From positions 1 through 64,000 of the forward strand of contig NZ_JAQTNN010000003.1 of the NCBI RefSeq assembly GCF_028713855.1: DNA of 64,000 nucleotides, in the 5' to 3' direction. Below the pieces are notes generated by a model that did not search any database, was not told the DNA's origin, and worked only from the letters and a program-made list of their open reading frames with translations. A program made the translations under genes and the position numbers. Numbering within the stretch: the first letter of the stretch is position 1; every line of letters begins with the position of its first letter. Source of the stretch: Sulfuricurvum sp. Its GTDB lineage: Bacteria > Campylobacterota > Campylobacteria > Campylobacterales > Sulfurimonadaceae. Shown here in pieces: positions 1 through 64,000 of this stretch.

Positions 1-39
1 ACTAAAATCGAAGAAAAAAGAAGAGACCGAAGTGTAGCT

Positions 40-777
40 TTACGCTACAATTTTACAGCCTGATTCGCCGTTGAAAAAGTGGAAACATGTTTGTGAAACG
101 GCTGGAAACTTCGAGTGAAATCTACAATCTATACCGTAAGCTCCTTGTACTGGAAATTTCACTGATAAATCAATTTTAGATGCTGTAACAGCATAAATAT
201 TTTTATCTATTAAGTAAGCACCATAAGCTATCAAAATTCCTAAACAAATAACTGTAACTGCATTTACCAAATTACGGTAAATTGTACGCTCATTTTCAAA
301 ATATTGATTGATTATATTTCCTGTATCTAAAGACAGTATTATTATTATTGCGATTATTGGGCTACCAATCAAATTTGATACTATATTGGCTAACAAATGA
401 TCCTCTGGATTTTTATAAACACAAAACAAAAAATCTGTAGCCATCAAGCATAAGAAAATAAGAAAAGTTAAATAAACCAACACTTTCTTGATCTTTTCAC
501 CTTTAAAGGCAAAATTTACTATTAACAGAAATGGGATTAAATACCATGGCCAGAAGTAAGCAGAAAACCATTCTATAAAATCAGCTTGATTGATTGTAAT
601 TACACCTTCATTCAAGGTGTCATATAGCTTTACTGATTCACTAGTAAAAATTTTAGTGAACATTGGTTGAATTACTTGACCTATACTCATAATGATAGAG
701 AGTAGTATTGCTAGTGGAAGAGCTTTAATAATTTTATTCATAATTAAAAAAGCATATGTTTTCATACTTATACTCAT
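40..777 (-). CDS. Multi-pass membrane protein of unknown function
   Basis: I do not recognise the family. About five hydrophobic segments are visible: residues 15-36, 75-92, 98-120, 135-152 and 168-190. This suggests an inner-membrane protein. The last 35 or so residues are odd: Cys-, Phe- and Ser-rich, hydrophilic, and unlike the rest. On the opposite strand the same DNA (about 87-180) reads as an open helical stretch beginning MFVKRLETSSEIYNLYRK, so the tail may be a translated remnant of another gene joined to a truncated membrane protein. The stop codon lies inside a small hairpin (TGTAGC/GCTACA at 33-49). No clear Shine-Dalgarno precedes the chosen start. The product is uncertain, but the hydrophobic periodicity supports a real gene. 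Confidence 0.5.
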   Translation of the reverse strand: MSISMKTYAFLIMNKIIKALPLAILLSIIMSIGQVIQPMFTKIFTSESVKLYDTLNEGVITINQADFIEWFSAYFWPWYLIPFLLIVNFAFKGEKIKKVLVYLTFLIFLCLMATDFLFCVYKNPEDHLLANIVSNLIGSPIIAIIIILSLDTGNIINQYFENERTIYRNLVNAVTVICLGILIAYGAYLIDKNIYAVTASKIDLSVKFPVQGAYGIDCRFHSKFPAVSQTCFHFFNGESGCKIVA

Positions 778-961
778 TTATAATCCATAATCAAAAATTT
801 TACTTTTTATACTTGATAACACTCGATTTTTTTCATAGAAATCAATAGCATTATAGAGGAAAAAGCTTTTTTGTGAGTTTATACCCATTATTCTGGCCTA
901 ATATAAAATATGAAGTTATTAAAAAAAAGATAAAATTCGTAATCACAAAAGGAATTACTAT

Positions 962-1798
962 ATGGGCATTACCATCGACAATATCGAAAACTATATGCAT
1001 CTGTTCGATGGCACGAATATCAACTTTGGAAGTCCCTCCTATGCTGAACCTATCTATGCGGCTATGATTAGAGCTTATCAAAATGATGCTCACTTAGATA
1101 TTACAACCGGAAGCGAATACATCCGAACGGTAATTTTGAACGATCACAAGCCAAATAAGACGTATAGCCCCGTTGAAAACATTGAAACGCACAATCGAGG
1201 ACATGAAGCAATATGTAGCCACTTAACAGATGTTATGCTTCAAAACTTTACCACTCTATCCCAAGGTGATCGGAAAGAGTTAAAAAATTATTTGCAATAT
1301 CTTTTTTCGGAGCTAATGAATAACGTCTCCGATCATTCACACTCTTCCGTCGGCGGTTACACAATGGCACAATACTTTACATCCAAGAAAAAAATACAAT
1401 TTGTTGTTGCGGATCGTGGAGTAGGATTTTTAGAAAATATGCGTCTTAATTTCACGGATGTTGACAATGAATTTGAAGCCATACAAAAAGCATTAATAAA
1501 AGGAATTACCTCTACACGCGCTCGCATGTATGGTGCTCCCAAAAATGCCGGGTTTGGATTGTCAGCAATGTTTGAAATATTGAGAATGACCGGTGGGAGT
1601 TTCGTTATTATCTCCAATGACACACTTGTACGCTGTGACAAAGATGAAAATATAACATCTAAGAAACTATCGACCCCGTGGAAAGGCGTTGTCGTTGCAT
1701 TTGAATTTTATCAATCATTCATTGCACATGATTTTGCAGATTTTCAACGTAGATTTTTAGTTGGGGATGTCCTCGAAGAAGATGAGGACTTTTTTTAA
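962..1798 (+). CDS. GHKL-type ATP-binding protein
   Basis: The ATPase domain of the histidine kinase/HSP90/MutL superfamily is visible in the second half. The N box is SELMNNVSDHS (near residue 115), the G1 box is VADRGVGF (near 150) and the G2 box is GFGLSAMFE (near 197). There is no HisKA dimerisation domain or phosphoacceptor His, so it is not a classical kinase; it resembles anti-sigma-factor kinases or stand-alone GHKL switch proteins. AAGGA lies 8 nt before the start. It converges with, and overlaps by 4 nt, a STAS-like DUF4325 protein. These two families are commonly paired, usually in the same direction. A regulatory switch role is inferred. Confidence 0.75.
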   Translation: MGITIDNIENYMHLFDGTNINFGSPSYAEPIYAAMIRAYQNDAHLDITTGSEYIRTVILNDHKPNKTYSPVENIETHNRGHEAICSHLTDVMLQNFTTLSQGDRKELKNYLQYLFSELMNNVSDHSHSSVGGYTMAQYFTSKKKIQFVVADRGVGFLENMRLNFTDVDNEFEAIQKALIKGITSTRARMYGAPKNAGFGLSAMFEILRMTGGSFVIISNDTLVRCDKDENITSKKLSTPWKGVVVAFEFYQSFIAHDFADFQRRFLVGDVLEEDEDFF

Positions 1799-2103
1799 GC
1801 GGATTGACGCTCTTTAGAGTATTTGATAACAAAGTTAATAGTATCTTTGATACCTTGAGTTTCATTGACAAGTTTTACTTTGCCCCGGATGTATTCAATC
1901 CCGAAAGCACGAATAAAAATTCCAAAGAACTCATCGATAAATGATTGAGTAACTTGATCTACTCCCGCGAAATCGAGGGTTACTTCACCCTTTTGATCCA
2001 ATACAGGCTTCATCTTTTCACGGATAATTTCACCTGCTCCGCGTGAACCGATAAACTCAAAACCGCCGGTTTCGTTTTTAACGTTGATAAGTATGTTTCC
2101 CAT
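1795..2103 (-). CDS. STAS-like DUF4325 domain protein
   Basis: This is a 102-residue single-domain protein. The pattern VTLDFAGVDQVTQSFIDEFFG (residues 40-60) is typical of the STAS-like DUF4325 family, which resembles anti-sigma-factor antagonists. It is the expected partner of the GHKL ATPase encoded on the opposite strand, and the two genes overlap tail to tail by 4 nt. That arrangement could couple their expression by antisense transcription. The start has only a weak AAAGA ribosome site. Which sigma factor or target the pair controls cannot be told from the window. Confidence 0.7.
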   Translation of the reverse strand: MGNILINVKNETGGFEFIGSRGAGEIIREKMKPVLDQKGEVTLDFAGVDQVTQSFIDEFFGIFIRAFGIEYIRGKVKLVNETQGIKDTINFVIKYSKERQSA

Positions 2104-2466
2104 CTTTGTGTTCTTTCTATTTGTAAGGCATTTAGCCTAATGATTGCCGTTTCAAAACGGTCATATTTTGTGGTGCGGAATATTACCACACTTTTATCGT
2201 GCACTTGATAACACTATATCGTAATAGTGTCAATAATTTGTAATGGTTCAGCTTAATCTAACTATCGTATGCAAGTTTGTTTCTACCTGAGATATAGACA
2301 ATCTTTGATTGAAAATAAGTAATTTAATATAAAAAAAATACTGATAGTCAAAAATTGTATCTTAATAAAACAAAACAAATTATAGTGTTGTATACTTTTT
2401 AAAAATGAAAGACAGATAAAATTACATATGCCTGGAATGACAAAAAGAAAATACGTTGGAGAAATT
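2104..2466. other. AT-rich intergenic region upstream of the TIR operon
   Basis: About 360 bases separate the STAS-like gene from the first TIR gene. They contain a perfect 7-bp stem-loop (ACACTAT at 2211-2217, ATAGTGT at 2224-2230) and the 13-mer ACTTGATAACACT (2203-2215), which also occurs at 811-823 on the other side of the GHKL/STAS pair. A TATACT at about 2391-2396 could be a -10 element, but I see no convincing -35. No coding sequence is supported here. Confidence 0.4.
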
Positions 2467-3552
2467 ATGAGCTTTAATGAATCTCTAAAATCTCCACTAA
2501 ATATTATTAAATCAGTATTACCATATAACTACAGCAAAGAAGATGTACTTACTCTATTTAAAGAACTATACCCTTATGAATGGGGGATAATTGAACAAAG
2601 ATATAAACTTTATAAGGAAAAAGATGACTTTTTAGTAAAAGTTGGAAAAAAGAAAAGATACAAACCTATACAACCTCAATTCTATTTATATGGACTTCCA
2701 AAAGTAAAACATATGTTGTCTGAGGGACAAAGAAAGTTACATAGAGATAATTTTAATGAAGAACAACGTATAAAAAAAATAAAAATGCTTCAAGAAAAAA
2801 CAAAATCTCGTATCTCAAAGTTAAGTAAAAAATTTGATGACGCTAAAGAACTTATTCAAGAGGTAGAACCTTTATATATTGATATTTTTATTAATGCATA
2901 CCATAGAAAAGGTATAACTACTGAAGAAAAAATGGAAATAGCAAAAGAATTGCAAAAATATGAATGTGAAAAATCATTGGAATTTTTTTATAAATTGAAT
3001 GATAGTGAGCGAAATAGCCAAATTAGAATAATGGCGTTTAAACATTTACAGAGCCTTGGACGATACGTTAAACTGCGAAAAGGTTTCAAAGGTAAAAAGA
3101 AATCGTATATGTCAGAAAAAACAAGTTTTGATATGAAGCCTTTAGATTTATTGCAACGAATAGAAAATGACTCAATTCAAAATAAAAAAACATTTGATTA
3201 TTTTATATCACATAGCTTTTTAGATAATGGGTTAGTGAAAGAAATAATCAAATCTTTGAATCAATCACATCTTCATGTTTATTGTGATTGGTTTAATGAT
3301 ACTGATTTTTTGAAGAGACAATATGCAGGTGAGTACACAAAAATAGTTTTACAAAAGAGAATTCAGCAATCAAAGAAAGTATTATTCATTAGAACGAAAA
3401 ATACAAATGATCCACAAAATAATTTCTTTTCAGAATGGGTTGAAATGGAAATTTTATATGCAAAAGAACTAAACAAAGAAATAGAATGTGTTGATATGAT
3501 AAATGATGGAAATTGTGCATTTAAGATATTTGAAGATTATAAAAATCAATAA
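2467..3552 (+). CDS. TIR-domain protein 1, long N-terminal region
   Basis: The C-terminal third is a TIR-type domain starting at FDYFISHS (residue 243). It carries the WxxxE motif WVEME, placing the likely NAD-cleaving glutamate at residue 328. The N-terminal 240 residues are Lys/Glu-rich, with a probable coiled coil around 95-135, and are unfamiliar; they may sense the trigger or oligomerise. I chose the ATG at 2467 because TTGGAG lies 5 nt upstream. The in-frame ATG at 2428 has no ribosome site. It is the first gene of a tightly packed operon with a second TIR protein, a membrane protein and a ThsB-like TIR protein. Base composition is much more AT-rich than the core chromosome. A defence role is inferred. 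Confidence 0.8.
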   Translation: MSFNESLKSPLNIIKSVLPYNYSKEDVLTLFKELYPYEWGIIEQRYKLYKEKDDFLVKVGKKKRYKPIQPQFYLYGLPKVKHMLSEGQRKLHRDNFNEEQRIKKIKMLQEKTKSRISKLSKKFDDAKELIQEVEPLYIDIFINAYHRKGITTEEKMEIAKELQKYECEKSLEFFYKLNDSERNSQIRIMAFKHLQSLGRYVKLRKGFKGKKKSYMSEKTSFDMKPLDLLQRIENDSIQNKKTFDYFISHSFLDNGLVKEIIKSLNQSHLHVYCDWFNDTDFLKRQYAGEYTKIVLQKRIQQSKKVLFIRTKNTNDPQNNFFSEWVEMEILYAKELNKEIECVDMINDGNCAFKIFEDYKNQ

Positions 3553-3566
3553 GGAGAATTAAATTT

Positions 3567-4172
3567 ATGGCGTTGTTTAACTATGATGACCTAAACAGGA
3601 ATAGCTATAGCACATTCTCAGAGTCTTATGACTCTCTAAATGCAAATAGACTGTTTAAATCAGCACATTCTGTCTATGTAAGTGACTCTGATAGTTTCGA
3701 TATTTTTTTATCCCACAGTTATAATGACAGAGCGATAATACCGGCTTTAAAGCGTGAGCTTGAAAGCTTTGGATATAAGGTATATGTTGATTGGATTAAT
3801 GACAGATTACTCAGTCGAGACAACGTAACAAAAGAAACAGCTCAAATACTACAAAAAAGAATGAAACAATCAAAAAGTCTGATTTATGCTACTTCTGAAA
3901 ATTCTAGTACATCTAGATGGATGCCTTGGGAACTAGGGTATTTTGATGGGATTAAAGATAAGATGGTGGCAATTTTACCTATTAAAAAATATGGGAATGG
4001 ATTCCAAGAGAATTTTAAAGGTGAAGAGTATCTAGGCCTGTATTACTATATTGATAAAGATGAAATATCTGGTAAAAATGAACAAGCTTTATGGGTAAGA
4101 GAAAGTTTGACAAAATATATCATCTTCAGTGGATGGCTGAATAATGGTTTGAAGCCTATCGAAAGGAACTAA
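3567..4172 (+). CDS. TIR-domain protein 2
   Basis: The 201-residue protein has a TIR domain from FDIFLSHSYND (residues 44-54) through a WMPWE motif, with the candidate catalytic Glu at residue 122. A short Ser/Tyr-rich leader of about 40 residues precedes it. Between them lie VYVDWINDR, typical of the beta-B/BB-loop region, and a KQSKSLIYATS strand. AAGGAG lies 9 nt before the ATG, and the gene starts 14 nt after TIR protein 1. TIR enzymes of this kind cleave NAD+ or make cyclic or otherwise modified ADP-ribose signals; which product applies here is unknown. Confidence 0.85.
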   Translation: MALFNYDDLNRNSYSTFSESYDSLNANRLFKSAHSVYVSDSDSFDIFLSHSYNDRAIIPALKRELESFGYKVYVDWINDRLLSRDNVTKETAQILQKRMKQSKSLIYATSENSSTSRWMPWELGYFDGIKDKMVAILPIKKYGNGFQENFKGEEYLGLYYYIDKDEISGKNEQALWVRESLTKYIIFSGWLNNGLKPIERN

Positions 4173-4175
4173 CAG

Positions 4176-4655
4176 ATGGCTAGTATAGACAAAGAAAAAA
4201 TCTTAATTGAAGAGATAAAACTAGTTCAAGATATTATTAAAAGAATGGCTAGTAATTCTTTTAACGTTAAAACTTGGGCTGTAACCTTAGTGGCTGCAAC
4301 GCTTTTAATAAAAGGCAATAGCAATCATACATTTATAGCATTTATCCCTTTATTTGCATTTTGGTTTCTTGACGCATATTATTTACAACAAGAAAGATTG
4401 TATAGAGAATTACATAAATGGATTATCAAGTATAGAATGGATCATGATGATGATTTATTTAATATGAGTACTACGAAATTTAAAAATAATGTACAGTCAG
4501 TTGTAAGAATAATGTTTTCAATTAGCATATTTCCTTTTTATTTTGGCATTTTGATTTTATTAATTGCTTATATTTTTATAGCCAATACAGATCATATTAA
4601 ATCATTTTTCGAGTGTATTCAATTTTGCTTGAATGGAGTTACTAATGGCAAGTAG
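4176..4655 (+). CDS. Small multi-pass membrane protein in TIR operon
   Basis: This 159-residue protein has two hydrophobic segments near residues 33-65 and a longer one near 112-138, suggesting three or four membrane passes. A charged cytosolic loop rich in Tyr, Arg and Glu (QQERLYRELHKW) lies between them. I do not recognise a named family. It sits between two TIR genes, starts 3 nt after TIR protein 2 with AAAGGA upstream, and overlaps the next gene by 11 nt, so all four are probably translated together. By analogy with Thoeris and CBASS operons, where the signal-activated effector is often a membrane protein, it is the best effector candidate here. That role is inference. Confidence 0.7.
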   Translation: MASIDKEKILIEEIKLVQDIIKRMASNSFNVKTWAVTLVAATLLIKGNSNHTFIAFIPLFAFWFLDAYYLQQERLYRELHKWIIKYRMDHDDDLFNMSTTKFKNNVQSVVRIMFSISIFPFYFGILILLIAYIFIANTDHIKSFFECIQFCLNGVTNGK

Positions 4656-5223
4656 GGTTTTCTTTAGTTTTCATTACCAAGATGTTATAGATTTTAGAGC
4701 CAATGTAGTTCGAAATCATGGGCAATTTAAATTAAATGCAGGAGAAGCCGGATATTTTGATTCTTCTATGTGGGAGAAGGCTAAAAAAGAAAGTAATTTG
4801 GCTTTAAAAAAACTAATCAATAATGGCTTGTCATACACATCTAACACTTGTGTATTAATTGGTTCAGAAACCTATAGCCGACGATGGGTTAGATATGAAC
4901 TATTAAAAAGCTTGAAAAAAGGTAAACATATTTTTGGGGTTCATATTAATGGAATTAAGTGTAAAAACAGTGCGACAAAAGATTTAGGTAAAAATCCATT
5001 AGATTATATTGGGGTATATGCTACGGATAATAATTCATATGATTTAATTGAAAAAAAGGATGATGGGAAATGGTATTACTATACAGAAATAGACAGTAGT
5101 TCAAAAGTTACTACAAAACATACGTTGCCATTAAAAGAAAATATACCTTTGTCAAATTTTTTCTCCGTTTACAAGTGGAATGCAGATGATGGATATAATA
5201 ATTTTAAAAATTGGGTTAAATAA
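4645..5223 (+). CDS. ThsB-like TIR protein (MTH538/DUF1863 type)
   Basis: The protein opens with RVFFSFHYQDV and continues with AGYFDSSMWEKAKK, a VLIGSETYSRRWVRYE core and a KSLKKGKHIFGVHINGIK strand. This is the signature of MTH538-type (DUF1863) TIR domains, the family of the Thoeris signal-producing enzyme ThsB. The WVRYE motif puts the candidate catalytic glutamate at residue 85, the same number I recall for the catalytic Glu of Bacillus cereus ThsB. I chose the internal ATG at 4645 because GGAG lies 6 nt upstream and family members begin at this point. It is the last gene of the operon, overlapping the membrane protein by 11 nt. Confidence 0.85.
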   Translation: MASRVFFSFHYQDVIDFRANVVRNHGQFKLNAGEAGYFDSSMWEKAKKESNLALKKLINNGLSYTSNTCVLIGSETYSRRWVRYELLKSLKKGKHIFGVHINGIKCKNSATKDLGKNPLDYIGVYATDNNSYDLIEKKDDGKWYYYTEIDSSSKVTTKHTLPLKENIPLSNFFSVYKWNADDGYNNFKNWVK

Positions 5224-5254
5224 ATCGTAAATTAGTAGAATCTCTGAAAGAACA

Positions 5255-5281
5255 TTGATCCCTGCTCTATACAGGGGTCAA
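5255..5281. terminator. Stem-loop between converging genes
   Basis: A 10-bp stem, TTGATCCCTG against CAGGGGTCAA with one G-T type mismatch, closes a 7-nt loop just after the ThsB-like gene and before the end of the converging ART-like gene. The flanking T-tract is poor, so a transcription terminator or RNA end-protecting hairpin serving both strands is a likely but unproven role. Confidence 0.5.
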
Positions 5282-5298
5282 TGATAAAATCATATTAT

Positions 5299-6039
5299 TC
5301 AAATACTTTTAATATCCACAATATAATGTGGAGCTATTGGATGCTGAACCCTACAAGTTCGAAAAAGATCGTTAGTCAATTTTTCATATAAAACTAACTG
5401 ATTTTTGGGATCGATGTTTTTCTTGGAATATATTTCTCCATAGTCATCTGCTTCAAGGTATATGAGCGGAACTTTAACCGTCAAAACGATTTCTTCTCCG
5501 CCATGCACCCTTACGGCATTTTCTGAATAAACCCTATCCTCATTCGCCACAAAATGAACATAGTCTTTTTGATTTTTAGGACTCATTGCATCTAAGTTTG
5601 ACGACTTTACACCAGATAATGAAACAGGCAACAAACCTTCTTTTTTTATTGATCGTAAGAGCGCTGAAGATGTGTAATGGCGTAAAAGGCAAAAATGATT
5701 TTGATAAAAGTCATCAAAGCTAAGATTATTATTCCATTCGAATCCCCTACCTCTTAAATCAATTATTTTTTCTTGCCGTTGCATGATACTTTTCATAGAA
5801 TGATGGTTTCCGTATCCCATAGCTTTTGCAACCATATCAAGCAAGACTGTTCTTTTGATTTGTATTGAAGAAGAAATCAATCGGTGTAATTGACCATTTG
5901 AAACTTTGATGTCATCATAAGAGATTTCAAGACCAGTAAACGACTCTTGAATATACGTTTCTATGAGATGTTTTTCGATTAACGCATTTAGTTGCTTAGA
6001 CAATGAATCTGCAAGTTGTGAGTGATGAATAATAAACAT
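5299..6039 (-). CDS. ADP-ribosyltransferase-like domain protein
   Basis: The C-terminal half contains RHYTSSALLRSIKKEGLLP (around residue 122). This resembles the H-[YF]-T...L..I...GL motif that opens DarT-like and other ART-fold enzymes. Later features include HFVANEDRVYSENAV and strand-like EIVLTVKVPL. The N-terminal 90 residues contain LLDMVAKAMGYGNHHSMK, a small helical module seen at the front of several mobile-element proteins. I chose the ATG at 6039 because AAGGA lies 7 nt upstream; the longer reading frame to 6147 has no ribosome site. It converges with the TIR operon. A toxin, anti-phage or nucleic-acid-modifying role is possible, but fold assignment from motif alone is weak. Confidence 0.5.
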   Translation of the reverse strand: MFIIHHSQLADSLSKQLNALIEKHLIETYIQESFTGLEISYDDIKVSNGQLHRLISSSIQIKRTVLLDMVAKAMGYGNHHSMKSIMQRQEKIIDLRGRGFEWNNNLSFDDFYQNHFCLLRHYTSSALLRSIKKEGLLPVSLSGVKSSNLDAMSPKNQKDYVHFVANEDRVYSENAVRVHGGEEIVLTVKVPLIYLEADDYGEIYSKKNIDPKNQLVLYEKLTNDLFRTCRVQHPIAPHYIVDIKSI

Positions 6040-6250
6040 GATGTTGTCCTTGACAATTTGTGCAGGCATAATTAATCCAGATTTGTTCCCCTTACCTGTA
6101 TTGCCTGTTTTGGTCAATACGACGACACCGACGAAACTTTTTAGCATACCAAAAATGGCGGGAACGCAAGCAAAGTTCTATAAAGCTTCAAAAAGCATAC
6201 CAAATTTTTCTTTATTTGCCAAACATTTTTACAGATACTCTTATACGGGT

Positions 6251-6290
6251 TTACAATCCCATCCCTTTTTTCTCCCTCCTATCTCTTCAT
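6251..6290 (-). pseudogene. Remnant of a second relaxase 3' end
   Basis: The last codons read E-K-K-G-M-G-L-stop, exactly the C-terminus of the intact relaxase at 7519-9084. Positions 6252-6275 match 7520-7543 at 23 of 24 bases. Just upstream an AAT-GAA-GAG-ATA-GGA stretch corresponds to AAT-AGA-GAG-ATT-GGG of the intact gene, with 11-12 nt missing between. The rest of the gene is absent. The segment between this remnant and the intact copy carries two small cargo genes. No promoter or start belongs to it. Confidence 0.6.
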
Positions 6291-6482
6291 TTATAAGATA
6301 CAAAAGTAAATGATAAAGTAGATAAGTTATTGAGAATTGATATATTCTAAAAAGACAGATACACAACGGCAAGCATGGTGAAAAGTTCACATCAAGAAAA
6401 AATTGTACGTTTGTATGGGCAAATGTACACCAAACATGTGGCAAAATATAATGCCAAATATTAAAAAAGCGAAGGAATTGCC
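6291..6482. other. Non-coding spacer upstream of DUF2513 gene
   Basis: This AT-rich spacer lies between the relaxase remnant and the DUF2513 gene and presumably carries its promoter. A 67-residue reading frame on the minus strand here shows no codon or protein features and is not called. Nothing else is visible. Confidence 0.3.
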
Positions 6483-6857
6483 ATGAAAAGAGATTTAGAC
6501 CTTCTTAGAGATATCATGATATATTTAGAGGAAAATTTAGCTCCGGGTGGAAATATCCAATCAAATGATATTTCACTTTATGACGGTAGTGATGAAGAGT
6601 ATAAAAAACTTTCAGAGCACATAAAATTGCTAATTGAAGATGGCTTAATAGAGACATCAAAACCGGTGGTGATGAAAGGATTTGCTATCTTTATGATTTT
6701 TAGAATAACTTCCAAAGGACATGATTTTTTAGATGCACTTAGAAATGATACTGTTTGGAATAACACGAAAGAAAAAATGAAAGAAATTGGTGGCTTCACA
6801 CTTGGTATAGCTCTAGATATAGCCAAAGGGTACATGGCAAAGCTGATCAATCAATAA
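6483..6857 (+). CDS. DUF2513 domain protein
   Basis: The 124-residue sequence begins MKRDLDLLRDIMIYLEEN. It contains HIKLLIEDGLIETSK and then ITSKGHDFLDALRNDTVWNNTKEKMKEIGGF, the hallmark of DUF2513, a winged-helix-like family common on plasmids, phages and genomic islands. The fold suggests a DNA-binding regulator, but no function is established. AAGGA lies 7 nt before the ATG. It is followed 12 nt later by an unknown gene. The pair lies between two copies of the relaxase 3' end and looks like a cargo cassette. Confidence 0.75.
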   Translation: MKRDLDLLRDIMIYLEENLAPGGNIQSNDISLYDGSDEEYKKLSEHIKLLIEDGLIETSKPVVMKGFAIFMIFRITSKGHDFLDALRNDTVWNNTKEKMKEIGGFTLGIALDIAKGYMAKLINQ

Positions 6858-6869
6858 GATGAGTTTAAA

Positions 6870-7370
6870 ATGCTTAAGATAGAAGAATTAAAATTTTTAG
6901 TTAACTTTGCAACAGATGATATTGCCGATGTTATGTTTGAACAAGAGCAAGAACAAGAACGAGAAGAATATATATCAAGAAGAAAAAATGGCGAACTGAC
7001 CGCAGAAGAGATACAAGCGGAAAGTCTGTGGAGTGAGGATGAAAAAGCCTATTATGAAGAAAATGAAAATCTATCCGATGAAGACCGCGTTTTAGATTAT
7101 CTAAAAGATGAGGATTTATCAATAGAACTATTAAATGGTTCAACTGCTATTATAGAGAATAAAAACAAGCAGTTAAATATACAGTTCTCTGTGAACAACA
7201 AGAAGTACAAAGTAACTTTTGTAGAGTTTATGGATCGTGACATTTTTTTTGAAGTAGTTAACCTATTCAAACAACCTAAACAAGTCACATTAAGTAATGT
7301 GTCACCACAAATCGGTGGAATTATTGATATAAATTTTGGTATTAAATTTAATATTCAGCTAATGAACTAA
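6870..7370 (+). CDS. Unknown acidic protein paired with DUF2513
   Basis: I do not recognise this 166-residue protein. Residues 22-75 are very acidic and Gln-rich (a run of EQEQEQEREE), probably helical or disordered. The C-terminal half (about 95-166) has alternating hydrophobic residues typical of a small beta-rich domain. No signal peptide or membrane segment is seen. It follows the DUF2513 gene by 12 nt in the same direction, so the two may act together. The ribosome site is weak. Confidence 0.5.
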   Translation: MLKIEELKFLVNFATDDIADVMFEQEQEQEREEYISRRKNGELTAEEIQAESLWSEDEKAYYEENENLSDEDRVLDYLKDEDLSIELLNGSTAIIENKNKQLNIQFSVNNKKYKVTFVEFMDRDIFFEVVNLFKQPKQVTLSNVSPQIGGIIDINFGIKFNIQLMN

Positions 7371-7422
7371 AAGTTTACTCTCATCAACTTCTGTAAAACT
7401 ACTCAGGTTACATTCTAACAAA

Positions 7423-7441
7423 GAGGCTTACCATTAGCCTC
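7423..7441. terminator. Possible bidirectional terminator hairpin
   Basis: GAGGCT and AGCCTC form a perfect 6-bp stem around a 7-nt loop between the end of the acidic-protein gene and the converging end of the relaxase gene. No T-run follows on either strand, so the terminator call is tentative. Confidence 0.3.
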
Positions 7442-7518
7442 ATTACTGTAAGATACAAGTGATTATATCTGAACACTTGATAGGTAAAAAACAACAGGAA
7501 ACTTGATTGATCTAACAG

Positions 7519-9084
7519 CTACAATCCCATCCCCTTTTTCTCCGACCGATTCTGCCCAATCTCTCTATTCTTGTCATTTACTACGTGTAGCTTCAATCCC
7601 ATTGCTTTGTTCAACTCACCCACCCGCTCTTTAAACTCATCGCTCCCTTGGATCACAAGTGCGCTCATCGTCCCGAATTTGATCTTGGCCAAGTCCATAA
7701 ACTCCCGGAGAGCTTTTTCACTTTTATCGTAAACGAATTTCAACGATCGCCCGGCATCGATGATCTTGCCGCCGTCGATTTTGTAGAAGATGTCACCGTT
7801 TTTCGATACGTGCGGTTTTTGTCCCGGTAGTGTTCGTAAATATTGGTTCTCACGTTCTCCATCCTTGAGGATCAATGCATTAACGCTCGGATCATTGGTT
7901 GATTTTCTGCGTAAAATATTGAGTGCTTCTAAATCACGGTTTGCGGCTCTATCGGTCAAGTAATCGGTATAGGTCTTAAACTCGTTATCTTTGTATATCT
8001 TCGATCGCTCACCGGTGAATTGATCCTTGAGGGATTTAAACTCTTTGGCGCGTTCTTCACCTAGTATCCGGTACGCTTCACGCTTCACCCGGTTGTTTAA
8101 CGTCGGATTGTTTTTAAGCTCCTCTCGCCGCCGGCCATAATCGTCTTTTAGCTCTTTAAATGCTTTTTCACTTTTACTCGAGAGCGTTTCAAGTAGCTCT
8201 TTTTTGGTGGTGCGTTTCTCTTTGGTTTCTTTTTGGTATTCATCCCATAAAGAGGACTTTTTCGCACCGAATTTGGTCACTGCCGGTTCATCGATCCGGG
8301 AGGGTTTGAACTCACCGAAACGCTTCGTTAAATTGCCTTTAGACAATCCACGGTCAACGTCAGAGGCTTTGACGAATAATGACCGGTCTTTGTCTGAAAT
8401 GACGATCCCGGCTCCGCGCTCTCGTAGCTCAAGGTTGTATTTGTTTAAAGTCTTTTGCAAGTCCTCAAGGGATTTGGTTTCATCTTTTAAAATCTCCTTG
8501 ATCTCGCCGGCAACGTCCTCTTTGATCCATGATAAAAAGCTCGTTACGCCGGAATGAATCTCTTTGTCTTTGATGTGTACCGGTTCCCGGTCTTTTGGTA
8601 AGTGATTGGTTCGTTTGAGGTTGTATTTTTCCTCAAGCTCGATCGCTTTGTTTTGGAGAGTGTACATATCCCGGAACGGGTCTTTGATCGTAAATGTTTC
8701 GGGATCGATCCGGTTGATGGCAATGTGCATATGTAGATTGTTCGTATTGTCATGGATCACGCTAAGACGTTGGTGATTTTGCATCCCTAGCGATTTTACA
8801 AACTCTTCCTCTATAGCTCTCATCATCTCAAGGGATGGATTTTCATCCTCGACGAATGAAACGATCATGTGAAAGGTTTTATCACCTTTTGATAACGTAT
8901 TAAGAGCTTGAGTCACTTCGATCTCTCTAATGCTCAAGGGTATATCATCAGCAAAATTACAATTCGTAAATTGATGATCCCGGGCTTTTTCTCCCTCGTT
9001 CTTAACGTCCATAATATAGTCGGCCAAACCGCCGAAACTCCCCCCGCCCTCTTTCCGTATTTTTGCTACTTTTTTAACGATCAT
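7519..9084 (-). CDS. MOBP-type relaxase (TraI/MobA family)
   Basis: This 521-residue DNA-nicking enzyme would start conjugative transfer by cutting at oriT and covalently holding the strand through a tyrosine. The N-terminal relaxase domain shows a candidate Tyr in FGGLADYIM (residue 23) and the metal-binding LHMHIAINRI motif near residue 115. The middle is a long charged helical region. The C-terminal 110 residues (FYKIDGGKIIDAGRSLKFVYD onward) resemble the LPD7-type domain found after many MOBP relaxases. AAGGAG lies 6 nt before the ATG, and the gene begins 3 nt after the MobC-like gene ends. No coupling protein is encoded nearby, so transfer probably needs a helper. Confidence 0.85.
   Translation of the reverse strand: MIVKKVAKIRKEGGGSFGGLADYIMDVKNEGEKARDHQFTNCNFADDIPLSIREIEVTQALNTLSKGDKTFHMIVSFVEDENPSLEMMRAIEEEFVKSLGMQNHQRLSVIHDNTNNLHMHIAINRIDPETFTIKDPFRDMYTLQNKAIELEEKYNLKRTNHLPKDREPVHIKDKEIHSGVTSFLSWIKEDVAGEIKEILKDETKSLEDLQKTLNKYNLELRERGAGIVISDKDRSLFVKASDVDRGLSKGNLTKRFGEFKPSRIDEPAVTKFGAKKSSLWDEYQKETKEKRTTKKELLETLSSKSEKAFKELKDDYGRRREELKNNPTLNNRVKREAYRILGEERAKEFKSLKDQFTGERSKIYKDNEFKTYTDYLTDRAANRDLEALNILRRKSTNDPSVNALILKDGERENQYLRTLPGQKPHVSKNGDIFYKIDGGKIIDAGRSLKFVYDKSEKALREFMDLAKIKFGTMSALVIQGSDEFKERVGELNKAMGLKLHVVNDKNREIGQNRSEKKGMGL
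7520..7543. repeat. 24-bp direct repeat, relaxase-end copy
   Basis: This is the intact-gene copy of a 24-bp repeat whose partner is at 6252-6275 (one mismatch). It encodes the end of the relaxase. The two copies bracket about 1.25 kb holding the DUF2513 gene and its neighbour. Confidence 0.7.
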
Positions 9085-9087
9085 GAC

Positions 9088-9453
9088 TCACTCCTTTGAA
9101 ACGAGTTTTTTAGCGCATAGAGTTAAGAAGTCTTGTGATTCTTTGATCTGCGCCAATAGATTAATAACTTCCCTCTCATCCAATCCCGGTTTTCTGCTCT
9201 CGTTATTCAACCACATTTTGAGCAACCCACCGATCCGGCCAAGGTCTGCCCGGCTATCAGATAATTCTTTAAAAGCCCACTTATCCACTTTGGAGTTAAC
9301 CGGATAATTCAACGATAGACTGCGGAGAAATTCGGACGGTAGAATCCCGTACATTTTTGCCCTTTCGGTGATCTCCGCCAACTCCGATTCGTTGACCCGG
9401 ACACTAATTTTTTTACCTCTAAATTCTTCTTTCGATAGTTTTGCTCTTCCCAT
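9088..9453 (-). CDS. MobC/TraJ-like relaxosome accessory protein
   Basis: This small basic protein contains KKISVRVNESELAEITERAKMYGI, a ribbon-helix-helix-like DNA-binding segment typical of MobC/TraJ/NikA relaxosome proteins, followed by FLRSLSL and a helical tail ending LLAQIKESQDFLTLCAKKL. Such proteins bind oriT and help the relaxase reach its nick site. I chose the ATG at 9453 (121 residues) because AAAGG lies 6 nt upstream and the family starts near here; the open frame extends to 9543. It precedes the relaxase gene by 3 nt. The repeat-rich DNA just upstream is the natural place for its binding site. Confidence 0.75.
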   Translation of the reverse strand: MGRAKLSKEEFRGKKISVRVNESELAEITERAKMYGILPSEFLRSLSLNYPVNSKVDKWAFKELSDSRADLGRIGGLLKMWLNNESRKPGLDEREVINLLAQIKESQDFLTLCAKKLVSKE

Positions 9454-9617
9454 TTTTGACCTTTCCCTTTCCAACGTCGAACGCGAAGCGTGAGTAAGTT
9501 CAAGATGATAATGTGTACTTTTTGCTTGCAAAATGTGCGGCATTATCCTATCTTGTCCTGAGATTCAACCGTATTTTGTAACATTTTACGCAACTGATCT
9601 CCCCCTTTTTCATGCAA

Positions 9618-9830
9618 TTGCGTATAAGTGCGCATAAATGCGGAAAATTGCGCAAATTTGCGTAAAAATGCCTAAAATTGCGTATTTTTGCGGGTTATTT
9701 CGGTTTTGTTTATCCCATGTTATAATCCGGATTTTTCCGGATTTTTCCGTACTGTTTAACCCCAAATAGAGAAATCCGCAAAAGTACGTTTTAATCCGGA
9801 TTAATACGAAAATATACGCATTAATCCGGT
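9618..9830. repeat. 10-bp phased repeat tract (candidate oriT/origin)
   Basis: From 9619 to about 9705 the sequence repeats every 10 bases as TGCGNAAAAT-like units: CG starts at 9621, 9631, 9641, 9651, 9661, 9681, 9691 and 9701, with the 9671 unit degenerate. A second group, CCGGATTTTT, has CG at 9728, 9738 and 9748. A third has CG at 9777, 9787, 9797, 9807, 9817 and 9827, alternating AATCCGGATT and AATACGAAAA-like units. A-tracts repeated every helical turn should bend DNA strongly. The position, just upstream of mobC and the relaxase, suggests oriT, a replication origin or a nucleoprotein organising site. It has no spacers and is not CRISPR. Confidence 0.8.
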
Positions 9831-9854
9831 TTTATAAATACCTTTTTTTGTCAA

Positions 9855-10081
9855 GTATAGTAAATGACAAGAGTGATAAAATAGTTCCATCTAAATACCA
9901 TTTTGAGGTCTGAACATGGAACACCAAAAAGAGATTGACGAACCGAGCCACATGGGCGGAGGTGACCCCCTCCTATTGAGAATCGTTATGACGATTTTGA
10001 TGCCCGTTTTTTGGATTCTTGATAAACTAAAACATGGCTACAAAAGTTAATAGTTAGACTAATTCTTGTCATTTACTATAC
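9855..10081. repeat. 18-bp perfect inverted repeat pair
   Basis: GTATAGTAAATGACAAGA at 9855-9872 recurs exactly inverted at 10064-10081, bracketing a 44-codon reading frame. The core TAGTAAATGACAAGA is also present inside the relaxase gene near its 3' end (minus strand, about 7570-7584). Recombination sites, protein-binding sites or a long hairpin are all possible. Confidence 0.7.
9916..10050 (+). CDS. Small membrane protein (44 aa)
   Basis: This short frame starts MEHQKEIDEPSHMGGGDP. It then has one hydrophobic segment (LLLRIVMTILMPVFWIL, about residues 19-35) and a basic tail, DKLKHGYKS, fitting a single-pass inner-membrane peptide. GAGGT lies 7 nt before the ATG. It reads opposite to the transfer genes and sits inside an 18-bp inverted repeat. 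No homologue comes to mind. Its last codons lie in a 23-bp sequence that is repeated downstream at 10156-10178. Confidence 0.45.
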   Translation: MEHQKEIDEPSHMGGGDPLLLRIVMTILMPVFWILDKLKHGYKS

Positions 10082-10178
10082 CTTTCTTTTTTAGCCATAT
10101 TCTCTTATTTCGGGAATCTTATTTGCCCCTATTTTTAGCTTTTTATAAATTCGATCATGGCTACAAAGTTTAATAGTT
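10033..10178. repeat. 23-bp imperfect direct repeat
   Basis: CATGGCTACAAA...TTAATAGTT occurs at 10033-10055 and again at 10156-10178, with 21 of 23 bases identical. The first copy contains the last codons of the 44-residue frame; the second lies just beyond the end of the gene at 10193. The interval holds one arm of the inverted repeat and a T-rich stretch. Confidence 0.6.
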
Positions 10179-10192
10179 CATCGATTGAATCA

Positions 10193-10912
10193 TTAAGCCG
10201 CCGATTCATTTGATTCGTAATAGGCATTAATACGTTCGACAATTCTCAATCCAACGATTTTGCCGCCCTCTTCGACCGGCTCGATACAAAGTCGGTGATC
10301 CGTTTTTGCATTGATCTCTTCAATACCGGGCGCATACGTTAATACGGCGTCCGTGTACTCATCCGTCTCATCGATCGGGATCATCATTGAGAAACTATCC
10401 GGTTGTTCTATGATCGCGTCGAATATCTCCAATGCACCTAAATCACTCAACCCCGCTTTGATCCAATCGTGACAGATCAATACCTTGTAATGTTCAACGA
10501 TCAACCGGTGAAACACATGGTTCAATACGATCGTAAACGTCTCAAAACTCTGCGGAGCACTCACCGAAGCAAACGGTGAGAATCTTGTCATTTTATCCGC
10601 TTCTCTTAGCTCCATCTCGAAATTAAGCTGTCCCACAATGTCGAATAACTGACTAATAGGAGTACCTTTTCGAGGATCATTGTTAAACTCGAATTTTTGT
10701 TGATACCGGGCGGCGTACTCATCCCCCTCGGATACCATCTCAAAATCGATCACCCGCTTGAGTGTTTCAGCATCAATTGTAAATTCTGTTTGTTCAGGAT
10801 CAACCAAGAGCCGTTCCCGAAAATAGACCACAAGAGCATAAAACGCCAACCGCTCCCACTCTCCCATAGTTCTGTCAAAGATTTCATAATTTGGATTAAA
10901 TAAGAGTGTCAT
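10193..10912 (-). CDS. Unknown protein encoded after trbL-like gene
   Basis: I do not recognise this acidic, soluble 239-residue protein. It has no signal peptide or membrane segment and contains only ordinary helical and strand-like stretches, such as WERLAFYALVVYFRERLLVD near the N-terminus and MIPIDETDEYTDAVLTYAPG later. It starts 3 nt after the TrbL-like gene stops, so it belongs to the transfer operon and is its last gene before the repeat-rich region. A transfer- or replication-linked role is inferred only from position. Confidence 0.5.
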   Translation of the reverse strand: MTLLFNPNYEIFDRTMGEWERLAFYALVVYFRERLLVDPEQTEFTIDAETLKRVIDFEMVSEGDEYAARYQQKFEFNNDPRKGTPISQLFDIVGQLNFEMELREADKMTRFSPFASVSAPQSFETFTIVLNHVFHRLIVEHYKVLICHDWIKAGLSDLGALEIFDAIIEQPDSFSMMIPIDETDEYTDAVLTYAPGIEEINAKTDHRLCIEPVEEGGKIVGLRIVERINAYYESNESAA

Positions 10913-10915
10913 TAC

Positions 10916-12139
10916 TTACCCTTTATTGTAAGCTGCTTGTTGGGCATCTTCTTCGTTGCGAGTCGCATTAACAGCGTTTTGGGCTTGAGTTTTCTCGCTT
11001 TTGTCCGCGAGGTCTTTTCTGAATTTATCTCTTGTGGTTCCGATCGAATCAGTTGAGTTTTTGAACGCCATACGTCCACCCATTGTTCCGCCGTGATTTT
11101 CTCCGGACATAGAGCGTTTAAAATCATCTTTGAAAGCTGATTTGAGATTCTTCATCGTTGAAGCCGAGGAATCACCCCCGGCTCTTTGCTCTTTAGCAAG
11201 ATTAGAGGCGGCTTTGACCGCCGCGCCCATTCCGGCCGCACCTTTTGCGGCTCCCATTGCACCGGCGGCCATACCACCGGCAACAGCCGCCGCCGTTCCA
11301 AGCCCGGCGGTCGAGGTTTGAGCGACAGTACCGGAAAAAAGGGCTTCGACGATCCCCGACGACATATGAACAACGGAAGCCATTACGATCGACATGATAA
11401 TCATCACAAAAATTGAGCCGTTGTCATTATCGACGTGCGCCGCGAAATCGTGCATCATCGTAATGGATAGGCCAAGAAAAAGCTTTAATAGTAAAATCTC
11501 CGCACCGACCTTAATGTTTGCAAAAATGGGGTTATACGCCATTTGTCGCGTTTGGGTTAACCCCGCCAATGAAAATACAAGCGGAGCAAGTGCCAACATT
11601 ACATAAGATTTTATATACGCCATAATCAGATGAGCCGCCATCAAACCAAATGCAATTAAAATAATTATCGCGCTGAAAAAAAGTGTGATCGAATCTATCA
11701 AATGATAAACCGAAAGCCCCTCCATTAAGGAAAGAACGATTTTTAGCGCATTCGCAATAATATTATCGGGGTCAACTGTTTCACCCGATGCTTGATCCCC
11801 AAGTTTCGCAAATGAATCCGGGATTGTCGCAAGCCAATCCGAGTATTGAAAGAGCATCATAAAAAATCCGATAATGAGCGTCTTTTGAATCAGCGGAGGG
11901 ATAAAATCGCTAAAATCGACTTTTCCGCTCATGGCGATTTTTCCGAATTCAATGACCAAATCTATCGTTATAAGCGCACCAAATACCCACATAGCCGCAG
12001 GAACGATTACCGAACGCCAATGTGTACTTGCCGCTTCAAAGGACGCTAAAAGCGTGTCTCCGTGACTTGCCGCCGGGTCAATCGCTCCATACAGAAAACC
12101 CGGGAGCAATAGTCCAAAAAAAATAATGAGCCGCTTCAT
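10916..12139 (-). CDS. trbL: TrbL/VirB6-like conjugal transfer membrane protein
   Basis: This 407-residue polytopic inner-membrane protein forms part of the type IV secretion channel. After a signal-like N-terminus (residues 1-18), five or more hydrophobic segments follow, including WVFGALITIDLVIEFGKIA, LIIGFFMMLFQYSDWL, IIILIAFGLMAAHLIMAYI and LGLSITMM. A Gly/Ala-rich stretch (GLGTAAAVAGGMAAGAMGAA, around 275-310) and a charged tail complete the architecture typical of TrbL. It lies below trbJ, a small membrane gene and a TrbK-like lipoprotein gene, matching the trbJ-K-L order of P-type systems. The other mating-pair genes are missing. Confidence 0.85.
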   Translation of the reverse strand: MKRLIIFFGLLLPGFLYGAIDPAASHGDTLLASFEAASTHWRSVIVPAAMWVFGALITIDLVIEFGKIAMSGKVDFSDFIPPLIQKTLIIGFFMMLFQYSDWLATIPDSFAKLGDQASGETVDPDNIIANALKIVLSLMEGLSVYHLIDSITLFFSAIIILIAFGLMAAHLIMAYIKSYVMLALAPLVFSLAGLTQTRQMAYNPIFANIKVGAEILLLKLFLGLSITMMHDFAAHVDNDNGSIFVMIIMSIVMASVVHMSSGIVEALFSGTVAQTSTAGLGTAAAVAGGMAAGAMGAAKGAAGMGAAVKAASNLAKEQRAGGDSSASTMKNLKSAFKDDFKRSMSGENHGGTMGGRMAFKNSTDSIGTTRDKFRKDLADKSEKTQAQNAVNATRNEEDAQQAAYNKG

Positions 12140-12144
12140 AGCAA

Positions 12145-12306
12145 CTACCGCCAGTTTTCATAACGTTTGGTGTTTCCAGGACGATCAATATCCGGTTCAC
12201 CTTGTGTTTGCTTACGCTCTTTGAACCCATCGTTACGATCATCACCGCAACCGGTGAAATTCAAAACCATAGCGGCCAATACCGCGCTCAAAATAACCTT
12301 TTTCAT
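12145..12306 (-). CDS. TrbK-like small lipoprotein (53 aa)
   Basis: The frame starts MKKVILSAVLAAMVLNFTGC, a lipoprotein signal with the lipid-attachment Cys at residue 20. A short charged mature part follows. GGAG lies 7 nt upstream of the ATG. Between trbJ and trbL, IncP-type systems place trbK, an entry-exclusion lipoprotein; size, lipobox and position fit. The C-terminus NTKRYENWR is nearly identical to the C-terminus of the TrbJ-like protein (NTRRYENWR), with a 17-bp exact match in the DNA (12146-12162 and 12506-12522). Confidence 0.65.
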   Translation of the reverse strand: MKKVILSAVLAAMVLNFTGCGDDRNDGFKERKQTQGEPDIDRPGNTKRYENWR

Positions 12307-12342
12307 TGTGAATCTCCTACTATTTTTAAAATGTAAATGGGA

Positions 12343-12501
12343 TCAACAGTAATACATGACTACAGTGAACAACAACAAAGCCGGGAAAACAATCTTGAAG
12401 ATCAATAAAGGTGAAGCAGGGGTACGTTTCAAACGCTCCCATCTCGATGCTTCCTTAACCTCAATTACTCTTTGATTTATCGGATCAAATTTGAATGACA
12501 T
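12343..12501 (-). CDS. Small single-pass membrane protein (52 aa)
   Basis: The frame begins 3 nt after the TrbJ stop codon. It encodes a charged N-terminus, MSFKFDPINQRVIEVKEAS, and one hydrophobic segment (PLLIFKIVFPALLLFTVVMYY, residues 30-51), then ends in Cys. It fits a tiny inner-membrane component of the mating-pair operon. No family is recognised. The ribosome site would lie inside the end of trbJ, suggesting translational coupling. Confidence 0.5.
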   Translation of the reverse strand: MSFKFDPINQRVIEVKEASRWERLKRTPASPLLIFKIVFPALLLFTVVMYYC

Positions 12502-12504
12502 AGG

Positions 12505-13296
12505 TTACCGCCAGTTTTCATACCGGCGAGTATTGCCCGCCCGATTAGTATTAGGTATCGTGTATTGTTGGCGACGTTCAGATAACGCACGTTGCGCCGT
12601 TTCTTTGTCATTTGTCGCCGCCATGTATGACGCTTGTGTTGATGCTTGCGTCATTAACGTGTACTGCAATTTTTTCAATGTGTCGGTTTGATGAAGTGCG
12701 ATTTCATTGGCCGCCTGAATTGCTTTTAGCTGTCCGTCAGCAGATCGTGATTGACTTTGCAACATATTCATCGTTGCCTCATCCGAAGTGAGGGCGTTCA
12801 TCTGAGTGTTGAGGGCTTTGAGCGTACCGTTAGTGCTGTCGCGCGTGCTTTGATTTATGTTTCTGTATTGTTGCGTGAACGAAGATGTCCGAGCATCGAG
12901 CGATTGCGCGGCCGATGCTTCATAACTTGTGTACCCTTTGTATTTTTCAGCAAATTGTGAATCGAGGTTTGCCGCCGCGAAACTCACGGCTTGGCCTTGC
13001 TGAACAATGTTTTTTAAGCTCATCACATCATTTGCGAATTTTTGCCATACGGTCGCCGGGAGCATTTGAAGATTTTGAACCATCATTTGCGTTTGCTGTA
13101 TGTGATTCGTCAAACTTTCCAATTGAGTTTGGTATTGCTGAACTTGTTTTGCATACTGATTTACAAGCTGTATGTTGTTCAAAATTTGCGTAGGCTCGGA
13201 TGCTCCGGCGATACCGCCCCCACCCGCAAGAACAACTTGAGGCGTTGACGCGAGAAGCAACGCGGCCAAGACTAAGGTTTTAGTGTTTGTTTTCAT
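12505..13296 (-). CDS. trbJ: TrbJ/VirB5-like conjugal transfer protein
   Basis: The protein has a cleavable signal (KTLVLAALLLASTPQVVLAG, residues 6-25). A long Gln- and Asn-rich coiled-coil body follows, with features of TrbJ: ILNNIQLVNQYAKQVQQYQTQLESLTN and AQSLDARTSSFTQQY. TrbJ is the VirB5-like periplasmic protein that assists pilus assembly and mating-pair contact. I chose the ATG at 13296 (AAGGA 7 nt upstream) over one five codons earlier. It overlaps the previous small gene by 17 nt and is followed by small membrane and lipoprotein genes, then trbL. Confidence 0.8.
   Translation of the reverse strand: MKTNTKTLVLAALLLASTPQVVLAGGGGIAGASEPTQILNNIQLVNQYAKQVQQYQTQLESLTNHIQQTQMMVQNLQMLPATVWQKFANDVMSLKNIVQQGQAVSFAAANLDSQFAEKYKGYTSYEASAAQSLDARTSSFTQQYRNINQSTRDSTNGTLKALNTQMNALTSDEATMNMLQSQSRSADGQLKAIQAANEIALHQTDTLKKLQYTLMTQASTQASYMAATNDKETAQRALSERRQQYTIPNTNRAGNTRRYENWR
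12506..12522. repeat. 17-bp direct repeat ending trbJ and lipoprotein gene
   Basis: TACCGCCAGTTTTCATA here, at the end of the trbJ-like gene, recurs exactly at 12146-12162, at the end of the lipoprotein gene 360 bp away. Both copies encode RYENWR plus the stop context. Confidence 0.7.
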
Positions 13297-13531
13297 CTTT
13301 TGTTCCTTCAAACAAGATTTTGTACTCAGTCGAAAAATTCTGACTAAGTTGAAATGACATTTTTTTTAGACCATTCTTTCGCATGTGGTCATAAATTGCA
13401 TTTTCATATTTCTGCCTCATTGCTTCTAGCACTTTGACATCTTCGCCTTGACCCAAGCTCTCAAGATGTTTGATCGGAGTTTTCAAATATGATTCAATCC
13501 GACTACACATTTCAAGCGTTTTTTTGTTCAT
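13280..13531 (-). CDS. Small helical protein before trbJ
   Basis: This is an 83-residue soluble protein with predicted helices throughout and no recognisable motif (it begins MNKKTLEMCSRIESYLKTP). It overlaps the preceding HTH gene by 20 nt and the trbJ-like gene by 17 nt, so it belongs to the same transcript. It is real on grounds of packing rather than homology. No function can be assigned. Confidence 0.5.
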   Translation of the reverse strand: MNKKTLEMCSRIESYLKTPIKHLESLGQGEDVKVLEAMRQKYENAIYDHMRKNGLKKMSFQLSQNFSTEYKILFEGTKDENKH

Positions 13532-14315
13532 TCATTTCCTCCTCAAGATAATCGAAAATATTTGCAAAGCCATGACTTTGCAAACCTGCTTGAATTTGCT
13601 CACCCCGTTCTCTAGTCAGTTTTGATCGACGATTACGGATATTTGTAATCGTTCTAGTTCCACCAGAGAGAATTTCTTTAACAAGTGCCTCGCGGTACTT
13701 GTTAAAATCACCCCCTCGCTCCCTAGCGATCGAATTGATTCCATCGATAACGATTTGACGGGACAACTCCTCAATGTTTTCGGGAAGTCCCGAATAGGGA
13801 TTAGGAGTTGTGACGATCTCACAACCAACCAACTCATCTTCTTTCAAAATTGGAGGAGATGAAGAGGATGAAGTATTTATTCTCTTTGAGTATTTTTTAG
13901 ACTGAGTATTATTAAGTGCGCTGTTTTTACCGCTACGGTTTTTTACCGATGCGGGTTTTTGCCGTTGCGGTGATTTTTTCACCTTGCACTCTTCAAAACT
14001 CCCTATTTTCTGATATTTTGTTGGATAGATAGAAAAGATTTTTGCACCAAACTCTCCTTTTTCTCCTCGATTTTGCCCACCGTCATCAATCCAACCTGTC
14101 GTGCTCAATTCCGCAATAACTTTGCGTAGTGTCGGTATAGAAATTAACAGTGCATCCGCAATATCTTTCATCTTAAATTTCCAATCATCGGGCTTGACTG
14201 CTAGGTAGCAAAACAACGCTCTTGCTGTAGCCGATAATTCTCTATCTTCGATCAGCGCATTAGGAATTTGCGCAAACTCGCTTTTTAAGTGATTTCTTAA
14301 ATGATTTTGAGACAT
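13512..14315 (-). CDS. HTH replication- or regulation-type protein
   Basis: The N-terminal 90 residues read FAQIPNALIEDRELSATARALFCYLAVKPDDWKF and then MKDIADALLISIPTLRKVIAELSTTGWI. This is a winged-helix layout seen in phage/plasmid replisome-organiser and initiator-like proteins. A Ser/Lys/Gln-rich linker (about 105-160) and a helical C-terminal part follow. It heads the transfer operon and follows two AlpA-like small genes. The element may have its own replication step, but an initiator role is only inferred. Confidence 0.6.
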   Translation of the reverse strand: MSQNHLRNHLKSEFAQIPNALIEDRELSATARALFCYLAVKPDDWKFKMKDIADALLISIPTLRKVIAELSTTGWIDDGGQNRGEKGEFGAKIFSIYPTKYQKIGSFEECKVKKSPQRQKPASVKNRSGKNSALNNTQSKKYSKRINTSSSSSPPILKEDELVGCEIVTTPNPYSGLPENIEELSRQIVIDGINSIARERGGDFNKYREALVKEILSGGTRTITNIRNRRSKLTRERGEQIQAGLQSHGFANIFDYLEEEMNEQKNA

Positions 14316-14336
14316 ATCACACTTCCGCAGTACAAA

Positions 14337-14627
14337 TCATGCTGTTTTCATGCATCGTTGGACATATTCATCAAGTTCCGATTTTTTTAGTACAGTAACC
14401 TTTGGTGAAAGCTTGTAAGAGACTAGTACCCCCTTCTTTAATAATTGATACAGCCCACTCTCGCTCATTGACAAATACCGCGAAGCAGCTCGCGGACGCA
14501 ATAGAGAATCAGAATACAGTTCTTTTGACTCCGGCGACTTTTGAATAATTTGAGCACTGTTGTCTACATTCTCAAAATCGATTCCTTTTGATTGAAGCGA
14601 TTTTGAAAGATAAGTACTATTTTTCAT
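14337..14627 (-). CDS. AlpA/excisionase-like HTH protein
   Basis: The C-terminal half reads LLRPRAASRYLSMSESGLYQLLKKG and then VLKKSELDEYVQR, the helix-turn-helix layout of AlpA/HTH_17 excisionase-type proteins that bind attachment sites or regulate integrases. I chose the ATG at 14627 (96 residues) because GGGG lies 7 nt upstream and it overlaps the previous gene's end by 11 nt. It lies in the integrase-proximal control region, so it may serve as a recombination directionality factor. Confidence 0.6.
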   Translation of the reverse strand: MKNSTYLSKSLQSKGIDFENVDNSAQIIQKSPESKELYSDSLLRPRAASRYLSMSESGLYQLLKKGVLVSYKLSPKVTVLKKSELDEYVQRCMKTA

Positions 14628-14850
14628 GTGTATCCCCCAAAGTGTTGTTTTTAGCAGAACGGATATTCGAGTTGATATAGGCCTCAATCCATTCTTTTTT
14701 ATAAACACAATGCCGACCAACTCTTGTATAAGTAATTTTCCGGAGCATCCTCAAATTTCTAAGAGTTGTCTTCGATATTTTTGGCAATTGGTCTATACCT
14801 TTTTCGACTTCATCTGACGTATAGTATTTTTCTTCCATGCATACATCCAT
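14617..14850 (-). CDS. Second small HTH (AlpA-like) protein
   Basis: The 77-residue protein contains YYTSDEVEKGIDQLPKISKTTLRNLRMLRKI and then RVGRHCVYKKEWIEAYI, the layout of a MerR/AlpA-type small DNA-binding domain. Translation may begin at the first ATG or at the fourth codon after it (14838); neither has a strong ribosome site. It faces the divergent gene at 14988 across an operator-rich promoter region and overlaps the next AlpA-like gene by 11 nt. Confidence 0.55.
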   Translation of the reverse strand: MDVCMEEKYYTSDEVEKGIDQLPKISKTTLRNLRMLRKITYTRVGRHCVYKKEWIEAYINSNIRSAKNNTLGDTHEK

Positions 14851-14860
14851 TGACTTTTAG

Positions 14861-14971
14861 TATAATATACTTACTTTTAAAGTATATATTTGAATATTAC
14901 TATAAAATACTTACTGTGTCAAGATATTACTCATTTTTTTGATACAATCACAATAAAGTAAGCATTTTATA
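14861..14971. promoter_or_regulatory. Three operator-like repeats in divergent promoter
   Basis: TATAATATACTTACT at 14861-14875 and TATAAAATACTTACT at 14901-14915 lie exactly 40 bp apart. A third copy, TATAAAATGCTTACT, is inverted at 14957-14971, 16 bp before the TTG start of the gene at 14988. Each 15-mer differs from the others by one or two bases. They sit between divergent regulatory genes and look like binding sites for one of them. Confidence 0.65.
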
Positions 14972-14987
14972 CATATGGAGCATTTAC

Positions 14988-15734
14988 TTGATACAAACTA
15001 TTTTAAAAATTATGGATATATCAAAACCAAGCTACTATGTTTGGAAGAGGCAAGGTAGACCTATTTTCAAATTATTGGAAACTTATTTTTCGAAAGAAGA
15101 GCTTCAGGAGTTTTTAGACACTGGAAAGATATCGAAGTTCGAGACGCTTGAAGATTTCAAAATGTTATTGCAAAGATCGAAATTAGACTATCTCGGCTTT
15201 GTAACCAAACATTTGAAACACTCAAATAAATTTGATTTTTTCACAGATTTCTATTACCGCTTTTTAGTTTATATAGATAAGATTCGGCATAGTCCAAAAG
15301 AATCGGATATCGAATATCAAAACATCTTTCAGCTCAATGACTCTCTACCAAGTTTTCTTATCAATAATAGTTTTACTCATTTAAACGAGGTAGAAATACA
15401 CCAACTTCAATATAAAATCCGTCTAATCAATGGAATGGATCAAAACACGACCAATCTTATTCTGTTAAGTATCTCCAATGATTTTCAATCTCTAATTCAG
15501 CAAACAAACGGCCAAATATCAGATGCGTTCAGAAAAGATGGAGTCATTCATTCGCTCATGTTTTGTATTTACAAATATCATCCAACCCTTGATTATGGAG
15601 AGAAAATTAAGTTGCTTAGTAAGGTTCTCGGTACGGATGAGTCCACAGTATTTGAAGTATTTGAAAAAATTACATGGAAAATGATCGAAGCTGAGTATGG
15701 CAAGACTGTTGATTCAATAAAAATTTACAAGTGA
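14988..15734 (+). CDS. Unknown regulator-like protein beside integrase
   Basis: I recognise no family in this 248-residue protein. The N-terminus ILKIMDISKPSYYVWKRQGRPIFKLLETYF looks like a short DNA-binding helix-turn-helix, and the remainder is helical, Phe- and Tyr-rich and without membrane segments. The start is TTG, with GGAG 8 nt upstream. It is the only plus-strand gene in the integration/transfer region and is transcribed away from the AlpA-like genes, past a shared operator region. A repressor controlling excision or transfer is a reasonable guess. Confidence 0.5.
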   Translation: MIQTILKIMDISKPSYYVWKRQGRPIFKLLETYFSKEELQEFLDTGKISKFETLEDFKMLLQRSKLDYLGFVTKHLKHSNKFDFFTDFYYRFLVYIDKIRHSPKESDIEYQNIFQLNDSLPSFLINNSFTHLNEVEIHQLQYKIRLINGMDQNTTNLILLSISNDFQSLIQQTNGQISDAFRKDGVIHSLMFCIYKYHPTLDYGEKIKLLSKVLGTDESTVFEVFEKITWKMIEAEYGKTVDSIKIYK

Positions 15735-15758
15735 AATAAAAACGGTTGATTTATTTTG

Positions 15759-16997
15759 TCACTTTTCCGTTGACGTTTTCACTTTATCCAAAAAATCCGC
15801 CCACCAATTCATTAATTTAACCCGACTTTGCCAATACTCGGCTCGATTGTACGCCGCTCGAACTTTATTTTTGGGTTCATGAGCAGTACATTTTTCAATA
15901 ACATCACTATTAAAACCATGTACTTCAATATTCTCTTCCGCTAAAGTAGTAAACATCGCTCTGAACCCATGAGGAACAATCTCTTCTTTAGAATACCCCA
16001 AACGAAACAATGCCATTCGTAATGTATTCTCACTTAATTTACTATTACCTGTACGTGATGTACTAAAGCAAAATTGCCCTTTACCAGTTAGTTTTTTTAA
16101 TTCTCTGAGAATATCAATCACTTGAGGAACCAGAGGAACCAAATGTTCCCGATTCATTTTCATCTTTTTGGCGGGGATCGTTAAGATAGCTTTATCTAAA
16201 TCTACTTCGCTCCATTCCATTTTTGCAATATTACCTGGTCGTAAAGCAAGATAAGGCATTATCTGCAAAGCACAACGAACCGTGTATGTACCATTATAAA
16301 TATCGATAGCTCGAAGTAAGTTGCCAATCTCTTTTGGATCAGTAATCGTAGGATAGGGTTGTTTTACAGCCGGTTTTAAAGTCCATTTCGGACTTATATC
16401 GACGGCGATGTTTCTTTCACATCGATGATTCGCTACCGCATACTGATAGACCTGAGAAACGATATTGTAAACCCTATGCGCTTCCTCAATCGCTCCTCGA
16501 TCTTGAATGCGGGTAAGATAAACTAAAATATCATCACGCTTGATTTCGCTCATTCGCATATCCCCGATGAAAGGAATGATATTTAACTTTAAACGTCCCC
16601 ACTGTTTGTTAAAGTGACCTTCGCTGATTTTTCCTCGAATCAATTCAAAGTAATCAGCCGCACATTTCTCAAATGTGTTTTGGCTATCTTGTTCCTCTGC
16701 TTGTTTAATCATCTTTAGCTCTTTTTTCTCCCGGATCGGATCGGTGCCTTTGGAAACTTTTGATTTGAGTTCATCACGTTTCGCTCTTGCATCCTTGAGA
16801 GAAACGGCCGGGTATATTCCGGCGGTCGTTTGTTTCGCTTTACCGTCAATTGTATAGCGTATCTCCCAAAACTTTCTTCCATCCGGTGTAATCGTAAGCT
16901 GTAAACCGTTACCGTCCGAAATACTATACTTCTTCTCTTTTGGCTTCACGTTTCTAATTTCTGTATCGGTGAGTGGGCTTACTTTTCGATTGGCCAT
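15759..16997 (-). CDS. int: P4-type tyrosine integrase
   Basis: This 412-residue integrase has an N-terminal DUF4102-type arm-binding domain (LTDTEIRNVKPKEKKYSISDGNGLQLTITPDG), a SAM-like core-binding domain and a C-terminal catalytic domain. ALRPGNIAKMEW carries the first Arg, HGFRAMFTTLAEE the His/Arg pair, and KVRAAYNRAEYW the probable nucleophile Tyr. Such enzymes insert islands at tRNA or tmRNA 3' ends. Here the gene starts 200 bp from the 3' end of ssrA and points away from it, the standard arrangement for an element integrated there. Confidence 0.9.
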   Translation of the reverse strand: MANRKVSPLTDTEIRNVKPKEKKYSISDGNGLQLTITPDGRKFWEIRYTIDGKAKQTTAGIYPAVSLKDARAKRDELKSKVSKGTDPIREKKELKMIKQAEEQDSQNTFEKCAADYFELIRGKISEGHFNKQWGRLKLNIIPFIGDMRMSEIKRDDILVYLTRIQDRGAIEEAHRVYNIVSQVYQYAVANHRCERNIAVDISPKWTLKPAVKQPYPTITDPKEIGNLLRAIDIYNGTYTVRCALQIMPYLALRPGNIAKMEWSEVDLDKAILTIPAKKMKMNREHLVPLVPQVIDILRELKKLTGKGQFCFSTSRTGNSKLSENTLRMALFRLGYSKEEIVPHGFRAMFTTLAEENIEVHGFNSDVIEKCTAHEPKNKVRAAYNRAEYWQSRVKLMNWWADFLDKVKTSTEK

Positions 16998-17198
16998 CGT
17001 AGCTTTCTCTTTTATGTAGTTATTTTATACTCTTCTAAACAACATTGTGAGCTAACTACATTTAAAACCACATTAATTTTGTGGATATACTGAAATTACA
17101 TAAAAGGAACTAAAAGGAATAATACGAAACAAATCCCTATTCTATGGGGTTTTATTGGAGGGATAGAGGGTATATGAAAGGATATAAAAGTAAAGAGA

Positions 17199-17571
17199 TG
17201 GTGGAGGCGTCCGGGATTGAACCGGAGTCCTAAACCAAGGAAGTAAAGGCGTCTACATGCTTAGTAACGTTGTTTGTTTTTCAGATGACTATCACACAAC
17301 GTGCAAAGCTACATCATCCAATTCTCTAAATTCATTCAAGTCCGAGACATTCCAAGAATATAGCTATCACAGGGGTTATACGCCAAGCCCTTCCAGTTAT
17401 AGCATAGGAAGGTAGCGCAGTCCTAAAGTTTAATTAAACTTACGCTACAGCGTAAGCAGGACGGTAATTAGTGTTGTTTGCGTTTAAGCAAGTGTGAGCC
17501 GTATAACGGAGCTGCTCAGTCCGGCGATGCAACCTAAACCTTCTTGATCCAGTCGAAGCCATGTCGCCCCC
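17199..17571 (-). ncRNA. ssrA: tmRNA (ssrA)
   Basis: The 5' end GGGGGCGACATGG and the 3' end with the T-arm GGTTCAATCCCGG and CCTCCACCA are clear on the minus strand. The tag reading frame (17440-17481) starts at GCA and encodes ANNTNYRPAYAVA then TAA, in the style of Campylobacterota tags. The RNA rescues stalled ribosomes with SmpB. Its 3' end is the probable attachment site of the neighbouring island, and the terminal CCA is encoded. Confidence 0.95.
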
Positions 17572-17597
17572 ACGTGGATAACCGAAGTTATAAGCGT

Positions 17598-17603
17598 ATT
17601 ATA
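17598..17603 (-). promoter_or_regulatory. -10 element of ssrA promoter
   Basis: TATAAT on the minus strand, preceded by TTTAGG, lies 26 bp before the mature 5' end of tmRNA. This leaves a short leader for RNase P to remove. No clear -35 is seen, as is usual in Campylobacterota. Confidence 0.5.
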
Positions 17604-17639
17604 CCTAAAGCCGCGTAAATGAAAGGGTGGTTTTTTACA

Positions 17640-18521
17640 CTACCGAATGGTTATAACAAAACCGTATTCACGTTCTCTGAACGACAATGAATCTTCTTGA
17701 GGAACTCTGAAATCGTACGGTAGAGTTTTGGCTTGCGGATAGGTTTGTATACTCATCGTCACATCCGCATCGAAATTAAAGTTGTTAAGGGTTTCGCCAA
17801 TTCCATAGGCAATATCTCCCAGAGGGTCCAAGATAAAATAGCTGATAGTGCCCAATGTTTTTGAACCGAATACTACTCCCCCCGCCTGATCCAATTTTTT
17901 CTGAAGGGTAAACATCTGTTCGCCTAAAATTGATCCCAATAAAGGGGTGAAGATAAGATCCTGAATCGAGGGGATCTCGGCAAAACTCTCATAGCCGTAT
18001 TCCCAAAAGAAGGTGGACATCAAGGTGGAGAACGCTGCCGATTCACCGATCGTCATCCCGTCATTTCGTGCCAAGCTGTAATAAAAAGCACCGGAGATCG
18101 GATGCCCGATGTAGTTGATCATCCAGTTATCATTGTCCCAAACAGGTGTCGTTGAAACGTTATCTTTCCACCGTTGCGCGAGGGAACGTTCTTTTAGTTT
18201 TTCAGCATTCCAGTTGGTAATACTATCAGGCAATATAGCCAAAAATCCGATCGATGAAATCATAAGGAACTGGAGAGAGACCGAATCTCCGATCAGGTTT
18301 TTATATCGAGGTGGAAGCTCATCATTGACATTAATATAGTACGGAACATAATCCGGAGATCGGTTTTCATAAAAAGGTTCTGGGATTGAAGGTAACGAGT
18401 CTGGTCGCGAGGTATCCGAGAGAGTGGTTTCGGATTGTTCTTTTTTTAACTCATCATAAAGAGTGTCGTCCGCAGAAGCGCTCAGTGTGACGAAAAGTAA
18501 AAAAGCAATCCACCGAGACAT
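17640..18521 (-). CDS. DUF3943 envelope protein
   Basis: The protein has an N-terminal signal (about residues 1-17). The conserved block WDNDNWMINYIGHPISGAFYYSLARNDGMT (around 125-155) is followed by FFWEYGYESFAEIPSIQDLIFTPLLGSILGE, the DUF3943 signature. The family is found in outer-membrane/periplasmic contexts but has no established function. It is the first core gene beyond ssrA and is followed by trpA upstream on the same strand, with 27 nt between them. Confidence 0.75.
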   Translation of the reverse strand: MSRWIAFLLFVTLSASADDTLYDELKKEQSETTLSDTSRPDSLPSIPEPFYENRSPDYVPYYINVNDELPPRYKNLIGDSVSLQFLMISSIGFLAILPDSITNWNAEKLKERSLAQRWKDNVSTTPVWDNDNWMINYIGHPISGAFYYSLARNDGMTIGESAAFSTLMSTFFWEYGYESFAEIPSIQDLIFTPLLGSILGEQMFTLQKKLDQAGGVVFGSKTLGTISYFILDPLGDIAYGIGETLNNFNFDADVTMSIQTYPQAKTLPYDFRVPQEDSLSFREREYGFVITIR

Positions 18522-18548
18522 TATTTATCTACTGACACTCCGTCAACA

Positions 18549-19289
18549 CTATGCATTGATAAGAGATTTGATGTTGCGAGTTATTTCACAGCATTTAGCG
18601 ATTTTTTGAGTGTTGGAAAGGCTATCGTCCAAAAGGACATTAACGATCGCCGAACCGACAATAACCCCGTCTGCCCCCTGCACTTTTTCACGCGCACTCT
18701 GTTCGTTGACACCGAAGCCGACATAGACGGGGGTCTGCGTGTGACGTTTTATCATCTCTAAAACCGGAGCCAAATCTTCCGCTTTGCCGCTTCCGGTAAT
18801 CCCTGCATACGCAACAAGATAGACAAATTTACGCGCCTCCGCCGTGATGGTCGCGATACGCGCTTCACCGTCCGTCGGAGCGACAAATGTAATATTGGCC
18901 AAACCACGATCTTCAAAAAGGCTATGATAGTTTTTGGCCTCTTCGTATGGTACATCCGGAATAATCAAACCGTTTACGCCGATACTTTTAGCCTTGTCGA
19001 GCAATCTTTCCATACCGTATTGGTAAAACGGGTTGAAATACCCCATCCATAAAGTATCGATTTTCGGGGCGATAGCTTCGGAGATATCTAAAAGATCGGA
19101 AAAACGGAATCCCGCTTCGAGGGCTCGCTGATTTGCTGCTTCGATTACGGGACCGTCGGCAACAGGGTCGGAAAACGGTACTCCGAGTTCAAGGGTATCA
19201 ACACCGTTTTCACCGAGAGCCAAGGCTAAATCGATTGTAAAATTTTTGTCAGGGTATCCTGCAGTAATGTAAGCTACGAGTTGCTTCAC
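18549..19289 (-). CDS. trpA: Tryptophan synthase alpha subunit
   Basis: The enzyme cleaves indole-3-glycerol phosphate to indole and glyceraldehyde-3-phosphate and passes indole to TrpB. LVAYITAGYPD opens the barrel. The catalytic Glu is in LELGVPFSDP and the catalytic Asp in VADGP. Later motifs are LIIPDVPYEE, YLVAYAGITGSG, VYVGFGV and GADGVIVGSAIV. At 246 residues it is slightly shorter than the usual 255-270 but complete. It overlaps the upstream Hpt gene by 4 nt. trpB and other trp genes are not in the window. Confidence 0.95.
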   Translation of the reverse strand: MKQLVAYITAGYPDKNFTIDLALALGENGVDTLELGVPFSDPVADGPVIEAANQRALEAGFRFSDLLDISEAIAPKIDTLWMGYFNPFYQYGMERLLDKAKSIGVNGLIIPDVPYEEAKNYHSLFEDRGLANITFVAPTDGEARIATITAEARKFVYLVAYAGITGSGKAEDLAPVLEMIKRHTQTPVYVGFGVNEQSAREKVQGADGVIVGSAIVNVLLDDSLSNTQKIAKCCEITRNIKSLINA

Positions 19290-19690
19290 GCTTTCTCCAT
19301 ATCGGGTAAAATTAAAAGGGTAAAATGGATTTTAGAGAGTTCATTATCCATCTTGAAATCTTCTTGCCATTGCATAAACATATCAGAGACGCTGATTAGC
19401 CACGTAATGGTCTCTTCATTCACAACTTTATCTCGGGTTCTAAGCTGTTCAAGTGCATCTTCCACAAATGTCGATAAACGAACCATTGGTTGAATTTGTA
19501 AATAGCCGGAAGCCGATTTAATGTTATGAAAAATACGGAAAAGCTCTTCAATACTGCGATGACAACGTTCTTCGTTACCTAAATCGATAATCAAAGATTC
19601 CATTACCTCTGTCATCATCGCGTAATGATCTAAAAATTCGTCAATGATTTCAAAGTCGAAATTGGCTTCCAGAGCACTCCGTATCCCCAT
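19286..19690 (-). CDS. Hpt-domain phosphotransfer protein
   Basis: The 134-residue single-domain protein contains ELFRIFHNIKSASGYLQI (around residue 56), in which the His is the expected phosphoacceptor of an Hpt domain. It would relay phosphate between a hybrid sensor kinase and a response regulator. It overlaps trpA by 4 nt, an unexpected partner, probably just shared transcription. The hybrid kinase at 30143 has its own Hpt domain, so the partner of this protein is unknown. Confidence 0.8.
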   Translation of the reverse strand: MGIRSALEANFDFEIIDEFLDHYAMMTEVMESLIIDLGNEERCHRSIEELFRIFHNIKSASGYLQIQPMVRLSTFVEDALEQLRTRDKVVNEETITWLISVSDMFMQWQEDFKMDNELSKIHFTLLILPDMEKA

Positions 19691-19826
19691 AATGAACTCT
19701 CCTATAATGGGTGAATTATATCGAGCTTTTCATTAATCATGTACTTTAAAGTGTCATGCAATATCTTTGAGAGGGAAATTTTGGGTAAACTATCTCCATT
19801 AATACATAATGAGAGTTTAGACAACA

Positions 19827-20615
19827 ATGAAAAAGCTGACAATCGGTTCGATTCAAAAATGCAAAAGTGCTCGTAAGCTCGTAATGATTACCGCGTATGA
19901 TGCCATTTTTGCCCGTCTTTTGTCTGAGAGTGCCGACATTCTCCTCGTCGGAGACAGCCTCAATATGAGCTTCGGCGGCAATCCCGACACACTGAGCATC
20001 ACGATGGATCAAATGATTTATCATACCAATGCCGTCTGTAAAGGGGCGCCGAACACCTTTGTTATTACCGATATGCCCTTTGGAAGCTATATCGATGAAG
20101 TAACCGCTTTTTCAAACGCAATGAAGGTCTACCGAGAAACTTCAGCTGACGCGGTCAAAATCGAAGGAGGGGCGGATAAAGCCCATCTGGTACACCATCT
20201 CACCTCTAACGGAATCGCAGTGTGCGGACATATCGGGCTGTTACCCCAAGCCGTTCGGGCTGAAGGGGGATATAAAGTCAAAGGTAAAACCGAAGACGAA
20301 GCCCTATCACTGATCGCTGACGCTCAAGCGCTGGAAAAAGCAGGAGCCTTTATCCTCGTCATCGAAGGGGTAAAAGCGGACGTCGCAACACGAGTAGCGA
20401 TGAGTGTTTCCATTCCCATCATCGGAATCGGCGCGGGCAACGGGGTAGACGGTCAAGTGCTGGTCTTTTCCGATATGTTGGGGCTCTATGAGCCGTTCGT
20501 ACCGAAATTTGTCAAACAATATATGAACGGCGCGGCGGCGGTCAAAGAAGCTGCTGCTAACTACAAAACCGAAGTACAAAATAGAGGATTTCCAAGTGAT
20601 GAATATATCTATTAA
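19827..20615 (+). CDS. panB: 3-methyl-2-oxobutanoate hydroxymethyltransferase
   Basis: PanB catalyses the first committed step of pantothenate synthesis, transferring a hydroxymethyl group from methylene-tetrahydrofolate to alpha-ketoisovalerate. Motifs include KLVMITAYDAIFARLL, ILLVGDSLNMSFGG (metal and substrate loop), VKIEGG, VCGHIGLLPQ and IPIIGIGAGNGVDGQVLV. The 262-residue length is normal. It heads a plus-strand run with a small lipoprotein, ruvB and a transporter. Confidence 0.95.
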   Translation: MKKLTIGSIQKCKSARKLVMITAYDAIFARLLSESADILLVGDSLNMSFGGNPDTLSITMDQMIYHTNAVCKGAPNTFVITDMPFGSYIDEVTAFSNAMKVYRETSADAVKIEGGADKAHLVHHLTSNGIAVCGHIGLLPQAVRAEGGYKVKGKTEDEALSLIADAQALEKAGAFILVIEGVKADVATRVAMSVSIPIIGIGAGNGVDGQVLVFSDMLGLYEPFVPKFVKQYMNGAAAVKEAAANYKTEVQNRGFPSDEYIY

Positions 20616-20790
20616 ACTTTTATTCATATTCATTCTCTTAATATTGGAAGGGTGCTCAAGTAAAAGTGTAAAATCCTACTCCTATGACCAGCCTTATAAT
20701 GGACGTCCCTGCATGTTTACCGACACTGTAGATTATCAAAAATGCATCAATAATTCCGATGTGAACCCTTCGCTGATAGGAAGATATTAA
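20599..20790 (+). CDS. Small lipoprotein
   Basis: The 63-residue protein begins [19 protein letters not shown], giving a lipobox with the modified Cys near residue 19. The mature part is short, Tyr- and Asn-rich, with two further Cys residues (RPCMF and YQKC) that could form a disulfide in the periplasm. It overlaps panB by 17 nt and precedes ruvB by 5 nt. No family is recognised. Confidence 0.65.
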
Positions 20791-20795
20791 AACCA

Positions 20796-21803
20796 ATGGA
20801 ACGCATAGTCGAAATCGAAAAATTTAACGCCGAAGAAGTTACTGAAACCTCACTGCGTCCAAGTGCTTGGGATGACTATATCGGTCAAGAACAGATCAAA
20901 AAGAATCTGGGAGTCTTTATCGAAGCCAGCAGCAAACGCCGCGAAGCGCTCGATCACGTCCTTTTTTACGGCCCTCCGGGGTTGGGTAAAACAACTCTTG
21001 CCCTTATCATCGCTAACGAGATGGGAAGTAATATCAAAGTCACTGCCGCCCCAATGATCGAGAAAAGCGGTGATCTCGCCGCGATCCTCACGAACCTCGA
21101 AGAGGGAGATATCCTCTTTATCGATGAGATACACCGACTATCGCCTGCGGTCGAAGAGATTCTTTACCCTTCGATGGAAGATTTCCGCCTTGACATCATC
21201 ATCGGCTCCGGTCCTGCGGCACAAACGGTCAAAATTGATCTCCCCCGCTTTACCCTTATCGGTGCGACGACCCGTGCCGGGATGCTTTCAAACCCTCTGC
21301 GCGATCGTTTCGGGATGAATTTTCGGATGCAGTTTTATACCCCTGATGAGCTGTGTATTATCATCACTCAAGCCGCTACAAAATTGGGCAAAAGCATCGA
21401 TAAACAAGCAGCGCATGAAATCGCCAAACGCTCTCGAGGAACTCCCCGTATAGCCTTGCGCCTCTTAAAACGGGTTCGGGATTTTGCCGACGTTGCCAAC
21501 GAAAATACCATTTTACATGAACGTTCCCGCTATGCTCTCGATCAACTGGGGATCAATGCCAACGGATTTGATGAGATGGATATACGTCTGTTGAAACTGC
21601 TGATGGAGGCCAAAGGACGTGCGATGGGTCTGAGTACGATTGCCGCCGCTCTCAGTGAAGATGAAGGGACGATCGAAGATGTATTAGAACCTTACCTTCT
21701 TGCCAACGGCTATTTGGAGCGTACGGCTCGCGGACGTTTGGCTACCCCTAAAACCTATGAATTGCTAAAATTCGGTATTCCTCAGAATGCGCTATTTGAC
21801 TAA
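20796..21803 (+). CDS. ruvB: Holliday junction branch-migration helicase RuvB
   Basis: This AAA+ motor drives RuvAB branch migration during recombinational repair. The conserved N-terminus [12 protein letters not shown] is followed by Walker [12 protein letters not shown], Walker [11 protein letters not shown], sensor 1 [21 protein letters not shown], and a C-terminal winged helix with [20 protein letters not shown]. At 335 residues it is full length. ruvA is not adjacent. Confidence 0.97.
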
Positions 21804-21812
21804 AGGGACAGG

Positions 21813-22850
21813 ATGAAAAAAGAGCATTTTACCCTGATACTGTTGCTCATAGTATCGTATGCAATATATCGGCTGTATGAACCGTTTTGGATGAGTATCA
21901 TCGTCGCAATCCTTCTAGCCATCTCGACCCACCATATCCAAATGGGTTTTATTACCCTTACGCGAAGCCGCTTATGGGGATCAACATTATCAACGCTTCT
22001 CCTGGCATTGCTCTTTTTCGCACCGCTTGGCTATTTTTTATTCCATTTTTCCCTTATGCTTCAACATCTCGATCCGACCACCCTCTCAACCATAGATCTC
22101 AAGCTCCGCAGCTGGGTAAGCCATCTTCCCCCTGCCCTCTCTCGTATCGAGCCCAAAATAGAAGCTTCATTAGCCGGATTCAATCCCGCTGAACTCAGTC
22201 AGCACATCCTTGGATATGCCACACTTATCGGAAGTTTTGCAATGTCATTTCTCTCGGGAGCCATTTTTATTTTGATTTTTTATTTTATTGCGCTCTATTA
22301 CGGGAGTAATATTTTTGAATTTTTCAAACGTTCCGCCCACTTTCCGCAACAAGAGAGTACTTTGATTATGTTTGAAATGCGTTCGGCAATGAGCGTCGTT
22401 TTTTACTCGATTTTAGCCACGGCGGTATTTGAGGGGGCATTATTCGGGATTGCCATCCAATACATGGGCTACAACGGTCTGCTGTTTGGAATCATGTACG
22501 GCTTCGCTTCCCTCATCCCCGTGGTGGGTGGGGTCATTATGTGGCTTCCGTTCACTCTCTTTGAATTCTCATTGGGAGATAGTGAAAATGCCATTTTCAT
22601 CGCGCTTTATACCATTATTGTCATCTCTGTGATCGCCGATACGTTTATCAAACCGGTCATTATCAAAGTAATTAACCAAAAATTGATCAAGCCCCAAGAA
22701 AAAATCAACGAACTCATCATTTTCTTCTCGATCATCGCAGGGCTCTCCACTTTCGGATTTTGGGGAATGATTATCGGACCGGCTATTACGGTACTGTTTT
22801 TGACCCTCTTACGAATCACCGAAACGCAAAATGAAGACTCCTTTCATTAA
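21813..22850 (+). CDS. AI-2E family transporter (PerM-like)
   Basis: The 345-residue polytopic membrane protein has about seven hydrophobic segments. It carries the family-typical block GILFGIMYGFASLIPVVGG-like (here LLFGIMYGFASLIPVVGGVIMW, around 225-245) and a C-terminal ...GFWGMIIGPAITVLFLTLLR. The family includes TqsA, an AI-2 exporter, and proton-coupled transporters; the substrate here cannot be assigned. It starts 9 nt after ruvB. Confidence 0.85.
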   Translation: MKKEHFTLILLLIVSYAIYRLYEPFWMSIIVAILLAISTHHIQMGFITLTRSRLWGSTLSTLLLALLFFAPLGYFLFHFSLMLQHLDPTTLSTIDLKLRSWVSHLPPALSRIEPKIEASLAGFNPAELSQHILGYATLIGSFAMSFLSGAIFILIFYFIALYYGSNIFEFFKRSAHFPQQESTLIMFEMRSAMSVVFYSILATAVFEGALFGIAIQYMGYNGLLFGIMYGFASLIPVVGGVIMWLPFTLFEFSLGDSENAIFIALYTIIVISVIADTFIKPVIIKVINQKLIKPQEKINELIIFFSIIAGLSTFGFWGMIIGPAITVLFLTLLRITETQNEDSFH

Positions 22851-22931
22851 CATTATTAACATTCTATTGTTATGCTGTTATGGGTAAGGAGATATGATAC
22901 TAAGATAAAATACCCACAACGGAGAAACCCT

Positions 22932-23324
22932 ATGAAAAAGATTCTAAGTATCGCACTGATCCTCGGTGCAACAGCATTAATGGCCTGTCCAATGCAATAT
23001 GGCGGAATGATGGGCGGTCAAGGAATGATGAAATGTGACTGCAATACATCTAAACTTCCTAAACCGTTTGAAAAATTGGGTCTTAGCGATGACCAAAAAG
23101 CTCAAATTCAAAAACTTCGTGAAGAAGGAAAAGAGTTCCATAACCAACAACACGAAAAAATGATGGCGGTACTCACTCCTGAACAACGCAAAACATTTGA
23201 AGCCAATGCTCCTAAAATGTGTCAAAAAGGCGATATGAAAGGGATGAAAGGTGATATGAAGGGGATGAAAATGGGTGAAGGCAAAATGGGCGGTATGAAC
23301 TGCAAAGCGTGCGATAAAAAGTAA
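22932..23324 (+). CDS. Spy/CpxP-like Met-rich periplasmic protein
   Basis: The signal peptide KKILSIALILGATALMA is followed by a Met- and Cys-rich segment (CPMQYGGMMGGQGMMKCDC). A helical LTXXQ-type region follows (LGLSDDQKAQIQKLREEGKEFHNQQHEKMMAVLTPEQRKTF), then a Lys/Met-rich tail of MKGMKGD repeats ending MNCKACDKK. This fits a CpxP/Spy-family chaperone or metal-binding stress sensor. I chose the ATG at 22932, with GGAG 7 nt upstream. It directly precedes a two-component system it may modulate, as CpxP does for CpxA. Confidence 0.75.
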   Translation: MKKILSIALILGATALMACPMQYGGMMGGQGMMKCDCNTSKLPKPFEKLGLSDDQKAQIQKLREEGKEFHNQQHEKMMAVLTPEQRKTFEANAPKMCQKGDMKGMKGDMKGMKMGEGKMGGMNCKACDKK

Positions 23325-23330
23325 TTTTGC

Positions 23331-23993
23331 ATGATAAAAATCCTCCTGATTGAAGACGACCTCGAAATCTCGGATCTGCTCACGCAGTATCTGAGCCGTT
23401 ATCAGATGGAGGTGATTTCATATGCCCATCCCAAGGCGGCATTAGCCTCTTTAGGAATCGAATCCTACGACTTGGTATTACTCGATCTTACCCTCCCCGA
23501 TATGGATGGGTTAGATGTGTGCAAAGCGCTTCGTGAGCGCAGTGATATCCCCATCATTATCTCTTCGGCTCGGAGTGATTTGGGAGACAAGGTCATCGCA
23601 TTGGAACTCGGTGCCGATGATTACCTCCCCAAGCCCTATGAGCCCAGAGAGCTCGTTGCTCGGATTCAAAGTCTTCTTCGCCGAATCAATGGAAAAACGA
23701 TTCAGGCCAGCAGTGATACTTTTCGGGTTGATGAAAACGGTATTTATAAAGAGGGAGAGCTTCTCCCCCTCACCCGCGCCGAATTCGAACTTCTGAGTCT
23801 ACTGATCAAACACCGACGCCAAATCATCTCTCGTGATTTTATCGCTAACAACGTCGAATCGATCGGCTGGGAGAGCAGTGAACGAAGTATCGATGTCCTT
23901 ATCAGCCGAATCCGCCAAAAAGTCGAAACGAATCCCAAACACCCTACTCTCATCCGCTCTATTCGGGGTATGGGATATCAATTTACCCTATGA
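23331..23993 (+). CDS. OmpR-family response regulator (ArsR/CpxR-like)
   Basis: The receiver domain has an acidic pocket (IEDDLE), phosphoacceptor Asp in YDLVLLDLTLPDMDG and Lys in LPKPYEP. The winged-helix output domain has LTRAEFELLSLLI and SIDVLISRIRQKVE followed by IRSIRGMGYQF. At 220 residues it is standard. It starts 6 nt after the Spy-like gene and overlaps the sensor kinase gene by 4 nt. Envelope or acid stress control is likely from the partner genes. Confidence 0.9.
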   Translation: MIKILLIEDDLEISDLLTQYLSRYQMEVISYAHPKAALASLGIESYDLVLLDLTLPDMDGLDVCKALRERSDIPIIISSARSDLGDKVIALELGADDYLPKPYEPRELVARIQSLLRRINGKTIQASSDTFRVDENGIYKEGELLPLTRAEFELLSLLIKHRRQIISRDFIANNVESIGWESSERSIDVLISRIRQKVETNPKHPTLIRSIRGMGYQFTL

Positions 23994-25198
23994 TTTCACG
24001 CCGTCACTCCGTTTTTTTTAAACTCCACGCTTTCTTTGCTTTAGCCCTTATTGTCTTATCATTACTCTTTATTTCAGCACTAAATGAGCAAAAAGAGCAA
24101 AAATTTCATCTTCTTGCCCATAGGTCGATGGAGCTCTCACGTATCCTTGAAGAATCGTCCATCCGAAGCTGTATGGAACAGAACAAAGAACTCCAAGAAG
24201 CGGGATTTAAACCTATTGATACCTTGTCACCCCGCTGTGAACCGATCCCGATACCTCCGCCAATGCGCTCTAAACTCCGGTCACGTAATGTAAAAGTCAC
24301 TATCTACAAAGATAATGACGGATTCGTGTATGCCTTATCACGTGAACACTGTACCATGTATTATCGGGATACCGCCGAAGAACCGACCTACTATTTCGTC
24401 TGGTTTTTGTTTTGTGCTCTGATGGGAGGGTTGGTGAGTATGTATCTGTTGCTCTGGAGCAATCTCAACCCCCTGAAACATCTCTATGAGCAAATACAGC
24501 GCTACGGTGAAGGGGAAGAGATTATCGATATCCACAGCAACGGAAAAGATGAAATCGCTCTCATCTCCAATGCTCTTAATGATGCATTGGAAAAACAAAA
24601 CAGACTCAAAAAATCGCGCGAACTTTTTTTACGCAATATTATGCATGAACTCAAAACCCCGATTACCAAAGGGAAACTCATCGTCGAACTCGAAGAGCCA
24701 AGCCCTAACCGTAACCTACTCTCCAAACTCTTCTCACGGCTCGAACATCTGATCCGTCAAATGGCCGATATCGAGAAAATGCACGCATTTTCATTAGCTA
24801 AAACTCCGCAGAGTCTAGATACAATGATTAAAAGCGCACTCGATAACTTGATGATTGGAAGAGAAAATGTTCATTTGAGTGGATGTGAGCAAATCATGAC
24901 CGTCGATGAAGCACTCTTTACCAGCGCACTCCAAAACCTGATTGATAATGCGGTGCGGCATGCATCCTCACTGCCGATAGAGATAGCCTGCAATACTGAA
25001 ACAATATGCATCCGAAACAGCGGTGAACCGTTGAAACGTCCGGTTGCAGAAGCGTTGCAGGCATTTGTCACCGAACGGGGAGATGGGGGATTAGGATTAG
25101 GGCTTTACATCGCCCAATCGGTATGTGATCTACACCGATTTAATCTGGAATATCGTTATGAAGAAGGGATACACTATTTCTGTATCCGTTTTGCGTAA
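23990..25198 (+). CDS. ArsS/CpxA-like sensor histidine kinase
   Basis: Two membrane segments (about residues 10-30 and 132-155) flank a periplasmic sensor of about 100 residues. A HAMP-like linker follows, then the HisKA box NIMHELKTPITKGKLIVELE, the N box LQNLIDNAVRHAS and the G box RGDGGLGLGLYIAQ. The HELKTPITKGKL form is typical of Campylobacterota ArsS-type acid sensors. It would phosphorylate the upstream regulator. Periplasmic Pro/Arg-rich loops contain three Cys residues, a possible redox or metal feature. Confidence 0.88.
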   Translation: MISRRHSVFFKLHAFFALALIVLSLLFISALNEQKEQKFHLLAHRSMELSRILEESSIRSCMEQNKELQEAGFKPIDTLSPRCEPIPIPPPMRSKLRSRNVKVTIYKDNDGFVYALSREHCTMYYRDTAEEPTYYFVWFLFCALMGGLVSMYLLLWSNLNPLKHLYEQIQRYGEGEEIIDIHSNGKDEIALISNALNDALEKQNRLKKSRELFLRNIMHELKTPITKGKLIVELEEPSPNRNLLSKLFSRLEHLIRQMADIEKMHAFSLAKTPQSLDTMIKSALDNLMIGRENVHLSGCEQIMTVDEALFTSALQNLIDNAVRHASSLPIEIACNTETICIRNSGEPLKRPVAEALQAFVTERGDGGLGLGLYIAQSVCDLHRFNLEYRYEEGIHYFCIRFA

Positions 25199-25204
25199 GC
25201 TCCC

Positions 25205-25258
25205 CGTTCGTCCTGAGATTGTCGAACCATTATCCTTCGACAAGCTCACCATGAACGT
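25205..25258. repeat. REP-like palindrome between converging genes
   Basis: Two 22-base arms, CGTTCGTCCTGAGATTGTCG.. and its partner ..CGACAAGCTCACCATGAACG, pair at 18 of 22 positions around an 8-10 nt loop. It resembles the TTCGACAAGCTCA palindromes scattered through many genomes. It overlaps the last four codons and stop of lgt and probably ends transcription from both sides. Confidence 0.7.
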
Positions 25259-26058
25259 CGCTTAAAATAAACCCACAACATAGCTGAAACTCCCGCCATC
25301 GCAAAACTCAATGCCATTCCCAGTGTCATCCATTGACCGACGATGTAGCCGATCTGCGCGTCTGGAGCGCGGTAAAATTCGACCATTCCCCTCCCGATTC
25401 CGTACAAAAACCCATAAAGTAAAATCAGCTCGCCTTCAAACGCTTTACGATGGCGATACGTATAAATAATCACAAAGACTACAATCCCTTCGACAAATGC
25501 CTCATACAGCTGTGAGGGGTGACGTAGGGTGTCATAGACATAAATCCCCCAGGTCACGTCGGTAACGCGTCCCACGAGTTCTTGGTTCAGGAAATTGCCG
25601 ATCCGTCCGAACACGTATCCTAACGGAACCGATACCGCCACCAAATCCATTAAGCGACCAAAAGGGATGCCGTGACGGCGATGATACAAATACGAACCGA
25701 TCAAAAAGCCCAGTATCGCCCCGTGAAAACTCATCCCCCGAATTCCGACGAATTGCCCGTCGATAAACGGATTGAAAATCTGCCAAGGCTGCGTGAGATA
25801 ATACATCGTATGGGTGTCATAAAAGAGGATATAGCCTAATCGCGCCCCGAGGATAACCCCTATTTCGGCATATACGAAATAATCATCGAGCTGTTCTTTC
25901 GTGATCGAAATACCGTCTTTTTTTACAATCCATTTTGCAATCACGAGGGCTGAGAGGAGTGCAAGGACGTACATCAGTCCGTACCAGTGGACGGGAATGG
26001 AAAAAATGTTGAACGCTACGGGGTTGAAATGCTCGTAAATGTGGTTCCAAAATTCCAT
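25246..26058 (-). CDS. lgt: Prolipoprotein diacylglyceryl transferase
   Basis: Lgt attaches diacylglycerol from phosphatidylglycerol to the lipobox Cys of prolipoproteins in the inner membrane. Seven hydrophobic segments are visible, with GLMYVLALLSALVIAKW near the start, FHGAILGFLIGSYLYHRRH (catalytic His region) and GYVFGRIGNFLNQELVG (catalytic Arg region). Length (270) is normal. The last four codons and stop come from a REP-like palindrome. It follows a HugZ-like gene by 9 nt. Confidence 0.95.
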   Translation of the reverse strand: MEFWNHIYEHFNPVAFNIFSIPVHWYGLMYVLALLSALVIAKWIVKKDGISITKEQLDDYFVYAEIGVILGARLGYILFYDTHTMYYLTQPWQIFNPFIDGQFVGIRGMSFHGAILGFLIGSYLYHRRHGIPFGRLMDLVAVSVPLGYVFGRIGNFLNQELVGRVTDVTWGIYVYDTLRHPSQLYEAFVEGIVVFVIIYTYRHRKAFEGELILLYGFLYGIGRGMVEFYRAPDAQIGYIVGQWMTLGMALSFAMAGVSAMLWVYFKRRSW

Positions 26059-26067
26059 TGTATCCCT

Positions 26068-26556
26068 TTATCGCTTCTGCTGGTGCTGACCCATAATTTG
26101 ACTCATAACCTCTAAATTATGATCCAAACGATACGCTTTACCGAACCCCATAACGACACTGCCCTTTTGAGGGGAGAGTTTAAAAAGATGAAAATCCCCC
26201 ATTTGGGTAAGAGAACCCACAAGTTGAGAATCAAAATGGGCATGAAAGCGGTCAATCACTACTAAATAATGCAAATCCTCACGATTGATCTCCGATACGG
26301 TTGCTTCGATCGTCACCCGTTTACGGGCAAAGGGCTGAACACACTGCGACTCATCTTCGACAAAGAGTAAAGATACATTTGGATTTACCAGAAGATTACA
26401 CCCATGCTGAGCAACAGTACTGATTAAGATGTAAAAATCGTTCTTCACACGAACATAAGGAGCCGTACTGGCATGCGGTTCACCCTCAGGGGTGATGGAA
26501 GCCATCACAAGCGTTTGAAACGTTTCTAAAAATGATTCGACCTCTATCGTAGTCAT
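26068..26556 (-). CDS. HugZ-like pyridoxamine-phosphate-oxidase-fold protein
   Basis: This 162-residue protein has the split-barrel flavin/heme-binding fold pattern: FQTLVMASITPEGEPHASTAPYV at the start, YILISTVAQHGCNLLVNPNVSLLFVED and a C-terminal VVMGFGKAYRLD. The last is the signature of HugZ-type heme-degrading or heme-binding proteins of Helicobacter and Campylobacter. It may be a truncated relative, as HugZ is usually about 250 residues. It overlaps the Fe-S protein gene by 4 nt and lies two genes from hemN, so a heme-linked role is plausible. Confidence 0.7.
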   Translation of the reverse strand: MTTIEVESFLETFQTLVMASITPEGEPHASTAPYVRVKNDFYILISTVAQHGCNLLVNPNVSLLFVEDESQCVQPFARKRVTIEATVSEINREDLHYLVVIDRFHAHFDSQLVGSLTQMGDFHLFKLSPQKGSVVMGFGKAYRLDHNLEVMSQIMGQHQQKR

Positions 26557-27830
26557 TTTCGCAACGCTTCGGCGATCAGCTCGATCGGGTTTTTAAACAC
26601 CACATCGACATCGGCCTCATTCATAGAATTATTGATCTGCATACGGCAGGCACTGCACTCGGCGGTAACGATCTGAGCCCCAGTTTTAGCAATCATAGCC
26701 GCTTTCGGTTTTCCGGCAGCTTGGGCAAAATGGAAATTTTCCGTCTGCATCGTCACACCGCCGAAACCGCAACAGGCATTCGGATCACTCATTTCGGTAA
26801 TCGTGTAGTTTTGACTAACAAGACGGCGTGGTTCTTGATAAATCCCCTGCATTTTACGAGCATGACACGGATCGTGATAGGTAACCGTAAGATCACTCCG
26901 CCCTTTGGATGCCAAAAGCTGTTTTAACTCTGTTTTTTGTTCCAACCACTCGGTTGCCATAAAGATTTTACCTTTGAGCTTTTGGGCGCGTTCCAGCCAC
27001 TCAGGCTGATCGTGGAAAAAGTGTTCGTAATCAATCTTGATCATCGCACTGCAGGTTGCTTCAGGGATAATGATTGCCTCAACGTCATCGATAAAACTCT
27101 CGAAATAGACGATGTTCTTTTTGGCGTTATGATCGACCGTCGCAAAATCACCCGTAAAATAAGCCGGTGCACCGCAGCAAAGCTGCTTTTTCGGGATAAA
27201 TGCATCAACGTTCAACGCTTCAAGAATCTCTAAAAGCCCCTTCCCTATTTCAGTGTAGTTATAGTTCGCCAAACACCCGATGAAAATCGCCACACGTCGT
27301 TTCCCTCCATTAGGGATATTCTCCGGATAGCTGTTGAGAAACGAGGTTTTCCCCATAGAAGGGAGAAGGCGGTCCTTTTTGATAATCGGCAGATTAAAGC
27401 GCGGCTGCATCGAGTTAATCTCTGCCTTGATTTTGAATCCGCACGTCTGGAAAACATATCCGAGTTTGAAGAGAATATCCATCGTCATTCGGTGACGGAG
27501 CAAATAAAAGAACGCCCGCTTAAACCACGCAATACCGTATTTATCGGCGATATCGGCACGAACCTGTTCGATTACCATATCCGTCGGAAGTGCTTTAGGG
27601 CAGACATCGGTACAGTTAGTGCATAAAAAGCAGCTCTCAAAAATAGCTTTGGCATTTTTGTCCAGTTCCAGCTGACCCCGTTCATACGCACCGAGCAGAT
27701 CGATAAAACCGCGAGGAGACGTTACCTCATCGGGATTGACATTGTGGATCGTACAAACCGGGATACATTTCCCGCATTTGATACAAGCATCAGAGGTGTC
27801 CGTAAAATGAAAGAGTTCGCGTTTTTCCAT
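26553..27830 (-). CDS. Fe-S / CCG-domain oxidoreductase subunit
   Basis: Two [4Fe-4S] motifs lie at the N-terminus (CIKCGKCIPVC near residue 16 and CFLCTNCTDVCPKALP near 67). Two cysteine-rich CCG modules follow: QLCCGAPAYF with CSAMI, and ACCGFGGVTMQ with ECSACRMQ. This matches glycolate/lactate dehydrogenase GlcF/LldE or heterodisulfide-reductase-type electron-transfer subunits. No flavin partner is adjacent, so the substrate is open. It lies between hemN and the HugZ-like gene. Confidence 0.8.
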   Translation of the reverse strand: MEKRELFHFTDTSDACIKCGKCIPVCTIHNVNPDEVTSPRGFIDLLGAYERGQLELDKNAKAIFESCFLCTNCTDVCPKALPTDMVIEQVRADIADKYGIAWFKRAFFYLLRHRMTMDILFKLGYVFQTCGFKIKAEINSMQPRFNLPIIKKDRLLPSMGKTSFLNSYPENIPNGGKRRVAIFIGCLANYNYTEIGKGLLEILEALNVDAFIPKKQLCCGAPAYFTGDFATVDHNAKKNIVYFESFIDDVEAIIIPEATCSAMIKIDYEHFFHDQPEWLERAQKLKGKIFMATEWLEQKTELKQLLASKGRSDLTVTYHDPCHARKMQGIYQEPRRLVSQNYTITEMSDPNACCGFGGVTMQTENFHFAQAAGKPKAAMIAKTGAQIVTAECSACRMQINNSMNEADVDVVFKNPIELIAEALRK

Positions 27831-27834
27831 TCAC

Positions 27835-29202
27835 TTACACCGTTTTGCTGAATGCTTTGTCAGAGCTTGCGTGACGTTTCATATAAGCATCAAATGGCAT
27901 CGCAATATTACGGACAAGAAGCGTTCCCGTAACCGAACATTCTATTGATGTAGGACTCATTGTGAGCAAACCATCCGCTTCGAATGGCTTGAGCTCTTCA
28001 ATAGCATCGGCAAAGTAGTCTGAAAATTTTACCCCGTAGAGCCGCTCAAATCGGCCAATATCAAGTTTAAAATTGCTCATCAGTTCCATAATAACGTATT
28101 GGCGGATACGATCATCTTCATTCAGACTTACACCTCGCTCATACGGTAATTTTCCTGCATCGATAGCAGCTTCATATGCGTCCATCTCTTTGAAATTTTG
28201 GGCATAGTAATCGGCTCCCTCTCCGATAGAAGTCAGACCGATACCGATCAAATCCGCACCCCCTTTGGTCGTATAGCCTTGGAAATTACGGTGCAACTCC
28301 CCTTTTTCGATCGCTTTAAAGAGCTCGTCTTGAGGTTTGGCAAAATGATCCATTCCGATCATGCGATAGCCGCGTTCGGTCATGTGATCGATGGTATAAC
28401 GCATAATGGCAAGTTTCTCCGCCGGATGAGGCAAGGTCGTCTCATCGATTTTACGCATCGTTTTTTTGAGCCACGGTACATGTGCATAGTTAAATACGGC
28501 AAAACGGTCAGGATCGAGCGAAATTGCTAAATCAAGGGTCTTTTGAAACGTCTCCAGACTTTGGTGAGGCAATCCGTAGATAAGATCGACATTAACACTC
28601 ACCATGTTGTATTTACGCGCCAACTCCATCGCGGCTTTGGTAATATCATAGGGCTGAACACGGTGAACGGCAACCTGAACTTTTTCGTCAAAATCCTGAA
28701 TCCCGAAACTCACACGGTTAAACCCTGCTTCACTCATGACACGCATCTGATCGTCATTGATATGACGAGGATCGATCTCACAGCTGATTTCAGCATCGGC
28801 GGTAAAATTTTTAAAATGACTTTTAATCACGCTAATGATTCGGTGCATTTGATCCGCATCGAAAAACGTTGGTGTTCCTCCACCGAAATGGAGTTGAATA
28901 ACACTCCGGTTGACATCAATGTGGGTACTCAAAATTTGCAGTTCACGTGTCAAATAATCGATATAACGCTCTTTCTTATCCTCTTTAGAGGTAAAAACGA
29001 CGTTACAACCGCAAAAGTAACACGCATTTTTACAAAACGGCAAGTGGAAATAAAGCGAAAGCGGCCGCGAAGGGTCCTGAGAATGAAGCTTGTCGAGATA
29101 GCCCTCATAATTAAAAGCATCACTAAACTCTAATGCAGTCGGATAGCTCGTATAGCGCGGTCCCGGTTTGGAATATTTGGTAAATTTATCAAAATCAAGC
29201 AT
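27835..29202 (-). CDS. hemN: Oxygen-independent coproporphyrinogen III oxidase
   Basis: This radical-SAM enzyme converts coproporphyrinogen III to protoporphyrinogen IX in anaerobic heme synthesis. The Fe-S motif is CKNACYFCGCN (around residue 58). Other HemN features are YFHLPF, QLHFGGGTPTFF and VSFGIQDFDEKVQ. I chose the second ATG (29202) because AGGG lies 9 nt before it while the first ATG has no usable site. About 455 residues matches HemN rather than the shorter HemW. Confidence 0.93.
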   Translation of the reverse strand: MLDFDKFTKYSKPGPRYTSYPTALEFSDAFNYEGYLDKLHSQDPSRPLSLYFHLPFCKNACYFCGCNVVFTSKEDKKERYIDYLTRELQILSTHIDVNRSVIQLHFGGGTPTFFDADQMHRIISVIKSHFKNFTADAEISCEIDPRHINDDQMRVMSEAGFNRVSFGIQDFDEKVQVAVHRVQPYDITKAAMELARKYNMVSVNVDLIYGLPHQSLETFQKTLDLAISLDPDRFAVFNYAHVPWLKKTMRKIDETTLPHPAEKLAIMRYTIDHMTERGYRMIGMDHFAKPQDELFKAIEKGELHRNFQGYTTKGGADLIGIGLTSIGEGADYYAQNFKEMDAYEAAIDAGKLPYERGVSLNEDDRIRQYVIMELMSNFKLDIGRFERLYGVKFSDYFADAIEELKPFEADGLLTMSPTSIECSVTGTLLVRNIAMPFDAYMKRHASSDKAFSKTV

Positions 29203-29389
29203 TGTGCGCATCCCTAAGCAAGGTGTATTGTCGCGATTATACCCTTTTGGATTGAAGTTCCCCTAAAAAACCTATGTTACGAAAGAGAAATAGGAAACAA
29301 TAAAATTATGACTATTGCCAATCAAACTATTAATTTTTTAAAAAACTGTGATAAAATCATCACAAATTATGATATTTCAAGAGGTCTTA

Positions 29390-30139
29390 ATGAGTGCCAT
29401 CAAAGTGCTAGTGGTAGAAGACGATGAAGTAACGGCTATGAATTTGAAAATGTCACTTGAAAAACAAGGATATGATGTCATATCGATTGCCGATAATGCC
29501 GTAACTGCACGTAATAAAATTAAAATTTATAATCCCGATATCGCGCTTATCGACATCGGTTTGCAAAAGACAATGGACGGGATTGAACTCGCGCAATTTA
29601 TCCGAGATAAAAATCCGCTTCCTTTTATCTATCTAACCGCACATTCGGATAACGATATGCTGGCTAAAGCGAAAAAAACAGAGCCTTACGGATATATTGT
29701 AAAACCGTTCGATCCTATCAATCTCCATACCACTATTCAAATGGCACTTTACCGATTCAAAGAAGAGCGAAAACGAAATTCCAATATCGACGAACTCAAA
29801 TCGGATCGCGAAGAACTCGAAAAACTGGTCTATGCCAAAAAACTCTCCGATAAACCGATTGTTGAATTTGGCGAGGGGTATCGTCACGATACCGGATTGG
29901 GTGAAACCTATTACCAAAACCAAAAAATTAAACTCACCAAAAAAGAGAATGCTTTTATCCGCCTTTTGGTGGCACAACTGGGAAGTGTCGTTGATTTTGA
30001 ACAAGCGATCAATTATGTTTGGGAGACGAAAGGGGCGACCGATAACAGTGTACGGACACTCGTTTGGAGACTCAGATCCAAACTCCCGACCGATGTGATT
30101 AAAAATGCTTCGGGAGTCGGGTACTATTTGGAAGAATAG
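29390..30139 (+). CDS. Response regulator with winged-helix output
   Basis: The receiver domain begins IKVLVVEDDEVTAM; the phosphoacceptor Asp is in IALIDIGLQKTMDGIEL and the Lys in YIVKPFDP. A linker of about 50 charged residues leads to a trans_reg_C-type winged helix (QKIKLTKKENAFIRLLVAQLG, TDNSVRTLVWRLRSKL, GVGYYLEE). I chose the ATG at 29390, preceded by GAGGT; the reading frame extends 14 codons upstream. It converges with a hybrid kinase gene, a likely partner. Confidence 0.85.
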   Translation: MSAIKVLVVEDDEVTAMNLKMSLEKQGYDVISIADNAVTARNKIKIYNPDIALIDIGLQKTMDGIELAQFIRDKNPLPFIYLTAHSDNDMLAKAKKTEPYGYIVKPFDPINLHTTIQMALYRFKEERKRNSNIDELKSDREELEKLVYAKKLSDKPIVEFGEGYRHDTGLGETYYQNQKIKLTKKENAFIRLLVAQLGSVVDFEQAINYVWETKGATDNSVRTLVWRLRSKLPTDVIKNASGVGYYLEE

Positions 30140-30142
30140 TAT

Positions 30143-32422
30143 CTACACAAACTTTTTGATAAATTCCGATCGAAGCACTTCATATGCTTCAAGATAATCA
30201 AAATCTTCATCTTCACTTACCGCAAATTCTTCAATGACATTGGCAAGTCTGGAAAGCTCTTCAAAACGAAAATTAGCGCTGGAACCTTTAATCGCATGGG
30301 CAATGAATGCAATATCGACATAGGCTTTATTTTTGATCGCACCGTAAAACTCTTGCAGCGAATGTTCCATCTTGTGATGATAGATTTTTAGCAAATGTTC
30401 AATCTGCTCCTCTTCAAGCATCAAAGCACTTTTAAGATGATCCATATCGATTCCGCTTCGACTGCTTATTGTTTTAGAAGCAATAGGCTCACGCCAAGGC
30501 AACAAAGTGGGTATCAAATAGCGTTCAAACACATGTTCTATTTCGCGCATTACAATCGGTTTACCCAAAAAAGCGTCATAACCGTTTTGAATGGAGCGTT
30601 CACGAGCCCCCTTGATCACATTAGCGGTTAATGCCACGATTGGAGTATGTTCTCTCAACGTCTCTTTTTCATACTCCAAAATCGCCGCAGTTGCCTCATT
30701 TCCATTCATTTTAGGCATCTGTTCATCCATAAAGATAAGATCAAAATGCTCTGCACGATACGAATTCAATGCATCTTCCCCGTTGGAAGCGATGATATAA
30801 TCCAAACCGTACTTCTCCAAAATAATTTTAATAAGCTCCTGATTGGCAATATTGTCTTCCGCTACCAAAATTTTTCCTACAAATCCACGTTTCCCTTTTG
30901 CTCCGTTGTCAATAGGGTAATAAGATTGATTTACCCCTAAAACCTCACTCAATACACTTTGGAGCTTGGTACAGTAAATCGGAAAGGTCAAAGGGACAAT
31001 CGTTTCAATCGTATCGTATCGATCATCTAAAAAATCCAAAATGGCGACAGAGGGGATATGATTACGGATAATGATTTCACGCTTTTCATCATCCATCGAG
31101 CTTTCCAGAAAAATCAGAAGATCACACTCTTCTTGAACCGTTGTAACCAATTGGATATTGAGTCCGAAATGGTCCCAATAGCGTTGGAGCGATTCAAGTT
31201 TATAACTCTCCGAAGAGTCGTACGTTAAAAGACCGAATCGGGTATCTGCAAACAAAGAGGCATCAAATTTTATAACCTCACTCTCACGGTTGACGATGAC
31301 AGGGATCTTGAGATTAAAAATACTCCCTTCCCCTGTAATGGATTCAAGCTCTATTGTCCCACCCATATGTACCGCTAACTGCTTACAAATCGACAGCCCC
31401 AGACCTGTCCCCTCATTAACCTTCACTATCCCCTCTTGCGCTTGGGAAAAAGCATCAAAAATGCGTTCTTGATCCCCCACTGAGATACCGATTCCATGAT
31501 CCTTAACGGAGAGGATAAGTATCCCATCGTTGCATCTTGCTTCTACATGGATAGCTCCGCCCGGATGGCTGAACTTGATGGCATTGCTCAGAAAATTTCC
31601 AACAATTTGTTTAATCCGCAATGCATCGGCGATAATCTCATAAGGGATTGAGGGATCGATAAAACTGGTCAGGGTAATACTTTTGGAGTTGGCACTCGGC
31701 ACGAAAAGTTCCATAGTGTGCGATATTTCATCGTGCACATTAAAAGGTTGCGGATCGACCGTAAATTCCCCACTTCGGAGTTTGGAGAAATCAAGAATAT
31801 CGTTGATAATATGGAGGAGGTTTTCGCCGCTGTTGGAGATAATATCAAGATACTGCTGATAGCGCGGATTGGTTGTCTCGTCCCGCAAAAGTGAGACAAA
31901 CCCTAAAATAGCATTGAGCGGTGTACGAATCTCATGGGACATATTGGATAAAAAATATTCTTTTGCTTTGGAAGCATTAAGCGCTTCCTGCTCTTTTTGA
32001 TAAATCGTATCCGTATAAAGTTTTAGGACGCTTGCAAAATTTTGGTCAAACAAATAGCTGATCGCATTGAAAATCGGTTGCGTATTGATCTCTAAACGAT
32101 ACGTAGCATTCAAAACGGAACGTTTAAAGTGGGTACACAACGCAAAAAGCTCATCAGCCCGAAGATCTTTATTTTTCAAATAGTCGATCAAATCGGCGAT
32201 TACCGGACACTCTCCAATCGCCATATTTCCGGCAACTACCCCCATAAAATAATCATAGACGCTTCCGGCATAGTGAATTCGAAAAAAATCAGGTTCAATC
32301 TCATGTCGTTCTAAGATGGAAATACACAATTCACATTCAACCCATTCATGTAGAATAGCGTCCTTTTCCGAAAGGAGTCTCTCTTTTGAACGAACTAAAT
32401 GGGACATATCCGGTAGCGGCAT
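30143..32422 (-). CDS. Hybrid sensor kinase: HisKA-HATPase-REC-Hpt
   Basis: The N-terminal 155 residues are a cytosolic helical sensor with no membrane segment (WVECELCISILERHEIEP onward), not clearly a globin or PAS domain. HisKA follows (FLSNMSHEIRTPLNAIL, near 172), then the N box GNFLSNAIKFS, G boxes VKDHGIGIS and GTGLGLSICKQL, a pseudo-receiver region, a true receiver (DLIFMDEQMPKMNG) and a C-terminal Hpt (FIAHAIKGSSANFRFEEL). The layout is a full phosphorelay in one protein. The convergent regulator at 29390 is the natural target. Confidence 0.9.
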   Translation of the reverse strand: MPLPDMSHLVRSKERLLSEKDAILHEWVECELCISILERHEIEPDFFRIHYAGSVYDYFMGVVAGNMAIGECPVIADLIDYLKNKDLRADELFALCTHFKRSVLNATYRLEINTQPIFNAISYLFDQNFASVLKLYTDTIYQKEQEALNASKAKEYFLSNMSHEIRTPLNAILGFVSLLRDETTNPRYQQYLDIISNSGENLLHIINDILDFSKLRSGEFTVDPQPFNVHDEISHTMELFVPSANSKSITLTSFIDPSIPYEIIADALRIKQIVGNFLSNAIKFSHPGGAIHVEARCNDGILILSVKDHGIGISVGDQERIFDAFSQAQEGIVKVNEGTGLGLSICKQLAVHMGGTIELESITGEGSIFNLKIPVIVNRESEVIKFDASLFADTRFGLLTYDSSESYKLESLQRYWDHFGLNIQLVTTVQEECDLLIFLESSMDDEKREIIIRNHIPSVAILDFLDDRYDTIETIVPLTFPIYCTKLQSVLSEVLGVNQSYYPIDNGAKGKRGFVGKILVAEDNIANQELIKIILEKYGLDYIIASNGEDALNSYRAEHFDLIFMDEQMPKMNGNEATAAILEYEKETLREHTPIVALTANVIKGARERSIQNGYDAFLGKPIVMREIEHVFERYLIPTLLPWREPIASKTISSRSGIDMDHLKSALMLEEEQIEHLLKIYHHKMEHSLQEFYGAIKNKAYVDIAFIAHAIKGSSANFRFEELSRLANVIEEFAVSEDEDFDYLEAYEVLRSEFIKKFV

Positions 32423-32491
32423 ACGGATTCCTTAGCATTTATCAATTTTACGAATATGATACTCAAAAACCGTTAAAATTATAATATTTTA

Positions 32492-33301
32492 TTATTTTGG
32501 TGCAACCCAGAGAAAAACGCCCAAACTGATAATTGCATATTGAAAAAGCAAAATTGCCGTAGTGCCGATAATATTACCGGTTTGACAACTCGTACACTGT
32601 TTATACACTTTGGCTTCATACTGCGCGTATAAAAAGTACGAAAGCAACAATAACGGTATTGCAATCAACACGTATATATCAACACGATAAACCCATTCGC
32701 GAATCGTCGGTGAAACAAAAAAAGGGAGAACAAAAGTCAAAGCGGTAAATGAAATCAGATATTTTGCCCCACGTTTAAAATAATCGCGATAAAAAATAAT
32801 TGGACAGGATCCGCCTCCCGCAACAAGACCATGTTCCAGATGATCATTAATCCTCTGCTTCATCTCTTTATCAACACGATCCACAAACGTACTGCCGAAA
32901 CAATAATCAATCTGTTGCTGAAAAATACGGGCAAGATCTCCGGAAAGATCACGATAATGAGGTTCAGCGTTTTCGTCTTCATAAACAACCGTCACACTCT
33001 CATAACGGTCAACATCAACACTGATCCCTTCATAATAGATACTCCGTTCTGTCTTGGTAGAGGTTCCTGAGTGTTTAATCAATCTGGCATTGATATAGGG
33101 TGTGTAGATATCAGCTTCTTTAAGGACAATAATACTGTATTGGACACCGATGAAAATGGCACTCAAAGCATCAAGTTCATGTGCCTTCATGGTATCGATC
33201 ATATCAGTGATCCAAGTATGAAGTTCATCATTAAAGAAACGGACATTAGCCGAGATCAGGCGGATATTAGGGTCAGGGTATTTGAGTAGTGGTTGAACCA
33301 T
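32492..33301 (-). CDS. Peptide-deformylase-like pseudoenzyme with membrane tail
   Basis: The first 150 residues align by eye with peptide deformylase: LLKYPDPNIRLIS at the start, MIDTMKAHELDALSAIFIGVQ in place of GIGLAAPQVG, YYEGISVDV (89-97) in place of EGCLS, and IFQQQIDYCFGSTFVDRV (127-143) in place of the HEIDHL...FIDRL region. The metal-binding Cys, both His and the catalytic Glu are all replaced. Two to three hydrophobic segments follow (about 178-200, 208-228 and 240-265), with a CTSCQTG motif between them. It is probably a membrane protein that has lost deformylase activity; the role is unknown. Confidence 0.65.
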   Translation of the reverse strand: MVQPLLKYPDPNIRLISANVRFFNDELHTWITDMIDTMKAHELDALSAIFIGVQYSIIVLKEADIYTPYINARLIKHSGTSTKTERSIYYEGISVDVDRYESVTVVYEDENAEPHYRDLSGDLARIFQQQIDYCFGSTFVDRVDKEMKQRINDHLEHGLVAGGGSCPIIFYRDYFKRGAKYLISFTALTFVLPFFVSPTIREWVYRVDIYVLIAIPLLLLSYFLYAQYEAKVYKQCTSCQTGNIIGTTAILLFQYAIISLGVFLWVAPK

Positions 33302-33311
33302 TTGCGGATAA

Positions 33312-33347
33312 CTTTAAAAAGAAATCTCGATGGCATGAAAGCCATCG
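33312..33347 (-). terminator. Rho-independent terminator after sqr operon
   Basis: On the minus strand CGATGGC, a 6-nt loop and GCCATCG form a perfect 7-bp stem, followed by AGATTTCTTTTT. It lies just beyond the stop of the 55-residue gene, ending the sqr transcript. Confidence 0.65.
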
Positions 33348-33356
33348 GAAAATGTG

Positions 33357-33524
33357 TTAGTGACTTTTACTCACAACGATAATCATTTTAAGATTGATGA
33401 TTACGAAGCGGATAAACTGCCAAATTTTGCATGTACGCATAGCACGTGCAAATTTTCCAGGGATCATCGCGGTATGAAATTGATCACTTTTCGCGAAGTT
33501 AAATTCTTCAGGTTTTACTGCCAT
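33357..33524 (-). CDS. Small protein downstream of sqr (55 aa)
   Basis: The frame starts MAVKPEEFNFAKSDQFHTAM and continues with a basic segment and a hydrophobic helix (WQFIRFVIINLKMIIVV, residues 35-51). AGGAG lies 7 nt before the ATG and a strong terminator lies just after the stop. These marks indicate a genuine small gene co-transcribed with the sulfide:quinone reductase-like gene 36 nt upstream. It may be a membrane anchor or accessory peptide for that flavoprotein; this is inference. Confidence 0.65.
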   Translation of the reverse strand: MAVKPEEFNFAKSDQFHTAMIPGKFARAMRTCKIWQFIRFVIINLKMIIVVSKSH

Positions 33525-33559
33525 TATAGTCTCCTATTACGTTATTTTTAAATCGATAT

Positions 33560-35029
33560 TTATTCCGGAATTACTTTCCAGAACGGTTTTAGTTTTGCTT
33601 TATAGATAAACAAATAATGCAAGATGTGTTTGATCCAGTGACCTGCAAGTCCGATTTCCCCGAAAGTATAATCAGTATCACGGCCTGTTCCAGGATATTT
33701 TTCAAAGTCAGGAACAACCGGATAAACAGTCATTGCTGCCGCTTGCCCGTCTAACCAGCCTTTACCGGCAGATGCAACACATGCCGCACCCATTTCCGCC
33801 ATAGAAGCTTCATGCAAGTGTGCGCTAGGACCTTTTTTGATCAAATCGCAAACACTGTGCGCTACCGCTTTACCCATGATACCACTTGGCATACCAGTAC
33901 GCGGAGGAGTCGGGTTGATAACGGTACCGTTCGGTGATTTCATCGGTTTAGAGATGATATGCGGAGGTGCAAATGCAATCCCTGCTGCGAACATGTTTTT
34001 GAATGTCGGATTTTGGTAAGTACGTGGCCAGTCAGACGCTTTCCACTCAGCATATGGTTTTGGCGTATAGTCAGCATCAACTTTCATAAATCCGTTCGGT
34101 GCGAATACAGTATCGGTAATATCTTCACCCGCTTTGTTATAGGCTTTAAGACCTACACCGGCAAACGGTGGAATCAACATTGAGAAGTCAAATGTCTCTT
34201 CCCCGGTTGTACCGTCGAGAAGTTCATAGGTAACTTTACCTTTTTCTACTTTGTTGACATGCGCACCTGTAATATAGTTTACGCCGCGTTCAGCAAATAA
34301 AGACTCGGTAAAGATACGTGAACTGACAACGTAACCGCCCACTTTCATGTGCAATCCGCCCATTCCGAAGTCACCCATGAATGATTCATTGGAGATCCAT
34401 TGGATATCGGCCATGTCACGAAGACCCGCTTTTCGGATTTCATGTTCAACGTTGAAAATATATTCGAATGCCGCACCTTGGCACGTACACATACCGTGAC
34501 CTGTACCGATTAGGATTTTTTGACGTTCGCCTTTGCGCATTTTATCCATGATTTTTGTAAGCTCATGAGCCGCATGATCCGCGTGATCCGCAGTACATAC
34601 AGAAACAGTGAACTCACCTAAACCGTTAGCATCGCCAAGACCCGGAGTTGCTGCAAAATTTAGTTTTGGTCCGGTAGCGTTGATGAGATAATCAAAAGTG
34701 ACCTCTTCGCTTTGACCTGCTTTTCCTTGTCCTGTATATTCGATGGTAACAAAAGATTTATCCGTTGTTCCATTTCCCTCAGGATTAAGACTAACCGCTT
34801 TAGCTTGTTTATAAGTAATACCCGCTTTTTCATAGACAGGAGCAAGATCAAATGTTACGTCCTCTTTTGTCATTCCGCCGACACCTACCCAAATATTGGA
34901 AGGTATCCAGTTCCATTTCGAGTTTGGGGTAACGACTACCACTTCATGTTCTTTTCCGAGCCAATCTGCCGCAAATGTTGCTGCAGTATGTCCGGCGACT
35001 CCGCCGCCGAGGACAACTAATCTCGCCAT
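33560..35029 (-). CDS. sqr: Sulfide:quinone oxidoreductase-like flavoprotein
   Basis: This FAD enzyme probably oxidises sulfide and passes electrons to the quinone pool at the membrane. The FAD-binding motif is VVLGGGVAGHTAA. Candidate active-site cysteines are in TVSVCTADHA and GHGMCTCQGAAFEY. The C-terminal HWIKHILHYLFIYKAKLKPFW looks like an amphipathic membrane-binding helix. At 489 residues it is longer than classical SQR, so it belongs to one of the long SQR subtypes; which one is uncertain. AAGGAG precedes the start. It is followed by a small membrane peptide gene and diverges from a cytochrome-like gene. Confidence 0.8.
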   Translation of the reverse strand: MARLVVLGGGVAGHTAATFAADWLGKEHEVVVVTPNSKWNWIPSNIWVGVGGMTKEDVTFDLAPVYEKAGITYKQAKAVSLNPEGNGTTDKSFVTIEYTGQGKAGQSEEVTFDYLINATGPKLNFAATPGLGDANGLGEFTVSVCTADHADHAAHELTKIMDKMRKGERQKILIGTGHGMCTCQGAAFEYIFNVEHEIRKAGLRDMADIQWISNESFMGDFGMGGLHMKVGGYVVSSRIFTESLFAERGVNYITGAHVNKVEKGKVTYELLDGTTGEETFDFSMLIPPFAGVGLKAYNKAGEDITDTVFAPNGFMKVDADYTPKPYAEWKASDWPRTYQNPTFKNMFAAGIAFAPPHIISKPMKSPNGTVINPTPPRTGMPSGIMGKAVAHSVCDLIKKGPSAHLHEASMAEMGAACVASAGKGWLDGQAAAMTVYPVVPDFEKYPGTGRDTDYTFGEIGLAGHWIKHILHYLFIYKAKLKPFWKVIPE

Positions 35030-35387
35030 ATCTTCTCCTTAGATGAATTCCATAAAAGTTGATTATAACCCCATTACATCACATTTATATCACATCCTTA
35101 AAATTAGCCTTGTATTTTATACTAAATATATCACGAAAGCAGGCAGTGTTACATTTCTTCACAATACGTTTTAATAAAATATACGTGTTTTCTATCCCCA
35201 TATCATACATTATAATACAATATAAAAAAACATTATTTTACGGTTAAACTTGCAATTATAATGTCATGTAATATTTTAATTAACTTTATATTATTTTTAT
35301 ATTCTAAAAGGTACTATCTCCGCATCGACCATTTGGGTAATTTTATACACCTGGTCAATCCAAATATGCAATAAAAAGGACTCTAAA
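35030..35387. other. Divergent promoter region of the sulfide gene cluster
   Basis: This roughly 358-base, very AT-rich spacer separates sqr from the cytochrome-like gene. It holds repeated ATCACATTTATATCACAT-type sequence at about 35076-35096 and several TATAAT-like hexamers. No coding sequence or clear operator can be picked with confidence. Confidence 0.4.
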
Positions 35388-35720
35388 ATGAGAACATTCA
35401 CTAAAACTGCCCTAGTTGCTCTACTTTCTATGAGCGTATTAAGCATCTCCGCTTCCGCAGATGCTGATAAAGGTAAAAAACTCTATCAAAAAAATCTCAA
35501 AGAAAGCTGCGGATTTACAGGTGCAGTATTTGCGGCCAAATTTAAACAAGCTGATTGGGAAAAAGCCTATAAAGCAGGAACTTTAAACAAAAAAATGATT
35601 GAAGCATGCCCGGCAGGTAAAGAATTTATCGAAAGTGACAAATTCAAAAAAGTGGAAGAACACTTGTACGATTTCGTACATACAAATGCAAAAGACAGCG
35701 GAAATATCCCTAATTGCTAA
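35388..35720 (+). CDS. Cytochrome-c-like protein lacking heme motif
   Basis: A signal peptide (TALVALLSMSVLSISASA) precedes ADKGKKLYQKNLKESCGFTGAVFAAKF. Position and flanks look like the start of a small c-type cytochrome, but the CXXCH motif is absent, with SCGFTGA where heme would attach. Two further Cys residues lie in IEACPAG and at the C-terminal IPNC. It is periplasmic and about 90 residues mature. It leads a run with a DUF3373 porin-like protein and an SQR-like flavoprotein, so it may carry sulfur or electrons by cysteine chemistry. The family is seen in sulfur-oxidising Campylobacterota, by recall. Confidence 0.65.
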   Translation: MRTFTKTALVALLSMSVLSISASADADKGKKLYQKNLKESCGFTGAVFAAKFKQADWEKAYKAGTLNKKMIEACPAGKEFIESDKFKKVEEHLYDFVHTNAKDSGNIPNC

Positions 35721-35728
35721 TTACTAAG

Positions 35729-35748
35729 ACGACGATTTTTTTCGTCGT
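35729..35748 (+). terminator. Stem-loop after cytochrome-like gene
   Basis: ACGACGA and TCGTCGT form a 7-bp stem around a loop of six Ts, 9 bases after the stop codon. Only a short T-run follows, so partial termination or mRNA 3' protection is likely. Confidence 0.5.
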
Positions 35749-35837
35749 TTACCTCATCTTCTTAAGTGTCTTATATTCGCCCTGTTTTTGTTATTGCTAA
35801 ATACAACGCAAAAATTATTTAATTTCAAGGATGTTGA

Positions 35838-37268
35838 ATGAAGAAAATTTCTTTATCGATTGTAGTGGCAACAGTTGTCAGTGGAAGCCTCTTTGCCGAT
35901 GAAGCGGCAATGCAAGCTCAAATTAATATGCTGATGCAAAAAATTGAGAAGCTTGAAAAAGCGCAAGGCATAGTCCAAGAAAACCAGACAGAACTCAAAG
36001 AGACACAAGTCACGCAAGGAGATATTCTCTCAAAAGTTAATTCTCAAAGTGCCAATGATAATATCAAATGGGACATCGACTTTAGAAGTGCCTACCACAA
36101 TATTGGATATCAATACGCTGATAATGCGAAAACACGAACCGGAGTATCCGATTCGCTCGCAGGTAAAAACTTTTCCAACCCTTCCCTCCTTACTAATCGT
36201 CTTTGGCTAGGTATGGGTTCAAAAGTAAATGATAATCTTTTCTTCAACGGTCAACTTGCCGCATATTATAATTGGGGAGCCGATACCAATGTTGCAGAAG
36301 ATAAAATTTGGCAAGAAAGTTCTCGTCCTAATGACGTCACTGTACGTTTACGCCAAGCTTATTTGGTCTATAAATTCGGACAAGATTCAGATGTACCAAT
36401 CAATGCCAGCGTGGGCCGTCGTGCCGCAACAGATGGGTTCTTAGCAAATCACCGGGAGGGAACACAAGATACCGGTTCACCGCTTGCTCATATCACTAAC
36501 ATGGAAATTGATGGCGCAATGATGCAGTTCAATCTGGATAAAGTTTTTTTACCGGGTTCATATCTGAAAGTCGTTTATGGCCGTGCACATGATCCGGTAA
36601 ACAGAGATACACCTACCCCTTATATTGATGTCAATACAAGTGATGCAGATAATCAAGTTGATTTTATCATACTGCCAATGTCTATTTATGATAATGGACA
36701 AAATAAACTCATGGCTCAATATTCGATGATTATGAATTCAAAAGGGGAACGTATTTCGGATAATGCCATTAAAACGGCTTCAGGAACAACCCACCTAGCA
36801 GCTCTTTCTTATCAGCTTGACGGTTTAAATGAGGATATTGACTTTCTGGACAATTCCACCGTATTTGCAAGTATTGCGATGACGTCAACAAACCCTAACA
36901 ACGGCTACCGAATGCTCGGTTCTACTGAAAATCAAACCGGCTATAGCTTTTGGGCAGGGTTTCTGTTCCCCGATATGATGACGAACGGCGGACGCTTTGG
37001 AGTCGAATATAACTATGGTAGTAAATATTGGAGTCCTATGACATGGGCTGAAGACACTGCTATCGGTTCCAAAATTGCTACACGGGGTAACGCGTATGAG
37101 GGGTATTGGAACATACCTATCGTCGGTAAGAACCTCTCCGCGCAATTACGATATACCTATCTCGATCATCATTATCGAGCAAACACAACCTGTTATTGGG
37201 ACAATCCTTTATACCCAAATCTAGATCATTCTCAAGAACTTCGTGCATTTGTGCGCTATCAATATTAA
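35838..37268 (+). CDS. DUF3373 outer-membrane porin-like protein
   Basis: A signal peptide (residues 1-20) precedes a coiled coil (QAQINMLMQKIEKLEKAQGIVQENQ, 26-52), a periplasmic trimerisation-type element. A long beta-rich region rich in Tyr, Asn and Gly follows, ending RAFVRYQY with the terminal aromatic typical of outer-membrane barrels. The pattern DIDFRSAYHNIGYQYADN...LTNRLWLGMGSKVNDNLFFNG marks DUF3373. It probably forms an outer-membrane pore. It lies 9 nt before an SQR-like gene and so may serve sulfide or polysulfide uptake. Confidence 0.75.
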   Translation: MKKISLSIVVATVVSGSLFADEAAMQAQINMLMQKIEKLEKAQGIVQENQTELKETQVTQGDILSKVNSQSANDNIKWDIDFRSAYHNIGYQYADNAKTRTGVSDSLAGKNFSNPSLLTNRLWLGMGSKVNDNLFFNGQLAAYYNWGADTNVAEDKIWQESSRPNDVTVRLRQAYLVYKFGQDSDVPINASVGRRAATDGFLANHREGTQDTGSPLAHITNMEIDGAMMQFNLDKVFLPGSYLKVVYGRAHDPVNRDTPTPYIDVNTSDADNQVDFIILPMSIYDNGQNKLMAQYSMIMNSKGERISDNAIKTASGTTHLAALSYQLDGLNEDIDFLDNSTVFASIAMTSTNPNNGYRMLGSTENQTGYSFWAGFLFPDMMTNGGRFGVEYNYGSKYWSPMTWAEDTAIGSKIATRGNAYEGYWNIPIVGKNLSAQLRYTYLDHHYRANTTCYWDNPLYPNLDHSQELRAFVRYQY

Positions 37269-37277
37269 GGAGCATCT

Positions 37278-38705
37278 GTGTCTAAACTCGATCAAAAACT
37301 ATTTGAACCACCCCAATCGGGGATGAGCCGCCGTGACGCGTTGAAATTTATGGGACTTTCTCCTATCGCGGCGGGTGTTCTCGCCTCTTCGACAACCACA
37401 ACAAAAGTGTCCGCATCCGATGCTAAAGGAAAAATCGTTATCGTCGGCGGCGGTGCCGGAGGAATTATGGCAATGGCCCGTTTGCGCAGTGCCCTCTCCA
37501 ATCCCGACATCACTATTATTGCCCCCAATGAAGTGCACATTTACCAACCGGGACAAGTTTTCGTCGCGGCAGGTGAATATGAGCCTGAAGATATCATCGG
37601 AAGTAACCTCGATCTGATTCCCGATGATGTCACATGGATTAAAGACGAAGTGGCTACGTTTGATCCGGACAATAACACCCTCATCACCCGTAAAGGCAAA
37701 AAAGTACCCTACGATTATCTCGTTGTCGCCACAGGGCTCGTCTACCATTATGAAAAAATTGAAGGTCTCACTGCCGATATGATCGGCAAAAACGGTATTT
37801 CAAGCGTTTATCTCAATAATGCCGAAAAGGGGACAGCTGATGGCGGACCTATCACATGGAAATGGTTCAATGATGTCAAGGAAGCGGCTAAAAAAGGGAA
37901 TCCTCGTGTCATCTGCACCCAACCCGCAACTCCGATCAAATGCGGCGGAGCCCCGCAAAAAATTCTATATCTCGCAGATGATTATCTCAAACAGGCCAAA
38001 TTAAGCGCTGACTTTACCTTTGCATTGAATGGCGATAAACTCTTCGGTGTCCCTGCTGTCAATGAAACCTTGAACAAAGTAGTCCAACCCCGCTATGGCA
38101 ATATCACCAACAAATTCAAACACAACCTCGTTGCCATCGATGCCGAGAAAAAAATCGCTACTTTCGAAACCAAAGTGGAGACAAAAGGGGCGTATGATGA
38201 AGATTTGGAAGAGTACGAGGTTATTACCACCGTTGAACGTGTCCCTTTGGAATACGATTTCATCCATATCGTCCCTCCGATGTCTGCCCCTGACGCGGTT
38301 AAAAATTCTCCACTGGGATGGCAAAAAGGGACAGCCGCAGGATGGCTTGAAGTAGACCAAGAGACTCTGCAGCACACCCGATATCCAAACGTCTTCGGAA
38401 TCGGTGACGTTTGCGGTATCCCTCTGGGCAAAACAGGAGGAAGCGCACGCCATCACGGTCCGATTATGGTCAAAAACCTTATTGCCCAAATGGAGAAAAA
38501 AGCCCTCACTGAGAAGTTTGACGGATATACGGTGTGTCCCCTCAAAACACAGTATGGTAAAATTATCCTTGCTGAGTTCAACTATCTCGGTGCAGCACCA
38601 TCATTTCCTCTCGCAGTAGGTGAAGAACGATGGAGTTGGTGGGCATTTGATCTCTATATGCTCAAACCGATGTATTGGCATTTAATGATGCGGGGATTGA
38701 TGTAA
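37278..38705 (+). CDS. Tat-exported SQR/FCSD-like flavoprotein
   Basis: This 475-residue protein starts at GTG. It has a Tat-type N-terminus (SRRDALKFMGLSPIAAGVLA), then the FAD motif IVIVGGGAGGIMAMARL, IYQPGQVFVAAGEYEPEDI and candidate redox cysteines in VICTQPATPIKCGGAPQK and DVCGIPLGKTGGSARHHG. It resembles sulfide:quinone oxidoreductases and flavocytochrome-c sulfide dehydrogenase flavin subunits, here probably periplasmic. AAGGAG lies upstream. A close paralogue lies at 47140-48570. Confidence 0.8.
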   Translation: MSKLDQKLFEPPQSGMSRRDALKFMGLSPIAAGVLASSTTTTKVSASDAKGKIVIVGGGAGGIMAMARLRSALSNPDITIIAPNEVHIYQPGQVFVAAGEYEPEDIIGSNLDLIPDDVTWIKDEVATFDPDNNTLITRKGKKVPYDYLVVATGLVYHYEKIEGLTADMIGKNGISSVYLNNAEKGTADGGPITWKWFNDVKEAAKKGNPRVICTQPATPIKCGGAPQKILYLADDYLKQAKLSADFTFALNGDKLFGVPAVNETLNKVVQPRYGNITNKFKHNLVAIDAEKKIATFETKVETKGAYDEDLEEYEVITTVERVPLEYDFIHIVPPMSAPDAVKNSPLGWQKGTAAGWLEVDQETLQHTRYPNVFGIGDVCGIPLGKTGGSARHHGPIMVKNLIAQMEKKALTEKFDGYTVCPLKTQYGKIILAEFNYLGAAPSFPLAVGEERWSWWAFDLYMLKPMYWHLMMRGLM

Positions 38706-38707
38706 CA

Positions 38708-38938
38708 ATGAAAAAAAAGCTACTCAGGGAAATACTGCTTTTTAGTGCTGTTGCACTATTACTGAGCATTATTGTTCACCCTGATCTGCTAAGTGAACCT
38801 TTTACTAGGTTTACACATATGCACGAGAGGGGAAACTTCCTACACCCTCTGGTTTATACCGCTATCCTCTACCCTCTTATTTTAATACTGCGTGCAATAA
38901 CAACCTTCATCAAAAAGCTTTTCTCTTCAAAAAATTGA
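38708..38938 (+). CDS. Small two-pass membrane protein after SQR-like gene
   Basis: The frame MKKKLLREILLFSAVALLLSIIVHPDLL gives one hydrophobic segment (about 9-24). A His-containing loop (FTHMHERGNFLHPL) and a second segment (YTAILYPLILILRAITTFI, about 50-68) follow. It begins 2 nt after the SQR-like gene stops, so it may anchor that protein or deliver electrons to quinone. No named family is recognised. I preferred the ATG at 38708 to one inside the preceding gene. Confidence 0.6.
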   Translation: MKKKLLREILLFSAVALLLSIIVHPDLLSEPFTRFTHMHERGNFLHPLVYTAILYPLILILRAITTFIKKLFSSKN

Positions 38939-38959
38939 CGATATAAATAAACTATACTA

Positions 38960-38988
38960 TTGACTTTAAACGTCATTGGTATTATAAT
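38960..38988 (+). promoter_or_regulatory. Sigma-70-type promoter for gene at 39047
   Basis: TTGACT (38960-38965) and TATAAT (38983-38988) are separated by exactly 17 bp, a near-consensus promoter about 58 bp upstream of the flavoprotein start. It is unusually strong for this AT-rich genome. Confidence 0.65.
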
Positions 38989-39046
38989 TCTTGTCGATAG
39001 GCAAAAGCAATAATTATTATTTGTATATCATAATAATAAGGGAATA

Positions 39047-40219
39047 ATGATGAAAAATGTTCTTATCATCGGTGGAGGTATCGCCGGAGTCGAAGCAGCC
39101 ATTTATTACCGCAAAGAGGGGTTTGAAGTTGAGCTCATCAGCGATCGAAGCTATGTGTTCATCTATCCCATTGCAATTTGGATCCCGGTTGGGACAAACA
39201 GTTTTGATGATGTTGCTTTTTCTCTCGATAAGATTGCTGCACGTCACGGATTTACCCTTACCGTTGACCGCGTTATTTCTATCCATGCTGATGCAAAAAT
39301 CATCACGCTCGAAAATGGCGGGGGTCGTACCGTAGAACATCTCGTTATAGCAACGGGTGCAAGTAAAATGAAACACACAGGAATTGAGCATACCCTTTCC
39401 ATCTGCGGTGCACCGGAACAATCACTCCTCCTCAAGAAAAAAATTGACGCTTTAGTAAAAAAAGGCAGCGGAAAAATCGCATTCGGTTTCGGCGGTAATC
39501 CCAACGACCCAAGCGGTGTTCGCGGAGGCCCGGGGTTTGAACTTTTTTTCAACCTCCACCATCATCTCAAAAAACTCGGAATTCGTGACAATTATGAAAT
39601 GACCTTTTTCGCTCCGATGGCAAGTCCCGGTGCACGAATGGGAGAAAAAGCGCTCAAAATGATGGAAACAATGTTCCGACGAAATAAATTTAACTCCCGG
39701 TACGGAAAGAAGATCACTCGATTTGAAGAAAACTCTGTCGTGTTTGAAGATGGAAGTACGTTGGAGAGCGATCTCACGATGTTTATCCCAGCAGGAGACG
39801 CACACAGCTTTATCAAAGAGTCTGATTTGCCTCAAAACAGTGCCGGTTTTATCCGAATCAACGATTTTTGTGAGATCGAAGGGGTAACTGGATGGTACGC
39901 CATCGGCGATGCAGCCGCACTCGAAGGACCTGATTGGAAAGCAAAACAAGGGCACATTGCGGAAGTTATGGCGCGAAATGCAGCGCATAACAGCGCACTA
40001 AAGTATGAATTAAAATTGGGAGAAACAAAAGGGTACAAAGAACACATCAATATCCTTTGTGTTATGGATATGGGTAACGGTGCCGGATTCATTTACCGCG
40101 ATGACAAAAAAGCGACCCTGATTCCGATGCCGATTGTTGGACATTGGATGAAAATCGCTTGGGGGTGGTATTACAAACTGTCGAAAATGGGATATATTCC
40201 CCGCATCCCGGGAATGTAA
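39047..40219 (+). CDS. SQR-like FAD/NAD(P) oxidoreductase
   Basis: The 390-residue flavoprotein begins NVLIIGGGIAGVEAAIYYRKEGFEVELIS, a GxGxxG FAD site. Further motifs are FIYPIAIWIPVG, LVIATGAS, a Cys in LSICGAPEQ, GWYAIGDAAALEGPDWKAKQG and the C-terminal GHWMKIAWGWYYKLSKMGYIPRIPG, which resembles the membrane-binding tail of SQR-type proteins. Only two cysteines look conserved-site-like, so the substrate could be sulfide, polysulfide or another donor. It has its own strong promoter and is followed by a small unknown gene. Confidence 0.75.
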   Translation: MMKNVLIIGGGIAGVEAAIYYRKEGFEVELISDRSYVFIYPIAIWIPVGTNSFDDVAFSLDKIAARHGFTLTVDRVISIHADAKIITLENGGGRTVEHLVIATGASKMKHTGIEHTLSICGAPEQSLLLKKKIDALVKKGSGKIAFGFGGNPNDPSGVRGGPGFELFFNLHHHLKKLGIRDNYEMTFFAPMASPGARMGEKALKMMETMFRRNKFNSRYGKKITRFEENSVVFEDGSTLESDLTMFIPAGDAHSFIKESDLPQNSAGFIRINDFCEIEGVTGWYAIGDAAALEGPDWKAKQGHIAEVMARNAAHNSALKYELKLGETKGYKEHINILCVMDMGNGAGFIYRDDKKATLIPMPIVGHWMKIAWGWYYKLSKMGYIPRIPGM

Positions 40220-40261
40220 CTATTTTTTCTAATCTATCAATTATCATTAAGGAAATACACG

Positions 40262-40651
40262 TTGAAACAAACTATTTTTATGGAAAAATACCCGATTTAT
40301 ACTCTTGAAATCGCTAAAAATGAGTCCATGTACTCTGATGTTGATCTAATCATCAACTATCTCAAAGAACAAATCGCATCCAATCCGGTTGCCGCTTACA
40401 TCGGTGAATTTGACCACTATGCACATACAGAGGGGCTCGATGGAGAAATCAACCCTGCAATGAAAGCGGCAAAGATGGTTGTCTTTTGTTTCGGTCAGAA
40501 ACTCCCAAGACCTGAAATGATGGCACCACGCCCCCGTTCTATCGGAGTGTGCGATATGGGTGAGAACTTTGTCATTACCTTTTTGGAAGCTCCTATGTAT
40601 GCGATCAATGAGACGATGGAGGGGTGGGTCAAAGGAATTATCAATTCCTGA
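40262..40651 (+). CDS. Small conserved protein (DUF6858-like)
   Basis: This 129-residue soluble protein starts at TTG (AAGGA 8 nt upstream). Conserved-looking segments are FMEKYPIYTLEIAKNES, HYAHTEGLDGEINP, VVFCFGQKLPRPEMMAPRPRSIGVCD and ITFLEAPMYAINETM. It resembles a small family found next to redox genes in sulfur bacteria that I recall as DUF6858. Function is unknown. It follows the SQR-like flavoprotein by 42 nt and is probably co-transcribed. Confidence 0.55.
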   Translation: MKQTIFMEKYPIYTLEIAKNESMYSDVDLIINYLKEQIASNPVAAYIGEFDHYAHTEGLDGEINPAMKAAKMVVFCFGQKLPRPEMMAPRPRSIGVCDMGENFVITFLEAPMYAINETMEGWVKGIINS

Positions 40652-40849
40652 GGGTCGCTATTGTCCCATTATAGTCCAAAATCAAATGTTCAATTTCCAA
40701 TATATCCATTCCGGGGATTTCAATTCTTACCATCTCTTTACTCTCTTCATGTCTATTAAAAAATATATTATTTATTTATTATTATATTAATAATAAGTTA
40801 ATTTAAACTACATTAGAATGAATACTAGATTATTTATGGAGGATTTATT
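40652..40849. other. AT-rich spacer before cytochrome gene
   Basis: About 200 bases of very AT-rich DNA with TATTATTATATTAATAATAA-like runs lie here, likely the cytochrome gene promoter. No gene or defined site is visible. Confidence 0.3.
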
Positions 40850-41239
40850 ATGAAATCACGCCTGTTCAGTGTAAGTCTGCTTCTCTTTTCCTTCGCAGCT
40901 GTGAGTGTAATGGCTCAGGAAAAAGGATCGATTTTATTTGAGGAAAAATGTGCTGCATGCCATCTAAAACAAAGACCCTCATTTGAAGAAATGAATACGA
41001 TGATCGCTCCGCCGATTATGGGAGTGATGACCCATGTAAAAGATGTTAAAACTGCCAAACCCGAAGCGGTGAAATTCATCGTCGACTACATCTTTGACCC
41101 CACAGCGGCCAAAGCACTCTGTATGAAACAATCGATCGATCGTTTCGGTCTTATGCCCTCGCAAAAAGGAAATTTAACCAAAGAAGAAGCAACCTCTATC
41201 GCTGGGTATCTTTATGACAATTATGGGTATGGAAAATAA
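40850..41239 (+). CDS. Periplasmic c-type cytochrome
   Basis: A signal peptide (residues 1-22) precedes FEEKCAACHLKQRP, a single CXXCH heme site. A probable Met axial ligand lies in RFGLMPSQKGNL near residue 103, and the C-terminal helix reads EEATSIAGYLYDNYG. It is a small monoheme cytochrome suited to shuttling electrons from periplasmic sulfide or sulfur oxidation to a terminal oxidase. GGAGG precedes the ATG. It converges with the DUF134 gene. Confidence 0.85.
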   Translation: MKSRLFSVSLLLFSFAAVSVMAQEKGSILFEEKCAACHLKQRPSFEEMNTMIAPPIMGVMTHVKDVKTAKPEAVKFIVDYIFDPTAAKALCMKQSIDRFGLMPSQKGNLTKEEATSIAGYLYDNYGYGK

Positions 41240-41254
41240 ACTCTAACAGCTTTT

Positions 41255-41881
41255 TCAGACTATAAGCTCTGCAACCACCGCATCAAGATCGCTGGTTGCG
41301 GTTAGGGCAATGCTTATCCCCATTCCTTCTATATTGCGACGTATTCCATCGCCCAATGTTCGCGCTACTAAAATGTTTGCGTCTTCTAAAAGGGGTGGAA
41401 TGATCCGGCCTGCCGCCAATCCTTTGGCACTCTCGTCATTGACAATCTCTTTTTTGCTTTGGAAAAGCTCTTTATAAATGGGATTCTCTTTATAAGTAAT
41501 TGATCCGATAACCCCATCTTCTACTTTGGCAAATGCAAAGTATTTTGCTACCAGGAAATAAGGGTGGACAGAAATACGATCATCGGTAGGAAATACAAGG
41601 GTAAAACTATGAGGTTCCCGTATGAGCTCGATCCCTTTGCCGTACATTATCATCTCTACCATTTTTTTGCGGGCCTGCTTGATCAGCTTGGCAAACGTCG
41701 GACGCGATACCCCTAACGCCTGTGCACACTCTTCATGATAGAGCGCTTTGAAATCGGCGAGATAAAGCGCTTCGAGTTCATCATCACGCAACTGCATCAT
41801 CTCTTTGGGAGCTTGCGTTAAAGGGCCGAATGAAAAGCACGTGGGTTTAAAGGTAATGTTGCGTTTTTTACCGGTCTTCAT
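41255..41881 (-). CDS. DUF134-FeMo-cofactor-binding fusion regulator
   Basis: The N-terminal 95 residues are a DUF134 domain: TFKPTCFSFGP, LRDDELEALYLADFKALYHEECAQALGVSRPTFAKLIKQARKKM, with a helix-turn-helix at about 52-75. The C-terminal 105 residues match the dinitrogenase iron-molybdenum-cofactor-binding (NifX/NifB-C) domain. Such fusions probably sense an Fe-S or metal cluster and regulate DNA. It is divergent from two genes encoding the same type of cluster-binding domain, and identical palindromic sites lie before both transcripts. Confidence 0.8.
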   Translation of the reverse strand: MKTGKKRNITFKPTCFSFGPLTQAPKEMMQLRDDELEALYLADFKALYHEECAQALGVSRPTFAKLIKQARKKMVEMIMYGKGIELIREPHSFTLVFPTDDRISVHPYFLVAKYFAFAKVEDGVIGSITYKENPIYKELFQSKKEIVNDESAKGLAAGRIIPPLLEDANILVARTLGDGIRRNIEGMGISIALTATSDLDAVVAELIV

Positions 41882-41895
41882 CGTATTTCCTATTG

Positions 41896-42030
41896 TTTAC
41901 ATATGTTAATTATAGTCATTTTAACCCAAACAGTTTCTGAAGCCTTCAAATAGGGAATAATCATCAATATAATACAACTTATACTCTTTATAAGCTACCA
42001 TTAATATCATTTTAATTTTACATATGTTAA
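41896..42030. promoter_or_regulatory. Paired operator sites of the DUF134 regulator
   Basis: TTTACATATGTTAA, with the perfect core palindrome ACATATGT, occurs identically at 41896-41909 and 42017-42030. One copy lies 15 bp before the DUF134 start and the other 36 bp before the NifX-like start. Shared autoregulation is inferred. Confidence 0.65.
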
Positions 42031-42065
42031 ATTATCTCCAGATATTTTACATAAGGAGTTTCACT

Positions 42066-42440
42066 ATGAATAGAAAAATAGTCTTTCCTACCAATGAACA
42101 CCAAGGGCTTCTCTCAAAACGGGACGCCCATTTCGGCAGAGCCAACTTTTATACCGTTGTTGAACTGAGTCCCGAAGGGAAAACCGTGGATGTTCTCGTC
42201 GTTAAAAACGAAGGGCACAAAAGCAGCGGATGCGGCGGTGCCGTCGAAAATATCTGTATTCTCGGAGCCGATGCCCTGATCGTATCAGGAATAGGCGGTT
42301 CGCCGTTGCAAGGATTTGCACGAAAAGGGTTAGCGGTGTATCACGACAACATTTCCGTGAGTGTCGAACAATCGCTGAACGCTTTTCTAGCCAATCAGCT
42401 TACCCTCATGCAGCCTGATATGAGCTGCTCACACCATTAA
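42066..42440 (+). CDS. NifX/NifB-type metallocluster-binding protein
   Basis: The 124-residue protein carries KIVFPTNEHQGLLSKRDAHFGRANFYTVVEL, HKSSGCGGAVENICILGADALIVSGIGGSPLQGFARKGLAVY and a C-terminal MSCSHH. This is a dinitrogenase iron-molybdenum-cofactor-binding domain as found in NifX, NafY and NifB C-terminus. I chose the ATG at 42066 with AAGGAG 7 nt upstream. Lacking nif genes nearby, it may handle another Fe-S or metal cluster. It forms an operon with the next gene. Confidence 0.75.
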   Translation: MNRKIVFPTNEHQGLLSKRDAHFGRANFYTVVELSPEGKTVDVLVVKNEGHKSSGCGGAVENICILGADALIVSGIGGSPLQGFARKGLAVYHDNISVSVEQSLNAFLANQLTLMQPDMSCSHH

Positions 42441-42449
42441 GGATTTATT

Positions 42450-42875
42450 ATGATTATCGCCATGCCGATTAGAACATCATCCCTCGACGCTGCCCTCGCT
42501 CCCCTTTTCGGGAACGCCAAATTTTTTGCTTTTGCGACCGATGCAACACAGATCGATGTCATCAAAATGGAACAACTCGGAGGACGTGACGTCGCCCGCA
42601 CCCTCATTGCGAACAATGTCGATGTTCTCATCACTTCCCATTTGGGATTAAACCCGTTCGCCCTCTTGAAAAGCTATGGAATCAAAGTCTATTTTGCAGG
42701 AGAAGAGCGATTGACAATAAGCGATGCCCTAAAGCTTTTTTATGCCAATGAGCTCGCAGAGGTAACTTCGGACAACTTTGATTCCCTCTTGGGGGAACAT
42801 GACCATCACGGAGAAACTCACGGACATTCTCACTCCCATGGTCACACTTGCTGCACTCAGCACTCACACGCGTAA
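42450..42875 (+). CDS. NifX-like protein with His-rich tail
   Basis: This is a second dinitrogenase-cofactor-type domain (MIIAMPIRTSSLDAALAPLFGNAKFFAFAT, VDVLITSHLGLNPFALLKSYGIKVYF). Its last 25 residues are packed with His, Gly and Cys (HDHHGETHGHSHSHGHTCC), a strong metal-binding tail for nickel, zinc or copper. It lies 9 nt after the first NifX-like gene. A metal or cluster carrier or store is a fair inference. Confidence 0.75.
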   Translation: MIIAMPIRTSSLDAALAPLFGNAKFFAFATDATQIDVIKMEQLGGRDVARTLIANNVDVLITSHLGLNPFALLKSYGIKVYFAGEERLTISDALKLFYANELAEVTSDNFDSLLGEHDHHGETHGHSHSHGHTCCTQHSHA

Positions 42876-42878
42876 CGC

Positions 42879-43259
42879 ATGAGAAAAAACCTCTTTTTCT
42901 TTTTCTGTGCACTCGCGTTAAGCGGGTGTTTGGAACGGGAGATCTTTACAGAGATTAATGATCGCAATGCAATCAACCATCCGCCTTCCTCACTGCATAT
43001 CATCGATAGCGGTTCGTTAAAAAGCGGCTTTAAAGACGATCCAAAGGGAAAATACACAGCAGAAGTCTATATCCACAGCGCGCACTGCACCAATGCCCAA
43101 AGCAAATCATTGGGGTCCGATTTTGACGGATATATCCGCATCACGATCAAGGATCAAAATACGACTGTCGCACGTGCACAAATGGATTATAAAGGCTCTC
43201 CTGACAGCGATAAAATTCAGCAAGTTTACGATCACCTTATCCAGCAGTTGAAATGGTGA
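42879..43259 (+). CDS. Small lipoprotein after NifX-like genes
   Basis: The start MRKNLFFFFCALALSGC is a lipoprotein signal with the lipidated Cys at residue 17. The mature part (about 110 residues) includes YTAEVYIHSAHCTNAQSKSLGSDFDGYIRITIKDQN, strand-rich, with one further Cys. It starts 3 nt after the His-rich protein gene stops and so may act with it in the envelope. No named family is recognised. Confidence 0.65.
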   Translation: MRKNLFFFFCALALSGCLEREIFTEINDRNAINHPPSSLHIIDSGSLKSGFKDDPKGKYTAEVYIHSAHCTNAQSKSLGSDFDGYIRITIKDQNTTVARAQMDYKGSPDSDKIQQVYDHLIQQLKW

Positions 43260-43271
43260 ACATTGTTGCGT

Positions 43272-45875
43272 TTACTCTGCTTCTAAAATCTTTGTAATAA
43301 TCTCAAATACATTATTCGAAAGATCCGGATGGTTTTTGATCCGCTCTAATTCCATCGCCATCTGCGCTTTTTGCAGGACGGAAAGTTTCCCGTAATTTTT
43401 AAATGCCCCAGCAAGACCCGAAGCGATCTGCGGATTAAGCGCATCGATCTCGATCACTTTGTCCGCTACAAATCTAAACCCTTCACCGCTTACCTCATAA
43501 AAAGCGACCGGATTTCGGGCAAACGAACCGATCAACGCTCGGACAAGATTAGGGACTTTAGGATCATATGCAGGATCATTTTGCAATGCCCAAACGCGTC
43601 CGAGAGTCCCCTCTCGACGAGATGAGGCACAAACACCGAAGTATTTGTTCATGACCAGCGTTTGGTCTTTATAGCGGCTATAGAAATCATTTAACGCTTC
43701 GCCAACATCATTTGGAGCATAGTTTTCCAGTAGATCAAGGGCACTTAAACGGTCACTCATGGAAAGCGATTCTCGATATTGGCGTATACACAAGTATCGG
43801 ATCGATTCCTCATCCAAACTCATTACAAGCCCCAACAATCGATTTTTGAGAGCGCGTTTCCCCATACTTTCACCATCGATCAAAACATTGGACGGATCAA
43901 ATAAGGCATTAATCATAGTTTGCAATTCGGTGAAATAACGTCTCGCAATCACCCGCTTCAATTCCTCCTGAACCTTCACGATTGCCGCTACATCGATAAT
44001 TTCCTGACGCTGCATCAAAGTGGTGATGGTCGGAAGTTCTAATATTTGGGATTTAAACATCGGATCGACTGTCGGATCGCACAACATGGCACCGTAACTC
44101 TCGATATAGTGTTCGTTAACCGCATTGCCCGCCATCATGGATTCCAATGTTTCAATTCCAAAACGGTGTGCCGCTTCGAAACGGACAAATCCGTCACGCT
44201 CATTTGCCATCAAAAACGGGTAATCGATTGTGTCGCATTCAATGATGACCGGTGCACTGAACCCGCGATTTAAAGAGAGGCGAGGCGGCTGGGAAATCTC
44301 TTTAAAACAAATCTCATGTATTTGATTTTCAATCCATAGTACATTCTCGTGCAAGAGAGTTATATCATCGCTTATCAGAGGATATTCACTCCCATCGGGA
44401 GCTAAAAGAGCCATTTTAAACGGCATCGCATACGGAAGCTGTTCCTTATTTTGGGCATTTTTCGGAACATTCTGAATGATTTTCATCACCAGTTCAGCGG
44501 AATCCGGACGGTATTGCACCGAAATTCTGAGGGTCGGAGTGCGCTCTTGGGAGTACCATCGTTTGAACTGGGTCAAATCAACCGGACTTTGTGTCTCCAT
44601 TGCCCATAAAAATTCTTCCGTTCCTACCGCTTGTCCGTCAAAATTCTCAAAATATCGATCCATTGCCGTCCGAAACCGTTCGCGTCCTAACAATGTATGC
44701 ATCATTCGAATCACTTCCGCACCCTTTTCGTAAACGGTTGCGGTATAAAAGTTATTGATCTCCATATAATGATCCGGTTTGATCGGATGGGAAGTGGGAC
44801 CGGCATCTTCGACAAATTGACGTTCACGCAAAGCACGAACATCATCCAGACGCTGAGTCAGCTCTGAATTCATATCGGCACTGAAAGATTGGTCCCTAAA
44901 AACCGTAAGCCCCTCTTTGAGTGTCAACTCAAACCAATTTCGGCATGTGATACGGTTTCCGGTCCAGTTATGAAAGTACTCATGAGCAATCACACTCTCG
45001 ATCCCCATAAAATCAGTGTCCGTTGCCGTCTCTTCATCCGCTAGTACATAATGGGAGTTGAAAATATTGAGCCCTTTGTTTTCCATCGCTCCCATATTGA
45101 AACTGTCTACGGCCACAATGTTATAGACTTCCAGATCGTATTCGCATCCGTAGGTATATTCATCCCATTCCATCGATTTTTTCAAGCTGCGCATCGCATG
45201 GTGACACTTGTTTTCATTGCCTCGATCACAGTAGATCGCCAAATCGACCTTTTTCCCGCTCATCGTAATAAATGTATCCGTAATAGAACCCAAATCTCCT
45301 GCTACGAGAGCAAACAAGTAACACGGTTTTGGGATAGGATCTTCCCAAAGAGACATATGTTTACCATTCTCCAACGTCGCCGTACCGCGTAAATTCCCGT
45401 TACTGAGCAATACGGGACACGTTTCTTTGTTGGCAATGATTTTAGTAGTAAATTTTGCCATTACGTCGGGTCGGTCGATAAAATAGGTGATGCGGCGAAA
45501 CCCTTCCGGTTCGTTTTGGGTGCACCAAATACCGCCAGAACGGTACAATCCCTCTAACGCGGTATTTTGATCCGGATAAATGCGATTAATGATCCGAATA
45601 CGGGCACTATTGCAATCCAGTGGAAGGATCAAAGCCTCTTCGGTTTTAGTATACATCTCTTCGCAGTAGAGAATATCATTCACCCAAATAAGTTCTAAAT
45701 CGAGCATCTCTCCATCGAGTCTCAACTCTTTTGCATTGGGATCGCATCTTTTAATCTCCATAATGTTCTCAACCCGTGTCGAACTCTCTTCAATAATAAA
45801 TTCAAGTGCACAGGAGACAACACTATAAGGGCTGGGTAAATAATCTTTAAAATAAATCGTTTTATGATCTTGCAT
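43272..45875 (-). CDS. pepN: Aminopeptidase N (M1 family)
   Basis: This 867-residue zinc aminopeptidase removes N-terminal residues from cytosolic peptides. The substrate-recognition motif is FNMGAMENKGLN, and the zinc site is HEYFHNWTGNR with the third ligand Glu in LTLKEGLTVFRDQ. DUF3458 and ARM-like C-terminal domains follow (NPVAFYEVSGEGFRFVADKV). Length and motifs match bacterial PepN. It converges with the small lipoprotein gene and diverges from the EAL/HDOD gene. Confidence 0.95.
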   Translation of the reverse strand: MQDHKTIYFKDYLPSPYSVVSCALEFIIEESSTRVENIMEIKRCDPNAKELRLDGEMLDLELIWVNDILYCEEMYTKTEEALILPLDCNSARIRIINRIYPDQNTALEGLYRSGGIWCTQNEPEGFRRITYFIDRPDVMAKFTTKIIANKETCPVLLSNGNLRGTATLENGKHMSLWEDPIPKPCYLFALVAGDLGSITDTFITMSGKKVDLAIYCDRGNENKCHHAMRSLKKSMEWDEYTYGCEYDLEVYNIVAVDSFNMGAMENKGLNIFNSHYVLADEETATDTDFMGIESVIAHEYFHNWTGNRITCRNWFELTLKEGLTVFRDQSFSADMNSELTQRLDDVRALRERQFVEDAGPTSHPIKPDHYMEINNFYTATVYEKGAEVIRMMHTLLGRERFRTAMDRYFENFDGQAVGTEEFLWAMETQSPVDLTQFKRWYSQERTPTLRISVQYRPDSAELVMKIIQNVPKNAQNKEQLPYAMPFKMALLAPDGSEYPLISDDITLLHENVLWIENQIHEICFKEISQPPRLSLNRGFSAPVIIECDTIDYPFLMANERDGFVRFEAAHRFGIETLESMMAGNAVNEHYIESYGAMLCDPTVDPMFKSQILELPTITTLMQRQEIIDVAAIVKVQEELKRVIARRYFTELQTMINALFDPSNVLIDGESMGKRALKNRLLGLVMSLDEESIRYLCIRQYRESLSMSDRLSALDLLENYAPNDVGEALNDFYSRYKDQTLVMNKYFGVCASSRREGTLGRVWALQNDPAYDPKVPNLVRALIGSFARNPVAFYEVSGEGFRFVADKVIEIDALNPQIASGLAGAFKNYGKLSVLQKAQMAMELERIKNHPDLSNNVFEIITKILEAE

Positions 45876-45950
45876 GCTTAATCCATCTATTGTTTTTTGA
45901 AATAATACTCAAATTACGCTACACTTAAGACATTAAAATATAAAGTCACA

Positions 45951-47156
45951 ATGATGCACAACACTCTTAATCTTGCCCGGCAGCCTATTTTAGACCGATC
46001 AGAGAGCATTATCGGCTATGAATTCTTTTATCGCGACAGTTATGGAGAGTGTGTCATCGATGATCCGAGACATGCTACTGCATCAGTATTGGTCAATCTT
46101 CTCAACCAAATCGGGTCTACTTCGGCATTCGGAGATACGTTAGCCTTTATCAATACAGACGGGCCGTTGCTGCTGACTGATATCCTGCGTACCCTACCCA
46201 AAGAGAAATTTGTCTTCGAACTCTCGGAAACAATGAAGATCACGGCCCGTATTCATGAAGCTATTCGCCATTTTCACTCACTTGGGCATCGGTTTGCTTT
46301 GGACAATGCATCTTTTAATCCACACTACCTCGAAGCCTTTATGCCTCTCTTCCCCTATATCGAATTCGCAAAATTTGATGTGACACAAACCGATATCGAG
46401 CAGTTTTCATTTTCTCCCAATCCATATGGCAAAATGAAACTCATCGCCCAAAAAGTAGAATTTTATGAAATGGCCGAAGCGTATGAGCAACTGGGTTTTG
46501 AGTATTTTCAAGGGTTCTATTTTGCTCATGCGCATGTCATAACTCAAAAGCGGATTGATCCGCAGTACATGGATGTTATGGAGCTTTTTACACTGCTTCA
46601 AGATAATGCTCCGATGGAAGAGGTATGTGACTCTTTTAAATATCAGGGTATCCTCACACTGCAGCTGTTCCAATTTCTCCGTTCAGCCCATCCGGAATAC
46701 ATTGAAGGGGCCATTTCTATACGAGATATTATCGAACGTTTCGGCAAAAGCTCTCTCATGCAGTGGCTGTTGCTGATCATATATTCCAAATCGGGGACCA
46801 GAGCAATCGATGAAAAAAATTCTCATGCCGTGTTTGCCCAAAATCGAATTGATCGAATGATCTCATTATTGGAGAAATGTACCCCTTATCCCACTGAAAA
46901 TCAATTAGAACAAATTCAACTTATAGCAATGCTTTCGTTATTGGAGGGACTGATGAACGTTCCGATGGAGAGCCTGCTCCAAACGCTTCATCCAAACCGT
47001 GAAATCGAAGATGCACTTATAACGCATACGGGAATGCTAGGGAGAATTTATGCCGCTTCTCTCAAACTGGAGAAGGGCGATGTGAACAGTGCGGCACTAC
47101 TGCTTAAATCCTACGGGATTACTCCCGAGGAGATATCGATTACATCAATCCGTTGA
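45951..47156 (+). CDS. EAL/HDOD (YuxH-type) signalling protein
   Basis: The N-terminal 200 residues are a degenerate EAL domain: LARQPILDRSESIIGYEFFYRD, FINTDGPLL, FELSETMKIT and FEYFQGFYFAHA. The usual EAL and metal-binding residues are not intact, so c-di-GMP hydrolysis is unlikely. The C-terminal half (about 205-390) is an HDOD domain. YuxH-type proteins of this layout act in motility or stress signalling. It overlaps the end of the converging SQR-like gene by 17 nt. Confidence 0.8.
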   Translation: MMHNTLNLARQPILDRSESIIGYEFFYRDSYGECVIDDPRHATASVLVNLLNQIGSTSAFGDTLAFINTDGPLLLTDILRTLPKEKFVFELSETMKITARIHEAIRHFHSLGHRFALDNASFNPHYLEAFMPLFPYIEFAKFDVTQTDIEQFSFSPNPYGKMKLIAQKVEFYEMAEAYEQLGFEYFQGFYFAHAHVITQKRIDPQYMDVMELFTLLQDNAPMEEVCDSFKYQGILTLQLFQFLRSAHPEYIEGAISIRDIIERFGKSSLMQWLLLIIYSKSGTRAIDEKNSHAVFAQNRIDRMISLLEKCTPYPTENQLEQIQLIAMLSLLEGLMNVPMESLLQTLHPNREIEDALITHTGMLGRIYAASLKLEKGDVNSAALLLKSYGITPEEISITSIR

Positions 47157-48570
47157 GCATCAAATAACGGTACATCGGCTGAAGCATATACAAGTCAAAT
47201 GCCCACCACACCCAGCGCGGCTGTGCCGGATCGAGAGGAAAGGATGGTGCTAAACCGTCATAGTTAAACTCTGCCATAATAATCTGACCGTATGAAACTT
47301 TGAGCGGACAGACGGTATAACCGTCAAATTTCAATGTCAGCTCTTTTTTCTCCATAACCGAGATCAAATTCCCAACCACAATCGGTCCTTGGTGACGTGC
47401 ACTTCCTCCTGTTTTTCCGACCGGAATGCCGCATACGTCTCCGATACCGAAGACATTCTTATAACGGCGGTGCTGGAGCGTCTCACGATCCACTTCAAGC
47501 CACCCTTTAGCTGTCCCTTTTTGCCATCCGAGCAACGAGTTAGCAACCGCATCAACCGCTGCCGTCGGAGGGGAGATGTGGATAAAATCATATTCCATAT
47601 CTACCTCTTCTTCTTTATCAATCATCTCATATTCGTTGTACTCTTTATCAAACGCACCCTTTTCTTGGTACTTATGATGGAACGTCGCTATTTTCTTCTC
47701 TGCATCGATTCGGATCAGATTATGAGAGAATTTATTGGTAATATTGCCGTACCCTTTTTGTACTTTATGGATAGCTGCATCAATTTCAGGAAGAGCAAAA
47801 AGCTTTTCACCCGCAGTCGCAAAAATAAAATCTGCGGTTAGTTTGTCACGCTTGAGGAAATCATCGCTGAGATAAAGAATTTTTTGCGGTGCACCGCCGC
47901 ATTTAAGCGGAGTGGAAGGCTGTGTGCAGATAACACGGGGTTTGGAGGTTTTTGCCGCTTCATGAAGTGCATTGAACCAATCACGGGTAATGGTTGCTCC
48001 CTCCGCCGTTCCTGCGGCAAGGTCACTTTGATAGACACTCGCAATACCATTTTTACCAAGCATATCGACACTCAGCCCCTCGATTTGTTCATAATGGTAT
48101 TGGACTCCGGCCGCAACCACAAGATAATCGTAATCGACAATTGTCCCTTTTTTGGTGGTTAATTTATTGTTATCGGGATCGAACGTGGCAACTTCGTCTT
48201 TGATCCATGTTACATCGTCTCCGATGTATCCGGTATTATCAAAAATAATATCTTCAGGCTCATATTCACCTGCCGCGACAAAAATCTGACCCGGCTGATA
48301 GACATGTTTTTCATTGGGCGCGATAATCGTGATATCGGGCTTAGACAATGCTCGGCGTAAACGGGCAAGCACCATCAATGCCCCTGAACCTCCGCCGACA
48401 ATCACAATTTTACCTACTGCATTGGAGGAGGATGCTTCGAGTGTTGCAGGAGCTGCCGTACCGGCCAGTACCGATGCGGCTACCGGGGAAAGAGCCATCA
48501 TCTTTAGAGCATCACGACGTGATAACCCTTCGTGTTCTTTGATCTTTTTCATAATTTCTTCCGTATTCAT
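47140..48570 (-). CDS. Second Tat-type SQR/FCSD-like flavoprotein
   Basis: This 476-residue paralogue of the protein at 37278 has the Tat motif (LSRRDALKMMALSPVAASVLAG), FAD site IVIVGGGSGALMVLARL, redox cysteines in VICTQPSTPLKCGGAPQK and DVCGIPVGKTGGSARHQG, and a similar hydrophobic C-terminus (FDLYMLQPMYRYLMLNGLM). Probably it is a periplasmic sulfide-oxidising flavoprotein. It lacks the adjoining small membrane gene and stands alone here. The two copies may differ in affinity or expression. Confidence 0.8.
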   Translation of the reverse strand: MNTEEIMKKIKEHEGLSRRDALKMMALSPVAASVLAGTAAPATLEASSSNAVGKIVIVGGGSGALMVLARLRRALSKPDITIIAPNEKHVYQPGQIFVAAGEYEPEDIIFDNTGYIGDDVTWIKDEVATFDPDNNKLTTKKGTIVDYDYLVVAAGVQYHYEQIEGLSVDMLGKNGIASVYQSDLAAGTAEGATITRDWFNALHEAAKTSKPRVICTQPSTPLKCGGAPQKILYLSDDFLKRDKLTADFIFATAGEKLFALPEIDAAIHKVQKGYGNITNKFSHNLIRIDAEKKIATFHHKYQEKGAFDKEYNEYEMIDKEEEVDMEYDFIHISPPTAAVDAVANSLLGWQKGTAKGWLEVDRETLQHRRYKNVFGIGDVCGIPVGKTGGSARHQGPIVVGNLISVMEKKELTLKFDGYTVCPLKVSYGQIIMAEFNYDGLAPSFPLDPAQPRWVWWAFDLYMLQPMYRYLMLNGLM

Positions 48571-48671
48571 TATTAACCCCTTTTTTGATATTTATGTGAG
48601 ACGTTCTTACCCACATTATTACCGTGATTAGATTAAACTTTCTTAAAAGTGAATAGGGTTTCAGCGAATTA

Positions 48672-49424
48672 TTACGAAATTTTTACGACACTGGTTTCCC
48701 AGCCATCATACGCTCCGCCATTTTGAACCGATAGATCAATCAGATGCAGCGTTAAACTGTCAATATCATAATAAAAAGGTTTATCTTGGCGATAAAAACT
48801 AAGCCCTATCATCGAGGTGTTTTCATTAGCATCGATAAGTTCTTTTACATTAAATGATTCAGATTCGATTACAAGGATAAAAGCATCGCGCTGTTCACTC
48901 GTTTCAAAATACGCTTTATGCTCAATCGCCCTCGGTAAGTGAAGCGAATCACCCTGTGTTTGCATATGATCACACACTTTATGATTTTGAATCATCTGCC
49001 ATTCGATAGGGGTCGGAAACAGGAGTTTATAATAAATCTCCCATTCACTGTCCATTTTAGAACCGTATTCATAACTGTAATCAGTGAACTCTTTCATCGC
49101 CATTTGAACCATATCCGGCCATTCAAAATCGTGTTTGAGATAATAGATAAACGTCATCTCACCGTTAGAGACGATCTTACCTACATAACTTCCAATACGG
49201 TAACGCAGCGACTCCATCTCGATTTTATCTTCGATAAAACTGAGTTGGGCTTCTTCATTTTCTGAAATAAGTCCTTTATCGTTCGGGGCTTTCATAGCGA
49301 GTTTGATAAATCCGACAGTGAATTTATCCTCACTCGGCAGATCAGCTGAAATCCCCGCATTCACTAAAACCGAGGCAATATTGCCATCGATTGTTTTCAT
49401 ATACAATTCCCAATATTCTTGCAT
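48672..49424 (-). CDS. DUF695 / RraB-like protein
   Basis: The N-terminal 130 residues match DUF695 by pattern (EYWELYMKTIDGNIASVLVNAGI, FTYIYYLKHDFEW-like segments). The C-terminal half, from GDSLHLPRAIEHKAYFETSEQRDAFI, resembles the ribonuclease-E-inhibitor RraB fold, ending GGAYDGWETSVV. The two-domain layout is known, but its role is not. It starts 3 nt after hypA ends, so it is probably transcribed with the hydrogenase maturation genes by chance or polarity. Confidence 0.65.
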   Translation of the reverse strand: MQEYWELYMKTIDGNIASVLVNAGISADLPSEDKFTVGFIKLAMKAPNDKGLISENEEAQLSFIEDKIEMESLRYRIGSYVGKIVSNGEMTFIYYLKHDFEWPDMVQMAMKEFTDYSYEYGSKMDSEWEIYYKLLFPTPIEWQMIQNHKVCDHMQTQGDSLHLPRAIEHKAYFETSEQRDAFILVIESESFNVKELIDANENTSMIGLSFYRQDKPFYYDIDSLTLHLIDLSVQNGGAYDGWETSVVKIS

Positions 49425-49427
49425 CTT

Positions 49428-49769
49428 CTACTCCATTTCCAAGGTCATTAAATACATATCTTCACCATCGATTACTTTGACATCCAAACTTTCACAAGCA
49501 GGACATTTATAAAAAATCTCTTCCAACGTTGTCTGTACACCACAGGCTTTACACTCGATCACCAACGGCTGTACATTCAACACAAAATCGGCACCGTCAC
49601 ACACCGTCTTCTCTTTGAATGTATTAAACGCAATCTCCAGCAAATGAGGTTCTACGCCCGACATTTTGCCAATTTTAACGATGATTTTGCTTACCGATTC
49701 GGCTTCATTTTCACGTGCTATATCCTCGCACTGGGTTAACAGTGCCTGCACGATCGAATATTCATGCAT
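49428..49769 (-). CDS. hypA: Hydrogenase nickel incorporation protein HypA
   Basis: HypA delivers nickel with HypB to the [NiFe]-hydrogenase large subunit. The nickel-binding start is MHEYSIVQALL (His2), and the zinc site is CKACG...CPAC. At 113 residues it is full length. It overlaps hypX by 8 nt. Confidence 0.95.
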   Translation of the reverse strand: MHEYSIVQALLTQCEDIARENEAESVSKIIVKIGKMSGVEPHLLEIAFNTFKEKTVCDGADFVLNVQPLVIECKACGVQTTLEEIFYKCPACESLDVKVIDGEDMYLMTLEME

Positions 49770-51450
49770 AATGGTCTCCTTTTAAATAATTTGGGGTCTG
49801 TATCGGACAAAGCTTGTAAACGAAATCTTTGCGCAGACGGTTAAAATCGCTGAGAGAATCATAAAAACTCGGATACATCTGCTCAAGCTCCGCCTCGCGG
49901 TGACGCTGAATCTCCTCCACAAAAGAAGTGTGATTTATTTTTTGACGTTTGGCGTCCAAAAGCTCATAATAACGATCTTCATCGTCACACAGCCCCTTGC
50001 AATACAGATGAAGCTCTTGTAAATAAGCTTCATCATTTTCCGATAAAACCGTGTCAACCAAACCGATAGCCTCTGCATGCACGGCACTGATCGGTAAACA
50101 GCTCTCGGTCAACTCCTGAGCCTTTTCCTCTCCGACACGGCGAGGCAGAGTATACGTCCAATACTCGCTCCCGTGAAGCCCGAGGGTTTGATAATGGGGA
50201 TTGAGAACAACCCCTTCGCGCGCAACAACCAAATCGACAGCAAGAGCCAAAAAGACTCCGCCTGCCCCAGCATTACGTCGCAGGGCACTCACAGTAAGCA
50301 CCTCATCGCACAATAAAATCGATTTGACCACTTCGTTCATCGAATGGATATTCGACCATCCGTCTTCATCCGATTTTTTTGAATCTTCCATGATGTTCAG
50401 ATGGATGCCGTTGGAAAAAAACGCTTCTCCCCCCGTCAATACAAGTAGTTTAATCCCCGATTGTTTCAGATGATCGAACGCGTATTTCAATCGAACACAC
50501 TGATGGGCACCCATCGCACCGTTATGAAAATCAAATCCGAGATACCCGATCTCATCGCGCTCAACATAAGTAATCTCTTTGAACGTCTCCATGGTCGGAT
50601 CGACAAACAGCGGCAATCGATCTTCCATCACCCCTTTGAGCCGATCTTTGAGAACATACGTTGCGGGGAGTTTGATACTGGGGAGATGACGCTCTTTGAG
50701 ATGGGTAATCCAGATCGCTCCATCCTTCGTCCCTAGACAAATTGCCCCCTCGCGCTTGGCCAAAATCTCTTTGATCCCCCCGCGAAGCCGCCCCTCACGA
50801 TGAACACCATAAAGGGTGCACTCCAATCCTAAGATAGTATCGAGAACACCCGGATGGCTGTCGGCGGATCGGATTTTGGTGAGAATCTCCTCGGTCGTGT
50901 CGTTTTCCCAATCGATCCGACGATCGCTCTGTGTCATTGCTCTGTGTGCCGAGCCGCTCAAGCTCTCTGAGTGTTGAGCTATCGGAATAAATGTCAGATC
51001 ATTGACTACCCTCAACAATTCATCCACCAACCGTATCGATAAAGCTGTTGTTTCGTTACGGTAAATCGACGCTTTGCTTCCCTGCGGCATAGCAAATGTC
51101 CCGTGGGCGTAAATATCCCCCGCATCGTACTCGCCGTTGGCGCGCAGTATCGTCACTCCCCACTCAGAGGATTGGTTCAAAATGGCCCAATCCAGCGCAT
51201 GGGCACCGCGATCTCCGGCAATCCCCGGATGGACGATAAACGTCGATATCGTACTCCAGATCGTTTCCGGGATTCTCTTCTTTAAAAACGGGGCGATGAT
51301 AATATCGGGGAGAAATGCTTCCGTTTCGGTGATGAGCTGTTCTTCGGTGATCGCAAAAGCGATTCCGACCTGTTCACCCCGATCTCTGAGATGACAAAAT
51401 ACTCTCTGCGATAGTGAATTAAAAGCACTGACCACCAATAAAATACGCAA
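49762..51450 (-). CDS. hypX: Hydrogenase maturation protein HypX
   Basis: The N-terminal half is a formyltransferase-like domain (LITETEAFLPDIIIAPFLKKRIPETIW, FIVHPGIAGDRGAHALDWAIL), and the C-terminal half is an enoyl-CoA-hydratase-like domain (KLLVLTGGEAFFSNGIHLNIMEDS, RRNAGAGGVFLALAVDLVVAREGVVLNPHY). HypX releases CO from formyl-tetrahydrofolate for the CO ligand of the hydrogenase active site when oxygen is present. Its presence suggests that the hydrogenase is assembled under microaerobic conditions. Confidence 0.9.
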   Translation of the reverse strand: MRILLVVSAFNSLSQRVFCHLRDRGEQVGIAFAITEEQLITETEAFLPDIIIAPFLKKRIPETIWSTISTFIVHPGIAGDRGAHALDWAILNQSSEWGVTILRANGEYDAGDIYAHGTFAMPQGSKASIYRNETTALSIRLVDELLRVVNDLTFIPIAQHSESLSGSAHRAMTQSDRRIDWENDTTEEILTKIRSADSHPGVLDTILGLECTLYGVHREGRLRGGIKEILAKREGAICLGTKDGAIWITHLKERHLPSIKLPATYVLKDRLKGVMEDRLPLFVDPTMETFKEITYVERDEIGYLGFDFHNGAMGAHQCVRLKYAFDHLKQSGIKLLVLTGGEAFFSNGIHLNIMEDSKKSDEDGWSNIHSMNEVVKSILLCDEVLTVSALRRNAGAGGVFLALAVDLVVAREGVVLNPHYQTLGLHGSEYWTYTLPRRVGEEKAQELTESCLPISAVHAEAIGLVDTVLSENDEAYLQELHLYCKGLCDDEDRYYELLDAKRQKINHTSFVEEIQRHREAELEQMYPSFYDSLSDFNRLRKDFVYKLCPIQTPNYLKGDHYA

Positions 51451-51462
51451 CGTTTATCCCGT

Positions 51463-52461
51463 TTAGCAGATTCGAGGCAATAATTCACCCGTCGGCAAAT
51501 CCATAAACCGTTTCGATCCCCACGGACTGAGAAGGAGAACCCGTCCGTCATGCTGATGGGTTACCGAGGCGATGATGCTCGCCTTTGAACCCTCTTCGAA
51601 TGTTTTTAACACTTCCACCGCACGCTGGGCATCGGAACGTTTAACGGCGAGGACAAACGTCCCCTCATTCGCCAAATTGTACGCTTCGAATCCCAATATC
51701 TCACAGATTCCCCGTACCTCATCGCTCACCGGAATAGCTTCTTCGTTGACTTCGATACATACCTTGGACTGCTTCGCCCATTCGTTCAACACCGCCGCCA
51801 CACCGCCGCGCGTCGCATCGCGCATTGCGGTGACCGCTATCCCCTCAGAGAGAAGTTTTTCGACCAATGGCCACAACGACGTACAATCACTTTGGAGGTT
51901 ACTGCTGAACTCCATCCCCTCTCGGTTGGCGAAAATCGTCGCACCGTGTTTGCCGATCTCGTTGGAGACGATGATCACATCCTCTTCACTCACGCTGTTC
52001 GAAGATATCCCGCTCTTTTGAACGACACCAACACCCGTCGTGTTAATAAAAATCTTATCGACACTTCCGCGCGGAACCACTTTGGTATCACCGCAAACGA
52101 TCAGTGCACCGTTAATCTCCAGCTCTTTTTTCATCGAGCGGACGATTTTCTCCAACTCTTCGACCGAAAACCCCTCTTCGACGATGACCGCGCACGTCAT
52201 ATAAGTCGGTTTTGCCCCCATCATCGCAAGATCGTTGCACGTACCGCAAATACTCAGTTTCCCGATATCCCCGCCGTCAAAAAAGATAGGGCTGACGGTA
52301 AAACTGTCGGTAGTAAAGGCTAAACGCCCCCCGTCGATGATCGCTGCATCTTCGCTTTTTTCCAAAATCTCGTTTTTAAAATGTTTGTAAAATATTTTTG
52401 AGATCAGTTCACCGTTTTCTTCCCCGCCGTTGCCTTGGGCGAGTACAATATTTTTTGTCAT
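51463..52461 (-). CDS. hypE: Hydrogenase expression/formation protein HypE
   Basis: HypE dehydrates the carbamoyl group it receives from HypF to a thiocyanate that supplies the cyanide ligands. The PurM-like ATP-binding core shows VLAQGNGGEENGELI, FTTDSFTVSP and MRDATRGGVAAVLNEWA. The protein ends PRIC, with the obligatory C-terminal Cys. At 332 residues it is normal, and it overlaps hypD by 4 nt. Confidence 0.95.
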   Translation of the reverse strand: MTKNIVLAQGNGGEENGELISKIFYKHFKNEILEKSEDAAIIDGGRLAFTTDSFTVSPIFFDGGDIGKLSICGTCNDLAMMGAKPTYMTCAVIVEEGFSVEELEKIVRSMKKELEINGALIVCGDTKVVPRGSVDKIFINTTGVGVVQKSGISSNSVSEEDVIIVSNEIGKHGATIFANREGMEFSSNLQSDCTSLWPLVEKLLSEGIAVTAMRDATRGGVAAVLNEWAKQSKVCIEVNEEAIPVSDEVRGICEILGFEAYNLANEGTFVLAVKRSDAQRAVEVLKTFEEGSKASIIASVTHQHDGRVLLLSPWGSKRFMDLPTGELLPRIC

Positions 52462-53603
52462 AATAGATTCCCGTATTTATAATAAGCGGCGCATGCCCCC
52501 TCTGAACTTACCATGCAACTCCCCAATGGAGAGCTCGGCTTACATGCCGTTCCAAACACACTGCACTGTTGCGGTTTTGCGAATCCGCGCAGAATATCGC
52601 CGCAGATGCAGAGTTTGTGATCGTCGATCTCATCGTAGGGAAGCACCTCTTTGTAAAGCACTTCGGCATCGTACGCCGAAAATGCATCACGCAGTTTCAA
52701 ACCGCTGTTGGGAACATTTCCCATCCCCCGCCATTTGAAGAGATCCACTTTTTCAAAATACTTCTCGATCAATGCTTGGGCTTTGAGGTTCCCCTCATGG
52801 GTGACAAGCCGTTTATACTGGATTTCTAAATCACTACGTCCCTCGTTAAACTGCTTGATCATCATATAAATCGCTTCCATCACATCAACCGGTTCAAATC
52901 CCGCAACAACGACGGGAATACGGTAATGTTCGGGGAAAACCGCATAAATCTTCGATCCGCTGATTACGCTGACGTGCGAGGGTCCGATAAAGGCATCGAT
53001 ACGGTGGTCGTAGCTGTTGACGTGTTCATCACGGCTATCGATCAACTCTTTCATCACTTCGGGTACGGTAACGTGGTTGATATGAAAAAAGATGTTTTTG
53101 ATATCGCGTTTGATGACCACATCGAGCAATGCGGCACTCATAGGGGTGGTCGTCTCAAACCCGATCGCGAAAAAAATGATCTTTTTGGTCGGATTTTCCT
53201 CCGCTACTTTCAGCGCATCCATCGGCGAATAGACGTAACGGACATCCGCTCCTTTGGCACGGGCATCTTGGAGCGATCCGTGGCTTCCGGGAACTTTGAT
53301 CATATCTCCCAGCGTGAGCAAAATCACATCCTCTTGCATCGCAAGGGTGTAGGCATGATCGATCCGCTCTTTGGGCATGATACATACGGGGCATCCCGGA
53401 CCGTGAATAAAGTTGATATTCTCGGGTAACAGTTGGGTCAAACCGTATTTCATAATCGTGTGGGTATGACCGCCGCATACTTCCATGATGTTCACGGTAC
53501 GATCCAGTTTTTCTGCCTCGGCAGCGATCAACTTTTGAAAGCTTTTAATCACATCGGGATTGCGAAATCCGTCATAAAGATCTTTGAGTTCGAGAGAGCT
53601 CAT
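52458..53603 (-). CDS. hypD: Hydrogenase formation protein HypD
   Basis: This Fe-S scaffold assembles the Fe(CN)2CO unit with HypC. Motifs are NIMEVCGGHTHTIMKYG, FIHGPGCPVC, GFETTTP and a C-terminal cysteine cluster (GDILRGFAKPQQCSVFGTACKP, SSPLGSCMVSSEGACAAYYKY). I chose the ATG at 53603 because it overlaps the hypC stop as ATGA and matches the family start; the frame extends seven codons upstream. Confidence 0.95.
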   Translation of the reverse strand: MSSLELKDLYDGFRNPDVIKSFQKLIAAEAEKLDRTVNIMEVCGGHTHTIMKYGLTQLLPENINFIHGPGCPVCIMPKERIDHAYTLAMQEDVILLTLGDMIKVPGSHGSLQDARAKGADVRYVYSPMDALKVAEENPTKKIIFFAIGFETTTPMSAALLDVVIKRDIKNIFFHINHVTVPEVMKELIDSRDEHVNSYDHRIDAFIGPSHVSVISGSKIYAVFPEHYRIPVVVAGFEPVDVMEAIYMMIKQFNEGRSDLEIQYKRLVTHEGNLKAQALIEKYFEKVDLFKWRGMGNVPNSGLKLRDAFSAYDAEVLYKEVLPYDEIDDHKLCICGDILRGFAKPQQCSVFGTACKPSSPLGSCMVSSEGACAAYYKYGNLL

Positions 53604-53893
53604 GGAGCTTCTCGGTTGACGCAATTATCATCATTGAGTACTAACTGCCGACGATCTTCTTCGTCAAGTTTCTCTAAAATCTCCTGATAGACTCTCAGCG
53701 ATTCGAGAGCATCTTCTTCATCGATTTTGTTCATAATAAACCCGATATGCAGCAGTACATAATCGCCGATTTGCACACTTCCTTCTTCCATCAGATCCAA
53801 ACCTGCGGTTCGCTGAATTCCCATCGTATCGACGGTTGCAACATTATTCTCGGTATCAATACTGACGACCTTTGAAGGTATCGATAAACACAT
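53600..53893 (-). CDS. hypC: Hydrogenase assembly chaperone HypC
   Basis: The N-terminus MCLSIPSKVV has the essential Cys2. The QIGDYVLLHIGFIMNKID segment is the OB-type core. It pairs with HypD to carry the iron unit to the hydrogenase large subunit. It is 97 residues, slightly longer than usual because of a charged tail. It lies 1 nt after hypB. Confidence 0.95.
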   Translation of the reverse strand: MCLSIPSKVVSIDTENNVATVDTMGIQRTAGLDLMEEGSVQIGDYVLLHIGFIMNKIDEEDALESLRVYQEILEKLDEEDRRQLVLNDDNCVNREAP

Positions 53894-53894
53894 A

Positions 53895-54707
53895 TTAGGC
53901 TCTCATCTTTCGTTTAAATTCGATCCACTCGATAACCCGTTTTAGTGACGCTTCATCGTTGATGTTCACCTCTAAAATATCGACATTCGGTTTGATCTTT
54001 CGCGCTTCTGCTTTTTCGCGCTCGATGTCGTATTGAAAATACGGGAGCAAATCGGTTTTAGTAATAAGAATCAGATCGGCAGCTCGGAACATCACCGGAT
54101 ATTTGGCGATCTTATCTTCCCCCTCAGGGATAGAGACAAGAACGATATTCAAATGCGATCCCACATCGTAACTCGCCGGACAGACGAGATTTCCGACATT
54201 TTCGATAAAACAGACATCCAAAGGAGCCAACGGCAGATCATGCAATCCTTTATGAACCATAAACGCGTCCAGATGACACGCGCTTCCCGTCTGAATCTGT
54301 ACCGCACTGATCCCTTTGGCGATAAGGCGATCGGCATCGCGTGAGGTTTCCAAATCCCCCTCAATCACCCCGTATTTAAACGGAGCCAAATCTGCCATTT
54401 TCTCCAAAAGGGTTGTTTTTCCGCTTCCCGGTGAGCTCATAAGGTTTATCGCTAATACCCCGTGCTCATTAAAATGCTCTCTGTTGTGATGCGCTTCCTG
54501 ATCGTTTTTATCCAAAATCTTTTTGATGACCGCAATCGTTTTAGAATCGTTCAACTGCGGATTATGATGTAGTGTCTCATGTGCCGCATGATGGCTATGA
54601 GAGTGATGGTCATGATCTCCGTGATCGTGATGATGAGTGTCGTGGTCGTGGTGATGATCGTCATGATGATCATGATCGGTAATAGAACAGCCGCAGTCTT
54701 TACACAT
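53895..54707 (-). CDS. hypB: Hydrogenase nickel GTPase HypB
   Basis: This GTPase drives nickel insertion. The N-terminal CKDCGC metal site and a long His/Asp-rich tract (about residues 11-43) suit nickel storage. The P-loop is LMSSPGSGKTTLLE. Downstream motifs are VIEGDLETSRDADR, FIENVGNLVCPASYD and ILITKTDLLPYF. It follows the nickel transporter gene and starts the compact hypBCDEXA run. Confidence 0.95.
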   Translation of the reverse strand: MCKDCGCSITDHDHHDDHHHDHDTHHHDHGDHDHHSHSHHAAHETLHHNPQLNDSKTIAVIKKILDKNDQEAHHNREHFNEHGVLAINLMSSPGSGKTTLLEKMADLAPFKYGVIEGDLETSRDADRLIAKGISAVQIQTGSACHLDAFMVHKGLHDLPLAPLDVCFIENVGNLVCPASYDVGSHLNIVLVSIPEGEDKIAKYPVMFRAADLILITKTDLLPYFQYDIEREKAEARKIKPNVDILEVNINDEASLKRVIEWIEFKRKMRA

Positions 54708-54740
54708 TATTAAAATCCTTATTATTTAAATTTTCTATTA

Positions 54741-55379
54741 TTATGCCAAAAGCATATTTCCGCCCACGAGGACTGAAATAGCTCCAACCGTAGCGAAAAC
54801 ACGTCGTACATTTTTGATATTGGTCATAATATCTCTGTTGATCCAAGAAATGACCAAACCGAAACTAAAAAAGACCACCATAACCCCTGCGATAAAAGCC
54901 AAAACCATCGTCAAATCGACTGCTTGCCCATGTAGTACTCCGAGAGTCACCAACATACCGCGCACCCCTCCGATGCCCATCAAAACTCCCACTCCAAAAG
55001 CCGATGTAGTCGAAGAAGACTCGTGTTGGTGTTCCTTTCCGAACCAAATATGAACATGTCTTTTATTCTCATGGGTATGGGTTTTCAAATGGATTCTATT
55101 CGCATAGACCATGTATAGCAAATAGAGCCCGATGGAGAGAATCACACTCGATGCAATCACATCCCCATACGCTAAAACTTCTTCAGGCAAGGTGTAATAC
55201 TGCAAGATTTTTGCAAACATAAAAAGCATTATCCCATGCCCGATGGCAAAAGCTCCCACAATCCAAAATGTTTTTTTCGTCTCTTTACCGATCGAAAAAT
55301 CGGTAATCGCGCTCAAATGATCCGGCCCGAAGGCGTGCAAGATGCCATACCAAAAAATGATCATTAATCCCATTTCCAT
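54741..55379 (-). CDS. Nickel/cobalt transporter (NiCoT/UreH-like)
   Basis: About six hydrophobic segments are present. The first has GILHAFGPDHLSAITDFSIG, the HX4DH motif that binds Ni or Co in these permeases. A His-rich loop (HTHENKRHVHIWFGKEHQHES) lies near the middle. It would supply nickel for HypAB. I chose the ATG at 55379 because AGGGG lies 7 nt upstream; an in-frame TTG lies two codons earlier. Its upstream region holds a 7-N11-7 palindrome. Confidence 0.85.
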   Translation of the reverse strand: MEMGLMIIFWYGILHAFGPDHLSAITDFSIGKETKKTFWIVGAFAIGHGIMLFMFAKILQYYTLPEEVLAYGDVIASSVILSIGLYLLYMVYANRIHLKTHTHENKRHVHIWFGKEHQHESSSTTSAFGVGVLMGIGGVRGMLVTLGVLHGQAVDLTMVLAFIAGVMVVFFSFGLVISWINRDIMTNIKNVRRVFATVGAISVLVGGNMLLA

Positions 55380-55399
55380 TTTCAAGCCCCTATTTATGA

Positions 55400-55424
55400 A
55401 TAATCATTCAGAATAAGTGATTAT
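55400..55424 (-). promoter_or_regulatory. NikR-like palindromic operator
   Basis: ATAATCA (55400-55406) and TGATTAT (55418-55424) are a perfect inverted repeat with an 11-bp spacer, the 7-N11-7 layout of Helicobacter NikR sites. The right half overlaps a TATAAT -10 box (minus strand, 55420-55425), so binding would block transcription of the nickel transporter. Confidence 0.55.
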
Positions 55425-55522
55425 AAGTTTTTAGAGTAAAAAGAAACTAAAATTTTTCATTTCTTATATATTTTTAGGACTAATCTCGTTTTTTGTTACA
55501 TAAATAGTACTAATATTCCTAT

Positions 55523-56866
55523 TTATATTTTTCGTGCTACACTTCCCTGCGGATGCTCGTACCAACCCGGATCGGAGTAATCCCCTTTAGGCTGATTTTT
55601 ACGAACTTTTACGAGGGTAAACATTCCCCCCATCTCAATCGGACCAAACGGCCCTTGTCCGGTCATCATCGGCAGTGTATTTTCCGGCAATGCCATCCCC
55701 ATATCGGTCATATCCTGCATCTCCGCCATTCCGTTTTTACCCATCGGCATATACATATAATCGGGCATTAAATCGCTGATTTTTTCGGTGAGATCGTCTT
55801 GTTTTACTCCGATCATATTGGGGACGCTGTGTCCCATCGGTCCCATCGTATGATGCGATTTATGGCAGTGAAACGACCAATCCCCCTCTTCGGTGGCAAC
55901 AAATTCAAACGCTCTCACTTGTCCCACGCCGATATCAATGGTAACTTCAGGCCAACGCGCCCCTTTTGGCACCCATCCTCCATCGGTACAGGTCACTTCA
56001 AACGGATGGCCGTGCATATGAATCGGATGGTTGGTCATGGTGAGATTCCCGACACGAATACGGACACGATCCCCTTGCCGTACATTCATCGAGTCAATCC
56101 CCGGAAAAACACGGCTGTTAAAGCTCCAAAGGTTAAACTCGGTCATTGTCGCGGGATTTGGAATATACGTACCGGGTGCAACATCATAACTGGAGAGTAA
56201 AAAACAAAAATCACGCTCTACTTTATGTTCTTTTGGGCTCTTGGGATGAACGATAAACATACCCATCATCCCCATTGCCATCTGTACCATCTCATCGGCA
56301 TGGGGATGATACATAAACGTCCCGCTGTGACGGAGGGTAAATTCATAGACATAGGTTTCACCCGGTTCGATACCGTGCTGTGTTAATCCGCTGACACCGT
56401 CCATCCCATTCGGCAGAATCAATCCGTGCCAATGAACCGCCGTATGCTCCGGTAGTTTATTCGTCACAATAAAGCGTACCCGATCCCCCTCAACCGCTTC
56501 GATTGTCGGTCCCGGACTTGTTCCATTGTATCCCCAGCAGTTCACCACCATCCCCGGAGCGAACTCACGCACAACAGGCTCGGCAACAATGCGAAACTCT
56601 TTGACCCCATCTTTCATTTCATAAGGGAGACTCCATCCGTTTAGCGTCACAACGGGATTGTAATTTTTTCCCTCTTGAGGCGTAATGAGCGTAGCGGGAG
56701 AGAGAACACGTTTCGGATCTTTGACGAGAGTAAGTTGGCGTTTAGGCATTGATGATGCACCATGCCCACTATGATCATGTTCTTCAGCTTTAAGAGAAGA
56801 GGCCAAACCGGCAGATGCGAGTAACGTTGCTCCAAGTCCTAAGAAATCGCGTCTATTTTGTTGCAT
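55523..56866 (-). CDS. Multicopper oxidase (CopA/CueO-like), Tat-exported
   Basis: A Tat signal (NRRDFLGLGATLLASAGLASS) precedes two cupredoxin halves. Copper-site motifs are VHWHGLILPNG, GTFMYHPHADEM, HPIHMHGHPFEV and WSFHCHKSHHTMG. Such enzymes oxidise Cu(I) or other metals in the periplasm for detoxification. The C-terminal region is Met-rich (DMGMALPENTLPMMTG). It overlaps the TolC-like gene by 14 nt, forming a copper-response operon with the CusF-like gene. Confidence 0.88.
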   Translation of the reverse strand: MQQNRRDFLGLGATLLASAGLASSLKAEEHDHSGHGASSMPKRQLTLVKDPKRVLSPATLITPQEGKNYNPVVTLNGWSLPYEMKDGVKEFRIVAEPVVREFAPGMVVNCWGYNGTSPGPTIEAVEGDRVRFIVTNKLPEHTAVHWHGLILPNGMDGVSGLTQHGIEPGETYVYEFTLRHSGTFMYHPHADEMVQMAMGMMGMFIVHPKSPKEHKVERDFCFLLSSYDVAPGTYIPNPATMTEFNLWSFNSRVFPGIDSMNVRQGDRVRIRVGNLTMTNHPIHMHGHPFEVTCTDGGWVPKGARWPEVTIDIGVGQVRAFEFVATEEGDWSFHCHKSHHTMGPMGHSVPNMIGVKQDDLTEKISDLMPDYMYMPMGKNGMAEMQDMTDMGMALPENTLPMMTGQGPFGPIEMGGMFTLVKVRKNQPKGDYSDPGWYEHPQGSVARKI

Positions 56867-58205
56867 TATGATCCCCTCCCATTACATACTCTAAATCTGC
56901 TCGCGTTTTTTGGTATTCCCCTATCGCCCTCACGGCTTCTATCTTCGCCTCACTATAGCGGCGCTGATCTGAGAGAAGTTCATAAATACCATCCAACATA
57001 CCGTTATAGTAGCGCTGAGTTTCTTCCATAATATTTTGATTGGCTTTTACGATTGTTGATTGGTACTCATCCGCACTCTCATAGGCATAACGGGTCTGCG
57101 CGTATGCTTCACGCGTTTGGCTCCTAACATTAACTGCTATTTCATATAACCGTTGAACACTCTGATTGTAATACGCTTGAGTACGGCTCAGACGAGCCTG
57201 CCCCATGTCAAAAATCGGAATAGGGATTTTAAGCCCGATTGTATTGAAACGTGCCGAATCGGTACTTTTTTCACTTCCCCCTTCCACTGTTACTTCGGAG
57301 AGAAGACGGGTATTTTCGGTATATCCTGCCTCTTTTGCCGCATATTCGACTGCTTTCATAGCTGCGGCAATATCGAGGCGATTAGCAAGGGCGAGGCGTT
57401 CGAGCCCGTCACTTTTCGGCAATGCTGCAGAGAGACTCAATGCCTTCGTATCCAGTTGATATTCGGTTTGCTCAGCGTATACTCCCATCATTTTATTGAG
57501 AGCTTCACGTGCCATTGCGTTTTCCCGATTCAGACGAATCGATTCAAGGCGCGCATGGGCGTATTCATCCTGAATTTTCAAGAAGTCCCGCTTAGAAAGA
57601 TTGCCTGCGCTATATTGACGCATTGCCAATTGTACTGATGCCTCATACGATTTAAGCACTTCACTATTCAATCGTACTGCCTCTTGTGCAACACGTGCAT
57701 CGATATAGATCTTTTTCGCATCCCGAACGGTTCTAAGCACCTCATCCCCGACACTCAGCTTCGTCTCTTCCAGAGCCAAACCTCCGAGTTCTTTGCGCAG
57801 CGGTATCCAGAGTAAATCTAAAAAAGCAATTTCCACAGTTACCCCTGTAGTGCTCACCCCCCCGCCATGTCCGACCGAATACCCGAGTAACGGATTAGTC
57901 ACTAAACCCGCTTGCACCAGATCGCTTTGGGCAATTCCGATCCGCTCATACGTTTGCTGCAGAGAGTGATTATTAATGAGAGTGATACGAACGGCATTCT
58001 CTTCACTCAGAGGCTCTTTCAAGAGGGTATTTACACGCATTCCAGCTTCATCTACTTCTTGGGGCGTTTTAAGCCAAGTGAGGTTTCCTGCTCCGCGCTT
58101 TGCAGTCATTTGATTCATCGAATCAAATACTTCCTTTTGGGAAAGTGCCGAACAACCGGACAATACCAAAAGTGCCGCTAATGACCATAAAATTTCTTTT
58201 TTCAT
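56853..58205 (-). CDS. TolC-family outer-membrane efflux lipoprotein
   Basis: The lipobox LVLSGC (Cys at residue 18) is followed by an Asn/Gln-rich coiled-coil body with two repeats typical of TolC/CusC: LVQAGLVTNPLLGYSVG, ARVAQEAVRLNSEVLKSYEASVQLAMRQYSAGN and its counterpart near 330-430. It forms an outer-membrane exit duct. No RND pump or periplasmic adaptor is in this cluster. It overlaps the next genes tightly on both sides. Confidence 0.88.
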   Translation of the reverse strand: MKKEILWSLAALLVLSGCSALSQKEVFDSMNQMTAKRGAGNLTWLKTPQEVDEAGMRVNTLLKEPLSEENAVRITLINNHSLQQTYERIGIAQSDLVQAGLVTNPLLGYSVGHGGGVSTTGVTVEIAFLDLLWIPLRKELGGLALEETKLSVGDEVLRTVRDAKKIYIDARVAQEAVRLNSEVLKSYEASVQLAMRQYSAGNLSKRDFLKIQDEYAHARLESIRLNRENAMAREALNKMMGVYAEQTEYQLDTKALSLSAALPKSDGLERLALANRLDIAAAMKAVEYAAKEAGYTENTRLLSEVTVEGGSEKSTDSARFNTIGLKIPIPIFDMGQARLSRTQAYYNQSVQRLYEIAVNVRSQTREAYAQTRYAYESADEYQSTIVKANQNIMEETQRYYNGMLDGIYELLSDQRRYSEAKIEAVRAIGEYQKTRADLEYVMGGDHNATK

Positions 58206-58402
58206 TGTTGAGCACCGTGACGCGTTGCATTTTGATCACGTTCTTGAATACGTGCTTCTTCGCTTAAATTGATCGGAGGATTTACCGGAGCGTAGACACT
58301 CTTACCCTCTTTAACGTGTACAGAAATAGGTGACTTAACCCCTTCCTCAGCACCCAGAGAAACAATGAATACCATGGTTAAGATATAAGCCGCACGCTTC
58401 AT
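58202..58402 (-). CDS. Small periplasmic protein in copper operon
   Basis: This 66-residue protein has a signal peptide (RAAYILTMVFIVSLGAEE). A short hydrophilic mature part, SPISVHVKEGKSVYAPVNPPINLSEEARIQERDQN, follows. It overlaps both neighbours by 4 nt (ATGA-type junctions), so expression is tightly coupled. It resembles nothing I can name; a copper-operon accessory role is inferred. Confidence 0.6.
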   Translation of the reverse strand: MKRAAYILTMVFIVSLGAEEGVKSPISVHVKEGKSVYAPVNPPINLSEEARIQERDQNATRHGAQQ

Positions 58403-58740
58403 TGTTTTTTCATCCGTACAATGACATTTTTCCCGTCTTTTTGGATGAATTCAAAATCGACTCTATCGCCTACTGACAACGGATGGGTCAACTCATGGTC
58501 GATCACATCAAACGGCATTGTCATGGATGGCCATTTCAGCTCAGGGATCGGATTATGAAAAATTCGGATACTTTCATGATTCTCCGCAATCGATTTAACC
58601 GTTCCACTGGCATGAATCGTTTGCTCGGATACTACCGTATTTTTCGGATGGGAATGATTTTCACCCATATCCATACCCCAAACCATGGGGCTAACGGCCA
58701 ATACACCAATACAAACGGTACTAAAAAATTTCGCTTTCAT
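58399..58740 (-). CDS. CusF-like periplasmic copper-binding protein
   Basis: The signal peptide (1-21) precedes a small OB-fold: IHASGTVKSIAENHESIRIFHNPIPELKWPSMTMPFDV, with the Trp-Pro-x-Met-x-Met motif that binds Cu(I)/Ag(I) in CusF. An N-terminal MDMGENHSH adds metal ligands. I chose the ATG at 58740, with GGGGAG 3 nt upstream, over one 18 codons earlier. It heads the copper operon. Confidence 0.85.
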   Translation of the reverse strand: MKAKFFSTVCIGVLAVSPMVWGMDMGENHSHPKNTVVSEQTIHASGTVKSIAENHESIRIFHNPIPELKWPSMTMPFDVIDHELTHPLSVGDRVDFEFIQKDGKNVIVRMKKQ

Positions 58741-58900
58741 AATCTCCCCTTTATCTTTATGAAAGCAGTTTATCACAAAAGCAAAATAGTTCATTTAACC
58801 TAATAATAACGGTGTTAACAATTTAATTTTTAATTATCTAAAAAAAGTTACCTCACCCGTGATGCTATAATTCGCACCCTATTTCATTTAAAGGTCTCTA
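58741..58900. other. Divergent promoter region, copper operon and DUF481 gene
   Basis: About 160 bases of AT-rich DNA lie between two divergent genes. No defined copper-regulator palindrome can be identified with confidence, and no coding sequence is supported. Confidence 0.3.
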
Positions 58901-59656
58901 TTGCGTTCTTTCCTTTTCCTCTCCTTGTTTATTTCCACCTCATTGTTTGCTCTCGTTACCATCGCACCGGTTGATATTGGTACAAAAACCGGCATGAGCG
59001 GAAACGTTTCCGGATCGCTCAGTTCCAAAAGCGGTAACACCCAAAAAGATGAATATTCGCTTGGAGTATTGTTGCAATACGATCAAGGAATCGACTATGT
59101 AGTATGGGGGACAGTAACCTATGATTACGGAAAATCCAACGGGACAAAGAACGAAGATAAGACCTATGCCCATTTGCGTTACATACATGCCATCGATGAG
59201 CGCAAAGAGTTTACAGGCGAGTTTTTCCTACAAACCGAACAAGACAAATTCAAAGATATTAATGCACGCTCACTGGCTGGAACGGGGTTGCGTTGGCGCT
59301 TTTTAAATTCCAGCGAATGGGGGAAAGGGTATTTTGGTGCTGACGGATTATTGGAAAAAATCAATTATGCACACCAACAAAGCAATCCTAATGAAAACAA
59401 CATCCGCCTCAACACTTACCTTGCTTTTACTCAAACGTTCATAAACGAATCAAAACTCAGCTATTTGGGCTATTATCAACCCAAATTCGGTGATATTTCT
59501 GATTATGTCTCTGTGCAGACACTCGAACTGATTGTTCCCATATACGGAAAATTAAATCTAAGTTTCACAGCAAAATACGGTTATGACAGTTGCCCTCCGA
59601 TAGACGTCAAAAAAGAAGACACTTCCTATCTAACAAGCCTGCTTTGGATATTTTAA
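58901..59656 (+). CDS. DUF481 outer-membrane barrel protein
   Basis: The gene starts at TTG (AAAGG 6 nt upstream). A signal peptide (FLFLSLFISTSLFALV) is followed by repeated beta-strand patterns, NVSGSLSSKSGNTQKDEYSLGVLLQYDQG and ending SYLTSLLWIF with a terminal Phe. The pattern matches DUF481 salt-induced outer-membrane proteins. The barrel function is unknown. It is divergent from the copper operon. Confidence 0.78.
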   Translation: MRSFLFLSLFISTSLFALVTIAPVDIGTKTGMSGNVSGSLSSKSGNTQKDEYSLGVLLQYDQGIDYVVWGTVTYDYGKSNGTKNEDKTYAHLRYIHAIDERKEFTGEFFLQTEQDKFKDINARSLAGTGLRWRFLNSSEWGKGYFGADGLLEKINYAHQQSNPNENNIRLNTYLAFTQTFINESKLSYLGYYQPKFGDISDYVSVQTLELIVPIYGKLNLSFTAKYGYDSCPPIDVKKEDTSYLTSLLWIF

Positions 59657-59693
59657 TAGTTAAGTCACATTGTACTTTGCTACAATATCCCTT

Positions 59694-60386
59694 ATGAAAG
59701 AGCTGCGTCACTGCATTTACTGTCATCATATACTCTATCATCTGGGTGATGGAATGGTCAAATGTTCCGCGTGTAAAAAAAAGTACAGTCCGGAAAAAGT
59801 GAAAAATACCCTCCAGATGATCGATCTATTCTGTCGCGATGAAAATGCTTTGATCGCATCCAAAAATCTCAACCTTAGCTATGTGACAGTCCTAAACTAT
59901 TATCAAAAATTCCGTCACCTAGCGGCTGAATATTGCGAAGATCAATACAATCTAAATCGATCTTCAGAAACACAATACGAAGAATACCTCTACATCGAAA
60001 AATCCAAACGGCATGATAAGGGAGCTATTTTTGATTCTCATAACTTTTTAACCTTCGGATATGGAAACCATGTTTATACTCTGCTGATGCCTTCGTTAAG
60101 CATGTATAAACAACAGTTTTTGGAAGATAATCTTGAAGATGTTTATACTAAAGAGTTTTCGAAATTCATGCGAACCAGTAAAATCATCAAAATTTCCGAA
60201 TATGACAATGCAATCAGCAAGTTTTGGCACTATTTTGAACAGTTTATTACTGCCTTTAAAGGGGTGAGCAATGAGCACTTCCCCTACTACCTCAAAGAGG
60301 CGGAGTTTAAATTTAACACCCCTCTCAAGGATCGCTCAAAGATTTTAGAAGAACTCTATTTCCGTCCTAGCGGGTCGGGTATTTAA
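59694..60386 (+). CDS. Domesticated ISXO2/IS1595-like transposase protein
   Basis: An N-terminal zinc ribbon (CIYCHHILYHLGDGMVKCSACKKKYSPEKV) is followed by a helix-turn-helix (SKNLNLSYVTVLNYYQKF) and a degenerate DDE-type region. It ends PYYLKEAEFKFNTPLKDRS, the layout of ISXO2/IS1595 transposases, whose C-terminus reads LxExxFRFN. The expected acidic catalytic triad is not clearly intact and no inverted repeats are visible. I chose the ATG at 59694. Its last codons lie inside a 26-bp repeat that also ends the hydrogenase protease gene. Confidence 0.6.
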   Translation: MKELRHCIYCHHILYHLGDGMVKCSACKKKYSPEKVKNTLQMIDLFCRDENALIASKNLNLSYVTVLNYYQKFRHLAAEYCEDQYNLNRSSETQYEEYLYIEKSKRHDKGAIFDSHNFLTFGYGNHVYTLLMPSLSMYKQQFLEDNLEDVYTKEFSKFMRTSKIIKISEYDNAISKFWHYFEQFITAFKGVSNEHFPYYLKEAEFKFNTPLKDRSKILEELYFRPSGSGI

Positions 60387-60392
60387 ACGCAT
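60367..60392. repeat. 26-bp direct repeat, left copy
   Basis: This matches 60987-61012 at 24 of 26 bases. On the minus strand it would read AFKYPTR-stop, versus AFKYPSR-stop at the end of the hydrogenase protease gene. The two copies bracket the RelE/ParE toxin-antitoxin genes. Confidence 0.75.
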
Positions 60393-60396
60393 AGCT

Positions 60397-60690
60397 TTAT
60401 AATCTTTCTTTCCAGTATCCGGGTTTACGGCTATTATGCATCACGGCAAGTACAAAAATGGCATCGTGGGTTTCTTTATAAATGACAGAAAATGGAAAAT
60501 GAGGTAAAACATAGCGGTGGAATCCATGTTCAAAAGGAGACCACATCTGCGGAAAATAGCTGATTGCTTCATACGAGTGTTCTAGTTGGGAAATAAATCT
60601 ATACCCTAACCCGATTGAGCGCTCTTCATACCACTCATATGCGCCTTTGACATCGACGCTCACATCAGGATGAAAGCGCAACGGCTTCAT
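60397..60690 (-). CDS. RelE/ParE-family toxin
   Basis: The 97-residue protein reads PLRFHPDVSVDVKGAYEWYEERSIGLGYRFISQLEHSYEAI and then HRYVLPHFPFSVIYKETHDAIFVLAVMHNSRKPGYW, the standard RelE/ParE fold with a C-terminal HxxRxPxYW-type end. Such toxins cut mRNA on the ribosome or poison gyrase. It directly follows its antitoxin gene. The module sits between repeat copies at 60367 and 60987. Confidence 0.85.
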   Translation of the reverse strand: MKPLRFHPDVSVDVKGAYEWYEERSIGLGYRFISQLEHSYEAISYFPQMWSPFEHGFHRYVLPHFPFSVIYKETHDAIFVLAVMHNSRKPGYWKERL

Positions 60691-60915
60691 TCAAGCACCT
60701 AAAATCTGATTTTTGATACTCTCCCAACTTACTGATTGTACGTCACCGTTTTCCAAGGATTCGAAACGTTTTTTCGCCAATTCCGCCCACTCAGTTTGGG
60801 CATCAGTATCCTGTACTGTATCAAGAGAGGAAATCAGGTATTGTGCGACAAACCCTTTTTCATTTGGAGTAAGTTCCTGCAAATCCTCAATCGCTTTATT
60901 CATTGCAATCGTCAT
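60691..60915 (-). CDS. Antitoxin (addiction module protein)
   Basis: The 74-residue protein reads AIEDLQELTPNEKGFVAQYLISSLD and then DAQTEWAELAKKRFESLENGDVQSVSWESIKNQI, the layout of the addiction-module-component family that pairs with ParE/RelE toxins. It ends exactly where the toxin gene begins and precedes it, so it is made first. It should neutralise the toxin and repress the promoter. Confidence 0.8.
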   Translation of the reverse strand: MTIAMNKAIEDLQELTPNEKGFVAQYLISSLDTVQDTDAQTEWAELAKKRFESLENGDVQSVSWESIKNQILGA

Positions 60916-60986
60916 AGTGTCACCTTGTGTGTGTTGACATCATTATATCGAAACTTCATTTTGGCAAATCTCATATTTTTAGACCC

Positions 60987-61012
60987 CTATCGGCTCGGGT
61001 ATTTAAACGCAT
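60987..61012. repeat. 26-bp direct repeat, right copy
   Basis: This copy encodes the last residues and stop of the hydrogenase protease gene. Its partner lies at 60367-60392, 620 bp away. Confidence 0.75.
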
Positions 61013-61517
61013 CGATAATCTCTGTAAGGTTCTTAAGTGTCTCTTTTGCTGTCCCATCGATATTTATAGTTTTTAGATAGTTAATAACTGTATTTATATA
61101 GATATCAAACCTCTCTGTAAGCTCTCTACTCAGTCCCATATGAAACGTGATGCTTTTGGGGATAATCCCGATAACGTTTGATTCCGGGAGCGGATGCCCC
61201 ATCAGCTCGATCATGTCCAGACATTGCATCACTCCGACCTCATGCGCTCCGCCGCTGTTAAGCCCATACCCGCTCAGTTCATACGAGGGGATATTGTAAA
61301 TGCTCCCTGCCTCATCGTCGAGGTTGATCGTATCGAGGATAATAATGCGGTCATTTTCTAAAAAGAGGTTGAGCAGATTGATCCCCTCAACCCCCCCGTT
61401 GATGATCTCTATATCTGGGCTGAAGGTATAGTTGGCATTCAGATAGGCACACGCGTAAATCCCGATACCGTCATCCTCTTCGAGAACATTACCGACTCCC
61501 AATACAACAACCGACAT
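60987..61517 (-). CDS. Hydrogenase maturation protease (HyaD/HupD type)
   Basis: This is the nickel-dependent endopeptidase that trims the hydrogenase large-subunit C-terminus after metal insertion. The start VVLGVGNVLEEDDGIGIYA is the canonical GN.L..DDG motif, with metal-binding Glu/Asp. Other features are EIINGGVEGINLLNLFLE and GGAHEVGVMQCLDMIELMG (third ligand His). Length (176) is normal. It follows a second, divergent protease gene by 3 nt, and its 3' end is repeated at 60367. Confidence 0.85.
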   Translation of the reverse strand: MSVVVLGVGNVLEEDDGIGIYACAYLNANYTFSPDIEIINGGVEGINLLNLFLENDRIIILDTINLDDEAGSIYNIPSYELSGYGLNSGGAHEVGVMQCLDMIELMGHPLPESNVIGIIPKSITFHMGLSRELTERFDIYINTVINYLKTINIDGTAKETLKNLTEIIDAFKYPSR

Positions 61518-61520
61518 GAA

Positions 61521-62078
61521 TCAGAACCCTTTTCCATGTTCGATGCTCGGGTTGGCAAACTGTTCTAAAATCTCATCCAAACTCATCACATCACTTTTGC
61601 GGGTCGCGGTGATACCGCATTTGGCGAGTTCTTCGATAATAACCTCAATATATCTATCCCATCCGGTACGCAGTGCCGGAGTCACATCAACACAGACGCT
61701 GATAATGTCCTCAGGAACAATACTGATCATCGTGCTTTGAGCACAATGCGAGGCCATTGAGCAGATTTGGAGCATCTCCGTGATCTCGACTTCATTCGCC
61801 GTTTTTTTGATCCCTTGATTGGCAATAAGCTCATCGCCGCTCATTACATCAATCGTCCCTATTGCCTTGGAATCATCGGAACTGGTATTGGCAATAATGA
61901 CATACTCATATTCCTGGAGCAGCGGCATCAGACGAAACCCGAGGGTTCCACCGTCAACAATATCCAATGCGGGCTCATATGTAAAGTTCTCTTTGAGATA
62001 TTTTCCGGCGTAGAGTCCGATCCCCTCATCCATAAAAAATGCATTTCCTGACCCGATCAGTGCAACGTTAGCGTTCAT
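61521..62078 (-). CDS. Second hydrogenase-protease-like protein
   Basis: The 185-residue protein starts VALIGSGNAFFMDEGIGLYAGKYLKENF. It has the family shape, but DEG replaces the usual DDG. It contains DIVDGGTLGFRLMPLL and ANEVEITEMLQICSMASHC in place of the usual GxHxxG-type third-ligand segment, so activity is uncertain. It overlaps hypF by 11 nt and precedes the canonical protease. The two probably serve two different hydrogenases, or one is a non-catalytic relative. Confidence 0.75.
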   Translation of the reverse strand: MNANVALIGSGNAFFMDEGIGLYAGKYLKENFTYEPALDIVDGGTLGFRLMPLLQEYEYVIIANTSSDDSKAIGTIDVMSGDELIANQGIKKTANEVEITEMLQICSMASHCAQSTMISIVPEDIISVCVDVTPALRTGWDRYIEVIIEELAKCGITATRKSDVMSLDEILEQFANPSIEHGKGF

Positions 62079-64000
62079 TCTTTTCCTTTGTGTTGTGTAT
62101 AACGTAATAAAGTTGGCCTAAAGCAATGGATCCGTCATTAATCGGGGTTTGCTGTTGGGCATAAAATCGGTTCGAGTCAAACCCTCGATAAAGGCGGGAC
62201 ATTAGCGCATGGTTTTGAAATACTCCTCCGCCGATGACAATCGGTAATTCAGGATGTAGATTAGCGAATCTACACATTATTGCTTCAACCGTAGCGATAA
62301 AGCGGCTTGCGATAATCCGTTTCACATCCGCTTTAGCCGTTAAAACAATAATTTGTTTCACCATTTCAGAGAGATCAATCACTCCGTTCAAAAGAGTAAA
62401 TTCAAACGGCTCCGTAATCGATGGATCGACAAAAGATTCCATGATCATCCCCCCCTGGCCTTCATAATCAAGCGTTTGGATAAATCCGCCCAAGGATGCT
62501 ACGGCATCAAACAGCCGACCCATCGAACTGCTCAGAGGAGCATTGATTTTTTTCAACCACATATGATGAAGTGTTCTTATCTCATGGGGTAAAAAAGCTT
62601 CTGTTGTAGGAGAATTCAACTCCAGTACCTCTTCCAGACTATAAGACTCAAACAACAGTGACAATGCGATTCGGCGTGGCTCTTTAATCGCTTTATCGCC
62701 TCCAAGCAAGGTAAACGGTTTTAAAAATCCGATCCGTGTATATCCCTGTGTATCGGCAATCATAACTTCCCCGCCCCAAAGTGTCCCGTCATCACCGTAT
62801 CCTGTCCCGTCAAATGCAAAACCAAGCACTTTTTCATTCAGAGTGTACTCTGCCATGCACGCCAGAATATGGGCATAATGATGCTGCAAAGTGACATGCT
62901 CTCTCTTTGTGGCAACAGCATACTGTGTCGAACTATAGTTCGGATGCAAATCGCTGGCAATCACTGTCGGTTCACATTCATAAAACCGTTTAAAGGTTTG
63001 TATCGTCCTATCAAAATAATCCTCAGCTTCCACACTTCCCAGATCACCGATATGACCGCTAAGCACCATATTTTGCTTTACACCGAGTGCAATAGCACTT
63101 TTTTGGTGCGCCCCGACTGCCAAAACGCTTTCATTAAGCATCTTCATCAAAGGAAAAGTACGAGGTGCAAACCCGCGACCCATTCGGAGCATCACCACCC
63201 TAGCCTGTGCAATTTGCACTACGGAGTCATCGAGAGCATTCACGATGGTACGATCATGAGTTAAAACAGCGTCAACCACATTACCCAATCGACTCACAAT
63301 CTCATCGGTGCGGACAATAATCGGTTCATCACTTACATTGGCACTGGTCGCAACCAAAGGAAAATCGATATGCTCAAACAAAAGACGGTGTAGGGGCGTG
63401 TAAGGGAGGAAAACACCCAGTCTGTCAATAGTGGGAGCTATATATTTAGAAATGTTCGTACCTTGCTTAGCACGCACGATTACGATCGGTTTAATTGCTC
63501 CGGCAATGTGATTTCTCTCGTCCTCACTGATGAGTGTATACGTTTCCAAATCTTCCAAGGAACGAAACATCACGGCTAACGGTTTTGCGTTGCGATGTTT
63601 GCGACGACGTAATTCACTAACGGCGGCATCAGAAGTGGCATCACACATAAGATGAAATCCGCCCAGCCCTTTAAGGGCTATAATTTTCCCCTCTTTGAGC
63701 ATTTTCACGGCAAGATCGAGGGGATCGCCCTCTATCACATTGGCCTTATTATCGATCATTTTCAGCTTAGGTCCGCATTGCGGACAACTTATCGGTTCGG
63801 CATGGTAACGACGAGAATTTGGATCGCTATATTCTGCTTCGCATTCCGGACACATTGTAAAATGTTTCATTGATGTTCTGACACGATCATACGGAGGAAT
63901 TTGTATAATCGTATAGCGAGGCCCGCAATCAGTACAGTTGATAAACGGATAACGATATCGGCGGTTAAGGGGATCATCCATTTCTGCTTCACATGCCGGG
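62068..64000 (-). CDS. hypF: Carbamoyltransferase HypF (truncated at window edge)
   Basis: HypF makes the cyanide precursor from carbamoyl phosphate for the hydrogenase active site. Seen here are zinc-finger repeats (NCTDCGPRYTI, CPECEAEY, ISCPQCGPKL), a YrdC-like domain (LALKGLGGFHLMCDAT, IKPIVIVRAKQ, ANVSDEPIIV) and a Kae1-like domain (QHHYAHILACMAEY, GFAFDGTGYGDDGTLWGGE, VIGGGVFQNHALMSRL). The frame stays open beyond the ATG at 63981 to the window end, where it reads PACEAE of the first zinc finger. So the start and N-terminal acylphosphatase domain lie outside the window. Confidence 0.95.
   Translation of the reverse strand, partial: PACEAEMDDPLNRRYRYPFINCTDCGPRYTIIQIPPYDRVRTSMKHFTMCPECEAEYSDPNSRRYHAEPISCPQCGPKLKMIDNKANVIEGDPLDLAVKMLKEGKIIALKGLGGFHLMCDATSDAAVSELRRRKHRNAKPLAVMFRSLEDLETYTLISEDERNHIAGAIKPIVIVRAKQGTNISKYIAPTIDRLGVFLPYTPLHRLLFEHIDFPLVATSANVSDEPIIVRTDEIVSRLGNVVDAVLTHDRTIVNALDDSVVQIAQARVVMLRMGRGFAPRTFPLMKMLNESVLAVGAHQKSAIALGVKQNMVLSGHIGDLGSVEAEDYFDRTIQTFKRFYECEPTVIASDLHPNYSSTQYAVATKREHVTLQHHYAHILACMAEYTLNEKVLGFAFDGTGYGDDGTLWGGEVMIADTQGYTRIGFLKPFTLLGGDKAIKEPRRIALSLLFESYSLEEVLELNSPTTEAFLPHEIRTLHHMWLKKINAPLSSSMGRLFDAVASLGGFIQTLDYEGQGGMIMESFVDPSITEPFEFTLLNGVIDLSEMVKQIIVLTAKADVKRIIASRFIATVEAIMCRFANLHPELPIVIGGGVFQNHALMSRLYRGFDSNRFYAQQQTPINDGSIALGQLYYVIHNTKEKNER

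What the first reader, a model, noticed from the sequence alone, without database searches (positions are those of the whole stretch)
9618..9830. CpG-anchored sequence repeating every 10 bp, upstream of mobC and the relaxase
CG dinucleotides recur at exactly 10-bp steps in three groups (9621-9701, 9728-9748, 9777-9827), with A/T-tracts between. One step per helical turn puts all motifs on one DNA face and predicts strong bending. This is unlike ordinary iterons (about 17-22 bp). It could be an unusual oriT, origin or partition-type site.
Basis: partly seen in the sequence, partly recalled or inferred. Interest (0 to 1): 0.65.

Follow-up and report, generated by a model that had tools for sequence, protein, structure and literature searches.

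The report
10-bp repeat array between rep and oriT
A mobile DNA element carries a row of short motifs, one per turn of the double helix, between its replication-protein gene and its transfer origin; a related element in another bacterial family has the same motifs in the same place, so this is a real and probably functional protein-docking site, most likely part of the element's replication or transfer origin.

Summary
All 17 CG dinucleotides in 9618-9830 fall in three exact 10-bp phases (0 of 2000 shuffles), with one empty slot at 9671. The segment is the most curved place in the 64 kb by two wedge models. It is not the transfer origin itself: oriT (nic-like motif 9547-9558) lies next to it. 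The carrier is a ~20-kb integrative mobilizable element in ssrA. New evidence: an element in another family of the same order has the same gene order (trbJ-trbL-rep-array-oriT-mobC-relaxase). Its array has the same unit (TTGCGTAAAA every 10 bp), and its nearest unit lies exactly 35 bp from the nic motif, as here. A plasmid with the same oriT type keeps a degenerate copy and extreme curvature there. More distant relaxase relatives, in which no rep was found, show no array. Most likely it is a phased iteron-like cluster bound by the element's divergent Rep_3-type initiator (post-excision origin), abutting oriT. The 10-bp unit, without any 20-bp superperiod, departs from known 17-22-bp iterons, so I do not file it as a classical iteron origin. 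Rivals: extended oriT/relaxosome site, excisionase-type operator, centromere. No binding protein is shown.

The parts
9618..9707 (+). Array group 1: nine 10-bp slots, consensus TTGCGTAAAA (slot 9671 has CC instead of CG)
9726..9751 (.). Array group 2: three units TCCGGATTTT / TCCGTAC, in phase at 9728-9748
9775..9834 (.). Array group 3: six units, TCCG and TACG types, in phase at 9777-9827
9564..9593 (-). oriT-proximal units in inverted orientation; first unit TTGCGTAAAAT identical in L204 and exactly 35 bp from the nic-like motif in both; units 2-3 not recognisable here, intact in L204
9547..9558 (-). nic-like motif GGACAAGATAGG of the oriT (inferred from MOBP/RP4-type nic), conserved in L204 and L007
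9470..9562 (-). oriT: nic-like motif, inverted repeats, conserved TTACTCACGCTTYGCGTTCGAC
9613..9732 (.). Predicted most strongly curved 120 bp of the window
9088..9453 (-). mobC: NikA/TraJ-like ribbon-helix-helix mobilization protein (start at 9453 preferred; ORF open to 9543)
7519..9084 (-). TraI/MobA(P)-family relaxase
10193..10912 (-). Divergent Rep_3-type replication initiator; favoured binder of the array
   Evidence: Rep3_C 7e-4; homologue Rep3_N 0.008; aligned to L007 Rep2, which hits Rep3_C at 8.7e-13
9916..10050 (+). 44-aa ORF, homologous to the C-terminus of a 114-aa protein encoded after parA-RHH in plasmid L007
10916..12139 (-). TrbL
12505..13311 (-). TrbJ
13512..14315 (-). Phage-type replication initiation (O-like) protein (PHROG 4221/270)
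14337..14720 (-). HTH_17 / excisionase-family small DNA-binding protein (rival binder)
15759..16997 (-). Tyrosine integrase
17199..17571 (-). ssrA (tmRNA), attachment site of the element
   Evidence: far att GACGCCTCCACCA found in contig C24

Best explanation
The array is a cis-acting initiator-binding cluster: the plasmid-like replication origin (and copy-control site) of an integrative mobilizable element, placed between its Rep_3-type initiator gene and its oriT. After excision from ssrA, or after arrival in a recipient, several Rep molecules would bind side by side on one face of this pre-curved DNA, one contact per helical turn. They would wrap it and melt nearby A/T-rich DNA (for example 9830-9870), and the O-like replication protein encoded at 13512-14315 would help load the helicase. 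Shown: the array, its 10-bp phase, predicted curvature, flanking genes, and conservation of array, unit and position in a second element. Inferred: that Rep is the binder, and that the site fires replication.
For: Synteny and unit conserved in G343/L204, another family of the same order: the array begins within about 15 bp of the stop codon of a 47%-identical Rep, and a PWM from the window's group 1 alone scores it 39.8, against a maximum of 13.8 in 40 shuffles. Rep looks like a Rep_3 protein by weak hits to both domains and full-length alignment to a clear Rep_3 protein. Rep is present in all three elements with an intact or degenerate array; it was not found beside the other relaxase relatives (some only in short loci), none of which shows a 10-bp array in the stretches held. 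Both elements carry a phage-type replication or helicase-loading protein. [quoted passage not shown]
Against: The unit is 10 bp with no 20- or 30-bp superperiod, whereas plasmid iterons are typically 17-22 bp (PMC4980987). Plasmid L007 keeps an intact Rep (53% identical) but only a degenerate array. The co-occurrence with Rep is confounded with oriT type and relatedness. No epsilonproteobacterial DnaA core TTCAC lies anywhere in 9540-10193 (PMC5043019). The exact 35-bp spacing to the nic motif points to oriT instead. The Rep structure model was too poor to use (pLDDT 43).
Confidence: 0.42

Rival explanations
1. Extended oriT: the array is curved DNA and a repeat platform for a relaxosome accessory protein (the RHH protein MobC, or a host bending factor). 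It wraps next to nic and helps expose or regulate the nick site, the role that TraK and the bent region beside oriT play in RP4 (RP4 from general knowledge).
For: Always next to the same oriT type; the first TTGCGTAAAAT unit is exactly 35 bp from the nic-like motif in both elements. Plasmid L007, with rep elsewhere, has its most curved DNA at the same oriT-proximal place with a degenerate phased array (2 of 500 region shuffles). MobC is an RHH protein; the RHH protein ParR binds 10-bp repeats (PMC5016525).
Against: L007 and relatives with MobC 46-52% identical lack an intact array, so MobC-type proteins do not need it. The array reaches about 270 bp from nic. No TraK-like gene was seen in either array-bearing element.
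Confidence: 0.25
2. Operator of an excisionase-type (HTH_17/AlpA/RdfS-like) protein that polymerises head to tail, one protomer per helical turn, coupling excision with expression of rep and mob genes.
For: Recombination directionality factors bind direct repeats one helix turn apart and bend DNA (PMC7498355); RdfS appears to act on conjugation as well as excision (PMC11963761). Both array elements encode HTH_17 proteins; none was recognised in L007, whose array is degenerate.
Against: The array is 7.4 kb from att; the short 10-bp repeats at att (AAAAGGA type, 17101-17190) have a different sequence; L009 has an HTH_17 relative but no array at its oriT; 17-18 units is far more than usual.
Confidence: 0.14
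3. Partition site (centromere) whose motor protein is supplied in trans, for example by a helper plasmid.
For: Short phased repeats mark partition sites: 9-bp arrays sit around parA-RHH in same-genus plasmid L007 and relatives, and a heterogeneous 10-bp CG array flanks tubR-tubZ in phage contig L023.
Against: No ParA, ParM or TubZ motif in the parts of either element held; a piece of the window's element may be missing at the contig break.
Confidence: 0.1
4. DnaA-box-like cluster: about half of group 1 units read TTWTNCGCA, one base from the E. coli DnaA box.
For: Five units match TTWTNCACA with one mismatch; L204 has a perfect TTTTACACA at the array edge.
Against: The epsilonproteobacterial DnaA box has core TTCAC (PMC5043019), absent from 9540-10193 and from the L204 array.
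Confidence: 0.04

Closest known systems
SGI1 repA-oriV replicon (Rep_3-family IME replicon)
   Same: IME with a Rep_3-type gene followed downstream by a noncoding repeat cluster
   Different: SGI1 has four 16-bp iterons and several DnaA boxes; here 10-bp units, more of them, no TTCAC core, and the cluster abuts oriT
Iteron origins of F, P1, R6K, pPS10, RK2
   Same: Direct repeats near a winged-helix initiator gene, with spacing that keeps the same DNA face
   Different: Iterons there are 17-22 bp; here one helical turn with no 20-bp superperiod
RP4-type oriT with TraK-bound bent region
   Same: MOBP relaxase, TraJ/NikA-like accessory protein, curved DNA beside nic
   Different: No TraK-like gene; the curved region carries a strict 10-bp sequence repeat
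Cox/Xis/Apl/RdfS-type operators
   Same: Direct repeats one DNA turn apart, bending
   Different: Many more units, far from att, and other repeats at att
parC/ParR, parH/ParG and tubC/TubR centromeres
   Same: Arrays of short units wrapped by RHH or winged-helix proteins
   Different: No partition NTPase found in the element

Membership tests
Rep_3 iteron-type oriV | Rep_3 initiator encoded next to the repeats | tested here: inconclusive
   Rep3_C 7e-4 and Rep3_N 0.008, both below curated cut-offs, but full-length alignment to L007 Rep2 with Rep3_C 8.7e-13
Rep_3 iteron-type oriV | Direct repeats of about 17-22 bp | tested here: not met
   Unit 10 bp, no 20/30-bp superperiod by permutation
Rep_3 iteron-type oriV | Repeats conserved next to homologous rep genes | tested here: inconclusive
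   Met in window and L204; degenerate and not next to rep in L007
Rep_3 iteron-type oriV | DnaA boxes of the host type in the origin | tested here: not met
   No TTCAC in 9540-10193; core from PMC5043019
Rep_3 iteron-type oriV | Rep binding and autonomous replication | not testable with these tools
   Needs EMSA and replication assay
oriT / relaxosome accessory region | Adjacent to a nic motif and relaxase genes | tested here: met
   nic-like motif at 9547-9558, 35-bp spacing conserved
oriT / relaxosome accessory region | Intrinsic curvature beside nic | tested here: met
   Prediction only; wedge parameters written from memory
oriT / relaxosome accessory region | Array conserved with this oriT type | tested here: inconclusive
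   Intact in 2, degenerate in L007
RP4 TraK region | traK-like gene next to oriT | tested here: not met
   The L007 candidate (6706-7092, itself without a family match) has no match in the window or L204
Partition centromere (type Ib/II/III) | NTPase and centromere-binding protein genes nearby | tested here: not met
   L007 RHH absent from own genome
Excisionase-type operator | Direct repeats one helical turn apart | tested here: met
Excisionase-type operator | Same motif at att | tested here: not met
   Array pattern occurs only at the array in the own genome; att repeats differ
DnaA-box cluster | Epsilonproteobacterial core TTCAC | tested here: not met

The most novel reading that the evidence does not exclude
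A bifunctional rep-oriT junction: one protein coats inverted 10-bp arrays (far array one way, oriT-proximal array the other, conserved spacing to nic) on strongly curved DNA, and by doing so switches the element between replication and transfer. It would be a one-turn-per-unit initiator platform unlike the two-turn iterons known.
Probability: 0.15. Interest if true: 0.7.

Novelty: new variant of a known kind. Interest (0 to 1): 0.45.

Why it matters
Many IMEs encode Rep-like proteins whose origins have not been located. A sharply defined array, conserved across two families of one order and sitting between rep and oriT, gives a small testable segment for how such elements replicate or prime transfer. 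If Rep binds 10-bp units, it would be an unusual mode for the Rep_3 class.

Tried and rejected
DNA similarity of the array in plasmids: none. Relaxase scan of genome contigs: no relatives confirmed. Pattern scans of viral and genome contigs: mostly homogeneous 10-bp microsatellites or chance matches; useful exception L023 (TubZ phage). Family-wide pattern scan: only the window plus one chance hit in a coding gene (G073). 20- or 30-bp superperiod: rejected by permutation. DnaA cluster: rejected for lack of TTCAC. Coding repeat: the only ORFs over the array are short and unsupported. Rfam: nothing. Promoter/terminator scan: no excess. Rep in viral contigs and plasmids: none. Profile of Rep against PDB sequences: none. 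Single-sequence fold of Rep: too poor to use, not searched further. oriT motif in viral contigs and plasmids: none.

Full report
Observation. The region reads as described. All 17 CGs in 9618-9830 lie in three exact 10-bp registers; 13 pairs at distance 10 against 1.25 expected, 0 of 2000 dinucleotide shuffles, and no other 213-bp stretch of the window comes close. Tandem Repeats Finder reports the same arrays. One slot (9671) is GCC. Across the 17 units T precedes the CG by two bases in 17/17 and A follows in 13/17.

Curvature. With two wedge models (parameters written from memory) 9613-9732 has the smallest end-to-end/contour ratio of the whole 64 kb, 0.51 and 0.58 against means of 0.94. This is a prediction, not a measurement.

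Neighbourhood. On the minus strand the order is integrase 15759-16997, HTH_17 proteins, O-like replication protein 13512-14315, TrbJ, TrbL, a Rep-like protein 10193-10912, the array, oriT, mobC (NikA/TraJ-like) and a TraI/MobA(P) relaxase. The integrase abuts ssrA (17199-17571). The duplicated ssrA end GACGCCTCCACCA occurs in contig C24 after 2.5 kb of cargo, so I take this as an integrative mobilizable element of roughly 20 kb with a contig break inside. The Rep-like protein hits Rep3_C at 7e-4, its homologue hits Rep3_N at 0.008, and both align full length with L007 Rep2, a clear Rep_3 protein. I call it a divergent Rep_3-type initiator.

Relatives. In 228 genomes of the family the array pattern occurs only here, apart from one chance hit inside a coding gene. 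A class-wide search with Rep found G343 in another family of the same order. Its chromosome holds an element with the same order: integrase, HTH_17, a DnaD-like helicase loader, trbJ, trbL, rep (47% identical), array, oriT, mobC, relaxase (61% identical). Its array (L204, about 11596-11718) is seven units in one orientation and three in the other, consensus TTGCGTAAAA as in group 1. A matrix from the window's group 1 alone finds it with 39.8, against at most 13.8 in 40 shuffles of the 20-kb locus. The window has the oriT-proximal inverted unit too (9584-9593), and in both elements that unit starts exactly 35 bp before GGACAAGATAGG.

A third relative, G065 contig 14 (L007), is a circular plasmid of 11,575 bp by its 127-bp terminal overlap, with relaxase 75% and Rep about 53% identical. 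Its rep lies elsewhere, followed by a second Rep_3 gene. Beside its oriT is a degenerate phased array (7171-7220; 2 of 500 region shuffles; 2 of 60 whole-plasmid shuffles) and the most curved DNA of the plasmid. The more distant relaxase relatives (34-43% identical) show no 10-bp array in the stretches held; two of these that I inspected (L008, L009) have a different nic motif and a possible traK-like gene there. Some of these loci are short and do not reach all of the upstream region. Array presence therefore tracks both Rep and this oriT type, and the two are confounded in my sample.

Mechanism. I favour a Rep-bound origin, because the array follows rep directly in L204, both intact-array elements carry replication proteins, and SGI1 gives a precedent of an IME with oriV just downstream of a Rep_3-family gene (PMC7826253). 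Against it, plasmid iterons are typically 17-22 bp (PMC4980987) and here the unit is 10 bp without superperiod; L007 keeps Rep while its array decays; and the conserved 35-bp spacing argues for a role in oriT. The second reading is therefore an extended oriT. Third is an excisionase-type operator: such proteins bind direct repeats one turn apart and bend DNA (PMC7498355), and RdfS appears to promote conjugation as well as excision (PMC11963761). Fourth is a centromere, as with the 9-bp arrays around parA-RHH in L007 and the 10-bp CG array around tubR-tubZ in L023; no NTPase motif was found in either element.

Verdict. A real, conserved, non-chance cis-acting site; function inferred, binder unknown. 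I file it as a new variant of a known kind (phased protein-binding array at a mobile element's rep-oriT junction) and not as a member of the iteron, TraK, centromere or RDF classes, each of which fails at least one tested feature.

Noticed in passing
window 9855-9872 and 10064-10081: Perfect 18-bp inverted repeat (GTATAGTAAATGACAAGA) flanking a 44-aa ORF, 227 bp in all; could be a small insertion or a pair of operators.
   Followed up: no
window 9916-10050; L007 5975-6319; L204 17015-17551: The 44-aa ORF matches only the C-terminus of a 114-aa protein encoded after parA-RHH in L007, while L204 carries two copies matching only its N-terminal half: a split two-module protein.
   Followed up: partly
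L007 4599-4649, 5625-5664, 5935-5964; L159; L160: A parA-RHH module shared by three same-genus genomes, with 9-bp ACTTAATTA-type repeats in several places: a probable type Ib partition system.
   Followed up: partly
L023 166-276 and about 1728-1771: IMG/VR phage contig with heterogeneous 10-bp CG-phased arrays on both sides of a tubR-like/tubZ operon: a candidate tubC.
   Followed up: partly
window 1-126: Contig start shared exactly with the end of C7 and the start of C12 of the same genome, and similar 52-bp stretches at four other contig ends: a dispersed repeat that breaks the assembly inside the element.
   Followed up: partly
window 2428-5223 and L183 634-2226: Cargo of the element includes TIR-like and caspase-like genes (by sequence look only), probably anti-phage defence.
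   Followed up: no
L007 3712-3835: Long nested inverted repeats (27 nt and 23 nt) in a 1-kb noncoding region of the plasmid, perhaps its own origin or an RNA.
   Followed up: no
L183 6340-7197: Another parA plus small basic protein pair about 3.9 kb beyond the far attachment site, outside the element.
   Followed up: partly
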